Positions 1 to 64,000 of a DNA stretch of 64,000 bases are shown piece by piece. Position 1 is the first letter of the stretch. Every line of letters begins with the position of its first letter. The stretch is from Alphaproteobacteria bacterium. GTDB lineage: Bacteria; Pseudomonadota; Alphaproteobacteria; Caulobacterales; Maricaulaceae. The notes beneath the pieces are model-generated. The model did not search any database. It was not told where the DNA came from and worked only from the letters and a program-made list of their open reading frames with translations. The position numbers and the translations under genes were made by a program. The stretch is taken from contig JAJRSJ010000012.1 of the NCBI GenBank assembly GCA_024278855.1, forward strand, positions 1 through 64,000, given 5' to 3'.

Positions 1-651
1 GTTACAAATCCAATCGCCAAGGAAATTCTCTATAAATCCGGTTTTGATCATCCAGGGCATACGGAATATCTGGCCCATTTAACCGGCGCAATCAAGCCCG
101 TCATGATGCTGAGCGCCCAAGGTTTACGGGTAGCTCTACTGACCATTCATATCCCGTTGCAAGCCGTATCCCCTGCAATAAACGGCGGGGCTATCGAGCG
201 CACCGCTAAAATTCTGCACCAAGCTTTGCGCACAGATTTCGGCATCAAAAACCCGCGTATTGCCATGGCCGGGCTAAACCCCCATGCTGGCGAAGGTGGC
301 GCGTTGGGCCGGGCGGAAATAGAAATTATCAACCCGGCGGCGGCCAAATTACGGGATGAAGCTATTGATATTTCAGACGCCAGACCCGCCGACACCCTGT
401 TTCACGAACAAGCCCGCGCCGGCTATGACGCCGTTTTGGCCATGTATCATGATCAGGGGCTTATTCCGGTCAAAACTCTGGATTTTCACGGCGGGGTCAA
501 TACCACCCTTGGCTTGGCGATCATCCGCACATCGCCAGATCACGGCACCGCCTTTGATATCGCCGGGCGCGGCATAGCCCGTCCTGATAGCTTGATCGCT
601 GCCATCACTGCCGCCCGTTCTATGTCAGACTGCCGAGCAAAATTATCATGA
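1..651 (+). CDS. pdxA: 4-hydroxythreonine-4-phosphate dehydrogenase, 3' part
   Basis: The 5' end lies outside the window; 216 residues are visible. PdxA oxidises and decarboxylates 4-phosphohydroxy-L-threonine in the DXP-dependent route to pyridoxal 5'-phosphate, in the cytoplasm. Visible family blocks are GHTEYLA (visible residues 19-25), GLNPHAGEGG, MYHDQGLIPVK and SPDHGTAFDIAG. The histidines of the first three blocks correspond to the divalent-metal ligands known for this family. The gene ends in TGA only 7 bp before rsmA, a pdxA-rsmA pairing common in proteobacteria, so the two are probably co-transcribed. The visible part is intact. Identification is firm; only the N-terminal portion is unseen. 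Confidence 0.96.
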   Translation, partial: VTNPIAKEILYKSGFDHPGHTEYLAHLTGAIKPVMMLSAQGLRVALLTIHIPLQAVSPAINGGAIERTAKILHQALRTDFGIKNPRIAMAGLNPHAGEGGALGRAEIEIINPAAAKLRDEAIDISDARPADTLFHEQARAGYDAVLAMYHDQGLIPVKTLDFHGGVNTTLGLAIIRTSPDHGTAFDIAGRGIARPDSLIAAITAARSMSDCRAKLS

Positions 652-658
652 CAAAAAC

Positions 659-1516
659 ATGAGTAATGCAGTTGAGAATTTACCGGCCTTGCGCGATGTT
701 TTACAAAAACACAACCTGTTCGCCAAGAAAAGCCTGGGCCAGCATTTTTTGCTGGATTTAAATCTAACCGATAAAATCGCAAGGTTGGCCGCACCCCATG
801 CGGTCGTGGTTGAAGTCGGCCCCGGCCCCGGCGGCCTGACCCGTTCATTGCTCGCCGCTGGCGCGAAACATGTCATTGCCATCGAGAAAGACGAGCGGTT
901 TATACCGGCCTTGCAAGATATTGTGGACGCCGCAAATGGACAACTTTGTGTCATTAACGCAGACGCACTTAGAACTGATCCGGGCGAACTCACCCCTATA
1001 CGTCCCCTGCGCATATGCGCCAACCTGCCTTATAATGTCGGCACAAAGCTGCTGATCAATTGGTTGACGACCGCGCCGATATTCTGGGACAGGTTGGTGT
1101 TGATGCTCCAAAAAGAAGTGGCCGAGCGGGTCGTGGCTAAGCCCGGCGATAAAGCTTACGGGCGATTGGCGGTTTTGGCAGGTTCGGTCGCAAGTGGGCA
1201 TATTTCCTTTGATATCCCCGCCAGTGCTTTTACCCCGCCGCCCAAAGTCGACAGCGCCGTGATTGTGTTGGATATTTTGGCCAAAAATAAACGCTTTGCC
1301 GATTTAAAACTGCTTGGCCAAATCACCGCCAGTGCCTTTGGGCAACGCCGAAAAATGCTCAGAAAATCCCTAAAACCTTTCGCCAAAACCCATAATATCG
1401 ACCTGGACACATGGTTAGCCAAAGCCGACATTGAACCAACAGCCCGCCCCGAAACCATAGACATAGCCGGATTTCATAGATTGGCACGGAGCCTGAAAGC
1501 AATAGATTCAGCGTAA
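659..1516 (+). CDS. rsmA: 16S rRNA (adenine1518-N6/adenine1519-N6)-dimethyltransferase
   Basis: RsmA (KsgA) dimethylates two adjacent adenosines in the 3' helix of 16S rRNA during late 30S assembly, using S-adenosylmethionine. The 285-residue length is normal. The sequence shows KSLGQHFL (residues 24-31), the SAM-binding GPGPGG (54-59) and the catalytic NLPYNV motif (122-127). The C-terminal helical domain contains FGQRRKMLRKSLK, typical of the family. The ATG at 659 gives the usual N-terminus and follows pdxA by 7 bp. Nothing looks unusual. Confidence 0.97.
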   Translation: MSNAVENLPALRDVLQKHNLFAKKSLGQHFLLDLNLTDKIARLAAPHAVVVEVGPGPGGLTRSLLAAGAKHVIAIEKDERFIPALQDIVDAANGQLCVINADALRTDPGELTPIRPLRICANLPYNVGTKLLINWLTTAPIFWDRLVLMLQKEVAERVVAKPGDKAYGRLAVLAGSVASGHISFDIPASAFTPPPKVDSAVIVLDILAKNKRFADLKLLGQITASAFGQRRKMLRKSLKPFAKTHNIDLDTWLAKADIEPTARPETIDIAGFHRLARSLKAIDSA

Positions 1517-1616
1517 ACTTCTGCCTCACCATACACTAAAAATATATAAACCTTGAGAAATCAAATAAATTCATCTACGTTTATAGCAGATAGCATATTT
1601 CTTTAGGAGGGTTATT

Positions 1617-4600
1617 ATGTGTTCGAAGGTCATAAAATATCTAAAATCATCATCAAGTATATTAGTGTTGTCAGTTATGAGCGTCAGCTTGACGGCAAAT
1701 GTTCAGGCACAAACAACGGACGATGAAATTATCGTCACGGGTAGCCGGATACCGCAAGATCCGAATATAGTTTCGTCGATCCCGGTTCAATCACTGAGCG
1801 ACGAGGACATTAAGCTTTCCGGGGAAATCAGTCTGGCGGAAATCGTCAATGATATCCCGGCCTTGGTTTCCTCAACGTCTGTTGAAAATTCCGTATCAGG
1901 GGGAAGCTCCTTAAATCTCCGGGGTGTGGGCGGCACACGAACATTAACTTTGGTGAATGGGCGTCGCCATGTGGCTGGTTTTCGCGGCACATCGGCTGTT
2001 GATGTTGGCACAATCCCTCGGGCTTTGGTCAAAAGTGTGGAAGTTACCACCGGCGGCGCGTCGGCCATATACGGGGCTGATGCTGTCACGGGTGTTGTCA
2101 ACTTCATCCTGAAAGATGATTTTGAAGGTTTTGAAGCTGATATCAGAGGCGGAATTTCAACGCAAGGTGATGCCGAAAACTTCACAATTGATGCCACATA
2201 TGGCAAGAATTTTGCCAATGGTCGCGGCAATGCCGTTTTGAGTGTCAGCTATGTTGAAGATACATCTCTGACAGAAGGCGATCGCGCCTTTTCCCGAAAT
2301 AATAATACTGCGGCATCTTTAGCAAACCCTGCATTGCGATTGCAAGCTAGCGACTTGGGCGCGGATACGCCAAACTTCAATGGGATCAGAATTGGCAATA
2401 CCATTCTTGGTATTAATACGGTTGGCATGACACTGACCGCCACTGAACAGGCGCTAGTTGACAGGGCAACAAATGCGCCCGCTCGCATTATTGCCAGAGA
2501 TCCCAGAGTCTGGCTGTCGTCCCAAGCCGGGTCTATTGCACCAGGGTTTGGCGGACGGAGTACAATTTATGTTGATCTCAATAATAATGGTATAGCTGAT
2601 TGTCAGGAATCTCGTGGAGGACAAGTTGGCTTTTTGACAGGGTGTTGGATCACCAATCCTGACGGAACGGTCAGTGTCTTTCAAGAAAGCCTGATTGCCG
2701 ATGGAGGTTTTAGGGGCCAAGGAAACCCTGACGGTAGTGGTAGTGCTGGTTTATTTAATTTTAACAGAGACACGCTTTATCCTGAAACGGATTCGCTTTC
2801 AGTCAACTTCAATACAAGTTATGAGTTGGCACCTGGTTTGAAGGTTTTCATGGAGGCCAAATTTACCAATGCGGAATCGCAGACTTTTGGCGAGCAAGAT
2901 ACATTTTTCGACACATTATTTATCCGGGCTGACAACCCCTTCATACCTACAGAATTACTACCTGTTGTCGCTGCCACTGGCGGATTACTCATTACCCAAG
3001 ACCCTACTGGTTATAGTGACAACAACCCAACCATTACCACGCGGGAGACAGTGCGGCTTGTTGGGGGGCTGGAATGGGAAACAGACAGTGGTCATAATTT
3101 TGAAGTGTCCATTAACCATGGACGCTTTAACAATACGCAATCCTCAACTGATCTATATCTGGATCGACAATTTGCGGCAACTGATGCTGTTCGGGCCCCC
3201 GTTAGTGGTGAAATCGTTTGCCGGTCAGACCTTGATCCAAATGCTTTTTATGAAATTGATTTTTTCACAGCCATTAATGGTTTCGCTGATGGCGGCTTTG
3301 CTTCAAATCGTTATTATTCGTTCACACCGGGGGATGGTACATGCCGGCCGCTAAACCCGTTTGGTATAAACGCCGTCAGTGCCGAGGCGCAAAACTTCAT
3401 CACTGCTCCCATTACTGACAGACTTGAGATCACGCAAACAGTACTTTCGGGTATTGCCGCTGGTGAGTTTGATTGGTTCACAGGCTTGCTTGATGGCTCG
3501 ATAGGGTATGCGGCGGGTGTCGAATACCGCCGGGAGACCAGCAGCAATCAACTTGACCCTCTTACATTAGGTGTTTTGCCACAAGGTACATCTTTTACGC
3601 CAGGCGTACTTGTCAACACGATAGACCCGTTCCTGAATTCGTTCACCAGTATCGATAACACACAGCAATTCAATACCAGTGGTAGTTATGATGTAAGTGA
3701 AGTTTTTGGCGAAATTCGTCTTCCAATTTTCCAGAACATGCCATTCGCCCGTGAGCTCACGCTCGACGCGGCAGCCCGTTACGCTAATTACAGCACGCTA
3801 GGCGGACAAACAACTTGGAAAGTCGGCGGTACATGGGCACCAATTGATCAGATTAGTTTACGCGGTACACTATCCAGAGCCGTGCGGGCGCCAAATATTA
3901 CAGCGCTGTTTGATCCTGAATTACCCATATTTATCGGATCCAATCTAGATCCTTGTGATGTAAATACTGTGGGCGACGGAACGGCAAACCGTGAAGCTAA
4001 TTGTGTTGCTGGCCTGCAAGCCACTGGCGTTCCCCTAAGTGATATTGTAAACGCAACCGGTACCTATATTTGGAGCAATCCGCTGACGGGACGCTTTAGC
4101 GGCACGTCGGGCGGCAACCCTAATTTGCAAGTTGAAACAGCTGATACATTTACAATTGGCGGCATATTCAGGCCGTCTTTCCTGGAAGGGTTTTCACTAA
4201 CCGTCGATTACTGGGATATTAAAATCGCAAATGCGATTTCCGCAGTTGGGGCAAGTGACATTCTGGAAGGATGCTACGATTCTGCCGATTTCCCAAATGT
4301 GCCCTTCTGTGCACAGTTCGAACGTAGAGCTGACGGAGGTTTGAACGACCTTAGCAGTGGCCAAATTAACTTTGCCAGATTAGAAGCCAGTGGTGTTGAC
4401 TTTTCAGCAAATTATGAGTTTGACTGGGATGAGAATGTGTTTGGCGCAAGACTGGTCGGATCCTATCAAGAAAAACTAGACAGGTTCTTTAATCCTCTGG
4501 ATCTGACTGACGTTGACCCAGAAATCCAGGAAATTCAACGTCCCAAACTATCGGGTAACCTCTTGCTGTCTTGGGATCGCGGCCCCTTTGGTCTGGGTTT

Positions 4601-4880
4601 TCAAACTAGCTATCAGGGCAAGCAATCCGTAGCTGAAATCGAGGATGTCCTGCCGAGTGAACTTAACCCGAATGGTCTATATGGACCTGTTGAAGGTGAC
4701 AGGTTCTTTGGCGAAACAGTTGTTTTCGATGTTAACGGCTCTTATGAATGGAACGATAATTTCTCTTTTTACGGCGGCGTAAACAATATTGCGGATGAGA
4801 CCCCCTTCTCAACACAGACGGCATGGCCCGTTGGCCCGCGTGGTCGGTTCGTGTTCCTTGGTGTAAGTTACAAGCACTAA
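1617..4880 (+). CDS. TonB-dependent receptor
   Basis: An outer-membrane, TonB-energised transporter of 1087 residues. A signal peptide (about residues 1-31, ending NVQAQ) precedes a plug domain starting with the TonB-box-like segment DDEIIVTGSRI. Plug motifs include SSLNLRGVGG, TLVNGRRH and a VEVTTGGASAIYGADAVTGVVN block (split here as VTTGGASAIYGADAV and GVVN). The rest is a beta-barrel with PQxxxxxR-like strands and an N-terminally longer loop set than average. A strong ribosome site, AGGAGG at 1605-1610, precedes the ATG. The gene stands alone, ends at a terminator, and has no transporter or enzyme neighbour, so the substrate (sugar, oligopeptide or siderophore) cannot be assigned. The last residue is His (VSYKH) where such barrels usually end in Phe or Trp. 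Confidence 0.93.
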   Translation: MCSKVIKYLKSSSSILVLSVMSVSLTANVQAQTTDDEIIVTGSRIPQDPNIVSSIPVQSLSDEDIKLSGEISLAEIVNDIPALVSSTSVENSVSGGSSLNLRGVGGTRTLTLVNGRRHVAGFRGTSAVDVGTIPRALVKSVEVTTGGASAIYGADAVTGVVNFILKDDFEGFEADIRGGISTQGDAENFTIDATYGKNFANGRGNAVLSVSYVEDTSLTEGDRAFSRNNNTAASLANPALRLQASDLGADTPNFNGIRIGNTILGINTVGMTLTATEQALVDRATNAPARIIARDPRVWLSSQAGSIAPGFGGRSTIYVDLNNNGIADCQESRGGQVGFLTGCWITNPDGTVSVFQESLIADGGFRGQGNPDGSGSAGLFNFNRDTLYPETDSLSVNFNTSYELAPGLKVFMEAKFTNAESQTFGEQDTFFDTLFIRADNPFIPTELLPVVAATGGLLITQDPTGYSDNNPTITTRETVRLVGGLEWETDSGHNFEVSINHGRFNNTQSSTDLYLDRQFAATDAVRAPVSGEIVCRSDLDPNAFYEIDFFTAINGFADGGFASNRYYSFTPGDGTCRPLNPFGINAVSAEAQNFITAPITDRLEITQTVLSGIAAGEFDWFTGLLDGSIGYAAGVEYRRETSSNQLDPLTLGVLPQGTSFTPGVLVNTIDPFLNSFTSIDNTQQFNTSGSYDVSEVFGEIRLPIFQNMPFARELTLDAAARYANYSTLGGQTTWKVGGTWAPIDQISLRGTLSRAVRAPNITALFDPELPIFIGSNLDPCDVNTVGDGTANREANCVAGLQATGVPLSDIVNATGTYIWSNPLTGRFSGTSGGNPNLQVETADTFTIGGIFRPSFLEGFSLTVDYWDIKIANAISAVGASDILEGCYDSADFPNVPFCAQFERRADGGLNDLSSGQINFARLEASGVDFSANYEFDWDENVFGARLVGSYQEKLDRFFNPLDLTDVDPEIQEIQRPKLSGNLLLSWDRGPFGLGFQTSYQGKQSVAEIEDVLPSELNPNGLYGPVEGDRFFGETVVFDVNGSYEWNDNFSFYGGVNNIADETPFSTQTAWPVGPRGRFVFLGVSYKH

Positions 4881-4905
4881 AGTTTAAGAAGGTGATGAAT
4901 ATTAA

Positions 4906-4930
4906 GGCCCGCTGAACGGCGGGCCTTTTT
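4906..4930 (+). terminator. Rho-independent terminator after the TonB receptor gene
   Basis: A 7-bp GC stem, GGCCCGC at 4906-4912 with GCGGGCC at 4919-4925, has a 6-nt loop and is followed by TTTTT at 4926-4930. It lies 25 bp after the receptor stop and just before the 3' end of the convergent gmk, so it may stop transcripts from both sides. Confidence 0.85.
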
Positions 4931-4935
4931 CGTTT

Positions 4936-5598
4936 TTATTGCCCTTCGATCAGCCCTTTAACAAACGGGCCAAGCCAGTATTGCCGACGGCGTTTTAGGC
5001 GCTCTGCGGCCACGATTGTACGAAGCTCGTCCATAGCAGTTTCCAGATCATCATTGACGATGATATAATCGTATTCGGCCCAGTGACTAATCTCCGCTTC
5101 TGATTTTGCCATGCGCCGCGCTATGACATTTGCACTGTCCTGGGCGCGGGTGTGGAGCCGGGTTTCCAGCTCGCGTTTGCTGGGCGGCAGGATAAATATC
5201 TTGACCAAATCATCGCCCGCCGCTTGGGTAAGCTGTTGGGCGCCTTGCCAGTCTATATCAAATACCACATCATGACCGTCCGCAAGTGCCGCCTCTACGG
5301 GTGCGCGCGGCGTGCCGTAATAATTGTCAAATACCTTGGCATATTCCAAAAATTCATCGTCATCACGCATATTGGAAAATTTGGTTTTACCAATGAAATA
5401 ATAATCGCCCCCCTCGGTTTCGCTGTTTCTGGCCGGACGTGTGGTGGCGGATACCGACATTTTCATATTTGGGTTTTCGGCCAATAATTGTCTGGTCATG
5501 GTGCTTTTTCCGGCCCCTGACGGTGACGACAATACCACCATCAAACCCCGGCGGCTTTGTTTTAGTTTTTGCAGATCATATACCGCTTTATTCGACAT
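4936..5598 (-). CDS. gmk: Guanylate kinase
   Basis: Phosphorylates GMP to GDP with ATP in the cytoplasm. The 220-residue protein has the P-loop SSPSGAGKST, the GMP-binding segment VSATTRPARNSE with GGDYYFI, and the EYAKVFDNYYGTPRAPVE block of the family. I place the start at the ATG at 5598; an upstream in-frame TTG at 5625 would add nine residues but deepen the overlap with yicC. A GGGAG ribosome site lies about 11 nt upstream of the ATG. The start overlaps the 3' end of yicC by 11 bp, indicating translational coupling in a mltG-yicC-gmk unit. Confidence 0.96.
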   Translation of the reverse strand: MSNKAVYDLQKLKQSRRGLMVVLSSPSGAGKSTMTRQLLAENPNMKMSVSATTRPARNSETEGGDYYFIGKTKFSNMRDDDEFLEYAKVFDNYYGTPRAPVEAALADGHDVVFDIDWQGAQQLTQAAGDDLVKIFILPPSKRELETRLHTRAQDSANVIARRMAKSEAEISHWAEYDYIIVNDDLETAMDELRTIVAAERLKRRRQYWLGPFVKGLIEGQ

Positions 5599-6472
5599 TG
5601 GCCGCTTGCTCCCTGAACTGTTCAATCAGGCTTTTCATCTCAAGTCCGATTTGTGTCAAATCAATGTCGGTCGATTTTGCGCACAATGTGTTAATTTCGC
5701 GGATAAATTCCTGGGAGAGAAAATCCAGTTTACGGCCCACGGGGGATCCAGTTTTAAGTAAAGTTTCAGCCTGATCCACATGGGCCGAAAGCCTGTCCAA
5801 CTCTTCGCGTATATCCGCCTTTATGGCCAATAAAGCAGCCTCTTGTACCAATTTATCCTGGGGTAGGTTTTCCCCAAGCAGTTCGGTCAGTTTTTGTTCA
5901 AATTTGGCTTTGATATTGACCGTCAATACACTGTCGCAGGCCCGCGCTTGTTGCAGCAATTTATCAAAATTCTTGATATTTTCTTTAAGAATTTTGCCCA
6001 TGGCCTTGCCTTCAGCTTTGCGGGCCGCATTCAAATTAACCAGCATGTCCCCAAGACTTTTCAGAACCATATCATTGCGAGGTTTGTGCTTTGGATCCGA
6101 TGCATTATCTGCGGTTTCGGTTATGACACCCTTGACCAGATAAAAACTATCAATTCGCGGGGCCGAAATTCCGTCATTTTTCTTACCCATATCGGTCGCA
6201 GAACTGATCAGTGTTTGTAGCCAGTCAGTGTTAATTACATAATTCTCCGCGCCGCCGTCCGCTTGTATGGTCAAATTGATTTGCAAATTCCCCCGCGCCA
6301 GTGCCTTATTGGCCTGGCGGCGGATGAGCGGCTCAAGGCTCTCAAAGCCCGGCGGCAGACGGAGGCGCATGTCCAGGTTTTTGCCGTTGACGGCCCGCAC
6401 TTCCCACACCCATGACCAATCTTCATAATCCGCTTCGGCGCGGCCATATCCGGTCATGCTCATCAAGCTCAT
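5588..6472 (-). CDS. yicC: YicC family endoribonuclease
   Basis: A 294-residue member of the YicC/YloC family, reported in E. coli as an endoribonuclease acting on a small RNA. It shows the N-terminal MTGYGRA motif (residues 6-12), the EVRAVNGKNLDMRLRLP block and the C-terminal GRKLDFLSQEFIREINTLCAKS signature with D-IDLTQIGLEMK following. The ATG at 6472 overlaps the mltG stop (ATGA), and the end overlaps gmk, so it sits in a tightly coupled operon. A second ATG at 6463 is possible. Nothing appears missing. Confidence 0.93.
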   Translation of the reverse strand: MSLMSMTGYGRAEADYEDWSWVWEVRAVNGKNLDMRLRLPPGFESLEPLIRRQANKALARGNLQINLTIQADGGAENYVINTDWLQTLISSATDMGKKNDGISAPRIDSFYLVKGVITETADNASDPKHKPRNDMVLKSLGDMLVNLNAARKAEGKAMGKILKENIKNFDKLLQQARACDSVLTVNIKAKFEQKLTELLGENLPQDKLVQEAALLAIKADIREELDRLSAHVDQAETLLKTGSPVGRKLDFLSQEFIREINTLCAKSTDIDLTQIGLEMKSLIEQFREQAANVE

Positions 6473-7560
6473 TGATTTGCCTTTTCTTTAGCTTTCTTTT
6501 TAGCAGCCCGCTTGCGCGCCTTTTCAATTTTGCGCCACTGCCGGACATTTGCATTATGCCCGCGCAAGGTTTTGGCAAATACATGCCCGCCTTTGCCGTC
6601 TGCTACAAAGAAAATATCTTCGGTTGTCATTGGATTAAGCACGGCTTCAATGGCGGCCCGGCCCGGATTGCAAATCGGGGGTTTGGGCAGGCCGGCAATT
6701 TGGTAAGTATTCCAGTCGGTTTTGCGGTCAATCTCTGAGCGGCGCAAACCGCGCCCCAGTTTTTCGCCGCCCGTAAGACCGTAAATAATCGTTGGATCGG
6801 ATTCGAGCCGCATCCCCCTGTTGAGCCGGTTGATAAACACGCCTGCCACATGTTTGCGCTCACTGCCGACACCGGTTTCTTTCTCGACGATAGAGGCCAA
6901 AATCATGGCTTCTCTTTTGGTTGTTATGGGCAGGCCAAGCGCCCGGTCTTGCCATAATTTATCCAAAAGTTCTTCTTGTTCATTGCGCATTTTCTTGACC
7001 AATTCGGTCTTGGTCATGGATTTTGGCAGCATATAGGTTTCTGGCAAAAGCGTGCCCTCTTGCGGGATTGTTGTCACTTGGCCGGGTATGTTTTGGGCCC
7101 CATTGATTTGGCGAATGATTTGCGCACTGGTCAAACCCTCAGCAACCGTAAACGGGTAAAGAATAGCTTGCCCGTCCGTGAGAATTTCGTACACGTCCAA
7201 CATGCTGGCGGCGGGCGGAATGGCATATTCTCCGGCCTTGAGATTAGCTTCACCGCCGTCCAGTTTGACAAACATTTTAAAGGTTCCGGCACTGCCGATA
7301 ACACCCTCGTCGTCCAGTTTTTCTGCGATGCTAGACAGGCCTGCGCCTTTTTTTACTTCAAAAATCTGCTCGCTCTGCAATGGCCCATCACCAATATAAC
7401 TATATTTCATAATGGCATAACCGATCATGACAAAGGCGGCCAAAAAAGTCAGCATGGCAATCATCATCATGGTGGCTATGCCAAACGCATGGCGCTTGCT
7501 CAGCCCGCCTGTCTCAGGGCCGTCTTGTTCGTCATCTTGTTCAGGATTCGCGTGGGTCAT
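6469..7560 (-). CDS. mltG: Endolytic murein transglycosylase MltG
   Basis: MltG cleaves nascent glycan strands at the inner membrane and is thought to set glycan chain length. The 363-residue protein has a charged cytoplasmic N-terminus, one transmembrane segment (about residues 29-50) and a LysM-like region (EIFEVKKGAGLSSIAEKL, written in part). The YceG catalytic domain shows EGTLLPETY, ILASIVEKETG with the catalytic Glu, LESDPTIIYG and AGLPKPPICNPG. The Lys/Ala-rich tail (KKKAKEKANQ) is not catalytic. The stop overlaps yicC by 4 bp; fabF lies 8 bp upstream, giving a fabF-mltG-yicC-gmk order common in alphaproteobacteria. Confidence 0.95.
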   Translation of the reverse strand: MTHANPEQDDEQDGPETGGLSKRHAFGIATMMMIAMLTFLAAFVMIGYAIMKYSYIGDGPLQSEQIFEVKKGAGLSSIAEKLDDEGVIGSAGTFKMFVKLDGGEANLKAGEYAIPPAASMLDVYEILTDGQAILYPFTVAEGLTSAQIIRQINGAQNIPGQVTTIPQEGTLLPETYMLPKSMTKTELVKKMRNEQEELLDKLWQDRALGLPITTKREAMILASIVEKETGVGSERKHVAGVFINRLNRGMRLESDPTIIYGLTGGEKLGRGLRRSEIDRKTDWNTYQIAGLPKPPICNPGRAAIEAVLNPMTTEDIFFVADGKGGHVFAKTLRGHNANVRQWRKIEKARKRAAKKKAKEKANQ

Positions 7561-7568
7561 GCCCCAAC

Positions 7569-8867
7569 CTAGTCATTTTCAGGCAATTCTGCAAAGATTA
7601 AAGACGCATTGGTGCCGCCAAATCCGAATGAATTGGACATTGCGGCTTTGAGGTTTTTCTGCTTCGCATGCAGAGGTACAAGATCAATGGGTGTTTCTAC
7701 CGACGGATTGTGTAAATTCAAGGTTGGCGGCACCATATTATCGCGCACTGCCAATATGGAGAAAATCGCCTCCACAGCCCCGGCCGCGCCCAATAAATGT
7801 CCGGTCGCAGACTTGGTAGACGACAAGGATAAATTGTTGGCCGCATCTCCGAATAAACGTTCAACCGCTTTTAACTCGATCTCGTCGCCCATGGGGGTTG
7901 AGGTTCCGTGGGCATTGACATAACCGATTTCGGCCGCCGTCATGCCTGCATCGTTAAGAGCCATCTTCATGGCCCGGTAGCCGCCGGATCCGTCCGGAGA
8001 CGGGCTCGTGATATGATAGGCGTCGCCCGTTAAGCCGTATCCTTTTAGCTCGGCATATATTGTAGCCCCGCGGGCTTTGGCGTGTTCGTATTCTTCGAGG
8101 ACAACTGCGCCCGCACCCTCGCCCATCAAAAATCCATCGCGGTCTTTGTCATATGGTCGCGAAGCGGTTTCCGGCTTGTCATTAAATCCGGTTGTCATGG
8201 CCCGGCAGGCGACAAAACTGGTTATGCCGATGCGGCAAATGGCGGCTTCACTACCGCCGGCGATCATAACATCGACATCGCCGCGCTCAATCATGCGCGC
8301 CGCATCACCAATGGCATGGGCCCCGGTTGCACAGGCCGTAACAACGCTGTGATTGGCCCCTTTATAACCGTGGCGGATAGAAATATGCCCAGATGTCAAA
8401 TTGATCAACATGCCAGGCAGGACGAACGGCCCAAACCGCCGTGGGCCTTTTTCCACCAATTTTAGGGAGCTTTCATAAACGGTTTGCAAACCGCCCATGC
8501 CGGAACCAAAAATAACGCCGGTGCGCTCTTGGGTATCCGTATCCTCAGGGTCGATGACCCAACCCGAATCCTTGATAGCTTCCTCTGCAGCGACAAGCCC
8601 AAATATGATAAATTCGTCAATTCGGTTTTGTTCACGTTTGGTCAGAAGCGCATCAGGATCGAATGTACCCGCAATGTCGGGCCCGCCGCCGCCGCGCCCA
8701 TCAAGACGCGGAACCATAGCGGCGATCACGCACCCGAGATCATCGGTTTCAAAATGCTCGATACGGCCCGCGCCGGATTTATCGGCGAGTATGTAGCGCC
8801 ATGCTGTGTCCACACCACACCCTAGGGGCGTAACCAGACCCAGGCCGGTAACAACAACCCGCCGCAC
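7569..8867 (-). CDS. fabF: 3-oxoacyl-[acyl-carrier-protein] synthase II
   Basis: Condenses malonyl-ACP with acyl-ACP in fatty acid elongation. The 432-residue thiolase-fold enzyme shows the nucleophile in VVTACATGAHAIGDA (Cys179) and the two active-site histidines in NAHGTSTPMGD and KSATGHLLGAAG. The start is a GTG at 8867, giving MRRVVVTGLG, the typical FabF beginning. It lies 23 bp after acpP on the same strand, so substrate carrier and enzyme are co-expressed. The insertion with GGGG near residue 60 is within normal variation. Confidence 0.96.
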   Translation of the reverse strand: MRRVVVTGLGLVTPLGCGVDTAWRYILADKSGAGRIEHFETDDLGCVIAAMVPRLDGRGGGGPDIAGTFDPDALLTKREQNRIDEFIIFGLVAAEEAIKDSGWVIDPEDTDTQERTGVIFGSGMGGLQTVYESSLKLVEKGPRRFGPFVLPGMLINLTSGHISIRHGYKGANHSVVTACATGAHAIGDAARMIERGDVDVMIAGGSEAAICRIGITSFVACRAMTTGFNDKPETASRPYDKDRDGFLMGEGAGAVVLEEYEHAKARGATIYAELKGYGLTGDAYHITSPSPDGSGGYRAMKMALNDAGMTAAEIGYVNAHGTSTPMGDEIELKAVERLFGDAANNLSLSSTKSATGHLLGAAGAVEAIFSILAVRDNMVPPTLNLHNPSVETPIDLVPLHAKQKNLKAAMSNSFGFGGTNASLIFAELPEND

Positions 8868-8890
8868 TTTATGTCCCTACCAAGGGCAGA

Positions 8891-9127
8891 CTAAGCCGTT
8901 GCTTCGGTGATGAACTTAACAGCGTCGCCCACAGTTTGAATGGTTTCGGCAGCATCATCCGGAATTTCAATATCAAATTCCTCTTCAAACGCCATAACAA
9001 GTTCCACATTGTCCAGGCTATCCGCGCCCAGATCTTCGATGAAATTTGCTTTTTCGGTTACTTTGTCGGCCTCAACATCGAGGTGTTCAACAACCATTTT
9101 GCTTACGCGGCTAAGTACGTCTGACAT
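8891..9127 (-). CDS. acpP: Acyl carrier protein
   Basis: The small acidic carrier of growing acyl chains. The 78-residue protein has the phosphopantetheine-attachment motif [13 protein letters not shown] with Ser37. I chose the ATG at 9127 (MSDVLSRV), which matches the family N-terminus and is preceded by AAAGGA about 9 nt upstream; an in-frame ATG at 9145 would add six atypical residues. It heads the acpP-fabF-mltG-yicC-gmk run. About 200 bp of gene-free sequence lies upstream, presumably with the promoter, but I could not fix a convincing one. Confidence 0.97.
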
Positions 9128-9328
9128 ATGATAATCCTTTTCCAATTAGTTGGCCCAATCACGTTGGTTTGCCAATTCGCTTATGTGCAATGTTAGAACT
9201 CTCAAGATGAATTACAAGAGCCATCCCAACAACGGGCGCGAATTAACACATGATTCTTGTAAAAGCCAGTGTAAAGGTGGGGTAAAGGTGCAGTTTTTAT
9301 TGCTATAAAACTGATAAATTATGGTTAT

Positions 9329-11071
9329 TTATCCCTCGCCGCCGAACCGGGTTTTCCAAGCGGCTATATCCGCGTCCTCTATCTTGGCGAACAAAACTTC
9401 CGGCGCATTGATCTCTAGCCCGTGCGGCAGGGCATCCAATATGGCTTTTATTTGCCCGCTCCAGTCATTGTCACCAAAATTCCATGTCCGGTTGTCCTTG
9501 GGGACATTCATGGCGTCCAGGATTTTTTCTGCTGCATCGGGGATAATTGGTTGGGCCAAAATGCCGAACAGCGCAACCAAGTTCAGCCCGAGACGCACGC
9601 CGACAGCCGCCTGGTCCATATCGGTTTTATACTGGCTCCACGGCGCGGCCTGGGTCAGATATTCATTGCCCGTGGCCCAAATAGCACGGGTTTCGGCGGC
9701 CGCCTTGCGAAACTCCATATTTTCGTAATAAGCAATCATTTTGGGTAGGCGTTCGGCCAATTCAGCCACCAAAACATCTTCCGCTTCGCCCCACGTGCCG
9801 CCACCAAACTGCTCTAAAGATGGTATTTTGCCGTCAAATTTCGCGCCTGCGTATTTGGTGATGCGGTTGACGAAATTGCCCAACACATTGGCCAGATCGG
9901 AATTTATCCTTGCGGCAAAATCTTCAAAGGTAAAGCCCGCGTCCGAACCCTCCGGTGCGTTCGCCGTCAAATGCCAACGCCAATAATCGCTCGGGGCTAA
10001 TTCTATGGCTTGGTCCATAAATACGCCGCGTTTTTCGGAGGTGGAAAATTTGCCACCGTACCATGTCACCCAGTTAAAGGCCTTGAGCTTATCTACCAAT
10101 TTCCACGGCTCGCCGGAACCAATCAATGTGGTCGGAAACGAAAGCGTGTGAAAGGCCACATTGTCTTTACCCATAAATTGCACATAACTGACATCTTCTG
10201 CGCCCATATCTGTACGCCACCAACTTTGCCAATTTCCGCCAAATTCCTCGGCCCAGTCCTGGGTGGCAGCAATATATTCGATGGGCGCATCAAACCAGAC
10301 GTAAAACACTTTATTCTCAAATCCGGGCCGCACTTCGCCCTCATAGGCCACCGGAATACCCCATGATAAATCCCGAGTGATCGAGCGGTCAAGCAGCCCC
10401 TCGTCCAGCCATTTATAGGCGATAGACTTGGCGAGACTTGGCCAGCCTTGCGCTTTGTCAATCCAGGCACGCAGGCGCGGGGCCATTTCGCTTTGCTTGA
10501 GATAAAGATGATTGGTATCGCGTATTTCGACATTTTTGGAACCGGACAGGGCCGAATACGGGTCGATCAGGTCAATGGGGTCAAGCAATTTACCGCAACC
10601 ATCACATTGGTCGCCCCGGGCTTTTTCGTAGCCGCAAGCCGGACATGTGCCCTCCACATAGCGGTCAGGCAAAAACCGTTTGTCGTCTACCGAATATACT
10701 TGCTGGGATATCCGCTCCTCGATCAAGCCTTCTTTCTCCAAAGCATGGGCCAAATGTTGGGTCAAAGCATGGTTGGACGGGGTACTGGAGCGCCCGAAAT
10801 AATCATAGGACATTTTAAAATCGGCCCCGGCCGATTTTTGCGCCGCGTACATTTTATCGCAAAACTCACGCACATTCATACCCGCCGCTGCCGCCGCCAA
10901 TTCCGCCGGAGTGCCGTGTTCATCAGTGGCACAGATATACAAAACCTCATGGCCCAGCAATCGCATGGCCCGCGCATATACATCCGCCGGCAACATGGAG
11001 CCGGCCAAATTGCCCAAATGCTTGACCCCGTTAATATAGGGCAGTGCCGATGTGATCAAAATTCTGGCCAT
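9329..11071 (-). CDS. metG: Methionine-tRNA ligase
   Basis: Charges tRNA-Met with methionine. The 580-residue class I synthetase has the HIGH-equivalent HLGN (residues 18-21), an anticodon-binding helical domain, and a zinc knuckle with CPACG and CDGCG near residues 143-160. The KMSKS loop is the FSTSEKRG variant, as in zinc-containing MetRS of the archaeal/alphaproteobacterial type. No C-terminal tRNA-binding (OB) extension is present. The gene is followed 9 bp before queD in the opposite reading order (queD lies immediately upstream), so both may share a transcript starting upstream of queD. Confidence 0.95.
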   Translation of the reverse strand: MARILITSALPYINGVKHLGNLAGSMLPADVYARAMRLLGHEVLYICATDEHGTPAELAAAAAGMNVREFCDKMYAAQKSAGADFKMSYDYFGRSSTPSNHALTQHLAHALEKEGLIEERISQQVYSVDDKRFLPDRYVEGTCPACGYEKARGDQCDGCGKLLDPIDLIDPYSALSGSKNVEIRDTNHLYLKQSEMAPRLRAWIDKAQGWPSLAKSIAYKWLDEGLLDRSITRDLSWGIPVAYEGEVRPGFENKVFYVWFDAPIEYIAATQDWAEEFGGNWQSWWRTDMGAEDVSYVQFMGKDNVAFHTLSFPTTLIGSGEPWKLVDKLKAFNWVTWYGGKFSTSEKRGVFMDQAIELAPSDYWRWHLTANAPEGSDAGFTFEDFAARINSDLANVLGNFVNRITKYAGAKFDGKIPSLEQFGGGTWGEAEDVLVAELAERLPKMIAYYENMEFRKAAAETRAIWATGNEYLTQAAPWSQYKTDMDQAAVGVRLGLNLVALFGILAQPIIPDAAEKILDAMNVPKDNRTWNFGDNDWSGQIKAILDALPHGLEINAPEVLFAKIEDADIAAWKTRFGGEG

Positions 11072-11080
11072 ATTCCTGTC

Positions 11081-11458
11081 CTACTCGTCTATCACCAAAC
11101 GGCATGTCTGGCCGCAGGTATGGCGGGAAATCTCTACTGCGTACAGGCCTGGCACCATGGGCTCTGCCAAATTGAAAATATAGGCGCAGAGATTTTCCAA
11201 AGTCGAGTATTCTAGCCCCTCCAAATCGTTTAAATAGGCATGGTCAAGCTTGTCCCGTATCTTTTCAATGACTGGATCAAGGGAGCCAAAATCCAGTAGC
11301 CATTTGTCAATATCTTGCTTGCGGCCCTTAACCGACAGGCTGGCGCTAAATGAATGGCCGTGCAGATGCTTATAACCCGGATCGGTGCCGTCGGGCAGAT
11401 CAATGGAATGGGCCGCTTCAAAAGAGAAACTGCTGGACAGGATGATGTCGGCTTGCAT
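11081..11458 (-). CDS. queD: QueD-like 6-carboxytetrahydropterin synthase family protein
   Basis: A 125-residue PTPS/QueD-fold protein. QueD normally converts 7,8-dihydroneopterin triphosphate to 6-carboxytetrahydropterin for queuosine. The zinc ligands are present (AAH17, H33 and H35 in HLHGH) and so is the DH pair (LDHAYLND, residues 71-78). The catalytic cysteine, four residues before the HGH in E. coli QueD, is Tyr29 here, and the pterin-binding Glu region (KET in E. coli) reads SRHT. It may therefore be a divergent subfamily with altered activity rather than a standard QueD. No other queuosine gene is in the window. The symbol is by family only. Confidence 0.75.
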   Translation of the reverse strand: MQADIILSSSFSFEAAHSIDLPDGTDPGYKHLHGHSFSASLSVKGRKQDIDKWLLDFGSLDPVIEKIRDKLDHAYLNDLEGLEYSTLENLCAYIFNLAEPMVPGLYAVEISRHTCGQTCRLVIDE

Positions 11459-11581
11459 GTTAAATATCCGTTTATAGCGGCCAAAAGCCGCACTTGTCGT
11501 ATTGGGAACGGTTGTATAGACTAATCCCTACCTAGCGCAAGTGTCGTAAGTATATGATTCGCGCGGGTACAGGAGGTTTCT

Positions 11582-12154
11582 ATGTATTTTCTTATTGCCG
11601 GAACGGCATTGTTTTTCATAACCCATCTTTATTCTAGCCTGCGTTCCCGCGCGGCGGGCCGCGATATCCGGGTGCGCATGGGCTTTGTGCCCTATATGGG
11701 CCTATATAGCCTGCTGGCCGGTTTGGGCTTTGTGCTGATGGTTTGGGGCTACGGTTTGGCGCGGCCATCTGCGGTTATTTACACGCCGCCCGGTTGGGGC
11801 GTGCATGTGACTATGGCCTTGATGTTGCCGGCTTTGATTTTACTGTTAGCGGCCTACGGGCCTTACGGATATATAAAGCAAAAGCTGAAACATCCCATGT
11901 TATTGGGGATTTTATTGTGGAGTTTTGCGCATTTACTGGCCAACGGCGAGCTTAATTCGCTAATTTTGTTTGGCAGTTTTTTCGCCTATGCAGTGATTGT
12001 GCTTATGGTCACAAGGGGCCGGGTTGTGGCAGTGAAAAAACCCGGCATCATCGGAGATTTATATGCGGTTATTGTCGGCGCGCTGCTGTATTTTGTCTTT
12101 GTCAAGCACCTGCATGAATTGATGATTGGCCTGCCGGTTATGGTTTCGCCGTAA
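11582..12154 (+). CDS. NnrU family membrane protein
   Basis: A 190-residue inner-membrane protein with five or so hydrophobic segments. It opens with a TM and THLYSSLRSR, followed by GFVPYMGLYSLLAG, GPYGYIKQKLKHPMLLGILLWSFAHLLANG and a C-terminal KPGIIGDLYAVIVG. The K-HP-LLG--LW---HLLANG block is the hallmark of NnrU, named for a denitrification locus but widespread in organisms without denitrification; its biochemical role is not known to me. AGGAGG at 11571-11576 precedes the ATG. It is divergent from queD and overlaps the 3' end of the convergent EEP gene by 17 bp. Confidence 0.85.
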   Translation: MYFLIAGTALFFITHLYSSLRSRAAGRDIRVRMGFVPYMGLYSLLAGLGFVLMVWGYGLARPSAVIYTPPGWGVHVTMALMLPALILLLAAYGPYGYIKQKLKHPMLLGILLWSFAHLLANGELNSLILFGSFFAYAVIVLMVTRGRVVAVKKPGIIGDLYAVIVGALLYFVFVKHLHELMIGLPVMVSP

Positions 12155-13169
12155 AGGCGGCGATCGTGGGTTGATGGTCGGTAAATTCGAAATTCAAGTC
12201 CAGGGTTTGCACACTGCCCACCGCCACATTTGGCGACACTAAAAACCCGTCAATAATGGTCGTATAATTTTGCCCGCGCCTATAGGGACGTTCATTGGTG
12301 CGCACGGTCGCGACATTCTCGTCAAATACCAATTGCCAACCCGGCTTTATTGAATTTTGGGGTAAGGTTTTCAGCCAAAATAGGTCTTTTTGCAAAGTTG
12401 TATGGGGAAAATCGGTCGGGGCTAATTGCATATTCCAATCGCCGCCGATAATGACATATTTCCCGTCCCCGTAATAGCTCCCGGCAATTTCGAGCAGTTT
12501 TTCAAATTGCTGCACCCTGATATTTCCGCCCGCGTCAAAGGCGGACAGATGGATGTTCATCAAGACCCAATCATTCTCTCCTTGGCGAAACTCTGTGAGC
12601 TGAATATGGTATTGGCGCTCAATGATATTACCAAGCCGTTCCGGCTCATTTGGCAAGCGAATTGTACTGATATTGTCGGGCGCAAACGGCGTAAATGTTG
12701 CCAAACCGTGTTTGAGCGCCCAGCGGGTCGGGACGAGGCGCGTGCTAAAATCATAGGTGAACCAAGATGAGTATTCGCTAAGCGCCGCGCGTATTTCCCC
12801 CAAAACATCCACGCCCCAGTTCAGCATATCCGGTTTGGAAATTTCCTGTATCAGGTAAAAATCTGCACCAGTCTTACTGGCCTTTTGTAGGGTATTGCTG
12901 ATGCCTTTAACATTAAGCTCAACAATTTCCCGGCTTGGCGGCTGCAGGCTTTCGCCGCCGTCCATGACAAAATCCGAATCTTTGCCAAGGCCCCCATAGC
13001 CAATATTCCAGTTCATCACCGTAATAACCGGGCCGATATTGCGGTTGGGATCCCCAATTCGTTTGTTGATTTTCAGTCCAGTGTTGAAATAATTGGCACC
13101 GACGAACACAATGCCAAAAAACACAGCACTAACCAGTATTACGCCAATAAATTTAAGGGATTTTTTCAT
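12138..13169 (-). CDS. Membrane-anchored endonuclease/exonuclease/phosphatase family protein
   Basis: A 343-residue protein with an N-terminal membrane anchor (residues about 5-27) and an EEP-fold domain outside the cytoplasm. Visible motifs are NWNIGYGG, LIQEI (metal-binding Glu), NIHLSAFD, GGDWN (catalytic Asp) and TDHQP (catalytic His). This fold includes DNase I-like nucleases, sphingomyelinases and inositol phosphatases; substrate cannot be read from sequence. The start at 13169 (MKKSLKF) forms TAATG with the stop of the upstream dehydrogenase gene, showing translational coupling. An ATG 39 bp upstream is less likely. Confidence 0.8.
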   Translation of the reverse strand: MKKSLKFIGVILVSAVFFGIVFVGANYFNTGLKINKRIGDPNRNIGPVITVMNWNIGYGGLGKDSDFVMDGGESLQPPSREIVELNVKGISNTLQKASKTGADFYLIQEISKPDMLNWGVDVLGEIRAALSEYSSWFTYDFSTRLVPTRWALKHGLATFTPFAPDNISTIRLPNEPERLGNIIERQYHIQLTEFRQGENDWVLMNIHLSAFDAGGNIRVQQFEKLLEIAGSYYGDGKYVIIGGDWNMQLAPTDFPHTTLQKDLFWLKTLPQNSIKPGWQLVFDENVATVRTNERPYRRGQNYTTIIDGFLVSPNVAVGSVQTLDLNFEFTDHQPTIAAFTAKP

Positions 13170-14038
13170 TATTTTTCCAGCCGTTTGATTAAACTTGACG
13201 TATCCCAACGATGACCGCCCATTTTCTGGATGTCTTCGTAATAATTATCCACCATTTGGGTCATGGCCAAATTAGCCCCGGTCTCGGCCGCAGCCTCCAA
13301 AGCAATTTTTAAATCCTTGCGCATCCAGTCGACCGCAAAACCAAATTCAAATTCGCCCCGCCCCATGCTCAAAGCCCGGTTGTCCATCTGCCAACTTTGG
13401 GCCGCACCCTGACCGATGGCCTGGGCCACCGCGTCCACATCAAGACCGGCTTTTTTGGCAAAATGCACGGCTTCTGACAAGCCTTGCAATGTGCCTGCTA
13501 TACAAATCTGGTTGACCATTTTGGTCAACTGCCCGGCCCCGGACGGCCCCATATGTTGGACGGCTTTGGCGTAGGACTGCATCACGGGTTCGGCGCGGCT
13601 ATAATCTGCAATATCGCCGCCGCACATAATGGTCAACGCCCCGCCTACTGCACCGGCCTCGCCGCCAGATATGGGCGCATCAATAAACCCGATGCCCGCC
13701 TGTTTCGCCAGTTCAAAGCAATGGCGGGCGCATTTGGCCGAAGCAGTGGTGTGGTCAACCAACACACTGCCGGGCTGCATGGCAATGATAGCCTGTTCAG
13801 CCACGGCATAAACATCATCATCATTACCCACACACATCATGACAAAATCGGCTTGCTTTACGGCTACGGCAATATCGGGCGCGGCGCGGCCAGTATATTC
13901 TTCTGTCCAGGCCGCAGATTTGGCCGCCGTTCGGTTCCACACGCATATGTCATGGCCGGCGCTTAATCCGTGCTTGGCCAAATGCCCGGCCATGGGATAG
14001 CCCATCACGCCAAGTCCTAAAAATGCAAATTTAGCCAT
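13169..14038 (-). CDS. 3-hydroxyisobutyrate dehydrogenase family NAD(P)-dependent oxidoreductase
   Basis: A 289-residue beta-hydroxyacid dehydrogenase. It has the Rossmann motif GLGVMG (residues 8-13), the substrate-binding block DAPISGGEAGAVGG, the catalytic Lys in GQLTKMVNQ and the KDLKIALEAA cofactor-side segment. Close relatives act on 3-hydroxyisobutyrate (valine catabolism), glyoxylate/succinic semialdehyde or tartronate semialdehyde; the window offers no valine-pathway partners to decide. It is coupled by a 1-bp overlap to the EEP gene downstream. Start ATG at 14038 gives the normal N-terminus. Confidence 0.88.
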   Translation of the reverse strand: MAKFAFLGLGVMGYPMAGHLAKHGLSAGHDICVWNRTAAKSAAWTEEYTGRAAPDIAVAVKQADFVMMCVGNDDDVYAVAEQAIIAMQPGSVLVDHTTASAKCARHCFELAKQAGIGFIDAPISGGEAGAVGGALTIMCGGDIADYSRAEPVMQSYAKAVQHMGPSGAGQLTKMVNQICIAGTLQGLSEAVHFAKKAGLDVDAVAQAIGQGAAQSWQMDNRALSMGRGEFEFGFAVDWMRKDLKIALEAAAETGANLAMTQMVDNYYEDIQKMGGHRWDTSSLIKRLEK

Positions 14039-14148
14039 ATTGCCTCCAGACTTTACTTTTAATTATTACCCAACATTATGAAAGCTATTTTTGTTGCAGG
14101 AAATGTTTAAACGCAATATATGTCGTTTTTATTTATCAGGAACACAAA

Positions 14149-14736
14149 ATGCGCAGATTTGTCATTGTTTTTTCAATTCTAGTGTTGATGCTCGCGCCTT
14201 TCTCCTCTCTCGCACGCGGGGCCAAAACCGTTTATGACGACATGTTGGAAATGGGGTTTATGCAGCAACAATTCACCCATGAAGTGACGAGCTACGGGAT
14301 GAATTTTTATTCCGTCGATAAGATAAACCTGTCAGACACAGTATCGGCCAGCAAAATCGCGCTTTATTTGGAAGGGCCATTTGTTATACCCGACAACACG
14401 ACATTAAACCAAGTGATGGACTTTAATATAGACACTATTCTTACAACATCCGTTTTAAATAAAGACTACCCGCCGGGCGATAAAGTAGCCGAGGGAATCG
14501 GTGCGTCGATCATGAATATTGGCGGCAGCAATGTCGGATTTTTAGACTATCAATTACCGGAATTGAGCCTGACTAACCCGACCAATGCAATGGCCATTTT
14601 CAGACGGGCTGTGATTGTTAAAGACAATAAAATGTACGGCTTCACAATTGCCATTAACGATTCGACCATAGACAAAGGACGGATCATGGTCTTGGACATG
14701 CTCGTGATCAGAGCCTTGAAAAGCGGCAAACTTTAA
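14149..14736 (+). CDS. Secreted protein of unknown function
   Basis: I do not recognise this 195-residue protein. A clear signal peptide (about residues 1-23, ending SLARG or nearby) points to export. The mature part has no cysteine, no lipobox and no extra membrane segment; it looks like a mixed alpha/beta domain with YLEGPFVIPDN and a closing MVLDMLVIRALKSGKL helix. It is divergent from the dehydrogenase gene and convergent with putA, so it is probably a single-gene unit. The start ATG at 14149 is the first residue of the signal peptide. Confidence 0.7.
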   Translation: MRRFVIVFSILVLMLAPFSSLARGAKTVYDDMLEMGFMQQQFTHEVTSYGMNFYSVDKINLSDTVSASKIALYLEGPFVIPDNTTLNQVMDFNIDTILTTSVLNKDYPPGDKVAEGIGASIMNIGGSNVGFLDYQLPELSLTNPTNAMAIFRRAVIVKDNKMYGFTIAINDSTIDKGRIMVLDMLVIRALKSGKL

Positions 14737-14789
14737 CGGCCCCTCCATCCAAAATTATCCTAGCCAAAATCCACCCAAGTTCCATCCAC

Positions 14790-14833
14790 CCTAGTCCAAA
14801 TCTACCTAGTCCAAATCTACCTAGTCCAGATTA
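14790..14833. repeat. 15-bp tandem repeat at the putA 3' end
   Basis: The unit CCTAGTCCAAATCTA occurs at 14790-14804 and 14805-14819, and a near copy at 14820-14833 includes the putA stop codon (14821-14823). A looser related run (CCACCC, CCATCC) lies just upstream. The array fills most of the gap between the two convergent genes. Confidence 0.9.
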
Positions 14834-17800
14834 AGCAGCGCCGGATCGCCGCCTTGAGCCGAGATGTTGTTTGTGATGGTTCGCTCCGAGGCGAAACGCG
14901 GTAAATAATGCGGGCCGCCGGCCTTGGGGCCGGTGCCGGACAGGCCGACCCCGCCAAAGGGCTGCACCCCGACCACCGCGCCGATAATATTGCGGTTGAT
15001 GTAGAGATTTCCGGCGGGCACTAGTTCGGAAATGCGCTCGGCAAAACCGTCTATACGGGAATGCACACCCAGTGTCAGACCGTAGCCTTTGGCAGCGAAT
15101 TGTTTGGCTATTTTGGGCAAATCCTTGCGAGCATAGCGCAGCACATGCAAGACCGGGCCAAATTCTTCCTTGGTCAGGGCATCTAGCGAAGTAATCTCCA
15201 CCAAAGTCGGCGGCACAAACCAACCCTTCCCCGGAACATCACACATATGCAGGATTTTTGCTTCACGTTTCATGCGCTCAATATGGGCCAATAATCCTGA
15301 GCGGGCCAACTCGTCGATCACCGGGCCAACGTCCGTGACCGCCAACGCCGGATCGCCTACATCCAATTCGTCCATAGCCCCCATGAGGCACTCTATGAAA
15401 CTGTCCGCAGTTTCCTCTGGCAAGAACAATACCCTTAGGGCCGAGCAGCGCTGCCCGGCGGCGTTAAAGGCGGAGGCGACCGCATCGTCCACCACTTGTT
15501 CCTTGAGCGCACTGGTATCGACAAACATGCCGTTGAGGCCGCCCGTCTCTGCGATCAACACCGGGATCGGGCCGTCTTTGGCCGCCAAACTCCGGTTGAT
15601 GATTTTGGCGGTATTGGTGGAGCCAGTAAAGCAGACGCCCGCCAAGTCCTTGTGAGCCGTAAGGGCCGCACCAACCTCGGAGCCTGGGCCGGGGGTAACA
15701 TGCAATACGTCCTTAGGCATTCCCGCATTTTGGCCGGCCTTTTGAAACAGTTTGACCGCCTCAAAGGCCACAAGCGGGGTTTGCTCGGCCGGTTTGGCCA
15801 ACACGGTATTGCCCGCTGCCAATGCGGCGGCAATTTGTCCAATAAATATAGCGAGCGGGAAATTCCACGGGCTGATGCAAACAAAGACGCCGCGCCCGCG
15901 AAGTGCAAAGTGATTCGTCTCGCCGGCCGGGCCGGGAAGCCTTTTAGGGGTGCCAAATGTCCGTTTCGCCTCTGCGGCATAATAGCGCAGGAAGTCCACC
16001 GCCTCGCGCACTTCCGCCACCCCGTCCGGGAAACATTTACCCGCTTCTACCGCCATCAGGGCCGTAAAATACTCGGTTTTAGCCTCCAAAGCATCAGCCA
16101 TAGCGTTTAAAATACCTGCCCGTTTCGGCCCGCCGAGCTTGTCCCAGGCCGGGTAGGCCGATTTGGCGGATGCAAATGCCTTGTCAATATCCGCGTCCGT
16201 AGAGACGCGGCACGTCCCGATTACCCGACCTGTAGCCGGCGCAAATACCGGACTTCCGGCTTTGGTTTGGGACTTGCCCGCGACAATGGGACCTGCGGAA
16301 ATTGCTTTTAAATTAACGGCACGGCCTTCCAAATCCGCACGGATTTTTCCTTGGGTTAAATCAAGCCCGCGTGCATTTTTACGGCCAGAAACCCCTGTAT
16401 ACCCATAAAGAACTGGCGGGGCCGGAATTTTATCATGGCGCACGGGTGCAATGTCTGAAAATGGTGATTTGGCTACGACTTCCGGCGGGATATCTTCGTC
16501 CAGGAATGAATGCACAAAGGAGGTATTGGCCCCGTTTTCCAGCAATCTTCGTACCAGATAGGGCAGTAAATCCTCATGGGCCCCCACCGGGGCATAAACC
16601 CGGCACGGATGGGGCCGCTCCGGCTCGTCGTAAACGGCCTCATATAACGCGTCGCCCATGCCGTGCAAGCGTTGAAACTCGTAATGACTGCCGCCCGCCG
16701 CCATTTCCTCAATGGCGGCAACCGTATTGGCATTGTGGGTAGCAAATTGCGAAAATATCCAGCGCCCCGCATCCAAACGCCCCCGCGCACAGGCCAGATA
16801 AGCCAAATCAGTCGTGGGTTTTCGTGTCCAAACCGGGAAGTCAGGATGGCCCTCGACTTGTGCATGCTTTATCTCGCTGTCCCAATAGGCCCCCTTAACC
16901 AGACGCACCATCAAACGCCGCCCTTTGCCGCCGCAACATTCCCGTGCCAGGCACGCCAGTTTTTCGATCACCTCGACACCGCGTTTTTGGTAGGCTTGCA
17001 CCGCAAGCCCGAGGCCTGTCCAATCACCAAGCTCCGCTTCATTTGCCAATTTTTCTAATATTTTCAATGATATAACCAAACGGTCGGCTTCCTCGGCGTC
17101 TATGGTAAAATTAAGATCTGCTTTGGCGGCTTCTACGGCGAGGGCTTTAACTTTAGGGTATAACTCGGCCCACAAACGCTCTTCCTTGGCCGCTTCATAG
17201 CGCGGATGCAGTGCGGATAATTTGACTGAAATCCCGTGTTTCTGCTCTGGCCCCAAATCCGGGTCTTGCCCAACGCCCAGTGCGACAATCGCGTCCCAAT
17301 AGGCTTGGAAATAACCCTGGGCATCACGGGCCGTCCGCGCCCCCTCCCCCAACATGTCAAAGGAACATATGGCCGGTTTTTTATCCGGGTTTAAAGTCTT
17401 GGCCCGCTCCATAGCAGCAGCAATACTGTCGCCGACGACGAATTGCTCGCCCATAATCCGCATCGCCTGCATCATGGCGGCGCGGATCACCGGCTCACCG
17501 GCTTTACGGGTCAAGGAACGCATGAACCGGGCGGGATCATTGCGGGTCTTTTTGTCCACTTTAACAACGGCCCCCGTCAGCATTAGCCCCCATGTGGACG
17601 CATTGACCAACCAACTATCGGACTGGCCTTGATGATCGCCCCAATCGCCTGACGATATTTTCTCCGCAATTAACCTGTCCGCCGTGTCGCCGTCCGGTAC
17701 ACGCAATAGCGATTCGGCCAAACACATCAACGCCAAACCTTCTTTGTTGGACAAGCCAAATTGTTCGAGAAAACTCTCCATCATGCCTTTTTTGCTGGAC

Positions 17801-17970
17801 ATTTTGCGGGCTTTAACCACCAAGGATACGGCCTTTGCGTTGATTTGCTTTTGCTCAATGGGGCGCAGGCGGGTCAAGCCGACCAGTCCTGCTGCCGCCG
17901 TGTTTTCATCAGCAAATTTATGCGCGTCCAAAGCTTCCCAGTCTATCATGTCAAAACCTTCCCTTAGCAT
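14821..17970 (-). CDS. putA: Bifunctional proline dehydrogenase / delta-1-pyrroline-5-carboxylate dehydrogenase
   Basis: Oxidises proline to glutamate in two steps: FAD-dependent PRODH, then NAD-dependent P5CDH. The 1049-residue protein has PRODH blocks (SFDMLGEGARTARDA, ISVKLSALHPRYE, LVKGAYWDSEIKHAQ, FATHNA) in the first half. The second half shows ISPWNFPLAIF, CFTGST, the Glu in AETGGLN and the catalytic Cys in AGQRCSALR. There is no N-terminal ribbon-helix-helix DNA-binding domain and it ends just after the ALDH domain (GGDPALLNL), so it is an enzyme-only PutA that does not repress its own gene. I use ATG 17970; ATG 17949 is also preceded by a good ribosome site. It diverges from the HAD gene. 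Confidence 0.95.
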   Translation of the reverse strand: MLREGFDMIDWEALDAHKFADENTAAAGLVGLTRLRPIEQKQINAKAVSLVVKARKMSSKKGMMESFLEQFGLSNKEGLALMCLAESLLRVPDGDTADRLIAEKISSGDWGDHQGQSDSWLVNASTWGLMLTGAVVKVDKKTRNDPARFMRSLTRKAGEPVIRAAMMQAMRIMGEQFVVGDSIAAAMERAKTLNPDKKPAICSFDMLGEGARTARDAQGYFQAYWDAIVALGVGQDPDLGPEQKHGISVKLSALHPRYEAAKEERLWAELYPKVKALAVEAAKADLNFTIDAEEADRLVISLKILEKLANEAELGDWTGLGLAVQAYQKRGVEVIEKLACLARECCGGKGRRLMVRLVKGAYWDSEIKHAQVEGHPDFPVWTRKPTTDLAYLACARGRLDAGRWIFSQFATHNANTVAAIEEMAAGGSHYEFQRLHGMGDALYEAVYDEPERPHPCRVYAPVGAHEDLLPYLVRRLLENGANTSFVHSFLDEDIPPEVVAKSPFSDIAPVRHDKIPAPPVLYGYTGVSGRKNARGLDLTQGKIRADLEGRAVNLKAISAGPIVAGKSQTKAGSPVFAPATGRVIGTCRVSTDADIDKAFASAKSAYPAWDKLGGPKRAGILNAMADALEAKTEYFTALMAVEAGKCFPDGVAEVREAVDFLRYYAAEAKRTFGTPKRLPGPAGETNHFALRGRGVFVCISPWNFPLAIFIGQIAAALAAGNTVLAKPAEQTPLVAFEAVKLFQKAGQNAGMPKDVLHVTPGPGSEVGAALTAHKDLAGVCFTGSTNTAKIINRSLAAKDGPIPVLIAETGGLNGMFVDTSALKEQVVDDAVASAFNAAGQRCSALRVLFLPEETADSFIECLMGAMDELDVGDPALAVTDVGPVIDELARSGLLAHIERMKREAKILHMCDVPGKGWFVPPTLVEITSLDALTKEEFGPVLHVLRYARKDLPKIAKQFAAKGYGLTLGVHSRIDGFAERISELVPAGNLYINRNIIGAVVGVQPFGGVGLSGTGPKAGGPHYLPRFASERTITNNISAQGGDPALLNLD

Positions 17971-18058
17971 ACTTGACTTTCCTGATATTAACCCATTATT
18001 TGGCCAGACCGTCATAAAAAATGTCGCAGAATGCAAAAAACCGCTGAAATCTGTAATA

Positions 18059-18688
18059 ATGGAGCATAACTTGACCAAAACTTCGCAAAACCCCGTTCAG
18101 ATGATCGCCTTTGATTTTGACGGCACGATCACGACAACCGATACATTGGCTTTGTTTTTTCGCTATTGGGCCGGGACACCGCGTTGGGTATTCAATATCC
18201 TGAAATTGTCACCTGTCCTCATCGGGTATGTGATACGGATTGTGCCGCGCGATACGGTAAAAGCCCATTTGGTTCGGGCGTTTTTCAAAGGCGCGGACGC
18301 GGATGAACTTAACAGGCGCGCCGCCCAATTTGCCCGTGAAGTAATCCCCGATTTGATTCGCCCCGCCGCCCTCAAAGCCCTGGCTGAAAAGAACAATCCA
18401 CCCTATACACTCTATATAGTTTCGGCTTCCATCAGCAATTATCTGGATATTTGGGCACATGATAACGGAATTAAGCATGTAATCGCGACTGATCTTGAAA
18501 TTAAAGACGGCAAGCTGACCGGAGAACTTTTGGGCCGAAATTGTTGGGGGCCGGGCAAAATGGCGAAAATTTCCGCAAAAATGGCCGAAACTCCCTATGA
18601 AATTATAGAAGCTTACGGAGACACACGCGGAGATAGAGAAATGTTACACGCCGCTCAGGTGTCTTACTTCAAACCTTTTCACCTGTGA
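18059..18688 (+). CDS. HAD-IB family phosphatase
   Basis: A 209-residue HAD hydrolase. Motif I is DFDGTITTTDT with both catalytic aspartates, motif II is VSASISNYL, and motif III/IV are the conserved Lys region and YGDTRGDREML. A hydrophobic stretch (WVFNILKLSPVLIGYVIRIV) in the cap suggests membrane association. The family includes phosphoserine phosphatase-like enzymes and the phosphatidylglycerophosphatase PgpC (YfhB), which this resembles in cap and motif I, but I cannot assign the substrate. The ATG at 18059 is favoured; an ATG at 18101 (MIAFDFDG) is the shortest alternative. Divergent from putA across 88 bp. Confidence 0.8.
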   Translation: MEHNLTKTSQNPVQMIAFDFDGTITTTDTLALFFRYWAGTPRWVFNILKLSPVLIGYVIRIVPRDTVKAHLVRAFFKGADADELNRRAAQFAREVIPDLIRPAALKALAEKNNPPYTLYIVSASISNYLDIWAHDNGIKHVIATDLEIKDGKLTGELLGRNCWGPGKMAKISAKMAETPYEIIEAYGDTRGDREMLHAAQVSYFKPFHL

Positions 18689-18753
18689 CGCATATTCCAT
18701 TTGATTTTTGTCAAAAAAATGTACTGTTCTGTACGAACACCCTAGCCAAAACA

Positions 18754-18768
18754 TTAAACTTTGGTTAA
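18754..18768 (+). promoter_or_regulatory. Candidate CtrA binding site upstream of the giant gene
   Basis: The sequence TTAA-ACTTTGG-TTAA matches the full CtrA consensus TTAA-N7-TTAA of Caulobacter-type alphaproteobacteria. It lies 62 bp before the ATG of the giant gene, a usual distance for a CtrA-activated promoter. The site is seen directly; the regulator is inferred, since ctrA itself is not in the window. Confidence 0.6.
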
Positions 18769-18830
18769 GGTAAGGTTCATGTCTGCATTAGTAGGCGTTA
18801 TTGTTATTATTGTATTTAGGGGAATTTGAT

Positions 18831-21800
18831 ATGAAACGTGTACTTTTATTGGCGGTATGTACTGCTGCATTAACAATACCATCCATCGCTCAGGACTTGC
18901 CGCCGGGCAATCCGCTACCCGGTGAATGTTTTGCAAGGGTTATCGTCCCTGCACAATATCAGGTTTCAACTGAACAAATCGTTCTTCGTGAAGCTGGCGA
19001 GGAACTCCGTAAAATTCCTGCCGTGTATGAAACCGTTACTGAACGGGTTTTGGTTCAAGAACCTAGCTTTCAAATCGTACCTGTCGGCTCTGCAATTGGC
19101 ACACGTTTGGTTCCTGGTATTGGCAAGATTAGAATTGATATTAACGGCACCCATTACCATATTGATTCCGACCGCACTGTTCGAAGTGCGGGCGGTGATG
19201 TCATCGGAACCGTTGACGGCGACGGCAATATTGTCAGCCACAACGGCGCCGTAATTGCCCAACATGCAGTGAACCCCCTCACGCTTATTGGTACTGGTTC
19301 TGGCGCACACACAATTTTGACAATTGGCACTACTGATTATCACATTGATGACAACATGGGAGTTTTCACTGCAGGCGGACGCCGCATTGGCGCTCTGACG
19401 ACGGGCGGCAATATTGTTGGCTCTAACGGCGCGGTCATCGCAAGACATGCGGTGAACTCATATACTGGCACTGGTGTTGGAAACGGGTTTGCCGGCACAG
19501 GCTTTACTGGTACTGGCGCATTGGCGCGGCCAACATTCCGTACAACCACCGACACCGTTATCGTTTCAGAAGCTTCTAGCGAGTTGGTCATTATACCGCC
19601 CGTTTACGGCACCGTAACCGAAACGGTCGTGGTTCAACCTGAAACCATCGAATATGTTTCTATTCCTGCCGTTTACGATACAGTCACAGATACTGTTGTC
19701 GTTCAGGAAGCCTCCGCACAATTCGTATCTATTCCACCGGTTTACGGCACCGTTAGCGAGACGGTCGTGGTACAAGAAGCAACAAGCGAACTTGTTACCA
19801 TACCCGCCACTTTTGAAACTGTGCGCGAGACCATAGTCGTACAGCCACAATCCGTAGACTATGTGAGCATTCCCGCCACTTACGAAACCGTAACCGATAC
19901 CGTTATCGTGCAAGAAGCATCGACTGAATTACTCACAATACCCGCGACTTTCGAAACCGTGAGCGAAACCGTTGTCGTCTCGGACGCAACAACGGAATTG
20001 GTCACCATACCCCCGGTATTTGGTACCGTTTCACAAACCATTGTCGTGCAAGAAGCAACAAGCGAATTGGTCACTATACCTGCGACGTTTGAAGCGGTTA
20101 CAGAGACCATCGTGGTCACACCGCAAACCGTTGACTATGTGACAGTCCCCGCAAGTTTTTCTACGGTTTCGGACACCGTAATTGTACAAGAAGCAGCGAC
20201 CGAGCTGCTGACCATTCCGGCGACATTTGAAACCATTAGCGAAACCATAGTCGTACAGCCTGCCAGTACTGAACTGGTCAGCGTACCGGCGCAGTACGGC
20301 ACGGTTACGGAAAACATTGTTGTTCAGGAAGCTAGCGCGGAATTGGTCACTATTCCTCCGGTTTTCGAAACCGTTACAGATACTATAGTTGTTCAACCCC
20401 AAAGCGTTGAATATGCGAGCGTGCCGGCAACATTTGAAGGCGTTACAGAAACGATCATTGTCCAGGACGCCAGTGTAGAGCTTGTGGCAATTCCTGCCAG
20501 CTTTAGAAGCGTCACCGATACCGTTGTCGTAACCCCGCAAAGTGTCGACTATGTTACAATTCCTGCGGTTTTCGAGACCGTATCCGATACAATCGTCGTA
20601 CAAGAAGCGGCGACGGAACTTTTATCCGTACCAGCCGTTTTCGAAACCGTTACAGACACAATTTTGGTGCAACCGCAAAGCGTCGAATATGTGAGCGTTC
20701 CGGCCACCTATGAAAGCGTCTCTGAAGCCGTTATCGTCCAGGAAGCTTCAACTGAACTGGTCGCTATTGCACCCGTGTTTGAAACGGTCACAGATACAGT
20801 TGTTGTGCAACCTGCCGGCGTTGAATATATCAGCGTGCCTGCCGTGTACGAATCCGTTAGCGACACGATCATCGTTCAAGAAGCCGCGACCGAACTGGTC
20901 ACGGTAGCACCCGTATTTGAAACTGTGACAGATACCATTGTGGTCTCGCCGCAAAGTGTTGACTATGTAACTGTCCCTGCGGTTTACGACACGGTGAGCG
21001 AAGCCGTGATTGTGCAAGAAGCTTCAACTGAACTGGTACAAATTCCGGCCGTGTTTGAAAGCGTGACAGAAACAGTTGTCGTACAACCTGCCAGTACTGA
21101 ATATGTCAGCATTCCGGCGACCTATCAAACCATACAAGAGGCCGTCGTGGTTCAGGAAGCCTCAACCGAGTTGGTCAGCGTGCCGGCCATATTTGAAACC
21201 GTGACAGAAACCTATGTGGTGACACCGCAAAGCGTCGAATTGGTCGTGGTTCCCGCCGTTTTTGAGACGATTTCAGAAAGCTATATCGCCCAACAAGCCT
21301 CAACAGAGCTGGTAACCGTGCCTGCGGTTTACGAGGCCGTGACCGATACTGTGGTGATCACACCGCAAACAGTTGATTATGTCGCCGTCCCCGCAGACTA
21401 CGAAACCTATCAAGAGACGATTGTTGTACAAGAAGCATCAACCGAGCTTGTCACCGTCCCTGCGACTTTCGAGACGGTTACCGATACCATTGTTGTGCAG
21501 CCGCAAAGCATTGGTTATGTGACCGTTCCTGCGACCTATGAAAGCATATCTGAAGCCGTAATCGTGCAAGAAGCCACGACTGAACTGGGCTCTGTTCCGG
21601 CCGTGTTTGAAACAGTGACCGATACCATTGTTGTCCAGCCTGCCGGTGTTGAATATGTCTCCGTTCCGGCCAGTTATGAGAGCGTTTCCGAGACACTTAT
21701 TGTCCAGGAAGCCACTATAGAATTGGTGACTATACCTGCGGTGTTTGAAACCGTTACAGACACAATTTTGGTGCAACCACAATCCGTAGATTATGTCACG

Positions 21801-24800
21801 GTTCCCGCCACCTACGAGACCGTGTCCGAGACGATTATTGTCCAAGAAGCCTCTAGCGAACTTGTGACAGTTCCGCCGGTTTTCGAGACCGTTTCCGAAA
21901 CGATTATTGTCCAGCCACAAACAGTCGAATATGTCACAGTTCCCGCCAGTTTTGGAACCGTTACAGAAACCGTTGTCGTTCAGGAAGCCTCTAGCGAGCT
22001 TGTGACAATTCCGCCCGTCTATGAGAGCGTCAGCGAAACAATTATAGTAACCCCGCAAACCGTTGAATATGTAGCCGTTCCGGCGACATATGATGCAGTT
22101 AGCGAAACGATTATTGTCCAAGAAGCGACAACAGAACTGGTTGCAGTTCCTGCCACATTCGAAACAGTGACAGATACAATTGTCGTGCAAGAAGCCTCCA
22201 CACAATTGATCACAACACCGCCCGTATTTGAAGATGTTACGGAAACAATTGTTGTGCGCGAAGCAACAACCGAACTGGTCAGCGTGCCTGCGCGGTTCGA
22301 GACAGTTACCGACACTGTCGTGGTTACCCCGCAAACCGCAGAATATGTCACGATCCCGGCTCAATATGAAACTTATCAAGAAGCCGTTGTGGTGCAAGAA
22401 GCCACGCGAGAGTTGATCTCTATTCCCGCCGTTTTTGAAAACGTAACCGAGACCGTAATTGTACAAGAAGCCACGAGCGAATTGGTATCTGTCCCAGCGG
22501 TTTTTGAAGCCGTCACTGAAACCATTGTCGAGCGTGAAGCGACAACCGAATTAGTCGCTATTCCTGCAACATTCAGAACTGTCACAGACACAGTTGTAGT
22601 GACACCGCCAAGCGTTGAGTACCAGACTATTCCGGCCCAATTCGAAGAATACCAGGATACAATCATTGTCCAGGACGCGAGTACTGAACTGGTTGCCATT
22701 CCTGCCACATATCGTGATGTTACTGAAACCATAGTCGTGCAAGAAGCTGCGAGCGAACTGCTCGTCGTGCCGGCCAGTTACAGAACCGTAACCGAAACCA
22801 TGATTGTTCAGCCTGAGACGGTCGAATATGTCACCATTCCGGCTAAATACACGACGCAAACCGGTACGTATACGGCGCGTGATGCCGCCGAACGTCTGGT
22901 GGTTATTCCGGCACAATATGATACCGTTACGGAAACCATTATTGTTCAAGAAGCTGCAACCGAATTACGGGCAAGTGCCGCTTCCTACCGGACAGTTACC
23001 GAAACCATCGTTGTTCAACCAGCCCGCACCGAGATCGAGATTATTCCGGCAGTTTGGGAAACACGGACTGAGCGCTTGTTGGTGTCGCCGGCCCGCGAAG
23101 AGTGGAAACCGGCCTCACAGGCCTTAAACTTTGGCCAAGTACAACGAACTGGTCAGATCAATACGAGCACACCAAGGCAGTTTACCGTCTTTGAAGGCAC
23201 GTCTGAGCAAATTGTCGAATCGACCCAGACCATTGTTAACGCTACCGGCGAAATTCTGTGTCTTGTTCTGATCCCTGCACAATATAAAACCATTACAAAA
23301 CGCGTTCTGGTTACCCCGGCCCGTACAGTTGAAAGAGCCGTACCAGCGATCACCAGACAAATCACCCGCAGAGTGGTTGACCAACAAGCAAGTGTGCAAG
23401 AAATTGCCATTCCTGCCCAGACCGAAACAATCACGCGCCGGGTTGTGCGCAGCCCTGCACGGGTTATGAGTTATGCAGAAGCCTCCAGTGCTAATTTGCT
23501 ACAATTCGCACAGGACACCGGGACAATATCCGGCTTTGTTGACACAAATGGCGACGGCTTAGATGACCGCGACGGCCTGTCCCATGCTGCCGCAGACGCA
23601 GCAGATAACAGAGGCGGTGGTTCACGCGCTTACGGCGGCGGCGATTATGGTGCCCAAACAGGTACATACCAAATACAAGTCCTGGCTGAAAACGCCCAGG
23701 TAGTTGAACGGGTCATTCCCGCAATCACCAAACAAATCACCCGCCGGGTGGTTGATCAACCTGCCCACACAGTCGAGCGGGTTATTCCGGCCCAAACCGC
23801 GACAATTACGCGCCGTGTAGGTGATCGTCCCGCAACAACCCAGGAACGGATTATTCCGGCAATTACCAAGACGGAAACCCGTCGCCGGGTTGCCACGCCT
23901 GCGCGCACAGTTGAACGGGTTATTCCTGCGGTAACTACCCAGGTCAGCCGCCGGGTTGTTGACAGACCTGCGGGTGTAGAAGAACGGACTATTCCGGCCG
24001 TGGTCAAACAACTGACACGCCGTGTTGTCAGAACACCTGCGACAACTATCGAGCGGATTATACCTGCTATAACCAAACAAGAAACCCGCCGGGTTGTTGT
24101 CACACCTGCGACGACACAAGAACGTCTAATCCCCGCCGTGACCAGAATGGAAACCCGGCGCCGGATCGTGACACCTGCCGCAACGGCCGAGCGGGTTATT
24201 CCCGCAGTGACCGCCCAAGTCACACGCCGGGTTGTCGCCACACCTGCGACAGTAGCCGAACGGGTTATTCCGGCTGTGACCAAAACGGAAACACGCCGCG
24301 TTATGGTTACGCCTGCGCAAATTTCGGAACGCACTATCCCGGCTGTGGCCAAACAGGTCAGCCGCCGCATCGTCGCAAGCCCGGCCAGTGTCGTCGAGCG
24401 GGTCATTCCGGCCATCACCAAGACGGAAACACGCCGCGTCATAAAAGATGCTGCCCACACAGTTGAGCGTATAATCCCGGCAGTGACCAGACAAGAAACC
24501 CGCCGTGTTGTCCGCACACCAGCCCAGACACAAGAGCGCCTCATTCCGGCCATCACCAAGCAAGTGACACGCCGTGTTATCAATGAGCCTGCACACACCG
24601 TAGAGCGTCTGGTTCCGGCCATAACCAAACAAGTCAGCCGCCGTGTGGTTAGAACACCAGCAAGTGTCGCCGAACGGATTATTCCGGCCGTGACCAAATT
24701 GGAAACACGCCGGGTCATAAAAGATGCCGCCCATACTGTTGAACGGGTTATTCCGGCTGTAACCAAACAGGTCAGCCGCCGCATCGTCGCAAGCCCGGCC

Positions 24801-27800
24801 AGTGTCGCCGAGCGAGTTATTCCGGCCATCACCAAGACGGAAACGCGCCGCGTCGTCCGCGAGCCAGCCCACACAGTGGAGCGGACAATCCCGGCCATTA
24901 CTAAACAGGTGAGCCGCCGCGTGGTTAGAACACCAGCCAGTGTCGTCGAGCGGGTTATTCCGGCCATCACCAAACTGGAAACACGCCGTGTCGTACGCGA
25001 GCCAGCCCACACAGTAGAGCGGGTCATACCTGCGGTGACCAAACAGGTCACACGCCGGGTGGTTGCCACACCTGCATCAACGGTGCAGCGGGTCAACCCG
25101 GCGATTACCAAGGTCGAAACGCGCCGCCGCATCAAAAATCCGGCCCACACAGTTGAGCGCATCATTCCTGCCGTCACCCAACAAGTCACACGCCGGGTGG
25201 TCAAAACACCTGCCAGTGTTGTTGAGCGGGTTATCCCGGCCATTTCCAAAATGCGCTCGCGTCAGGTGATCAAAGAAGCCGCCTATACAGTAGAACGCAT
25301 CATTCCGGCTGTGACCCAGCAAGTCAGCCTACGGGTTGTTGCGACACCGGCCAGTGTCCAGGAACGGGTTATTCCGGCGATTACGAAAATGGTGTCACGC
25401 CGCGTCGTGCAAGAACCGGCCCACACCGTTGAACGCCTGATACCGGCAATTACCAAACAGGTAACCCGCCGTGTCGTGCGTACACCAGCCCAAACACAAG
25501 AGCGCCTCATTCCGGCCATCACGAAACTGGAAACACGCAGGGTTGTCGTCGAACCGGCCCACACAGTAGAACGTGTCGTACCGGCCGTGACCAAACAGGT
25601 CAGCCGCCGCATCGTCGCAAGTCCGGCCAGTGTCGTCGAGCGGATTATTCCTGCAATCACGAAACTGGAAACACGCCGCGTCGTCCGCGAACCGGCCCAC
25701 ACGGTTGAGCGCGCAATCCCGGCCATTACTAAACAGGTGAGCCGCCGCGTTGTTAAAACACCAGCCAGTGTCGTCGAGCGGGTTATTCCGGCCATCACCA
25801 AGTTGGAAACACGCAGGGTAATCAGAGACGCCGCCCACACAGTGGAGCGGGTCATCCCTGCGGTAACCAAACAGGTTACACGCCGTATCGTGGCCACACC
25901 AGCCTCGACGGTTGAACGGGTTATTCCGGCCATCACGAAAGTGGAAACACGCCGTGTCGTACGCGAGCCAGCCCGCACAGTTGAGCGTGTCATTCCGGCC
26001 GTGACAACACAGGTCACGCGCCGCATAGTAGATACGCCCGCCGCAACAAGCGAACGGGTGATCCCTGCAATCACCAAACAGGTCACACGCCGCGTTGTAC
26101 GCGAACCGGCCCACACAGTTGAGCGGGTTGTTCCTGCCATTACAAAACAAGTGAGCCGCCGCGTGGTGCGCACACCGGCCAGTGTACAAGAGCGGGTCAT
26201 CCCGGCGATTATCAAAGCCGAGACCCGCCGCGTGGTCGAAACACCTGCCACAACGGTTGAACGGATCATTCCGGCGATTACCAAGCAAATCAGTCGCCAA
26301 ATTGTTCGCACCCCAGCCCGGGTAGAAGAAAAACTCATCCCGGCAATCGCCAAGCAAGTGCCACGCCGTGTTATTGACGAGCCAGCCCACACAGTTGAGC
26401 GGGTTATCCCGGCTGTAACCAAGCAGGTCACGCGCCGTATCGTGGCAACACCAGCAGGTGTCAGCGAGCGGATTATCCCGGCCATTACCAAAGAGGTTGC
26501 GCGCCGGGTCGTGCGAACACCCGCCACAGTTCAAGAACGCACAATTCCGGCTGTCACCAGACAGGTGAGCCGCCAAATTGTCCGCACACCGGCAAGCGTT
26601 CAGGAACGGGTTATCCCAGCGATTACCAAACAGGTCACACGCCGGGTCGTCGTCGACGCGGCCCGTACGGCCGAACGTGTGATACCCGCCGTAACCAAAC
26701 AAGTGACCCGCCGTGTGGTGACAAACCCGGCAAGTGTCCAGGAACGTCTAATTCCTGCGATTACAAAACAGGTCACACGCCGGGTGGTACGCACGCCGGC
26801 ACGGAGTGAGCAACGGGTTATTCCTGCGGTGACCGAACAGGTTACGCGCCGGGTTATCACGACACCTGCACGCACCGTAGAGCGCGTTATCCCTGCCATA
26901 ACCAGACAAGTGACGCGCCGTGTGGTGCAAACCGCAGCCGCGACAAGTGAACGGATCATCCCGGCAGTGGCCAGACAAATCACCCGCCGTGTTGTTGATA
27001 GTCCGGCCCGTATGGAACGCCGCGAAATTGCGGCGGTTTATGATACGGTTTCAGTGCAAAGACTGGTCGAACCGGCCCGGATTGAACGCATTGCTATCCC
27101 GGCAGAGTACGGCACGCTTGAAAAGCGCGTCCAAACCTCACAGGAGCGGGCTGAATGGCGTCAGGTTCTTTGTGAAGCCAATGCCAACAGCGTTGTGATC
27201 ACTGCGATCCAAAGAGCTTTGGCTGAGCGCGGCTTTTATAGCGGTCGCATTGACGGTATATTGGGCCAGGCAACTTACGCTGCGGTTGAGCAGTTCCAAA
27301 TCTCTCAAAACATGTCCACGGGCGGTCTGACACTGCGCACGGTTGATGTATTGGGTGTTGATTGGCGCTCAATGGTCAGCGGCGGTAGCTATAGAGCTGG
27401 TGCTACCAATACTGCGACAACCACAACAACGACCAGTAGCGGCTCTTTCACGACAGGCACCTATAGCAATACCTATACCGTCGATAATCAAGGCCGGGTC
27501 CTAAATGCTAGCGGCGCTGTCATTGGTAGTATTGACGCGAACGGCAATATTGTTGACACACACGGTAATATTATCGGCAGACACCGCACACAAACCACCT
27601 CCACCTATACATTGGGTGCAAATGGTCAGGTGTTAAATGCGAGCGGCGTTGTTATTGGTCGCCTTGACGGCAATGGTAATATTGTTGATTTAAGCGGTAA
27701 TATTATCGGCAACGCGTCTGGTCTGACAACCAGAACCTCTACGCGAAGCTCTTCGTCGTCTTCCTTCTCTTCAGGAAGCACGGTCATAAGTGGTGGTAGC

Positions 27801-27947
27801 TCTAGCACAAGTTTCTCCTACGGTAGTTTCACCGTGCGGGCAAATGGTGAAGTTATCGACGGCGCGGGTCATGTGATCGGCACAGTCGATGCTAACGGCA
27901 ACATCATCGATGCAGCCGGCAAAATTATCGGACGCGTCGGCAACTAA
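18831..27947 (+). CDS. Giant secreted 23-residue-repeat protein with peptidoglycan-binding domain
   Basis: A 3038-residue exported protein (roughly 330 kDa). Order: signal peptide (1-21, ending SIAQ); anchor 1 with GECFARVIVPAQY and Cys33 plus two repeat units (to about 80); two glycine-rich GNIVS/GAVIA hairpin repeats (114-208); block 1, 51 acidic 23-residue units (250-1422); a linker with anchor 2 (GEILCLVLIPAQY, Cys1477), three units and a Ca-site-like DTNGDGLDD (1571-1579); block 2, 50 basic units (1624-2773); anchor 3 EWRQVLCEAN (Cys2781) leading into a peptidoglycan-binding_1 domain (about 2774-2845); and three more glycine-rich hairpin repeats (2880-3036). From memory, smaller proteins with the same three anchors and PG-binding domain are widespread in proteobacteria. 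The start at 18831 has TAGGGGAA upstream and a normal signal peptide. Function unknown; a wall-attached envelope or surface structure is inferred. Confidence 0.93.
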   Translation: MKRVLLLAVCTAALTIPSIAQDLPPGNPLPGECFARVIVPAQYQVSTEQIVLREAGEELRKIPAVYETVTERVLVQEPSFQIVPVGSAIGTRLVPGIGKIRIDINGTHYHIDSDRTVRSAGGDVIGTVDGDGNIVSHNGAVIAQHAVNPLTLIGTGSGAHTILTIGTTDYHIDDNMGVFTAGGRRIGALTTGGNIVGSNGAVIARHAVNSYTGTGVGNGFAGTGFTGTGALARPTFRTTTDTVIVSEASSELVIIPPVYGTVTETVVVQPETIEYVSIPAVYDTVTDTVVVQEASAQFVSIPPVYGTVSETVVVQEATSELVTIPATFETVRETIVVQPQSVDYVSIPATYETVTDTVIVQEASTELLTIPATFETVSETVVVSDATTELVTIPPVFGTVSQTIVVQEATSELVTIPATFEAVTETIVVTPQTVDYVTVPASFSTVSDTVIVQEAATELLTIPATFETISETIVVQPASTELVSVPAQYGTVTENIVVQEASAELVTIPPVFETVTDTIVVQPQSVEYASVPATFEGVTETIIVQDASVELVAIPASFRSVTDTVVVTPQSVDYVTIPAVFETVSDTIVVQEAATELLSVPAVFETVTDTILVQPQSVEYVSVPATYESVSEAVIVQEASTELVAIAPVFETVTDTVVVQPAGVEYISVPAVYESVSDTIIVQEAATELVTVAPVFETVTDTIVVSPQSVDYVTVPAVYDTVSEAVIVQEASTELVQIPAVFESVTETVVVQPASTEYVSIPATYQTIQEAVVVQEASTELVSVPAIFETVTETYVVTPQSVELVVVPAVFETISESYIAQQASTELVTVPAVYEAVTDTVVITPQTVDYVAVPADYETYQETIVVQEASTELVTVPATFETVTDTIVVQPQSIGYVTVPATYESISEAVIVQEATTELGSVPAVFETVTDTIVVQPAGVEYVSVPASYESVSETLIVQEATIELVTIPAVFETVTDTILVQPQSVDYVTVPATYETVSETIIVQEASSELVTVPPVFETVSETIIVQPQTVEYVTVPASFGTVTETVVVQEASSELVTIPPVYESVSETIIVTPQTVEYVAVPATYDAVSETIIVQEATTELVAVPATFETVTDTIVVQEASTQLITTPPVFEDVTETIVVREATTELVSVPARFETVTDTVVVTPQTAEYVTIPAQYETYQEAVVVQEATRELISIPAVFENVTETVIVQEATSELVSVPAVFEAVTETIVEREATTELVAIPATFRTVTDTVVVTPPSVEYQTIPAQFEEYQDTIIVQDASTELVAIPATYRDVTETIVVQEAASELLVVPASYRTVTETMIVQPETVEYVTIPAKYTTQTGTYTARDAAERLVVIPAQYDTVTETIIVQEAATELRASAASYRTVTETIVVQPARTEIEIIPAVWETRTERLLVSPAREEWKPASQALNFGQVQRTGQINTSTPRQFTVFEGTSEQIVESTQTIVNATGEILCLVLIPAQYKTITKRVLVTPARTVERAVPAITRQITRRVVDQQASVQEIAIPAQTETITRRVVRSPARVMSYAEASSANLLQFAQDTGTISGFVDTNGDGLDDRDGLSHAAADAADNRGGGSRAYGGGDYGAQTGTYQIQVLAENAQVVERVIPAITKQITRRVVDQPAHTVERVIPAQTATITRRVGDRPATTQERIIPAITKTETRRRVATPARTVERVIPAVTTQVSRRVVDRPAGVEERTIPAVVKQLTRRVVRTPATTIERIIPAITKQETRRVVVTPATTQERLIPAVTRMETRRRIVTPAATAERVIPAVTAQVTRRVVATPATVAERVIPAVTKTETRRVMVTPAQISERTIPAVAKQVSRRIVASPASVVERVIPAITKTETRRVIKDAAHTVERIIPAVTRQETRRVVRTPAQTQERLIPAITKQVTRRVINEPAHTVERLVPAITKQVSRRVVRTPASVAERIIPAVTKLETRRVIKDAAHTVERVIPAVTKQVSRRIVASPASVAERVIPAITKTETRRVVREPAHTVERTIPAITKQVSRRVVRTPASVVERVIPAITKLETRRVVREPAHTVERVIPAVTKQVTRRVVATPASTVQRVNPAITKVETRRRIKNPAHTVERIIPAVTQQVTRRVVKTPASVVERVIPAISKMRSRQVIKEAAYTVERIIPAVTQQVSLRVVATPASVQERVIPAITKMVSRRVVQEPAHTVERLIPAITKQVTRRVVRTPAQTQERLIPAITKLETRRVVVEPAHTVERVVPAVTKQVSRRIVASPASVVERIIPAITKLETRRVVREPAHTVERAIPAITKQVSRRVVKTPASVVERVIPAITKLETRRVIRDAAHTVERVIPAVTKQVTRRIVATPASTVERVIPAITKVETRRVVREPARTVERVIPAVTTQVTRRIVDTPAATSERVIPAITKQVTRRVVREPAHTVERVVPAITKQVSRRVVRTPASVQERVIPAIIKAETRRVVETPATTVERIIPAITKQISRQIVRTPARVEEKLIPAIAKQVPRRVIDEPAHTVERVIPAVTKQVTRRIVATPAGVSERIIPAITKEVARRVVRTPATVQERTIPAVTRQVSRQIVRTPASVQERVIPAITKQVTRRVVVDAARTAERVIPAVTKQVTRRVVTNPASVQERLIPAITKQVTRRVVRTPARSEQRVIPAVTEQVTRRVITTPARTVERVIPAITRQVTRRVVQTAAATSERIIPAVARQITRRVVDSPARMERREIAAVYDTVSVQRLVEPARIERIAIPAEYGTLEKRVQTSQERAEWRQVLCEANANSVVITAIQRALAERGFYSGRIDGILGQATYAAVEQFQISQNMSTGGLTLRTVDVLGVDWRSMVSGGSYRAGATNTATTTTTTSSGSFTTGTYSNTYTVDNQGRVLNASGAVIGSIDANGNIVDTHGNIIGRHRTQTTSTYTLGANGQVLNASGVVIGRLDGNGNIVDLSGNIIGNASGLTTRTSTRSSSSSSFSSGSTVISGGSSSTSFSYGSFTVRANGEVIDGAGHVIGTVDANGNIIDAAGKIIGRVGN
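19170..19454 (+). repeat. N-terminal glycine-rich hairpin repeats of the giant protein
   Basis: Residues 114-147 and 178-208 are two copies of a motif of the form V-x3-G-x-VIG-x-DG-x-GNIV-x-NGAVIA-HAV. The same motif returns three times at the C-terminus (27468-27944), so the repeat blocks are bracketed by the same small domain at both ends. Confidence 0.8.
19578..23096 (+). repeat. Repeat block 1: 51 acidic units of 69 bp
   Basis: Fifty-one consecutive 23-codon units (3519 bp) without a single insertion or deletion. The consensus is TELVTIPATFETVTDTIVVQ followed by PQS or EAS. Units 13-37 alternate almost strictly between an xEL type ending PQS/PAG and a VEY/VDY type ending EAS/EAA, giving a 46-residue super-repeat. 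Each unit has about three or four Glu/Asp and almost never Lys or Arg. Two short beta-branched-rich stretches per unit suggest two beta-strands. Confidence 0.95.
23700..27149 (+). repeat. Repeat block 2: 50 basic units of 69 bp
   Basis: Fifty consecutive 23-codon units (3450 bp), again without indels. The consensus is TVERVIPAITKQVTRRVVRT followed by PAS or PAH. It has the same IPA-x5-T-x4-V register as block 1, but the T-ET-x-VVQ half has become T-RRVV. Each unit has four to six Arg/Lys against one or two Glu. The last two units are degenerate and lead into the EWRQVLCE anchor. Confidence 0.95.
24735..26045 (+). repeat. 828-bp segmental duplication inside block 2
   Basis: Units 16-22 (24735-25217) are closely repeated as units 28-34 (25563-26045), an offset of exactly 12 units or 828 bp. 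Long nearly identical DNA stretches occur, for example around 24771 and 25599. This shows that block 2 grew partly by multi-unit duplication. Confidence 0.8.
27468..27944 (+). repeat. C-terminal glycine-rich hairpin repeats of the giant protein
   Basis: Three copies of a unit resembling NGQVLNASGVVIGRLDGNGN with a following IVD-x2-GNIIG lie at about residues 2880-2917, 2923-2960 and 2998-3036. They are separated by Ser/Thr-rich spacers. They match the two N-terminal copies. Confidence 0.85.
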
Positions 27948-27967
27948 GACATAACGACCACACTCAA

Positions 27968-27997
27968 AGCCTCGCGCCCTTGGCGCGGGGCTTTATT
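27968..27997 (+). terminator. Rho-independent terminator after the giant gene
   Basis: An 11-bp stem pairs 27968-27978 with 27982-27992 around a CTT loop (one G-U pair), followed by TTTATTTA. It begins 21 bp after the stop codon. Confidence 0.85.
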
Positions 27998-28048
27998 TAC
28001 GGGCAAAACGCACGCCTAAAAAGAAACCACAAAGTGCTGATTCATGCG

Positions 28049-28076
28049 TTGACAGGCAAATGTTTTTCCGTATATT
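28049..28076 (+). promoter_or_regulatory. Sigma-70-type promoter for rplU-rpmA
   Basis: A consensus -35 TTGACA at 28049-28054 and a -10 TATATT at 28071-28076 are separated by 16 bp. The predicted start near 28083 leaves a leader of about 100 nt before rplU. Confidence 0.75.
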
Positions 28077-28134
28077 TCGCGCTCTCTCGCGGTTTGGTCG
28101 CAAGACATCAATTTTAACAGGGTTAGTTCAAGCG

Positions 28135-28151
28135 CCGAAAAACATTTTCGG
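28135..28151 (+). promoter_or_regulatory. Hairpin in the rplU leader
   Basis: CCGAAAA (28135-28141) pairs perfectly with TTTTCGG (28145-28151) around a 3-nt loop, 32 bp before the rplU ATG. It could be part of an autoregulatory L21 leader, but that is inference. Confidence 0.45.
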
Positions 28152-28183
28152 GTACAGACAAGCCAAGAATTAAGGACAGGATT

Positions 28184-28498
28184 ATGTTCGCAGTCATCAA
28201 AACCGGTGGCAAACAGTACAGAGTTGCAAAAGACGATGTGATTGTTATTGAAAAGCTGGATGCTGAAACCGGTAAAAAAGTCACATTTGACGATGTGTTG
28301 ATGTGTGGTTCCGATAAGGACGTCACTATTGGTGCGCCTGCCGTAAAAGGTGCCAGTGTAACGGGCGAAATCCTTGAGCAACGCAAGGGCGACAAGGTTA
28401 TTGTGTTTAAAAAGAAACGCCGCCAAAACTACCGCCGCAAAAAAGGTCACCGTCAAAACGAAACGGTTATCAAAATCACGGCCATTAAAGCCAAATAA
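28184..28498 (+). CDS. rplU: 50S ribosomal protein L21
   Basis: A 104-residue ribosomal protein beginning [14 protein letters not shown], the standard L21 start, and containing [17 protein letters not shown], the rRNA-binding loop. L21 binds 23S rRNA near L20. It is the first gene of the rplU-rpmA pair, downstream of a consensus promoter. Length and motifs are typical; nothing unusual. Confidence 0.98.
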
Positions 28499-28512
28499 TA
28501 CAATTTAAATTC

Positions 28513-28530
28513 ACCCGGTATTTTTCGGGT
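28513..28530 (+). promoter_or_regulatory. Short hairpin between rplU and rpmA
   Basis: ACCCG (28513-28517) and CGGGT (28526-28530) can pair around an 8-nt loop in the 49-bp gap. It lacks a following T-run, so it is more likely an RNA-processing or stability element than a terminator. Confidence 0.35.
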
Positions 28531-28547
28531 CCTTATGGAGATCAGAT

Positions 28548-28811
28548 ATGGCACATAAAAAAGCAGGCGGCTCATCCAATAACGGTCGCGATAGTGCAGG
28601 CCGCCGTTTGGGCGTCAAGAAATCCGGCGGACAAGCCGTGATTGCTGGCAATATTATCATCCGCCAACGCGGCACCAAGTTTTTCCCTGGTGACAATGTT
28701 GGCATGGGTAAAGACCACACTCTATTTGCCAAAGCCGAAGGCTGTGTGATGTTTGAAACCAAACGCAACAAACGCACATTTGTATCTGTGCAGCCAGCGA
28801 CCAGTAAATAG
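28548..28811 (+). CDS. rpmA: 50S ribosomal protein L27
   Basis: An 87-residue ribosomal protein starting [16 protein letters not shown], with [21 protein letters not shown] following; these are diagnostic for L27, whose N-terminal tail reaches the peptidyl-transferase centre. The start follows a GGAG ribosome site. It is co-transcribed with rplU. No N-terminal extension of the Firmicutes type is present. Confidence 0.98.
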
Positions 28812-28862
28812 GCGATTAAAGATCGCCGCGACGTGGTGATCATTATACCTGAAAAGATTTTA

Positions 28863-28895
28863 GGGAAGATGGGTCACCGTCTTCCCTTCTTCGTT
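28863..28895 (+). terminator. Rho-independent terminator after rpmA
   Basis: A 10-bp stem pairs 28863-28872 with 28877-28886 (one G-U pair) around GTCA, followed by TTCTTCGTTTT. It separates the ribosomal protein genes from the GNAT-obgE unit. Confidence 0.75.
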
Positions 28896-28909
28896 TTAGG
28901 ATCAGGACA

Positions 28910-30559
<1,650 letters not shown>

Positions 30560-30560
<1 letters not shown>

Positions 30561-31708
30561 TGAGCCTAAACCCCTATAAGCGCATAGCTGTAAAAATCGG
30601 CTCCTCCTTGTTGGTGAATGAGGCCACTGGTTTGATAAATCAGGCATGGCTCGAAAGCTTAGCCCGCGATATTGCGGCGCTGATCGCATCTCGCAAACAA
30701 ATCCTGATCATTTCCTCAGGTGCCATCGCGCTGGGACGCGGGCGGCTCGGACTGAGCAAAACCAGTTTATCCCTCGCGGAAAAGCAAGCCTGCGCTGCCG
30801 CCGGGCAAGCCGTTCTTACCCAAAGTTACGAAACTGTACTGGCCCCTTTTGGCCTAACGACCGCCCAGGCTTTGTTAACTTTGAACGATACTGAAGACCG
30901 GCGCAGGTGGATCAATGCCCGCGCCACACTGGCGACTTTACTCGGTCTGGGCGTGGTGCCCATCATCAACGAAAATGATACCGTTGCTACGGACGAAATC
31001 CGGTACGGCGATAATGATAGGTTGGCGGCAAGGGTGGCGCAAATGTGCAGCGCGGATTTACTGGTCTTGCTATCGGATATAGACGGGCTTTATGAGCGTG
31101 ATCCGAACAAAGACAGCTCTGCCAAACACATTCCGATTGTCGAAAATATTGACCAAACTATCATGGATATGGGGGGCGCAGCCAACCAAAACCGCGCAAC
31201 AGGCAGCGGCGGTATGGCGACAAAATTACAAGCCGCAAAGATCGCGACCGGGGCGGGGTGCGCCGTTGTCATAACCCAAGGCGGCCGGCAAAACCCTTTG
31301 TCAGCACTGGACGCACTGGACGCACTGGGCGCACTGGGCGGCAAACACACGAAAGCCACATGGTTTAAGGCCAAAACCAATCCGCTCATTGCCCGCAAAC
31401 AATGGATTGCCGGCACGCTTAAACCCAAGGGTGTTTGGGTCATTGACGCCGGAGCGGCGCAGGCTTTGGCCAAAGGAAACTCGCTTCTGGCCGCCGGATT
31501 AGTGCGGGTCGAGGGCGAATTTGAGCGCGGCGACGCCGTGGCTATTAAAGCGGAAAGCGGACCCGAATTAGGGCGCGGATTATGCGGCTATAGCGCCCAA
31601 AATTCCCGCTTGATCAAAGGCCTCAAATCGGGCGATATTGAAGCCCGGATCGGTTATAACGGTGGTGCGGCCCTGATACACCGCGATAATATGGCGCTCA
31701 ACACATAA
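30560..31708 (+). CDS. proB: Glutamate 5-kinase
   Basis: Phosphorylates glutamate in the first step of proline synthesis. The 382-residue protein has the amino-acid-kinase blocks AVKIGSSLLV, SSGAIALGRGRLG and NENDTVATDEIRYGDNDRLA, followed by a C-terminal PUA domain. I prefer the ATG at 30560, which forms TAATG with the obgE stop and gives the usual MSLNPYKRI start; ATG 30548 is an alternative. A four-fold 9-bp repeat at 31304-31339 inserts Ala-Leu-Asp/Gly triplets before the PUA linker. It is followed by proA 18 bp later. Confidence 0.95.
31304..31339 (+). repeat. 9-bp tandem repeat within proB
   Basis: The unit GCACTGGAC occurs twice (31304-31321), then GCACTGGGC twice (31322-31339), adding an in-frame (A-L-D/G)4 stretch. 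The location is a loop between the kinase and PUA domains, where extra residues should be tolerated. Confidence 0.9.
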
Positions 31709-31726
31709 ACAGGGTATGAGATAAAC

Positions 31727-32992
31727 ATGAACATTGAAAACCTGCAAGATTATATGTTGGAGTTGGGCAGCAAGGCCCGCGCCGCTGCAAATATCTTGCG
31801 TCTGGCAAGCGCAAAGCAGCGCACCGAGGCCATCACAGCCATGGCCGATCAAGTGCGCCATGCCGCGCCAGATATACGCACCGCCAACGCCAAAGACATG
31901 CACGCCGGAGCCGCCAAAGGTTTGACAAGCGCAATGCTCGACCGCCTAAAACTGGACGAAACACGGGTGTTGGCCATAGCGGACGGGTTGGACGCTGTTG
32001 CCGCCCTGCCCGACCCTGTCGGCGCTGAGGATGAACGTTGGACACGGCCCAACGGATTGACTATTGCCAAAGTGCGCACCCCCATCGGTGTCATTGGCAT
32101 GATTTATGAGAGCCGCCCCAATGTCACCGCAGACGCCGCATCTTTGTGCCTGAAATCCGCCAATGCCTGTATCTTGCGCGGCGGCTCCGAAGCCGTGCAG
32201 TCCAATATGGCAATCCATAGCGCTTTGGTCGCCGGGCTTAAATCTGCCGGACTGCCCGAAACTTGCGTGCAATATGTCGGCACCACAGACCGCGCTGCGG
32301 TTGGTCATATGCTAGGCGGACTGGACGGAAATATTGATTTGATAATACCACGAGGCGGCAAAGGCTTGGTCGGGCGGGTATAACAAGACGCCCGCGTGCC
32401 TGTGCTGGCCCACTTGGAAGGGCGCAACCACACCTATATACACAGGGACGCCGACCCGGACATGGCAAGGGATATACTCGTCAACGCCAAAATGCGCCGC
32501 CCCGGGATTTGCGGCTCGACCGAGACATTACTCTTGGATAAAAGTGCAGCAGACATGTTGCCAATGTTGGCGGATGCTTTGCAAGCCGCCGGGTGCGAGC
32601 TGCGCGGGGACGCGCACGCGCAAAACCTGGTTCCCGGTATAAACCCGGCCAGTGAGGCGGATTTTATGACGGAACATTTGGACGCCATATTAAACGTGAG
32701 AATCGTCGATGGACTCGCCGCCGCTCTCGCCCATATTGAGAAATACGGCAGCAATCATACGGATGCGATCATCACTGAAAATCAGGACAGTGCCAAAGAA
32801 TTTCTTGCCAAAGTCGATAGCGCCATTGTCATGCACAATGCTTCGACCCAATATGCGGACGGCGGCGAATTTGGCTTTGGCGCAGAAATCGGCATTGCTA
32901 CGGGCCGCCTGCACGCACGCGGCCCCGTCGGCGCACAACATGTGACCAGTTATAAATATCAGGTGCTGGGCAATGGCCAGGTCAGACCATAA
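31727..32992 (+). pseudogene. proA: Glutamate-5-semialdehyde dehydrogenase with an in-frame stop
   Basis: ProA reduces glutamyl-5-phosphate to the semialdehyde, the second step of proline synthesis. The frame from ATG 31727 shows VRTPIGVIGMIYESRPNVT and LIIPRGGKGLVGRV, is stopped by TAA at 32381-32383, and then continues in the same frame with QDARVPVLAHLEG, the catalytic Cys in GICGSTETLL, and the C-terminal EFGFGAEIGIATGRLHARGP. The stop sits where relatives have a residue such as Gln, so CAA to TAA is the simplest explanation. The truncated product would lack the active site, making the cell a proline auxotroph unless the stop is a sequence error. The end overlaps nadD (TAATG). Confidence 0.9.
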
Positions 32993-33588
32993 TGTCAAAC
33001 CGGGCCATAGGCTTGTTTGGTGGGTCGTTTAACCCGGCCCACGCTGGGCATTTGCATGTGGCAGAGTGCGGTTTGCAGAGGCTTGGTTTGAGCCAAATCT
33101 GGTGGATGGTCAGCCCCGGACACCCGCTTAAAACCGACCAAACTCCTTATGACGATAGGGTCGCAAGTGTCAAAGCCCTTAACAAAGGACTGGGCTTGCC
33201 ACCGCGTATGCGCATCAGCCATATGGAGCAGGAATTTGGCACGCGCTACACGGTCGATACCCTAAGACGTGCCAAAACACGTTGGCCGCGCAACCATTTT
33301 GTCTTTCTGATGGGGGCTGATAATCTGCGCCAATTGCCCCAGTGGAAAGGTTGGCGCGAAATTATGGAAACCGTCCCCATCGCTGTGATTGCCCGCGCAA
33401 ATGCGAAAACCAGTGACAGCCTCAAAGCCCGCCTGAGCTTGGCCGCAAAGACCTATAGCAATGCCCGCATCCCCGAACACCAGGCCCACACTCTGGCCTG
33501 GCGCAAAACCCCGGCCTGGGTTTATTTAACCCCGCCGCTCAATCCGCTGTCATCTACGGTTTTGCGGGTGCAATCTGCTAACGCCTAG
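32992..33588 (+). CDS. nadD: Nicotinate-nucleotide adenylyltransferase
   Basis: Transfers AMP to nicotinate mononucleotide to form deamido-NAD. The 198-residue protein has the nucleotidyltransferase motif GLFGGSFNPAHAGHLH (T/HxGH) near residues 7-22, the LMGADNLRQLPQWKGW substrate block and the C-terminal LSSTVLR. It starts at an ATG overlapping the proA stop by 1 bp. nadE, which completes NAD synthesis, is elsewhere in the window (60262-61941). Confidence 0.95.
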   Translation: MSNRAIGLFGGSFNPAHAGHLHVAECGLQRLGLSQIWWMVSPGHPLKTDQTPYDDRVASVKALNKGLGLPPRMRISHMEQEFGTRYTVDTLRRAKTRWPRNHFVFLMGADNLRQLPQWKGWREIMETVPIAVIARANAKTSDSLKARLSLAAKTYSNARIPEHQAHTLAWRKTPAWVYLTPPLNPLSSTVLRVQSANA

Positions 33589-33598
33589 AGCGCTCTAG
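33585..33598. promoter_or_regulatory. 14-bp perfect palindrome over the nadD stop codon
   Basis: CTAGAGCGCTCTAG is a perfect inverted repeat that contains the nadD TAG stop. It could be an operator for the downstream rsfS unit or just a short hairpin. A related AGAGCGCTC lies near 52032. Confidence 0.35.
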
Positions 33599-33692
33599 CC
33601 TTGACACACGACCCATGTTATTCCATAAGCCGCGCCATTAATGGAGAAAGACACTGACCAATACATCTGATGCGCACAGCGCCGCCCCAAAT

Positions 33693-34103
33693 ATGCAAAA
33701 AGACGTGCATAAAGGTATACGGCACGACGCCCAAGAACTGAATTCCCAAGAACTGAATTCCCAAGAACTGGCGGATTTCATTTACGACATTTTGGACAAA
33801 CAAAGCGCCGAGGATATCGTGCGGCTGGATTTGGCTGGCAAAAGCTCTATTGCCGATGTGATGATTGTCGCGTCTGGGCGCTCCAACCGCCATGTCAGCG
33901 CCTTATCGGATTATGTTTTGCGCGGGCTGAAAGAAATCGGCTTAAAGAAGCTAGGCATTGAAGGCGACAAGCAAAATGACTGGGTGTTGATTGATGCAGG
34001 TGATGTCATTGTGCATGTGTTCAGGCCGGAAGTGCGCGAATTTTATGCTTTGGAGAAATTGTGGTCGGTTTCTCCTATGAGCGGCGATATAGATAGCCCA
34101 TGA
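33693..34103 (+). CDS. rsfS: Ribosome silencing factor
   Basis: RsfS binds ribosomal protein L14 and blocks subunit joining under nutrient limitation. The 136-residue protein has GKSSIADVMIVASGRSNRHV, GDVIVHVF and a C-terminal LEKLWS, all diagnostic. The N-terminus is unusual: a 15-bp repeat encodes QELNS twice plus QEL before the conserved domain. I use ATG 33693, which lacks a good ribosome site; a GGAGAAAG followed by CTG at 33654 could give a longer start. The stop overlaps rlmH (ATGA). Confidence 0.93.
   Translation: MQKDVHKGIRHDAQELNSQELNSQELADFIYDILDKQSAEDIVRLDLAGKSSIADVMIVASGRSNRHVSALSDYVLRGLKEIGLKKLGIEGDKQNDWVLIDAGDVIVHVFRPEVREFYALEKLWSVSPMSGDIDSP
33730..33770 (+). repeat. 15-bp tandem repeat at the start of rsfS
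   Basis: The unit CCCAAGAACTGAATT occurs at 33730-33744 and 33745-33759, with a partial third copy at 33760-33770. It is in frame (five codons) and lies ahead of the conserved RsfS domain. Confidence 0.92.
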
Positions 34104-34570
34104 ACATCATATTGCGAGCTGCCGGTTTAATAAAATCCGGGCCAGAACGCACACTTATTGATGATTATCTAAACCGCGCCAATAGTATTGGGCGGGGTAT
34201 CGGCTTCCCGATAGTGAGCGAAAGTGCCGTGGACATCCGCGCCGCCAAAACGCGTGCAATCGAAACGCAAACCATTTTAAGCACACTCAAGCCCGGCGAT
34301 ATATTGGTGGTACTTGATGAGCGCGGCAAAGCCCTGACATCTCGCCAAATGGCCCAAAATCTAGCGAATTGGCGCGATGACGGTATGCGCAATCTCGTAT
34401 TTGCCATTGGCGGTGCTGACGGGTTTGAGCCAAATGCCCTGCCTGCGAGCGCACTGAAATGGCAGCTCGGCAAACCAATTTGGCCCCACAAATTAGTGCG
34501 CGTTATGATGGCCGAGCAGATCTACCGCGCCCTGTCCATTTTGGCAGGCACGCCCTATCACAGGGATTGA
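34100..34570 (+). CDS. rlmH: 23S rRNA (pseudouridine1915-N3)-methyltransferase
   Basis: RlmH methylates pseudouridine 1915 in helix 69 of 23S rRNA, on assembled ribosomes. The 156-residue SPOUT enzyme has LDERGKALTSRQMA, FAIGGADGF and the C-terminal HKLVRVMMAEQIYRALSI followed by AGTPYHRD, all family signatures. It is translationally coupled to rsfS by a 4-bp overlap, linking two ribosome-late-stage factors. Length and motifs are normal. Confidence 0.97.
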   Translation: MNIILRAAGLIKSGPERTLIDDYLNRANSIGRGIGFPIVSESAVDIRAAKTRAIETQTILSTLKPGDILVVLDERGKALTSRQMAQNLANWRDDGMRNLVFAIGGADGFEPNALPASALKWQLGKPIWPHKLVRVMMAEQIYRALSILAGTPYHRD

Positions 34571-34677
34571 GTTTTGCCATCTCCACGACCCGCATACCCC
34601 CTAAAGGTATAAGCCAATTGGAAGGTGCGCTGAACTCGCAGGCTGACAAGGTTATATTTTACCTTTAGTGTCCATAT

Positions 34678-35928
34678 ATGAATCGATTTTTATTCTTTGT
34701 TTTTCTGTTAGCGTGTTTGGCTATACCTGCCGCCGTGCCTGCTTATGCGCAAACTACGGACCCAAGTAAGCTTGAAACATTGGCCGATCAGCAAAAACTG
34801 GCGGAGGCGCAAGCACAGCAACTGATTACCCAGCAAGAAAAAATACGCGGCGAAATAGACGGCCTGCAAGATGACCTCGTAGCAACAAGTCGTCAGGCGC
34901 GCGGGTTTGAACGCGCAAAAACCAAAGCCCGCAAACATTTGGCAGAACTTTTGGGACAAGAAACAGCGCTTAAAGCCAAAATCCTGTCCGACCGCGATAC
35001 ACTCTCCGACCTGCTCGCGGCATTGCAGCGCATCGATAAAAGTCCGCCGCCTGCACTTATGGTTCACCCCAAAAGCGCAGTAGACGCCGCCCGTGCCGCC
35101 CATTTACTCGCCGCACTCAGCCTGTCTTTAAATCAAAGTTCTACCGATTTAAAAACCCGATTGGCCGCATTACAAATCGTGCGCTATAACATGGCCAAAA
35201 CCCGAAGCGACATGGAGCAAAGTGCCAAAGCCGTTGATACCAAACTCGGCACCATTAAATCCATCATAAATTCCAAAACCAAATTGAACAATCAACTGGA
35301 CAAAGACCGGGAGAAAAAAGCCGCAAAAGCCGCTAATCTGGCCAAGCAAGCCAAGGATTTACGCGATCTCATTGCCCGGTTTGAAGACAGCGCCGCAGCT
35401 ATTCGTCCGCGTCTCAAACCGTCCAGACCTAGCCGCGAGCCAGTGCCGCGCCTCAAACCCAGGCGCGGTAAAGCCCAGCCGCCCGCCTATATTCCAACCG
35501 GTTCAATCCGCTTTGCCGATGCGAGAGGCCAAATACCATTGCCCGTTTTTGGCACACTCAGCCGCAATTACGGGGCCAGGCTCGCAGGCGGCAATACCGC
35601 CAAAGGCATCAGCGTAAAGTCCAGCCCAAAAGCGCAAGTCATTGCACCATTTGCAGGCCGGGTCGAATTTGCAGGGCCGTTTAACGATGAACATGTGGTG
35701 ATTTTGAATGTCGGCGGCGGCTATTTTATCGTCCTGACCGGGCTGGGCGAAACATTTACCCCCCCAGGCACCAATGTCAAAGCCGGAGAACCCCTTGGCT
35801 TAATGCCGGGCCTATCTCAATCTAAGGCGCGAAAACCTCCTGAATTGTTCATGGAGTTTCGCAAAAACCGCAACAGCATCAATCCGAAACCCTGGATTGG
35901 CCCCGCTCTTGCACAGACAAACGGCTAA
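34678..35928 (+). CDS. envC: Murein hydrolase activator EnvC-like (coiled coil + degenerate M23)
   Basis: A 416-residue exported protein: signal peptide (1-24, AYAQ), a long coiled coil (about 30-240), a basic Pro-rich linker (RPRLKPSRPSREPVPRLKP) and a LytM/M23 domain from about 275. The LytM domain shows the fold (SSPKAQVIAPFAGRVEFAG, HVVILNVGGGYFIVLTGL) but lacks the HxxxD zinc motif, having GNTAKGISVK, as in EnvC, which activates amidases at the division septum instead of cutting wall itself. It precedes two ctpA-type proteases, a layout common in alphaproteobacteria. The symbol is by domain architecture. Confidence 0.85.
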   Translation: MNRFLFFVFLLACLAIPAAVPAYAQTTDPSKLETLADQQKLAEAQAQQLITQQEKIRGEIDGLQDDLVATSRQARGFERAKTKARKHLAELLGQETALKAKILSDRDTLSDLLAALQRIDKSPPPALMVHPKSAVDAARAAHLLAALSLSLNQSSTDLKTRLAALQIVRYNMAKTRSDMEQSAKAVDTKLGTIKSIINSKTKLNNQLDKDREKKAAKAANLAKQAKDLRDLIARFEDSAAAIRPRLKPSRPSREPVPRLKPRRGKAQPPAYIPTGSIRFADARGQIPLPVFGTLSRNYGARLAGGNTAKGISVKSSPKAQVIAPFAGRVEFAGPFNDEHVVILNVGGGYFIVLTGLGETFTPPGTNVKAGEPLGLMPGLSQSKARKPPELFMEFRKNRNSINPKPWIGPALAQTNG

Positions 35929-36038
35929 TAAGCCTAATATGACCATAATTTCACCAATCCCCTAGGTAATTTCTGGTAATTCGGTTTTGTAAAGCCTATG
36001 AACGGCTAAATGCTCGCGCATAATTTGGAGAGAAACAC

Positions 36039-37361
36039 ATGAAATATATCTTGCCAACCATAGGTGTGGTCGCCGCCAGTGCCTTGTTTGCGTTTTCAAC
36101 GTCCAACCAAAGTGCAATAGCGGTAGAGAAATCTAAACATGAGCAAACATTTGAGCAGCTTGATCTCTTAGCCGATGTTATGGCGCGAGTGCGAAGCGGC
36201 TATGTGGTGCCTGTGGATAATGCTGATTTGATCGACGATGCTATCAACGGCATGTTGCAAGGTCTTGACCCTCATTCCAGCTATATAACGCCAGACCGGT
36301 TTGATGACATGTTGATCAGCTCTTCCGGGGAATACGGCGGACTTGGTATGGAAGTCACGATGGAAGAAGGCGTGGTTAAAGTCGTCGCCCCATTTGACGG
36401 CACCCCCGCTAAAAAGGCCGGCATTAAATCCGGTGATTATTTGACAGCGGTTGACGGTGTCTCGCTTTTAGGGCTTAGCTTAAACGATGCCGTCGATAAA
36501 ATGCGCGGCAACCCCGGCGAGCCAATTACTGTCACCGTGGTGCGCAAGGGCGAGGATCCTCGTGATATCCCAATGGTTCGCGAAATTATCGAACGTATTC
36601 CAGTGCGCTGGGAGATCAAAGACGGGATAGGGTATTTACGAATTTCGCAGTTTAACGAAAAAACCACCACCTCATTTACAACATCTGTGGCGGCGATAAA
36701 AAAAGAACTGGGCGGTAAAGTTCCGGGCGTTATTCTGGATTTGCGGGGTAATCCTGGCGGGTTGCTCGACCAGTCAATATTTGTTTCCAGTGCGTTTTTG
36801 GACGGCGGGGAAGTGGTATCGACACGCGGACGCCGGGATATTGACACAAAATCATTTAATGCTGAAGACGGCCAATTGTTGAAAAATATTCCGGTTATCG
36901 TCCTTATTGACGGTGCATCTGCATCAGCGTCAGAGATTGTCGCCGGGGCTTTGCAAGACAGAAACCGGGGCCTTGTCTTGGGGTTGACCACCTTTGGTAA
37001 AGGCTCGGTTCAGTCCGTGATCCCCTTGCGCAATGGCCGCGACGGGGCCTTAAAACTAACGACTTCGCGCTATTACACCCCGGCGGGCCGCTCCATCCAA
37101 GGCACAGGTATCACACCTGATATTGCCGTTTCCTACGCATTTCTCGACGAAGACAAAGTTGATATTACCATGCGCGAGTCTGAACTTCCCAATGCCATTA
37201 AAAATGAAAACGGGGATAAGGATAAGGCGGATGAAGACAAACTGGATATAGAATACCCCCCAAAGGATTTTGATATCGAAGATGATTTTCAGCTAAAACG
37301 GGCCGTGGAAATTCTCAAGGACGGCTCCTATAAATCTCTGCTGGCGGCGGCAAAGGGCTAA
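36039..37361 (+). CDS. S41 family carboxyl-terminal processing peptidase (first copy)
   Basis: A 440-residue periplasmic CtpA-type serine protease. It has an N-terminal membrane/signal segment (residues 5-25), an N-terminal helical region with LDPHSSYITP, a PDZ domain (about 85-170) and the S41 domain. The catalytic Ser lies in DGASASASEIVAGALQD and the Lys in FGKGSVQS. The C-terminus has a Lys/Asp-rich insert followed by YPPKDFDIEDDFQL. A GGAGAG ribosome site precedes the ATG. It is directly followed by a paralogue, 3 bp later. A role in cell-wall enzyme turnover is plausible but inferred. Confidence 0.93.
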   Translation: MKYILPTIGVVAASALFAFSTSNQSAIAVEKSKHEQTFEQLDLLADVMARVRSGYVVPVDNADLIDDAINGMLQGLDPHSSYITPDRFDDMLISSSGEYGGLGMEVTMEEGVVKVVAPFDGTPAKKAGIKSGDYLTAVDGVSLLGLSLNDAVDKMRGNPGEPITVTVVRKGEDPRDIPMVREIIERIPVRWEIKDGIGYLRISQFNEKTTTSFTTSVAAIKKELGGKVPGVILDLRGNPGGLLDQSIFVSSAFLDGGEVVSTRGRRDIDTKSFNAEDGQLLKNIPVIVLIDGASASASEIVAGALQDRNRGLVLGLTTFGKGSVQSVIPLRNGRDGALKLTTSRYYTPAGRSIQGTGITPDIAVSYAFLDEDKVDITMRESELPNAIKNENGDKDKADEDKLDIEYPPKDFDIEDDFQLKRAVEILKDGSYKSLLAAAKG

Positions 37362-37364
37362 AGC

Positions 37365-38714
37365 ATGCAAACGCTTATTGGTAAAATCTTGCGGCTGACC
37401 TTGCTGATTATTTTTGGGTTAAGCCTCGGATATTCCTTGCGCAGCCTCGCCGATACGAAATTTGATTCGGAACAAAAAACCTATGCTGGGTTGGCCTTGT
37501 TCGCCGATATACTCAGCCGGGTGCAAGACGGTTATGTGGACGATGTTGAAACGGACAGTTTGGTCAGCGATGCCCTTAACGGCCTGTTGCAATCCCTCGA
37601 CCCCCATTCTCGTTATGTGTCCCCCAAGGGTTATGTAAAACAACAAGACCGTGAACGCCGGGAATATGGCGGTCTCGGTATTGAAGTTAGCATGGAAGAT
37701 GGCCTGATTAAAGTTGGTTACGCCAATCCTGGCGCACCGGCGGCACGGGCCGGAATAAAAGCAGGTGACTTCATCAGTCATGTGGAAGGTATTGATATTA
37801 AAGGGAAAAACTTAAGCGACGCCGTAGAAAAAATGCGCGGGCTTGCTGGTGATCCTATTACGGTTACGGTCATTAGCCCAAACCGAAAACCACGCGATGT
37901 GGTTGTTGTGCGCGAAGTTGTCCAAGGCCGGGCCGTGCGTCACCGCATGTATGAGGGCGTAGGGTATATTTATCTGGAAACATTTCTCAATGACCATTTG
38001 GGCCGCGATTTGGAAGAAGCCATTGATTTACTCACAAGCGAAAACGGCGGCACCTTGCCGGGTCTCGTTTTGGATATTCGCGGCAATGGCGGTGGGCGCC
38101 TGGACCAAAGCATCAAAGTTTCCGGCCTCTTCTTAAACGGCGGTGAAGTGGTGTCCGTGCGCGGACGCCAAAAGGACGACAATAGCCGCTACAATGCTGA
38201 ACAAGGCGAAAAACTGGCGGGGACACCCATGGTCGTTCTGATCAATGGGAATACGGCATCAGCCTCCGAGATTGTGGCGGGGGCTCTGCAAGACCGGGGC
38301 CGCGCCCTGATCATCGGAACCCCAACCTTTGGCAAAGGCTCCGTGCAGTCCGTCATCCCTCTGTTTGGCGGTCGCAAAGGGGCGCTTCGCTTGACCACGG
38401 CTCGTTATTTCACACCCTCGGGTCGTTCCATCCAAGGGCTTGGTATCAAACCGGATGTCTGGCTCGAATCCTTTATAGACGACGGCAAAGAGCATTTGCG
38501 CATTAGCGAGTCCAGCTTGCCAAATGCCCTAGACGTCATCATTCGCTCAACCGAAGGCGATCAAAACGCCGAGGACAAGGGCAAGGATAAAATCAAACCG
38601 CAATACCCGCCCAAAGACTGGCCGGAGGATAAAGACTTTCAATTAGAGCAGGCGGTTAAAATCCTCAAATCTCCGGATTTTAAAGCCCATTTGCAAACCG
38701 TATTTGAGCAGTAA
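37365..38714 (+). CDS. S41 family carboxyl-terminal processing peptidase (second copy)
   Basis: A 449-residue paralogue of the preceding gene with the same order: signal/TM segment (8-23), LDPHSRYVSP, PDZ domain and S41 domain. The catalytic Ser is in INGNTASASEIVAGALQD and the Lys in FGKGSVQS. The two proteins align throughout, including the YPPKDW-x-DKDFQLEQAV tail, so they arose by tandem duplication followed by clear divergence. Both appear catalytically intact. The 3-bp gap implies one transcript. Different substrates or a heteromer are possible; nothing in the sequence decides. Confidence 0.93.
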   Translation: MQTLIGKILRLTLLIIFGLSLGYSLRSLADTKFDSEQKTYAGLALFADILSRVQDGYVDDVETDSLVSDALNGLLQSLDPHSRYVSPKGYVKQQDRERREYGGLGIEVSMEDGLIKVGYANPGAPAARAGIKAGDFISHVEGIDIKGKNLSDAVEKMRGLAGDPITVTVISPNRKPRDVVVVREVVQGRAVRHRMYEGVGYIYLETFLNDHLGRDLEEAIDLLTSENGGTLPGLVLDIRGNGGGRLDQSIKVSGLFLNGGEVVSVRGRQKDDNSRYNAEQGEKLAGTPMVVLINGNTASASEIVAGALQDRGRALIIGTPTFGKGSVQSVIPLFGGRKGALRLTTARYFTPSGRSIQGLGIKPDVWLESFIDDGKEHLRISESSLPNALDVIIRSTEGDQNAEDKGKDKIKPQYPPKDWPEDKDFQLEQAVKILKSPDFKAHLQTVFEQ

Positions 38715-38731
38715 ACCACCCTAAATTTACG

Positions 38732-38895
38732 AGAGCCTATCCTGTGTATTTTGGACCAATTTGATGGGTTATATCTGTTCGTCTGGTTAGGCGCGTCCTG
38801 CAGGGCGATGCCATAGCATCATACCAGGGACGCAACGCGGCCAGCGGGCAGAGATGGCCCTGTCAAATTGGTTCAAAATACACAGGATAGGCTCT
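38732..38895. mobile_element. MITE-like element with 33-bp terminal inverted repeats
   Basis: The 33-nt arms 38732-38764 and 38863-38895 are inverted copies with a single mismatch. The 98-bp interior is itself partly palindromic (GATGC/GCATC near 38807-38820, and GCGTCC/GGGACGC flanks), so the whole 164 bp can fold into one long hairpin. It carries no gene and fills the gap between ctpA copy 2 and the deacetylase gene. No clear target-site duplication is visible. A non-autonomous insertion element is the likeliest reading; a very long terminator or RNA structure is the alternative. Confidence 0.7.
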
Positions 38896-38928
38896 AGCAT
38901 TTAACCAAAGGCCGCGATAAGCTTGGTT

Positions 38929-40116
38929 ATGGCCAAACATATTCGCAGAACCCCAAAGAAACTGCCGTCCGTGCGTAAACACGGGTTGAGTGCCGTATTG
39001 TTGTTGGCGATTTTCGGGTTATCAACTTGGTCTTGGTTGAATATTTCGGCGAAAAACAAACCTGCCAAAGCCCCAAAAATTGAAATTACACTGGCGCAAA
39101 CCTCACTCACTTCCCCGGCGAGCCGTGAAGTTCAACTGCCGGACTTGTTGGCCAAGGACAATATCCCCGCCGATGTCAATCCTACCGAAACTGTGACACT
39201 CGTCGGCGAACCTAAACGCGCCAATCGCTCAATACCTGTGATCCGGACAAATTCTGTTACCCGCCCGTCCGGCCCGGTTATGGTGGATGGCCGCCCGCTT
39301 GGCGCCAACCGTCAACCCATTATTAACGTCACCCCCCTGCCCCCTGCCCCTGTTTCCGGTCTGAGCCGCATGACCAGTTTTGGCCCCGTACCCAGCCCCC
39401 ACCAAGACGGACGTAGCGCTTTTGCCGTCTATGCCAAACCGTTTACGCCCAAAGCTGAAACTAAATATATTGCCTTGGTGATTGGCGGCCTTGGCATCAA
39501 TCCCATGTTAACCCGCAGAGCCATAAATGAATTGCCGGGCGCGGTCACATTGTCCTTCGCCGCCGCCGCTCCCGGACTGCAAGCCTGGATCAATCAGGCC
39601 CGGGCCCGTGGTCATGAAGTGATGATTGAGCTGCCTATGCAAGGCGCAAGCCCGCGCCAAGCCCGCACGTTAAGCATTGATGCCAGTGCGCAGGACAATA
39701 TCAGAAATCTGGAATATTCACTGGCCCGCGCCCAAGGCTATTTCGCCGTGACCAATTATGACGGGTCGCGCCTGATCACCGACGAGGCCGCACTTTTGCC
39801 CATCGTCAAATACTTGAAAACCGCAGGGCTTGGCTTTGTTTATGACGGCGCATTAGATGCAGCCCGTATCGCCCCCCTCGCCCGCCGTGAAGGTCTACCG
39901 GTCATTACGGCCAACACGTTTATTGATGAGACACAACAAGACAGGGACACTGTACGGCGTCATATTCAGGCCCTGCAAGCGGCAAGCTATGACAATGTCC
40001 CCATAGGCATGGGATTTTCCTATCCAGGCACGATTGACGGTGTCCGGGCTTGGCTGGAAACCAAACCCAAAAATGTCGCACTGGCCCCGGTGTCCTATGC
40101 CCTTACATCCAGATAA
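38929..40116 (+). CDS. Divergent polysaccharide deacetylase family protein
   Basis: A 395-residue protein with an N-terminal membrane anchor (about residues 20-38), a long low-complexity Pro/Thr-rich linker and a C-terminal divergent polysaccharide deacetylase domain (from about 175: YIALVIGGLGINPMLTRRAI, EVMIELPMQGASP, FVYDGALDAARIAPLARREGLP, YPGTIDGVRAWLE). The fold is related to NodB enzymes and is usually encoded next to envC and ctpA, as here, suggesting a peptidoglycan or envelope job. I use ATG 38929; the upstream TTG at 38923 is less likely. The ribosome site is weak, and the MITE-like element lies just upstream. Confidence 0.85.
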   Translation: MAKHIRRTPKKLPSVRKHGLSAVLLLAIFGLSTWSWLNISAKNKPAKAPKIEITLAQTSLTSPASREVQLPDLLAKDNIPADVNPTETVTLVGEPKRANRSIPVIRTNSVTRPSGPVMVDGRPLGANRQPIINVTPLPPAPVSGLSRMTSFGPVPSPHQDGRSAFAVYAKPFTPKAETKYIALVIGGLGINPMLTRRAINELPGAVTLSFAAAAPGLQAWINQARARGHEVMIELPMQGASPRQARTLSIDASAQDNIRNLEYSLARAQGYFAVTNYDGSRLITDEAALLPIVKYLKTAGLGFVYDGALDAARIAPLARREGLPVITANTFIDETQQDRDTVRRHIQALQAASYDNVPIGMGFSYPGTIDGVRAWLETKPKNVALAPVSYALTSR

Positions 40117-40118
40117 AT

Positions 40119-40598
40119 ATGATGCGTAATCCTGACAAATACCGACCTGCTGCCGGAATTGCCCTGTTTAACGCGGACGGACAGGTATTTTTGGGACGGC
40201 GCAAAAAAGCCTCCGGCCCTTATGTTTGGCAAATGCCCCAAGGCGGCATTGACAAAGGCGACAAACCAAAGCACGCCGCTGTGCGCGAACTCACAGAAGA
40301 AACCGGGATAAGCGCCGATCTGGTCGAACCCATAGGCCGCATAAAAGACTGGCTATATTATGATTTCCCGAAAGGCTTTGCCGGCTCCAAGCGGGCGCGG
40401 GGTTGGTATGGCCAAAGGCAAAAATGGTATGCTTACCGTTTTTTTGGCGCGGCACCGGACATCAACCTCGAAGCCCATAAACCCGCAGAATTCACCGATT
40501 ACCGTTGGGCCAGTTTATCTCTGGCAACAAAACTGGTCGTCCCGTTCAAACGCCCGGTTTATACGCGGGTGAAGCGGGAATTTTCGAAGAAATTGTAA
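40119..40598 (+). CDS. rppH: RNA pyrophosphohydrolase
   Basis: RppH removes pyrophosphate from the 5' end of mRNA and so starts RNase E-dependent decay. The 159-residue Nudix protein shows YRPAAGIALFN, VWQMPQGGIDKGD and RELTEETGI. The Nudix box is present with Asp where GX5E usually has Glu; the metal-binding RE-x2-EE residues are kept. Start at ATG 40119, two nucleotides after the deacetylase stop; ATG 40122 is equivalent. It ends the plus-strand cluster and faces atpC across a hairpin. Confidence 0.93.
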   Translation: MMRNPDKYRPAAGIALFNADGQVFLGRRKKASGPYVWQMPQGGIDKGDKPKHAAVRELTEETGISADLVEPIGRIKDWLYYDFPKGFAGSKRARGWYGQRQKWYAYRFFGAAPDINLEAHKPAEFTDYRWASLSLATKLVVPFKRPVYTRVKREFSKKL

Positions 40599-40630
40599 TA
40601 TATTATGTGCCAATTGGAAACGCGAAACCT

Positions 40631-40685
40631 CCCCACAACACCCCGCTCATACACCCGCGCAGGCGGGTATGAGCGGTGTGTGGGG
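40631..40685. terminator. Large palindrome between rppH and atpC (REP-like, probable bidirectional terminator)
   Basis: The left arm starting CCCCACA at 40631 and the right arm ending TGTGGGG at 40685 form a long stem with small bulges around a short loop near 40659-40662. The gap lies between convergent genes. The arm shares CCCCACA-CACCCCGCTCAT with the element at 53935-54050, so it belongs to a dispersed palindromic family rather than being a unique terminator. Confidence 0.7.
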
Positions 40686-40697
40686 CTACTTATAGGC

Positions 40698-41090
40698 CTA
40701 CAGATTTTCAGCCAATAGCCGCAAACCGTCCAAATTTTGCGCGATGTCCAGTTTTGCGTCGCCTTCAGTGGCTTCTAGATGAGCTTCGGTCTTCTTGATT
40801 TCGGCGGCGAGCCAAGCCGCATCTACGTTCGCCATAGGTGTGGCCAACTCGGCCAGAACCGTTAGCCCATCCGGTGTGACATCGGCAAAGCCGCCCTGGA
40901 TTAAATATTTGGTCTCGGTGCCCTCATCATACATGGTGATGGCACCGGTACGAATAGCCGCCATGAACGGTGCATGGTCGGCAAACACGCCAAAATCACC
41001 CTCGGCGCCGGGTACATCAACTTGGTCAACCGGGCCACTAAATAACTCGGCTTCCGGCGAAACCAATGAAAATTGTAATTTATCTGCTAT
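40698..41090 (-). CDS. atpC: ATP synthase F1 subunit epsilon, with ATA at the expected start
   Basis: Epsilon is part of the F1 central stalk and inhibits ATP hydrolysis. The frame gives ADKLQFSLVSPEAELFSG, the normal epsilon N-terminus, but the codon before GCA is ATA (41088-41090), not ATG. A GAGAAG ribosome site lies at the right distance, and an in-frame TAG lies four codons upstream of the ATA, so no better start exists. A TTG at 41066 would remove eight conserved residues and has no ribosome site. Either translation uses a rare ATA start or a G to A change or error is present. From the ATA the protein has 130 residues. Last gene of atpHAGDC. Confidence 0.9.
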   Translation of the reverse strand: MADKLQFSLVSPEAELFSGPVDQVDVPGAEGDFGVFADHAPFMAAIRTGAITMYDEGTETKYLIQGGFADVTPDGLTVLAELATPMANVDAAWLAAEIKKTEAHLEATEGDAKLDIAQNLDGLRLLAENL

Positions 41091-41116
41091 ATTGCTTCTC
41101 TAAATCGCTTATGTGC

Positions 41117-42649
<1,533 letters not shown>

Positions 42650-42652
42650 TTA

Positions 42653-43570
42653 CTAAAGCGCTTCCGCGCCGGAAATAATTTCTATCAATTCAGACGTGAT
42701 TTGCGCCTGTCTTGAACGGTTAAATGTCAGTGTTAATTTATCAATCATGTCGCCCGCGCTGCGCGTGGCATTGTCCATGGCCGCCATTTTGGCGCCCATT
42801 TCTCCGGCGCTGTTCTCTAGCAAAGCCGAGAAAATTTGCGTATTGATATTTCGCGGCAACAGGGTTTTTAAAATCCCCTCTTCGTCCGGCTCGTATTCAT
42901 AAGACGCACCTTTAAGATCCGGCGCAAAGACATCGTCCGATGCTTGCTCGCCGCTATCAGGTGCCGTACTCATAACCCCGGTGGCCGGGATCATGGTTTT
43001 AACGGTCGGGGTCTGGGTCATGACATTTTCAAACAAAGCATAAACCAATTTGCAAACATCAAACTCCCCGGCCTCGAACATGTCGGTGATTTTGCCGCCA
43101 AGCTCGGCGGCAATAGCGGCGTTTAGGGTTTTGTGATGCTTGAGCGACACCATTTCGACGATTTTATCGCCGTAGAGACGATCAAGTTGCTCAAAACCTT
43201 TTTTGCCAATACAGAAAATCTTGACGGTCTTGCCCGCCGCTTCCAGCGCCACGATTTCCTCGCGGGCTTTGCGCACAATATTGGTGTTAAATCCGCCGCA
43301 TAAACCCCGGTCAGCGGTCGCGACTACAAGTAATTGCACCTGATCAGAACCAGTCCCGACCAGTAACTTCGGCGCACCCTCGCTCCCGACCATAGAGGCG
43401 GAAAGATTGGTGATGACCGCACCGATACGGGTGGAATAGGGCCGGGATTTTTCCGCCGCGTCCTGGGCTTTACGCAATTTTGCCGCCGCCACCATTTGCA
43501 TGGCTTTGGTGATCTTCTGCGTGTTTTTGACGCTCTTGATCCGGTTCTGTAAATCTTTAAGGCTGGCCAT
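42653..43570 (-). CDS. atpG: ATP synthase F1 subunit gamma
   Basis: The rotating central shaft of F1. The 305-residue protein begins MASLKDLQNRIKSVKNTQKI and ends with the conserved NATRSAGDMIDKLTLTFNR segment and a helix (ITSELIEIISGAEAL) that enters the alpha3beta3 head. ADRGLCGGFN is present. It lies 21 bp after atpA and 18 bp before atpD. The length is slightly above the usual 285-295 because of an acidic insert near residues 200-220 (SGEQASDDV). Confidence 0.97.
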   Translation of the reverse strand: MASLKDLQNRIKSVKNTQKITKAMQMVAAAKLRKAQDAAEKSRPYSTRIGAVITNLSASMVGSEGAPKLLVGTGSDQVQLLVVATADRGLCGGFNTNIVRKAREEIVALEAAGKTVKIFCIGKKGFEQLDRLYGDKIVEMVSLKHHKTLNAAIAAELGGKITDMFEAGEFDVCKLVYALFENVMTQTPTVKTMIPATGVMSTAPDSGEQASDDVFAPDLKGASYEYEPDEEGILKTLLPRNINTQIFSALLENSAGEMGAKMAAMDNATRSAGDMIDKLTLTFNRSRQAQITSELIEIISGAEAL

Positions 43571-43591
43571 AGCCGCGCTCCTAACCTACGT

Positions 43592-45701
<2,110 letters not shown>

Positions 45702-45909
45702 GCACAGTTTTCCGTCAATAGTGCCAATATCATACCCATATCAAGGCGCGATCAGCTGGCGAATGGTATGAGTTTTCAGGGAAATACCTAACAACTCGAA
45801 TCGCGAAAGTCCCCTCCCGCAAAATTCGCCCGCTCATAGCACGGCTTTTTTTCAATTCCAAGCCTTGTTTGGACAGTTTTCGTCGATTTTTAAATACGGA
45901 AAAGCGTGT

Positions 45910-46344
45910 TTAATTTTTATCCGCACCCCTGCGGATAGTAAATAAACCCCCTAGCAATAAAATTGCAAAAACCAGGGCGTTCATAAATATATTGGCGTTG
46001 ATACCCATAATGAAAAATTGTTGGCCGGAACCATAATATTCCGCCGCCAGGTTTGGCCGCGCCGCCCCGGCGGTAAACACCCCAAGCACATGAACCAAAC
46101 CCAAATAAGCCATCAACCGCACCGAACGCCCGGTTCCGAACAAAGTTTTGTTCCAAATCGCATAGAGCATAATAGGCAATGCCATAATGCTCCCAAACGC
46201 CGTCGTCGCCAAATGAAACCGTCCACTTGTCGTCCACTGCGGCAAATCAGAGGCGGAATACACCACCAAAGCACCAAACATCAGCAATACCAAACCAAGG
46301 CTGACCAAAATTTTAGAAATAAACAGTTTTGTTGTGTCGCTCAT
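45910..46344 (-). CDS. Four-TM membrane protein of unknown function
   Basis: I do not recognise this 144-residue protein. It has four hydrophobic segments (about residues 9-29, 44-63, 75-95 and 110-135), a short polar N-terminus and a basic end (RRGADKN), so both ends are probably cytoplasmic. I chose ATG 46344 because AGGAG lies six bases upstream; ATG 46350 would overlap that ribosome site. It begins 11 bp after priA and precedes the atp promoter region, so it is probably co-transcribed with priA. Confidence 0.7.
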   Translation of the reverse strand: MSDTTKLFISKILVSLGLVLLMFGALVVYSASDLPQWTTSGRFHLATTAFGSIMALPIMLYAIWNKTLFGTGRSVRLMAYLGLVHVLGVFTAGAARPNLAAEYYGSGQQFFIMGINANIFMNALVFAILLLGGLFTIRRGADKN

Positions 46345-46355
46345 TTGCATCTCCT

Positions 46356-48530
46356 CTACATAAACCCTTGTGGGTCTATGTCTATTGCTAGTTTGGTTTT
46401 GTGGGGGGGGCGCAGGCGGGATTTCCAGATGTGCATGTATGCGGAGAGGTTTATATTGGGGTCGGCTTTGATGAGCAAACGTCTGCGGTGGCGGCCCCGT
46501 AATATGGCCATGGGGGCCTCACTGGGGCCGAGGATTTCTATGCCGTCGGCGCGCGGCGCGGCGTTTAGGGTTTTTTGGGCAAAGGCGTTGGCTTTCCGTG
46601 CGTCCGGGGCAGAAATTATAATTGCGGCTAATTTGCCAAATGGCGGCAGTCCGAGAATTTCGCGCATCCCAAGCTCGGCGGCAATAAAACCCTCGCGGTC
46701 GCCCGCCGCCAATGCCGCCAATGCTTCATGGTCGGGCATATGGGTCTGGATCAAGGCGCGGCCCGGTTTATCGGCCCGCCCGGCCCGGCCAGCCACCTGT
46801 ACCAAAGTCTGGTAGGTGCGCTCCCCGGCTCGCAAATCACCACCGCCCAGACTAAGATCACCGTCCACCACGCCGACGAATGTCAGGTGCGGGAAATTAT
46901 GGCCTTTGACCACCATTTGCGTACCGACAAGGATGTCGATATCCCCCGCAGCCATTGCCGCCATGCGCGCTCGGATCGCCCCAGGATTGCCGGCCGTATC
47001 CGATGACAGGACTTCAATACGGGCATCCGCAAATAGCAAAGCCGCCTCTTCCGCCACCCGCTCTACCCCCGGCCCGACCGCTGTTAATGCGCCTTCGGTT
47101 TTACATTCTAGGCACGCACTGGGCATGGGCATGGAAAGCCCGGTGTGGTGACATATGGCCCGCCCACTACGTTTATGTTGCACCAACCAGCTATCGGTGT
47201 CGGGGGATTTTAAACGCTCGCCGCAAGCGCGACATATAATCAATGGCGCATAGCCGCGCCGGTTGAGATATAGCATGGCTTGTTCGCCGCGCTTCAAAGC
47301 TTGCATCACACCGTCAATAAGTGGCTGGGATAAAAACCGCCCGACTTCCGGTTTATGGTCTTTCAAATCTACCAAAGCCACTTCCGGCATGGTGGCGGCA
47401 CCGGGGCGTTCGGGCAAAATCACATGGGCATAGCGCCCGTTTCGCGCATTGGTCAGGCTTTCAAGGGACGGGGTTACAGACGCCAGAACCACCGCCGCCC
47501 CGGCCATTTTACCGCGCACTACCGCCATATCGCGGGCATTATAAATCACGCCCTCGTCTTGTTTATAGGACCCGTCATGCTCCTCATCGACCACAATCAA
47601 CTGCAAATCCGCAAACGGCAGAAACAAAGCCGAACGCGCCCCGACCACCAACCGCGCCCGCCCCATATGCACCTCGCGCCACACCCGGCGTCTGGCCGCA
47701 TCGCCCATAGCCGAATGCCACTGGGCCGGCTCGGCACCAAAGCGTTCCTCAAACCGTTTAAGGCCCGCTTGTGTTAGCGCGATTTCCGGCACTAAAATCA
47801 ACACTTGCCCGCCGGCCCGCAAGCCTTGCGCCGCCGCTTCGAGGTAAACTTCGGTTTTGCCAGAACCCGTCACCCCGTCGAGCAAGGCTACATTAAACGC
47901 CCGCTGTCGCACCAAAACCTGTAATTCTTCACCTGCGGAAATCTGTCTTGGGGTCAGGACAAAATCCCGGCCCGCCTGATTTGGATCTGGCAGATCAAAG
48001 GGCGGGTCAAGCGGCGCGGTAAATTTCTTAAGCAGCCCGGCCTTGGCCATCGTGTTTATAACTGAGGCGGAAGTTTTGGCCGCCTTGGCAATTTCACCAG
48101 CTCTGGCAGGCCAAATGTCTGGCCAAATATCCGCTAAACCCAACACCCGTTTTCGCGCCGGGTTTAATCCGGGTGGCGGCTCGCCTGTCGGTTGATACAG
48201 CGTCACATCAGGGCTAGGCTCCAACGCCTTGTGGGACCGCAGCACCATACGCAGGACGAGCCCTTGCAAGGCGCAATTATATTTGGCGGTAAAATTGATG
48301 AATTTCAGGATTTCGGGGTTTAAAGGGCGACACGGCTTGCGCTCGGATATCTGTTTCAATTTGTCCAAATTTTCACGTTCGCCAAAGCCCCAGACTACGC
48401 CCAACTTGCCCTGCCGCCCGAGCGGCGCATAAACGAAATCCCCCGCAGCCAGCTTCATGCCCGCCGGAATAGCATAGTCAAACGGTTCCGGCACGGCGAC
48501 CGGAAACAAAATTTTGGCTATTTTCACCAT
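46356..48530 (-). CDS. priA: Primosomal protein N' (replication restart helicase)
   Basis: PriA reloads the replisome at stalled or repaired forks. The 724-residue protein has the N-terminal 3'-DNA-end-binding domain, Walker A (219-226, GVTGSGKT), DEEH (315-318) and a C-terminal helicase lobe with GTQMVVKGHNFPHLTFVGVV (split: GTQMVVKGH, FPHLT). Of the four CxxC pairs that bind two zincs in E. coli PriA, the first (C433/C436) and last (C473/C476) are intact. The second is S442/T445 and the third C460/T463, at exactly matching spacing. One zinc site is therefore lost. The start is ATG 48530 with a weak ribosome site. Confidence 0.95.
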   Translation of the reverse strand: MVKIAKILFPVAVPEPFDYAIPAGMKLAAGDFVYAPLGRQGKLGVVWGFGERENLDKLKQISERKPCRPLNPEILKFINFTAKYNCALQGLVLRMVLRSHKALEPSPDVTLYQPTGEPPPGLNPARKRVLGLADIWPDIWPARAGEIAKAAKTSASVINTMAKAGLLKKFTAPLDPPFDLPDPNQAGRDFVLTPRQISAGEELQVLVRQRAFNVALLDGVTGSGKTEVYLEAAAQGLRAGGQVLILVPEIALTQAGLKRFEERFGAEPAQWHSAMGDAARRRVWREVHMGRARLVVGARSALFLPFADLQLIVVDEEHDGSYKQDEGVIYNARDMAVVRGKMAGAAVVLASVTPSLESLTNARNGRYAHVILPERPGAATMPEVALVDLKDHKPEVGRFLSQPLIDGVMQALKRGEQAMLYLNRRGYAPLIICRACGERLKSPDTDSWLVQHKRSGRAICHHTGLSMPMPSACLECKTEGALTAVGPGVERVAEEAALLFADARIEVLSSDTAGNPGAIRARMAAMAAGDIDILVGTQMVVKGHNFPHLTFVGVVDGDLSLGGGDLRAGERTYQTLVQVAGRAGRADKPGRALIQTHMPDHEALAALAAGDREGFIAAELGMREILGLPPFGKLAAIIISAPDARKANAFAQKTLNAAPRADGIEILGPSEAPMAILRGRHRRRLLIKADPNINLSAYMHIWKSRLRPPHKTKLAIDIDPQGFM

Positions 48531-48608
48531 TTATGTCTCATATTTACACATTTGTTACGCTTTATTTGCCTACACTGATTCGGTGAGTTTAGAAGAGAAA
48601 GACTAGCT

Positions 48609-49259
48609 ATGAAATTTTTTATTGATACCGCCGACACTGAAGCCATCAAAGCCCTGATCCCGAGCGGCTTTGTTGACGGTGTGACCACCAACCCGACATT
48701 GATCGCCCGTTCAGGCCGCAATATCAAAGACGTGATCCAGGAAATCTGCGGGCTCACCGACGGCCCGGTCAGCGCCGAAGTTACGGCGCTCGATACCAAA
48801 GGCATGATCGAAGAAGGCAGAAAAGTCGCCAATTGGGCCGATAATGTTTGCGTTAAACTGCCCCTGACATGGGCAGGGCTTGAGGCGACCAACGCGCTTG
48901 CGTCCCAAGGCATATCCACCAATGTCACCCTGTGTTTTTCGGCTAATCAGGCACTTTTAGCCGCCAAAGCCGGGGCCACATTTATCTCGCCTTTCATTGG
49001 GCGGCTCGACGATATCGGTGAGGATGGTTGTGATTTGATTGCGGAAATTCGCGTTATCTATGATAATTACGGCTTTAAAACCGAAATCCTCGCAGCCTCC
49101 ATCCGCTCCCTGGAGCATATGGAAAACTGCGCGCTCATCGGCGCTGATGTAGCCACCGCACCGCCAAATGTCATCCGCGATATGGTCAAGCACAACCTAA
49201 CCGACAAAGGCCTGGCCGCATTCATGGCAGATTGGGAAAAGACCGGGCAAAGTATTTAA
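48609..49259 (+). CDS. Fructose-6-phosphate aldolase / transaldolase (Fsa/TalC family)
   Basis: A 216-residue short transaldolase. It starts [14 protein letters not shown], has [13 protein letters not shown], the Schiff-base Lys in VCVKLPLT, and [13 protein letters not shown] and EILAASIRS. The short form is used as transaldolase in many alphaproteobacteria and as fructose-6-phosphate aldolase in E. coli; transaldolase in the non-oxidative pentose phosphate pathway is more likely here. It stands alone between priA (divergent) and metK (convergent). A GAAGAGAAAG ribosome region precedes the ATG. Confidence 0.92.
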
Positions 49260-49324
49260 GGCCTGTCCCTGATTGAGAGGTTTGAAACTTGTGTCCCGGC
49301 TAAAACCAATTAGAACATCGGCCT

Positions 49325-50518
49325 TTAAAGTGCCAATTTAAGCGCGTCTACTAGGTCGGTTTTCTCCCATGAAAGCCCGCCGTCCCCGTCCGGGGTACGT
49401 CCGAAATGGCCATAGGCAGATGTGCGGGCATAGATGGGGTTGTTGAGACCCAGATGCTCGCGTATACCGCGCGGGGTCAGGCTCATGACCTCGCCGATGG
49501 CTTTTTCTACCGCCGTTTCGCTCACCTGACCTTTACCGCCCATATCCACATAAATCGATGTTGGCTGGGCGACACCAATGGCGTAGGACAGTTGGATATT
49601 AACCCAATCTGCAATGCCGGCTGCAACAATGTTTTTAGACAGATAGCGCGCCGCATAAGCGGCCGAGCGGTCAACCTTGGTCGGGTCTTTGCCGGAAAAT
49701 GCGCCGCCGCCGTGGGGGGCCGCGCCGCCGTAAGTATCGACGATGATTTTACGGCCCGTTAGCCCGGTGTCCCCGTCCGGCCCGCCAATGACAAATTTCC
49801 CCGTCGGGTTGATGTGCCAAATGGTATTGTCGGTTATCCCCCCTTCAGGTAATTCTGCGTAGATATACGGCTTGACTAGCTTTGCCACATCAGCCGAACT
49901 CATATTTTCGTCCAAATGCTGGGTTGATAAAACGATTGCAGACGCACCGACCGGCTTGCCGTTTTCGTACCGTACAGTAACTTGGCTTTTGGAGTCCGGG
50001 CCGAGCCATGTTTCGCCTTCAAGCTTGCGGGCTTTGGCCAGACGTTCGAGAATTTTGTGGCTATAATAAACAGGGGCCGGCATTAAATCAGGGGGTTCCG
50101 AACAAGCATAGCCGAACATAATGCCTTGGTCGCCCGCCCCTTCTTCGGCGTGTAATCCGCTGCCATCATCCACACCTTGGGCGATGTCGGCACTTTGCGC
50201 ATGTAAAAGAATGTCAATATCGACAGTTTCCCAATGGAAGCCCGCTTGCTCATAGCCAATATCTTTTATGGCAGCCCGTGTGGTTTGCGCAATCATTGCA
50301 TTGGTGATTTTATCGGACCCACGGGTTTCGCCTGCGATCACGACTTTATCAGTGGTCGTCAGGGTTTCTGCGGCAACCCGCACATCCCAGGGCGACATGC
50401 CTGCACGCACGCTTTCACGGAAAAACAGATCGACGATTTCGTCTGAAATCCGGTCAGATACTTTGTCCGGATGTCCTTCGGAGACAGACTCGGATGTAAA
50501 TTCATAATGTTGGCGCAT
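49325..50518 (-). CDS. metK: S-adenosylmethionine synthetase
   Basis: Forms SAM from methionine and ATP. The 397-residue protein begins at ATG 50518 with [19 protein letters not shown]; a GAGGAG ribosome site six bases upstream supports this start over more distant in-frame codons. Signature motifs are [12 protein letters not shown] and [19 protein letters not shown]. It lies 70 bp downstream of ahcY on the same strand, pairing SAM synthesis with removal of the methylation by-product SAH. I found no recognisable SAM riboswitch in the gap. Confidence 0.98.
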
Positions 50519-50588
50519 GGTGCGCTCCTCAGGTTTTAAGGCTCTTCGCTTTTTATTATTATTAGAGGCTTGGTTGTTTTTGGCTTGG

Positions 50589-51911
50589 TTAATAACGGTA
50601 ATGCTCCGGTTTGTACGGCCCTTCAACAGGAAGACCCAAATATTCGGATTGCTCATCAGATAATTTTGTCAACTTGGCACCAAGTTTGGCCAAATGCAAT
50701 TCAGCAACTTTTTCGTCCAAATGCTTGGGCAGAACATAGACTTTATTTTCGTAGTTTTTGTGATTTGCCCAAAGCTCGATCTGGGCCAGCACCTGGTTGG
50801 TAAAGCTGGCCGACATAACGAAGCTTGGGTGACCCGTACCACAACCAAGATTGACCAGACGACCTTCGGCCAGAACGATCAGACGCTTGCCGTCGGGGAA
50901 CACCACCTCGTCCACTTGGGGTTTGACATGGTCCCACTCATAATTGCGCAGGGCTTCGATTTGAATTTCGCTGTCAAAATGGCCGATATTACAGACAATG
51001 GCCCGGTCTTTCATTTGGCGCATATGCTCAACTGTGATCACATCTTTATTGCCTGTCGCAGTCACGAAAATATCGCACACCGGCGCGGCTTCTTCCATGG
51101 TCACGACCTCGTAACCTTCCATAGCGGCTTGCAAGGCACAAATCGGGTCAATTTCGGTTACCTTGACCCGTGCGCCTTGGCTGCGTAGGCTCTCGGCGGA
51201 GCCTTTACCCACATCGCCAAACCCGCAAATTACGGCGGTTTTACCTGAAAGCATAACATCCGTAGCCCGTTTGATACTGTCAACCAGGCTTTCTTTACAG
51301 CCGTAAAGATTGTCAAATTTAGATTTGGTCACACTATCATTTACGTTAATGGCAGGAACAACCAAAGTACCGGCTTTTTCCATTTGGTACAGACGCATCA
51401 CACCGGTCGTGGTTTCTTCGGACAGACCACGCACGTCTTTCATGAGTTCCGGATATTCGTCGTGCATGAGAACGGTGAGATCACCGACGTCGTCCAAAAT
51501 CATATTGGGCGTCCAAACTTTTCCGTCTTTGGCAGGCCCCTTAATCGTGGCATGGATACATTCCCAAAACTCGTCTTCGGTAAGGCCCTTCCAGGCAAAG
51601 ACCGGACCCCCCGTAACTGCGATGGCGGCTGCGGCCTGGTCTTGGGTGGAGAAAATATTACAAGACGACCACCGAACTTCTGCCCCAAGTGCCGTCAATG
51701 TTTCGATCAATACGGCGGTTTGAATGGTCATATGCAAACAGCCGGCAATACGGGCGCCTGCCAGTGGTTTTTTCTCACCAAACTCTTCGCGTAGAGCCAT
51801 CAGGCCCGGCATTTCGGTTTCAGCAATATTGATTTCCTTGCGACCCCAGTCGGCCAGGGAAATATCAGCTACTTTGTAATCATTTTGTGTGTCGGGTTGT
51901 GTTTTTGGCAT
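50589..51911 (-). CDS. ahcY: Adenosylhomocysteinase
   Basis: Hydrolyses S-adenosylhomocysteine to homocysteine and adenosine using tightly bound NAD. The 440-residue protein shows [13 protein letters not shown], the NAD motif [18 protein letters not shown] and the C-terminal [18 protein letters not shown] with YKPEHYRY at the end. ATG 51911 (MPKTQPDTQ) follows AGGATA and is preferred; an ATG 33 bp upstream is possible. First gene of ahcY-metK. An inverted repeat (51928-51951) sits in its leader. Confidence 0.97.
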
Positions 51912-52136
51912 TTTTTTATCCTGTATTCGGTCAGAACATATCATTTGACCGTAACATAAATTTCAAGTCTGCCAGCCTATAATGAAATTTCCCTATGTGT
52001 GCAATGGTTTGTTATGCCCTATGTGTATATTAGAGCGCTCCTTAGATAAATCGCGCACACGCCATTCCCCCAAGTGCCAACAATCCCTAGGCTGTAGTGT
52101 AGTCACTCAAAGCCAGCCGGGTATTGGATATTTATC
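51912..52136. other. Leader and upstream region of ahcY
   Basis: Most of this gene-poor stretch is the ahcY 5' flank. It holds an inverted repeat CGGTCA/TGACCG (51928-51933 and 51946-51951, 12-bp spacer), and a direct repeat CCCTATGTGT at 51991-52000 and 52017-52026 (26-bp offset). Nothing else coding is convincing. Confidence 0.5.
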
Positions 52137-52370
52137 GTGAAAAACGGCAACGCAGACGGCGTCTATGTCTACATTTCCAAGTTTACCACTGCTTTATTGA
52201 TAGAGTTTGGACTCCGGTTTGGAGATTGGCTTGCAGACTTCCGGGCAAAGGCCGCAGCGTCGTTCAAAGTCGCCCACGCGAAATTCGCGGTCCCACATTT
52301 AGATAACCTACAAAATAGGCGCTATTTATGCAGCTTGAACGCTAGCAAGTGTTTTGCGGTTTTCCGCTAG
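52137..52370 (+). CDS. Possible small protein
   Basis: A GTG-started frame of 77 codons with codon composition like real genes here. The predicted product has a hydrophobic stretch (FTTALLIEFGLRFGDWLADF, residues about 15-34) followed by AHAKFAVPHLDNLQ. I do not recognise it. It overlaps the 3' end of the convergent Sel1-like gene by 45 bp, which argues against it or for a shorter product. The ribosome site is weak (TGGAT). Confidence 0.3.
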   Translation: MKNGNADGVYVYISKFTTALLIEFGLRFGDWLADFRAKAAASFKVAHAKFAVPHLDNLQNRRYLCSLNASKCFAVFR

Positions 52371-52628
52371 CCAGCCACGTGCGGCACGTTGGGCCAAGGT
52401 CACATCTTCGCTGCTCATTTCCATGGTCAGTTCACTGCGATAAGCTTGCGCCGGTTTGGAGCCGAGAAGCGCTGCCAGATTGAACCATTTATGGGCTTCA
52501 ATCATATCCGGGCCTCTGTCCTCATGATCTGTGGAATAGATAAGCCCGAGGCGGAATAAATCCGCGGCTTCGGCTTTTGCAATAACGGCCGCACGGGCCT
52601 GTTTTACTTCAACATCTGTAAAGGCCAT
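52326..52628 (-). CDS. Small Sel1-repeat-like protein
   Basis: A 100-residue, mostly helical protein. AEAADLFRLGLIYSTDHEDRG with a following AHKWFNLAALLGSKPAQAYR fits one to one and a half Sel1/TPR-type repeats (the KWFNLAA core is typical). Such short Sel1 proteins are common in alphaproteobacteria; their role is unknown, presumably protein-protein contact. No signal peptide. A GGGAGGG run precedes the ATG. It is a single-gene unit with an AT-rich, TTAA-rich upstream region. Confidence 0.7.
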   Translation of the reverse strand: MAFTDVEVKQARAAVIAKAEAADLFRLGLIYSTDHEDRGPDMIEAHKWFNLAALLGSKPAQAYRSELTMEMSSEDVTLAQRAARGWLAENRKTLASVQAA

Positions 52629-53004
52629 AATGCCCTCCCCCCCATTTGCTTTTGGGTCTTTTCACCTAACACCCTCGGATTATTCCTTGGGCGATACTTG
52701 CGTCGGCATTTTTAATGTCTCCAGCAGGTATAATGACAATCTGGGGGGCTGAAGTTGACATAAGGTTAATTAAAACAAAGGTTAACCAAGTTTAATTAGG
52801 GTTAAAGCAAGTAAATATGTGTTTATATTTAATTTAAACAAGCTTAACATCAAATTACTTTCGAACCTATACATGAGACCTGCAAGCACAAACAAGCATA
52901 CCCGCAACCGCAGTCAACTATAAAGCCGCCCAAAAAAACCAAAAATAAATTGAAAATAGTGATTTAATGTGTTTTTTCGCGCGTTAATCTATAGTCATGG
53001 TTAC
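52629..53004. other. AT-rich gap with phased TTAA motifs
   Basis: A 376-bp gene-free stretch upstream of the Sel1-like gene and downstream of the nitroreductase. TTAA occurs at 52766, 52770, 52782, 52792, 52802, 52829, 52834 and 52844, several exactly 10 bp apart. None has the 7-bp spacing of a full CtrA site, though TTAACCA at 52782 resembles a half-site. No ORF or RNA gene is supported. Confidence 0.5.
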
Positions 53005-53694
53005 TCAAGTGTGAAAATTGACCAGCTCCGATAGCTCGGCCCGGTCAGATCTCAAATCATTGACCGGCTTGTCTGGGTCTGCATAGCCCATAGACATGCC
53101 GACCAGAATTTGTTGCGCGTCCGGATGGCTCGTATGTTTTTTCACGGTATCAGGAAAAGCCCGCCAGGCACCCTGGGGGGCAGTGTGCAAACCTTGCTCC
53201 CGTGCTAGCAACATCACTGTTTGCAAATATATGCCAATATCGATGAATTGTGGTGCGTCCATGCGCTTGTCTATGGTGACAAGAATGCCAACCGGTGCGC
53301 CGAAGAAATTAAAGTTCTGCCCGACCTGCATCATGCGGGCCGGTTTATCGTCACGCGGAATACCCAAAAGCGCATACATATCCTCACCAAGCTTGTGTCG
53401 CCATGTGCGCATAGGCTCCCACAAAGGCGACGGATAGGCCGGATATGTGTCGCCTTCGGTTTTGCCTTGCATCAATTTACCGATAACCTCGGCGCGAAAC
53501 CCGTTCAAAGCCTCCCCGGTCAACACATGCACATTCCACGGCTGAAGATTGCCGCCGGACGGGGTGCGGCGTGCGGTTTCAAACAGCTCATCCAGAATGT
53601 CTTGCGGGACAGGTTTATCCAGATAGGCCCGTGCGGTGCTGCGCGTGTTAACGGCCTCGGTGACGGTTTTGGCTTTATTGGTGCTGATGGTCAT
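53005..53694 (-). CDS. Nitroreductase family protein
   Basis: A 229-residue FMN-dependent NAD(P)H oxidoreductase of the nitroreductase fold. It has RSTARAYLDKPVP (FMN phosphate contacts), ARRTPSGGNLQPWNVHVLTG, and the C-terminal VGMSMGYADPDKPVNDLRSDRAELSE (in part VGMSMGYADP). Family members reduce nitroaromatics, quinones or other acceptors; the natural substrate is unknown. It is followed (upstream in the transcript) 2 bp after a small membrane protein gene, so the two are co-transcribed. Confidence 0.87.
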   Translation of the reverse strand: MTISTNKAKTVTEAVNTRSTARAYLDKPVPQDILDELFETARRTPSGGNLQPWNVHVLTGEALNGFRAEVIGKLMQGKTEGDTYPAYPSPLWEPMRTWRHKLGEDMYALLGIPRDDKPARMMQVGQNFNFFGAPVGILVTIDKRMDAPQFIDIGIYLQTVMLLAREQGLHTAPQGAWRAFPDTVKKHTSHPDAQQILVGMSMGYADPDKPVNDLRSDRAELSELVNFHT

Positions 53695-53696
53695 TT

Positions 53697-53900
53697 TTAT
53701 CCCTCATTTTCTTTTTGTTGTTTGCGCAGTAATGAGAAATACATCACCACATATTCTAATATGCCTATTGCCGAAGCCGCCGCCAATGCATAGGCGGGAT
53801 TACCCCATTTCTTAAACACCAAATAGCCAACACCTGCGCTCAGGATCACAACATTTCCCCAAAGGATTTGGGTGTATTTGGTGTTAAGTCTGGCTTTCAT
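53697..53900 (-). CDS. Small two-TM membrane protein
   Basis: A 67-residue protein with two hydrophobic segments (about residues 12-28 and 34-54) and charged ends (MKARLNTKYT, RKQQKENEG). I do not recognise it. ATG 53900 is chosen because it gives a normal basic start; an upstream in-frame ATG at 53939 would reach into the palindromic element. Its stop is 2 bp from the nitroreductase ATG. Confidence 0.6.
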   Translation of the reverse strand: MKARLNTKYTQILWGNVVILSAGVGYLVFKKWGNPAYALAAASAIGILEYVVMYFSLLRKQQKENEG

Positions 53901-53934
53901 AAATACACAGCCTTGTAAAACCCATTCACAACCA

Positions 53935-54050
53935 CCCACACCCCCCGCTCCCCCCTGCGCATGCAGGGGTCTATCTGTGGGCTTTCGGTTTTAAACTGCA
54001 AACCACGGGAATGGATACCTGCATGCGCAGGCATGAGCGGGGTGTGGGGC
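53935..54050. repeat. REP-like palindromic element, about 115 bp
   Basis: Two GC-rich arms, about 53935-53980 and 54003-54050, are imperfect inverted copies (roughly four fifths identical by eye) around a short AT-rich centre. The outer part (CCACACCCC-CGCTC) matches the palindrome at 40631-40685. It fills the gap between the small membrane protein gene and gatB and may act as a terminator or mRNA-stabilising structure. Confidence 0.7.
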
Positions 54051-54072
54051 GTTAATTGTGTGTGTGAATCCA

Positions 54073-55566
54073 TCACAGCCCCAATTTCTTGCGCAAAATC
54101 TCGTTCACCGCTTGCGGATTGGCCTTACCGCCTGATGATTTCATCACCTGACCGACGAAGAAACCAATTAGGCGCGGATTGTCTGCGACCTTTGCGGCTT
54201 GGTCGGGGTTGGCATCTATGACGTTCCCAACCATTTTTTCAATAGCGCCCATGTCCGTGACTTGTTTGAGGCCGTCGCGCTCAACGATTTCGTCCGCACC
54301 GCCCTCGCCTGCAAACATTTTCTCAAATACATCCTTGGCGATTTTCCCTGATATGGTTTTGTCGCCGATAAGATCAAGCAATTCACCCAAAGCATCTGAA
54401 TTGACCGGGCTATCGTCCAGATCAATGTTGGCTTTATTCAGCGCCCCAAACAAATCTCCCATCATCCAGTTGGCGGCGATTTTAGCGTCGCGGTTTTTCG
54501 CCCCCTCTGCAGAAACAAGCCGCTCATAAAAATCACCCTTGGCTTTATCGGCAGTCAAAATACCCGCGTCATAGGCCGGAATACCGTAATCCGCCACGAA
54601 CCGCGCTTTGCGGGCATCGGGGAGTTCGGGTAAATCGGCCTTGATCCCGTCAACAAATGCTTGTGTGATATTTATGGGCAGCAAATCCGGGTCGGGGAAA
54701 TAGCGGTAATCATGGGCATCCTCTTTGGAACGCATGGTGCGGGTTTCGCCTTTGGCATTGTCGAATAATCTGGTTTCCTGGTCAATTTCGCCGCCGGATT
54801 CCAGAATATCTATTTGGCGCCGCGCTTCATAATTGATGGCTTGGCGGATAAAGCGCATGGAATTAACATTTTTAATTTCGCAGCGTGTACCAAGTTCACC
54901 GCCCGGTTTTCGCACCGAAACATTGACATCAGCCCGCAGATTACCTTTTTCCATATCGCCGTCGCATGTGCCGAGCGCGCGGACAATACCGCGCAGCTTC
55001 TCCACATAAGCCGAAGCTTCTTCGGGCGAACGCATATCGGGCTTGGAGACAATTTCCATCAGGCATACGCCCGAACGATTGAGATCAACAAAGGTATCGT
55101 CCGGCGATAAATCATGAATGGACTTGCCCGCATCTTGCTCCAGATGCAGACGCTCAATCCCGACAATAACGGCCTCGCCGTCTTCTGGCTCAATCTCAAT
55201 TTCGCCTTCGCCGACAATGGGAAATTCAAACTGGGAAATCTGGTAGCCTTGGGGCAAATCTGGATAGAAATAATTCTTGCGGTCAAAGCGCGAATACAGA
55301 TTGATCTTGGCGCTCAAGCCAAGCCCGGTGCGCACGGCTTGCTCAATGCAAAACTCGTTGACCACAGGCAACATGCCCGGCATGGCCGCATCCACCAGAG
55401 ACACCTGCGTATTAGGCTCGGCCCCATATTCAGTCGCCGCCCCCGAAAATAATTTCGACTTGGACGCCACCTGGGCATGCACCTCAAGCCCAATAATAAC
55501 TTCCCAATCATGGTCCCGGCCAGACAGCCAATGTTTTTGGTCTGCGATGCGTTTAGCTGTGAACAT
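54073..55566 (-). CDS. gatB: Asp-tRNA(Asn)/Glu-tRNA(Gln) amidotransferase subunit B
   Basis: GatB phosphorylates the mischarged Glu-tRNA(Gln) or Asp-tRNA(Asn) and accepts ammonia from GatA. The 497-residue protein shows [44 protein letters not shown] and [12 protein letters not shown], and ends with a YqeY-like tRNA-binding domain. Its start overlaps the end of an unrelated 116-residue frame by 14 bp, so it is translationally coupled to it. Order gatC-gatA-(small gene)-gatB. Confidence 0.97.
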
Positions 55567-55903
55567 TTTTTTCTCTCTTACTTAATCCTAGATGAGACAA
55601 CGTGATATCCATCTCATCGATAAGAAGTTTTGCGGCAGAGCCATGAATATCAACTTTCCACAAAATACGCCCGATTACTTCTTTGTATTCAGGATATTTG
55701 CGCAATTCATAAATCGCTGCCACTTGTCTCGTTAAATCACTTCCTTCGACCTCACCAAGCAAATTCAATAACTGAGAAAATCTATCGCGTTTAAACTTCT
55801 TCTTTTCATTTATGACATATTGAATAGCGGCCCAAGACATCCCGACTAAGGGAAGCACAATGCCGCTCCATGCAATCCAATCTGTAACCGAACTTAAATT
55901 CAT
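55553..55903 (-). CDS. Small membrane protein inserted in the gat operon
   Basis: I do not recognise this 116-residue protein. It has one N-terminal hydrophobic segment (about residues 8-30) followed by a soluble helical region ([20 protein letters not shown], then [17 protein letters not shown]). Its ATG lies 1 bp after the gatA stop and its end overlaps gatB by 14 bp, so it is clearly embedded in the operon. gatA and gatB are normally adjacent, so this is a lineage-specific insertion. No transfer signature is visible. Confidence 0.7.
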
Positions 55904-55904
55904 A

Positions 55905-57377
55905 CTATTTCCACCACTTATTTGGCTTCTCCGTGAAATTCGCGCAAGACTCTAACGCACTACTTGCCGCGAATACGGTTTCCTCGTCCAGTGCCCGGCC
56001 TATGATTTGCAAGCCCAGTGGCAAACCGTTATTATCCAGCGCGGCCGGGACGGACATGGCTGGTAGACCTGCCAGGTTTGCCGTGACTGTGAAAATATCA
56101 TTTAGGTACATCGTCACCGGGTCGTTTAGTTTGCGGCCGACTGCGAATGCCGCGCTCGGGCATGTGGGGGTCAGGAGGGCGTCGCACTTTTCCCAGGCCC
56201 GTTTGAAATCATCAGCAATTTTTGTGCGTACTTTTTGCGCTTGCAAATAATAGGCATCGTAATATCCGGCAGACAATACATATGTCCCCATCATGATACG
56301 GCGGCGCACCTCCTTGCCGAAACCTTCGGCGCGGGTGCGTTCATAGGTGTCGTAGAGGTTAGCACCCTCTACACGTTCGCCGTAGCGCATGCCGTCATAA
56401 CGGGCCAGATTGGAGGAGGCTTCGGCGGGCGCGACGATATAATAGGCCGGCAGTGCGTATTTGGTGTGGGGCAAAGATACATGCACAATTTCGGCGCCGC
56501 AGCTTTCCAGCCATTTAATCCCCTGCTGCCAGAGATCTTCGATCTCGCGCGGCATGCCGTCCATTGTGTATTCTTTGGGAATACCGATTTTCATACCCTT
56601 GATGGACTTGCCGCAAGCGGCGGACAAATCCGGCATGGGTTTGTTGATAGATGTGCTGTCTTTGGGATCATATCCGGCCATAGATTGCAGCATAATCGCA
56701 CTATCCTTAACGGTACGGGTAATCGGCCCGGCTTGATCAAGGGATGAAGCAAAGGCAACAACGCCCCAACGCGAACAACGGCCATAAGTTGGTTTGACAC
56801 CGACCGTGCCGGTAAAACTGGCGGGTTGGCGGATAGACCCGCCGGTATCGGTCGCCGTCGCGCCCAAACACATATTGGCGGCCACCGCAGAGGCCGAACC
56901 GCCGCTTGAGCCGCCCGGTACCAGGTCTTCACCTTTACCTTTACGCCATGGGTTCACCACCGGGCCGAATGCAGAGGTTTCGTTGGAACTCCCCATAGCA
57001 AATTCGTCCATATTGAGCTTGCCGAGCATGACCATGCCGTCGCGCTTCATATTGGCGGTTACGGTACTTTCATACTGGGGTTTAAAATCGCCCAGGATTT
57101 TACTGCCCGCCGTGGTTTTGACATTTTCCGTGCAGAACAAATCTTTAATGCCGAGAGGCGCACCCTCAAGCGCCCCGCCCTCGCCCTTGGCAAGTTTGGC
57201 GTCCGATTTTTCCGCCGATTTCAGTGCATTGGTAAAATCGGTGGTAATGAAAGCGTTGAGATCCGCCGCCTCCATACAAGCATCAATATGGGCCTTGGTG
57301 ATCTCTACGGACGAAAACTCTTTGGCCTTCAGGCCCGCCAGTGCCGCTTCGAGGGTGAGCTTGGTTAAATCGGACAT
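55905..57377 (-). CDS. gatA: Asp-tRNA(Asn)/Glu-tRNA(Gln) amidotransferase subunit A
   Basis: GatA releases ammonia from glutamine for the amidotransferase. The 490-residue amidase-signature enzyme has [20 protein letters not shown] with the catalytic Lys, [13 protein letters not shown] with the cis-Ser, and [19 protein letters not shown] with the nucleophilic Ser. The C-terminus ([15 protein letters not shown]) is typical. ATG 57377 (MSDLTKLT) lies inside the 3' end of the gatC frame. Confidence 0.97.
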
Positions 57378-57684
57378 ATCTCTCCTCCACCGACCTTGGC
57401 ACGACGAAATAGCCGGATTCGGTTTTTGGGGCGTTGGCCAGGACTTTATCCCGGATACCGCCGTCGGTAATTTCGTCCTTGCGCAGAGGTGCAGGCATCT
57501 CGACCGCTGAAGTCATCGGCTCTACGCCTTTCACATCAACCTCGCCTAATTGCTCAATCCAGGCCAATAGACCGTTCATTTCATCAGCCAAATACGCCAA
57601 CCGCTCCGGCTCCACATGTAGACGCGATAAACGCGCGATTTTTTCTACGGTTTTGGCGGTTACGCCTGTATTGTTCTCACGCAC
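57283..57684 (-). CDS. gatC: Asp-tRNA(Asn)/Glu-tRNA(Gln) amidotransferase subunit C, with 3' overlap
   Basis: GatC is the small belt that holds GatA and GatB together. The conserved part runs from [15 protein letters not shown] to [12 protein letters not shown], about 95 residues. Relatives usually stop right after VVPKVVE; this frame continues for about 34 more residues inside gatA (95-bp overlap). Either the natural stop is lost or a base is missing near 57400; inserting one A in the CCAAGG there would end the frame at a TAA just inside gatA. I choose the GTG at 57684, seven bases after GGAG; a TTG at 57690 is the alternative. Confidence 0.88.
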
Positions 57685-57779
57685 GAGCAAGCTCCAGTTA
57701 AATCAAATCAAACAATGAACAGGCGGGTTAACAGGGCGGGGCTTGCGGGGCAAGAAATTTTGCCGCAATAAGGCTAGAT

Positions 57780-58010
57780 ATGAGATTATTCACTGTTTTT
57801 ATCCGCATGGCGCAAGCCTTTCTGTTTTACCCGCTCATGGTCGGGGTGTTTTTATGGCTGTATATTCAGGATGCACACTGGATATTCGGGCTTGCCGTTA
57901 TTGCGGCTATCTTGATTATTGACCCGATTTGGCGAATTTTTGCGGCAAATACGCTCAAAGCTATGGGGAAATTTTTGCGTGACTCTATGCGCAAATCCGG
58001 GCATAAATAA
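57780..58010 (+). CDS. Small two-TM membrane protein
   Basis: A 76-residue protein, mostly hydrophobic, with two transmembrane segments (about residues 8-28 and 34-50) and a basic tail (AMGKFLRDSMRKSGHK). I do not recognise it. An AAGG ribosome site precedes ATG 57780. It diverges from gatC across 95 bp and stands alone before a 379-bp gene-poor stretch. Confidence 0.6.
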   Translation: MRLFTVFIRMAQAFLFYPLMVGVFLWLYIQDAHWIFGLAVIAAILIIDPIWRIFAANTLKAMGKFLRDSMRKSGHK

Positions 58011-58389
58011 GTGCAGTCACTACATAAAACCGCCATTTTCGGTTAATTATATTTATTTTACCCTCATTAGTTGATTGTTTACAAATTATGGTGTAAACGA
58101 TTCTCAGGCGGTGCGGGTTCCCCAATGCTCCCACAGCCAAACGGTAGCAACCCCACGCCCTAATAGCTACCGAACACAAGGTGGGCTGGTCATTGGTCTC
58201 TACAATCATCCCTGTGAGCTTAATGACCAGCCACCAATTGTCCACAGGCCCTAGTAGGCCAGTGACCTGTCTTAAATGTCTACAGAACTCTAACATGGAT
58301 AAAAATTCATATTTTGTCATAATTCCGGCAGGTTTTGGCCACATTCACTGCCAAGTATAAGGTTCTGGGAGGCGTTTTAGGAGGAGACG
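58011..58389. other. Structured gene-poor region, candidate RNA or repeat element
   Basis: Three inverted repeats lie in series: CGGTAGC/GCTACCG (58142-58148 and 58166-58172), GGCTGGTCATT/AATGACCAGCC (58184-58194 and 58222-58232, perfect 11 bp) and ACAGG/CCTGT around GGCC/GGCC (58244-58270). This density is unlike the other gaps. A minus-strand frame of 119 codons crosses them but looks non-genic. I cannot match it to a known RNA family by eye. Confidence 0.45.
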
Positions 58390-58881
58390 ATGTTACATCT
58401 TTTAACACCAAACAATAAAACGGCATTAAAATCATATATTGCCCCAAAACCATATATTACCTTAAAATCATATATTGCATGGCTTGCGATGGTGCTGGCC
58501 GCTGTGATGATTTTATCAAGCCCTGCACTTGCTAGCCCGCAAAAGAAGCAAGATGATCCGGTTGAAAAAATAAGTAAAACCGATGCCCAAAGCAAAGATG
58601 CTCCGGACAAAACCAAGCCAATAGAGCTACCAACAACCGGGAAATCCAAAAAAGATGCGCGCAAACCCATAGCGGATTCCACCCAGAGTGATGCCCCGGA
58701 TAATACCAAGACGGCGGTGGCCAAGTCGCAATCTTGTTTCAAACAAGACAGCGGTGCTTATGAATGCGTCTGCGACAACAAAAAAGACTGCGTAGAGCTG
58801 ACTAAATCAGGGATTTGCGAACCCGGCACCGAATGGAAAAACGCGGAAAGTTTTGGCGGGTGTACGAAAAAGACGAAGTAA
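58390..58881 (+). CDS. Secreted cysteine-rich protein of unknown function
   Basis: A 163-residue protein with an atypically long N-region before a signal peptide or membrane anchor (hydrophobic core about residues 29-48, ending ALASP). A Lys/Asp/Thr-rich low-complexity middle follows. The C-terminal domain has six cysteines (SQSCF, YECVC, KDCVE, GICEP, GGCTK), consistent with three disulfides outside the cytoplasm. The N-region is built from a threefold 18-bp repeat. AGGAGGAG at about 58379-58386 is a strong ribosome site. Its TAA abuts the convergent gltX stop directly. Confidence 0.7.
   Translation: MLHLLTPNNKTALKSYIAPKPYITLKSYIAWLAMVLAAVMILSSPALASPQKKQDDPVEKISKTDAQSKDAPDKTKPIELPTTGKSKKDARKPIADSTQSDAPDNTKTAVAKSQSCFKQDSGAYECVCDNKKDCVELTKSGICEPGTEWKNAESFGGCTKKTK
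58426..58479 (+). repeat. 18-bp tandem repeat in the secreted Cys-rich protein gene
   Basis: Three in-frame 18-bp units at 58426-58443, 58444-58461 and 58462-58479 encode LKSYIA, PKPYIT and LKSYIA. The first and third differ only at the last base. Confidence 0.88.
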
Positions 58882-60236
58882 CTAGCCCACTTCACCTGCG
58901 AGACGCGCTTTGGCGCGTTTCGCCCCCAAAAGCGGCAATAATTTATCCATTTCCGGCCCGCGCGCCCGCCCGGTCAGGGCCATACGCAAGGGCAAAAACA
59001 GGCTTTTACCTTTGCGCCCGGTTTTTTCTTTCAAATCTCCAACCCATTGTCCCCAACTCTGCCCGTCAAGCTCGTCTGGCAAAAGTTCAGCCGCCTGTTG
59101 ACAAAAACCCATATCTTCTTCACTGATTTGACCCGCCATCGGCGCATGGATAACCGTTGACCATCCGGCGGTCTCCCCTCACCTGCCAAGATTATTGCGC
59201 ACCAACAGCCAAAAGTCTTCGCCGCCCGCAACGCCCATACTGTCTAGCCGGTCTTTCACCTGGCTATAAGGTGTCTCGTGCAACAGGCGAGCATTGACCA
59301 AGTCCAACTCGGCCTCATCAAAGCGCGCCGGGGCGCGGCCAATTTTAGCAAAGGAAAATTCCTCGACCAATTGCGCCAGGCTAGACCGGGCCTCCACCGG
59401 GTCAGACGTACCGATTTGGCCAAAAGCGAACAAATTGCCAAAGGCTCAACGCCTTGGTCTCGGAGTTGGTCCATAGACAAGGAGCCCAAGCGTTTGGACA
59501 GACCTTTACCGTCGCGGCCAACCAAGAGGGGTGTATGGGCGAATTTCGGCATCAGACCGCCGCCGTTTTGTGCAAACAAAGCTTCAAATATCTCGATTTG
59601 GGCTCCAGAATTGGTCACATGATCTTCGCCGCGAATAATGTGGGTGATATTGGAGTCTATATCGTCAACCACGCTAGGCAATGTGTAGAGATAAGTACCG
59701 TCGCCGCGAATTAAAACCGGATCGGACAGGGAAGATGTGTCAATATTTTGCGGCCCGCGCACCACATCATCCCAACTGGCAGTTTTGCCCGAAAGCTTGA
59801 ACCGCCAATGGGGTTTACGGCCCTCCGCTTCAAATTTTGCCCGCTGCTCGTCCGTTAGGCGCAAGCCTGTGCGGTCATAGACCGGCGGCTTGCTTTGGGC
59901 GCGCAGGATTTTGCGTTGGCGGTCAAGTTCTTCCGCCGTCTCGTAACAAGCGTAGAGATAGCCTTTGTCGATGAGGTTTTGGGCGTACGCATCATAAATA
60001 TCAAAACGGTCTGACTGGTTAAAGCTTGAGCCCCAATCCATGCCGAGCCAGGACAAATCGCGTTTAATCCCGTCCTCATAGGCCTTGGTGGAGCGGCCCG
60101 TATCCGTGTCGTCAATCCGCAGGATAAATTCCCCGCCTGCGCTTGCGGCATAAAGCCAGTTCATCAAGGCGGTGCGGACATTACCCACATGCAATTTCCC
60201 GGTCGGGCTCGGTGCAAATCTAACGATAGGTTTCAT
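58882..60236 (-). pseudogene. gltX: Glutamate-tRNA ligase, frameshifted and with an in-frame stop
   Basis: GluRS charges tRNA with glutamate. The frame from ATG 60236 shows [20 protein letters not shown] (HIGH region), [11 protein letters not shown] and the KMSKS-equivalent [10 protein letters not shown]. After LAICSLLAK the frame breaks: the family sequence [20 protein letters not shown] continues in another frame, as if one A were missing from the AAA run (TTT at 59415-59417 on the plus strand). In that frame a TGA at 59179-59181 interrupts the anticodon-binding domain, which then continues to 58882 (GQISEEDMGFCQQAAELLPD). Two lesions suggest either a decayed second gltX or poor sequence. 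It lies 25 bp downstream of nadE. Confidence 0.9.
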
Positions 60237-60261
60237 AGTTTTATTCCTAATATTTTTATGC

Positions 60262-61941
60262 CTAGATATTTTTTTGATCGGGAACCTTGTCCCGGTATTT
60301 GTTGGTGATTGGATAGCGGCGATCGCGCCCAAAATTTCTATTGCCAATTTTAACGCCCGGCGGGGCTTGTCTGCGTTTGTATTCTGCGATGTGCAACAAA
60401 TGTTGTATGCGGCGCACGGTATCGGGCTTATGGCCTTTTGCCAATATGTCTTCAACCGGTAATTCTTGCTCTATCAGCCCGTACAGAATATCGTCCAAAA
60501 CTGCGTAAGGCGGCAGGCTGTCCTGATCGGTTTGGTCGGGGCGCAGTTCCGCCGTCGGTGCTTTGGTGATGATCCGGTTCGGGATCGGGTTTTTTGGCCC
60601 AAACAGCCCTTCAGGATGGACACTATTGCGCCAATTTACCAATTCATAAACTTCGGTTTTATAGACATCTTTGAGCGGGTTATAGCCGCCGCACATATCG
60701 CCGTACAAGGTCGCATAACCCACCGCCATTTCCGATTTATTGCCAGTTGTCACCAACATCGGCCCGAATTTATTGGACAGAGCCATCAAGGTAACGGCCC
60801 GGATGCGCGATTGCAGGTTTTCTTCGGTTGTGTCCGGCTCTGTCCCCGCGAAATGCCCTGCCAACATGCCGGTAAATGCATCCACCGCACCGGGGATCGG
60901 AATAATATCATATTTGCAGCCAAGCCGTTTGGCACAGGCTTTGGCATCTTCCAGACTGTCATTTGAGGTATATTTTGACGGCATCATCACGCACCAGACC
61001 CGGTCGGGGCCAAGGGCGTCTACGCAAATCGCTGCCGCCATGGCACTATCAACGCCGCCGGACATGCCAAGCACAACCTGCTTGAAGCCGTTTTTATTGA
61101 CATAATCGCCAAGCCCCAGACACATGGCCCGCCAATCGGCTTCCATCTGGTTGAGCCTCGGTAGATTGGTCGCGCTTGTACACATCCATTCGCTACCAAT
61201 CTTTGACCAAGTTGCAACTTCAAACGCTGCTTCGAAGGACGGTAGAAACTGGCGAATTTTTTCGTCGGCCGTCACACTAAAGGACGAGCCGTCAAACACC
61301 AATTCGTCCTGACCGCCCACCTGATTAACATAGACAAGCGGCAGGCCCGCCCGCTCAATACGTTCATTGACAACATGCAAACGTTCACGGCGGGCCGTGC
61401 GGCGGTAAGGGGAGCCATTGGGCGATATCAGCAGCTCCGCCCCAAGTCTGGCCAAGTTTTTCGCCACCCCCATATGCCAAATATCCTCACATATGGGCAG
61501 ACCGATTTTGACGCCGCAAATCTCGACCGGTTTTGGTAATGGGCCGGGCGAAAACACTCTTTCCTCATCAAAAACGCCATAATTAGGCAAAAAATGCTTG
61601 AAACGTTTGTCGGTAATTTTTCCGCCCTTCATCACCAAAATCGCCGAGTATAATTTCCCCCGATACAGCCACGGGGTTGAGAACACCACCGCCGGGCCAT
61701 TTTTAGTCAATTTGGCAAATTTCAACGCTTCGGTTTTGCAATCGGCGACGGCGGCCGGTTTGAGCACCAAATCTTCCGGTGGGTAGCCAATGACGAACAA
61801 TTCCGGTAAAACCAAAATATCTGCGCCCTCACGCTTGGCCCGTGCGTATACAGCGCGGGCCTTGGCCATATTGCCGGCCAAATCTCCCACGGTCGGGTTT
61901 AGCTGGGCCGAAGCGATTTTAAGTCTTTTTGTCATAGGCAT
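60262..61941 (-). CDS. nadE: Glutamine-dependent NAD+ synthetase
   Basis: Amidates deamido-NAD to NAD using glutamine. The 559-residue protein fuses an N-terminal nitrilase-type glutaminase domain (catalytic Glu in [14 protein letters not shown], Lys in [15 protein letters not shown], Cys in LPICEDIW) to a C-terminal ATP-pyrophosphatase synthetase domain (P-loop [13 protein letters not shown], then [17 protein letters not shown]). ATG 61941 and ATG 61935 are both possible starts. It is probably transcribed with gltX. A 16-bp palindrome lies upstream. Confidence 0.96.
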
Positions 61942-61976
61942 GTTTAACGCCGCTTTGCGCCGCTTGCAATCGCTAT

Positions 61977-61992
61977 CAGGCCCTAGGGCCTG
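61977..61992. promoter_or_regulatory. 16-bp perfect palindrome between nadE and the EAL gene
   Basis: CAGGCCCTAGGGCCTG is a perfect inverted repeat in the 95-bp divergent intergenic region. Its position between two divergent genes suits an operator. The adjoining GGCCTGTCCCT also occurs at 49260, so it may instead be the end of a dispersed repeat. Confidence 0.4.
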
Positions 61993-62036
61993 TCCCTAAG
62001 ATAGCTCGTAAATCTTTAGACAATTTTTAGGGGTAT

Positions 62037-62825
62037 ATGCTAATCAAACCTATGCCTAAGCTATATACAAACCCTGATATACAATCAATTTCCGACCTGC
62101 CAATTTCCGACCTGCAAACGGAACTGGGGTTTCGCACCCATATTTCTGAAAAACGTCATACCATTATGCGCCAACCCGTTATCTGCGCCAAAGATTTCTC
62201 CATCTTGCACCATGAATGGCTCGTGCGGTTTGATAGTGATACCGGGCTAGACCATATCTTGCGGCCGGCAGAAATCAGCGGCGCCATATCTGACCTTGAC
62301 TTATCTATGTTGGCGCAGGCGGTTTCGGCGCTAAATGCCGATCCTGACAGACATGCAATCGCGGTAAATCTGTCCGGTGCCTCTTTCACAGACCCGGTAT
62401 TTGAACGCAGCTTGCTGACTTTATTGGCGAAACTTGAAACCAAACCGGCAAAATTGCTGTTTGAGCTTACTGAAACATGGGATTTAAAAGATTTGCGGCC
62501 CGCAGTGCGTTTGTTAAACATCTTGCGTGAGCGCGGCCACAGCCTGTGCCTTGACGATGTTGGGGCCGGGGCGGCATCCTTGCGCTATTTACGGGCATTC
62601 CCCACTGACTGGTTGAAAATTGATGGCGATTTTGTCGCTGGCGCGGCCAGTTGCAGCCGCGAAAAAGCCGTGTTAAAGGCCGTGCTTGGTTTGCGCGGTG
62701 CACTGGATGTTCGCTTTATTGCCGAAGGTATAGAATCCGAGCCTTTGCGGGATTTTGCCCTAAAATTGGGCTTTGACGCCCTCCAAGGCTTTGCCATTGC
62801 CGCGCCCGAGCCTGAAATATCATAA
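62037..62825 (+). CDS. EAL domain protein (putative c-di-GMP phosphodiesterase)
   Basis: A 262-residue stand-alone EAL domain. Residues expected for c-di-GMP hydrolysis are present: HEWLVRF for the ExLxR motif (EWL instead of EAL), VNLSG (Asn), LFELTET (Glu), LDDVGAG (both Asp), KIDGDF (Lys), AEGIE (Glu) and ALQGF (Gln). It could therefore be active, but the EWL change and the short first region leave doubt. No signal peptide or sensor domain. AGGGG precedes ATG 62037. A 15-bp duplication lies near the N-terminus. The next gene encodes a membrane sensor on the same strand. Confidence 0.85.
   Translation: MLIKPMPKLYTNPDIQSISDLPISDLQTELGFRTHISEKRHTIMRQPVICAKDFSILHHEWLVRFDSDTGLDHILRPAEISGAISDLDLSMLAQAVSALNADPDRHAIAVNLSGASFTDPVFERSLLTLLAKLETKPAKLLFELTETWDLKDLRPAVRLLNILRERGHSLCLDDVGAGAASLRYLRAFPTDWLKIDGDFVAGAASCSREKAVLKAVLGLRGALDVRFIAEGIESEPLRDFALKLGFDALQGFAIAAPEPEIS
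62086..62115 (+). repeat. 15-bp exact tandem duplication in the EAL gene
   Basis: CAATTTCCGACCTGC occurs at 62086-62100 and again at 62101-62115. It encodes a doubled ISDLP/ISDLQ segment in the N-terminal extension before the EAL fold. Confidence 0.93.
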
Positions 62826-62925
62826 ATTCTTGTATTTTTCACGTGTATTACATCGCATTTTAGTCGACTTTATTAACACGTCCCAACTATTCTGTTGCTG
62901 ATTCGCCGTTAACTGAAGCCCTAGC

Positions 62926-62958
62926 AGAGGTTTCGTGCATTTGAGAGGTTTCGTGAAT
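62926..62958 (+). repeat. 18-bp tandem duplication of a ribosome site and GTG start
   Basis: AGAGGTTTCGTG occurs at 62926-62937 and 62944-62955, as parts of an 18-bp unit. Each copy has an AGAGG followed by GTG in the same frame, so the downstream sensor gene has two equivalent starts (62935 and 62953). Confidence 0.85.
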
Positions 62959-64000
62959 AAAGGCCCGATTCCATTCCAGCATACGCCGCCGCCCCATTCC
63001 GGGCTACCGCCAAGGCATGCCATACGCCAAGCAGTCGCCCCGGGCCAAGCTGTGAAAACCACAAAGCAAAAGCGGTTTTCCAAATTCAGTGCGCCTTTTA
63101 GTGCCAATATAAACGCATTATCAGCGGACAAAAGGTCGGCGCGCCTTATGTTAATGTTGGCCATAGCTTTTTTGATTTTCTATGTGTTGATTGTCGCCTC
63201 CAAATTATTCGTAGATTACGGAACCAATCAAAATAGAGCGCAACAACAGCATTTCAGTTCTTCACAAGCCGTTGCGGTGCGCATGTCTACGGAAATTGAA
63301 AATGCTATGATCTGGATCGACAATGGGCTTAGCGAAGGGCAAACACCGAGCCAAGCGGCACGCTTAATTGCCAAATCTCCAGTTATTTCCGCAGCCATTA
63401 TCGTCAATTCAAAGGGCGGTACGATTGCAAGTTATCCCGCCGGGTCACAAATACTGGATAATTTTCCTGTCAACAATATTGGATCTCCCGGCGTCACACT
63501 CAACTCGGTTATCCAACCGGACGGTCACATCATTCCCTTGATTATCAAACAAACCGGACAATATTTCGTCGTCGCGGCCTTAGCTGATACGGTATTGGCA
63601 AATGAAAACAAAACAATGGGAACATTGGCCGTTATCACCCCGTCCGGGCGCATGATTAGCGGCGACAAGACCATGGGTAAAACCGGCCCGCGTGATGCTT
63701 TTAATCTAACTGCGGCACAATTTTCCAACCTCACCCAAGCCGGCTCTAATACTATTGTTAAAATTACAGTCCACGGCAACAAGCAATTACTGGCTTCCGT
63801 ACAAATTCCAAACACGGATTTATTTCTGCTAAGCTCAAAGAAACAATTGGAAACATCCATATTACAAAACAATCTGTCCTTGTTCTTTATCCTGTTTATT
63901 GGCACATGTGCTTTGGTCTGGACATTGCTCCACTCCTTGACGAAACAGCTCAGGGTGGTGCAAGGCGTTCAACAAAGCACTGAAGTTTCCCAACAACGCT
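62953..64000 (+). CDS. Two-TM membrane sensor protein, 5' part (probable histidine kinase)
   Basis: An open frame of 349 codons that runs off the window. The start is a GTG at 62953 or 62935, each with its own AGAGG; the frame is open from 62917. The product has a Pro/Lys-rich cytoplasmic N-tail (residues 1-65), a first TM (about 67-90), an extracytoplasmic region of about 220 residues with RMSTEIENAMIWIDNGLSEG and VISAAIIVNSKGGTIASYP (Cache/PAS-like), and a second TM (about 308-328). A helical segment (LTKQLRVVQGVQQSTEVS) then starts. This layout fits a sensor histidine kinase, but the catalytic part is not visible, so a diguanylate cyclase or chemoreceptor is not excluded. Confidence 0.7.
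   Translation, partial: MNKGPIPFQHTPPPHSGLPPRHAIRQAVAPGQAVKTTKQKRFSKFSAPFSANINALSADKRSARLMLMLAIAFLIFYVLIVASKLFVDYGTNQNRAQQQHFSSSQAVAVRMSTEIENAMIWIDNGLSEGQTPSQAARLIAKSPVISAAIIVNSKGGTIASYPAGSQILDNFPVNNIGSPGVTLNSVIQPDGHIIPLIIKQTGQYFVVAALADTVLANENKTMGTLAVITPSGRMISGDKTMGKTGPRDAFNLTAAQFSNLTQAGSNTIVKITVHGNKQLLASVQIPNTDLFLLSSKKQLETSILQNNLSLFFILFIGTCALVWTLLHSLTKQLRVVQGVQQSTEVSQQR

Follow-up and report, generated by a model that had tools for sequence, protein, structure and literature searches.

In Caulobacter crescentus, the CtrA motif starts near -39 of the mapped transcription start at promoters that it activates and near -14 at those that it represses (PMC4287350). In the same organism, 93% of -35 motifs begin between -34 and -37, and sciP is among the CtrA-controlled promoters (PMC4287350). 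In Hyphomonas neptunium, ChIP-seq yielded TTAA-N7-TTAAC as the CtrA consensus (PMC7200025). Here we analysed a CtrA-type dyad in front of a gene for a giant repeat protein; by the window we mean the whole stretch of DNA that was analysed, 64,000 nucleotides in length.

A motif scan of the window found one full TTAA-N7-TTAA, TTAAACTTTGGTTAA, which we call site B and which ends 62 nt before the ATG of the giant gene (Table 1). An earlier note, made from the sequence alone, had read this dyad as a full CtrA consensus at a suitable distance from the start of the giant gene, and the gene as a CtrA target whose protein may be made at one cell-cycle stage or pole. The dyad is present exactly where that note placed it, at 18754-18768, and is the unique full match in the window. 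Its half-sites and N7 spacing agree with the consensus, but its context is A[TTAA-N7-TTAA]G, without the outer C of TTAA-N7-TTAAC (PMC7200025). The match alone is weak evidence, because chance would supply about one in 64 kb; the calculated expectation is 1.48, and 82 of 100 shuffles of the window contained at least one. The likely start codon of the giant gene is ATG 18831, which opens a signal-peptide-like sequence (MKRVLLLAVC) with the same kind of start in orthologues. The TTG at 18801, the start given in a mechanical list of open reading frames, was set aside for this conserved ATG.

Table 1 Features in and around the control region of the giant gene (positions in the window)
Feature	Position	Strand	Basis or remark
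HAD-type phosphatase gene, upstream neighbour	18101..18688	+	adjacency kept in most relatives; approximate start
TTGATT, conserved TTGA(A/T) block, presumed -35 element	18701..18706	+	inferred
GAAC, at the position of the site A right half (TTAA[C]) of most relatives	18735..18738	+	lost in this species; alignment, anchored profiles
Stem-loop SL1 of the presumed leader RNA (TAGCCAAA / TTTGGTTA)	18743..18767	+	RNA folds; covariation in clade II
Site B, full TTAA-N7-TTAA (CtrA-type)	18754..18768	+	left TTAA, SL1 loop; right TTAA, SL1 3' strand and just past
Stem-loop SL2 of the leader RNA	18781..18796	+	compensatory changes at 7/7 pairs across relatives; centroid fold
AGGGG, presumed ribosome-binding site (GGGGG in most relatives)	18818..18822	+	8 nt before the ATG
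Giant gene, 3038 aa	18831..27947	+	signal-peptide-like start, 23-residue repeats (acidic block, basic block), PG_binding_1 domain, beta-flower-like C terminus

The giant gene was present in 39 of the 137 genomes of its family; among named organisms, its relatives occur in Robiginitomaculum, Hellea, Algimonas and Litorimonas relatives. A DNA search for the gene in four genus members without it, which had no positive control, found none. The encoded protein (P0001) is charge-bipolar, with a stretch of about 1200 residues in acidic 23-residue repeats and, after it, one of about 1100 residues in basic 23-residue repeats. In all 15 complete orthologues checked, the charge of these blocks was roughly -20 to -35, then +15 to +40, per 200 residues. 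Such a protein could fold back on itself or zip with other copies. Structure predictions of the two repeat types were too poor for use (mean pLDDT of 45 and 36), and a PDB sequence search found no relative. The N-terminal repeat motif has distant relatives outside the family, in Saprospiraceae of the Bacteroidota (L045 and L046) and in a gammaproteobacterial bin (L047).

The genome encodes a CtrA orthologue (G000:C13:51470) that is identical to the Caulobacter protein at 192 of 231 residues (83%), and at 88 of 102 in the DNA-binding part. Its recognition-helix stretch is identical to that of Caulobacter CtrA. Genome-wide, the N7 spacing was not in excess: it occurs at 38 sites, whereas spacings N2-N12 average about 47 sites each. 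The placement of N7 sites was specific to this spacing: in 424 kb of the genome, 7 of 8 were intergenic and before a gene, compared with 44 of 143 for other spacings of 0-20 (Fisher p=0.002), and genome-wide 27 of 38 lay outside predicted genes (p=8e-6). About 14 of these 27 intergenic sites are expected by chance, and roughly half may be real. At least 14 of the 27 have an intact counterpart in the alignment with the sister genome G111, a count that comes from selectively fetched regions, is biased to retained sites and includes one or two less certain alignments (L015, L097). Site B was intact there, with both half-sites kept and three of the seven spacer bases changed. A flgJ-like flagellar gene served as a positive control: of 10 genus members, 9 retain its full N7 site, and the spacers vary. 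We rejected gcrA as a conserved CtrA control, as its N7 site was present in the window's genome only. Together, the intergenic placement, the CtrA orthologue and the retention of the flgJ-like site suggest that N7 sites in this genus behave as functional CtrA motifs would, although one match by itself proves nothing. Two pairs of close or overlapping N7 sites (G000:C34:119019-119057 and G000:C44:33495-33520) were also seen, upstream of a ribonucleotide-reductase-like and a RelA/SpoT-like gene.

We compared the upstream regions of the giant gene between two clades, which were taken from a tree of the neighbouring HAD protein and the N terminus of the giant protein. Between -150 and -40, a full N7 site was found in 21 of 36 distinct upstream regions, compared with 0.4 in shuffles; the regions are related, not independent, and 21 against 0.4 is no probability. 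Other spacings (3 to 12) occurred 0-3 times in the same regions. In clade II, the sister clade of 23 taxa, the dyad lies about 30 bp upstream of the site B position. No dyad of the family is better conserved than this site A (TTAA-N7-TTAACG), which is full in 15 of the 23 taxa and has one mismatch in 5. On the tree, its half-sites show 0-3 changes and its flanking bases mostly 4-9, and its spacer changes freely. Clade I consists of 13 taxa, from the window's genus and one more, and has lost the left half of site A. Its site B reads TTAA-N7-TTA[A/G] and is full in 4 of the 13 (the window's species, L019, L020 and L040), with TTAG in most others. The window's species lacks the right half of site A as well.

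These comparisons bear on two alternatives to a CtrA site. The first, that site B is a chance match without function, draws on the expected number of matches per 64 kb and on the share of intergenic sites that chance would supply. It was already unlikely on the conservation data: the sister species retains site B, most of clade I has it with at most one mismatch, and the count of full sites across the upstream regions far exceeds that in shuffles. We consider it very improbable. A second alternative is that the block CCTAGCC-N15-GGTTARGNT is itself recognized, as the site of another regulator or as a core promoter element, and that TTAA-N7-TTA[A/G] is an accidental part of it. In clade I, conservation of the spacer TTTTGG and of the flanking CCTAGCC and GNT equals that of the half-sites, as this reading would predict. 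However, clade II conserves TTAA-N7-TTAAC with a freely changing spacer, and the block fits no known promoter consensus, which leaves this alternative unlikely. We favour CtrA, which probably controls the giant-gene family from a box whose place differs between clades. A search of a paper library for CtrA together with binding-site turnover found no paper with both terms.

A third alternative arises from the RNA. The region covered by the earlier note (18754-18830) is the 3' portion of a conserved leader of about 95 nt, in which SL1 and SL2 precede the ribosome-binding site. Covariation of SL2 is family-wide. For SL1, we counted 55 double-change cells in clade II against 27 in shuffles, and 0 of 1000 shuffles reached 55. 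In clade I, SL1 did not covary, and only its base, CCTAGCC/GGTTAGG, is kept, the upper stem having decayed. RNAalifold on the whole leader found SL2 alone because the SL1 loop differs in length in the Litorimonas group. A model of the leader found it at the giant gene alone among the genomes searched, weak matches aside, and Rfam covariance models gave no match to 18500-19000 up to E=1. G110 has a partial tandem duplication of the leader (L040, G110:C46:191424-191592; two model matches), and SL2 occurs twice in L019.

Site B consists of the SL1 loop and the SL1 3' strand, and the dyad may be a by-product of this structured leader, with CtrA not acting here in this species. Stem-loops at the 5' end, such as those of ompA, stabilize mRNA, and the leader would perhaps stabilize the 9-kb mRNA or tune its translation. 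The geometry fits, with one TTAA in the loop and the other in the strand that pairs with the conserved CCTAGCC, as do the covariation of both stems and the confinement of the leader model to the giant gene. The GGTTAG of most clade I members is the exact partner of CTAGCC, and their TTAG, which pairs better in SL1 than TTAA does, counts against the CtrA reading. Yet the structure does not demand a TTAA in the loop. Clade I keeps the loop TTAA in nearly all members, although the SL1 loops of clade II differ, and keeps it at a fixed distance from GTTA even though its SL1 lacks covariation. We regard a by-product of the leader as possible, though well short of probable, and for the window's species we see about even chances that site B is a CtrA site. 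The same bases could also serve both CtrA binding and SL1.

Because the stems of SL1 and SL2 covary, we argue that both are transcribed, and therefore that transcription starts upstream of site B. A strict sigma-70 promoter scan of the plus strand found nothing. If the TTGA(T/A) block is the -35 element, the start would lie near 18735-18738. Site B would then begin near +19, away from both the activator position (-39) and the repressor position (-14); counted in the same way, the clade II site A would begin at about -14, where repressor sites start. The 'suitable distance' of the earlier note was thus not borne out: site B overlaps SL1, and its distance from the ATG is no sign of a standard activator site. 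The note's view of the giant gene as a CtrA target fared better, with a CtrA orthologue whose recognition-helix stretch is unchanged, a working N7 motif in the genus and retention in the family far above chance, but the exact dyad is not generally conserved. Upstream of orthologues, an N7 site is often retained and the sister genome keeps site B itself; the exact dyad is limited to a minority of clade I, and the full site of clade II is elsewhere.

We propose that the giant-gene family of Robiginitomaculaceae has a control region with a CtrA-type site that changed place. Clade II would use the canonical site A as its CtrA box; in clade I, the remnant of site A and site B would make up a sciP-like block; and in the window's species, that half of site A is gone and site B is a full TTAA-N7-TTAA. 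Phosphorylated CtrA is predicted to bind site B and to tie transcription to the cell cycle, perhaps with a polar effect. Since the apparent place of the dyad is in the leader, downstream of the core promoter, bound CtrA would more probably damp transcription than activate it in the classic manner. A broader proposal, which we put forward tentatively and consider rather doubtful, is that a CtrA DNA site and a leader stem-loop occupy the same bases, that the site moved about 30 bp between the clades with the stem-loop limiting where, and that CtrA directly controls a giant cell-surface or wall-binding polymer, the product of a charge-bipolar envelope family of prosthecate bacteria. If the CtrA reading is right, stalked marine bacteria would have in their CtrA regulon a giant protein of repeats that also carries a peptidoglycan-binding domain, and the family would clearly exemplify the movement of a CtrA site inside a single promoter region without loss of control. 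The locus also illustrates how misleading a perfect match to a motif can be where its bases are part of a folded leader.

A weak match of the leader model in G107 (E=0.087) was the region upstream of sciP, a gene named here from its protein sequence, and was rejected as a second copy of the leader. Upstream of sciP, all 11 genus members read carry TTAA-N15-TTAACC followed by a TT[TGA]GTAAA-like sequence. The block TTAA-N15-TTAA-NN-TTTG occurred 24 times in 14 genomes (10 at sciP, 1 at a sciP-like sequence in G116, 4 at the giant gene and the rest scattered) and is common to the sciP promoter and several clade I giant genes; this comparison is post hoc and its weight moderate. The sciP upstream regions (L239-L250) also show, throughout the genus, a strongly conserved TTAAC-N14-TTAACC with a GTTAGGG-N-GTTTTTAA block about 40 bp downstream.

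Among known systems, the sciP upstream region of the same genus resembles several clade I giant genes in having TTAA-N15-TTAA and then TTTG, but the giant gene of the window lacks the first TTAA, and sciP has TAAA in place of the second half of site B. The leader shares with ompA-type stabilizing 5' stem-loops the presence of short stem-loops ahead of an envelope-protein coding region, whereas it has no Rfam match and a stabilizing role here is putative. The full-motif TTAA-N7-TTAA promoters of Caulobacter crescentus have the same half-sites and spacing, and the two CtrA proteins are nearly identical in the DNA-contacting part; the starts there are mapped (PMC4287350), whereas here the start is predicted and site B seems to lie inside the leader. 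Hyphomonas neptunium, from the same order of stalked bacteria, has the same dyad at sites that are almost all intergenic (PMC7200025); the outer C of its consensus is absent from site B but present in site A of clade II.
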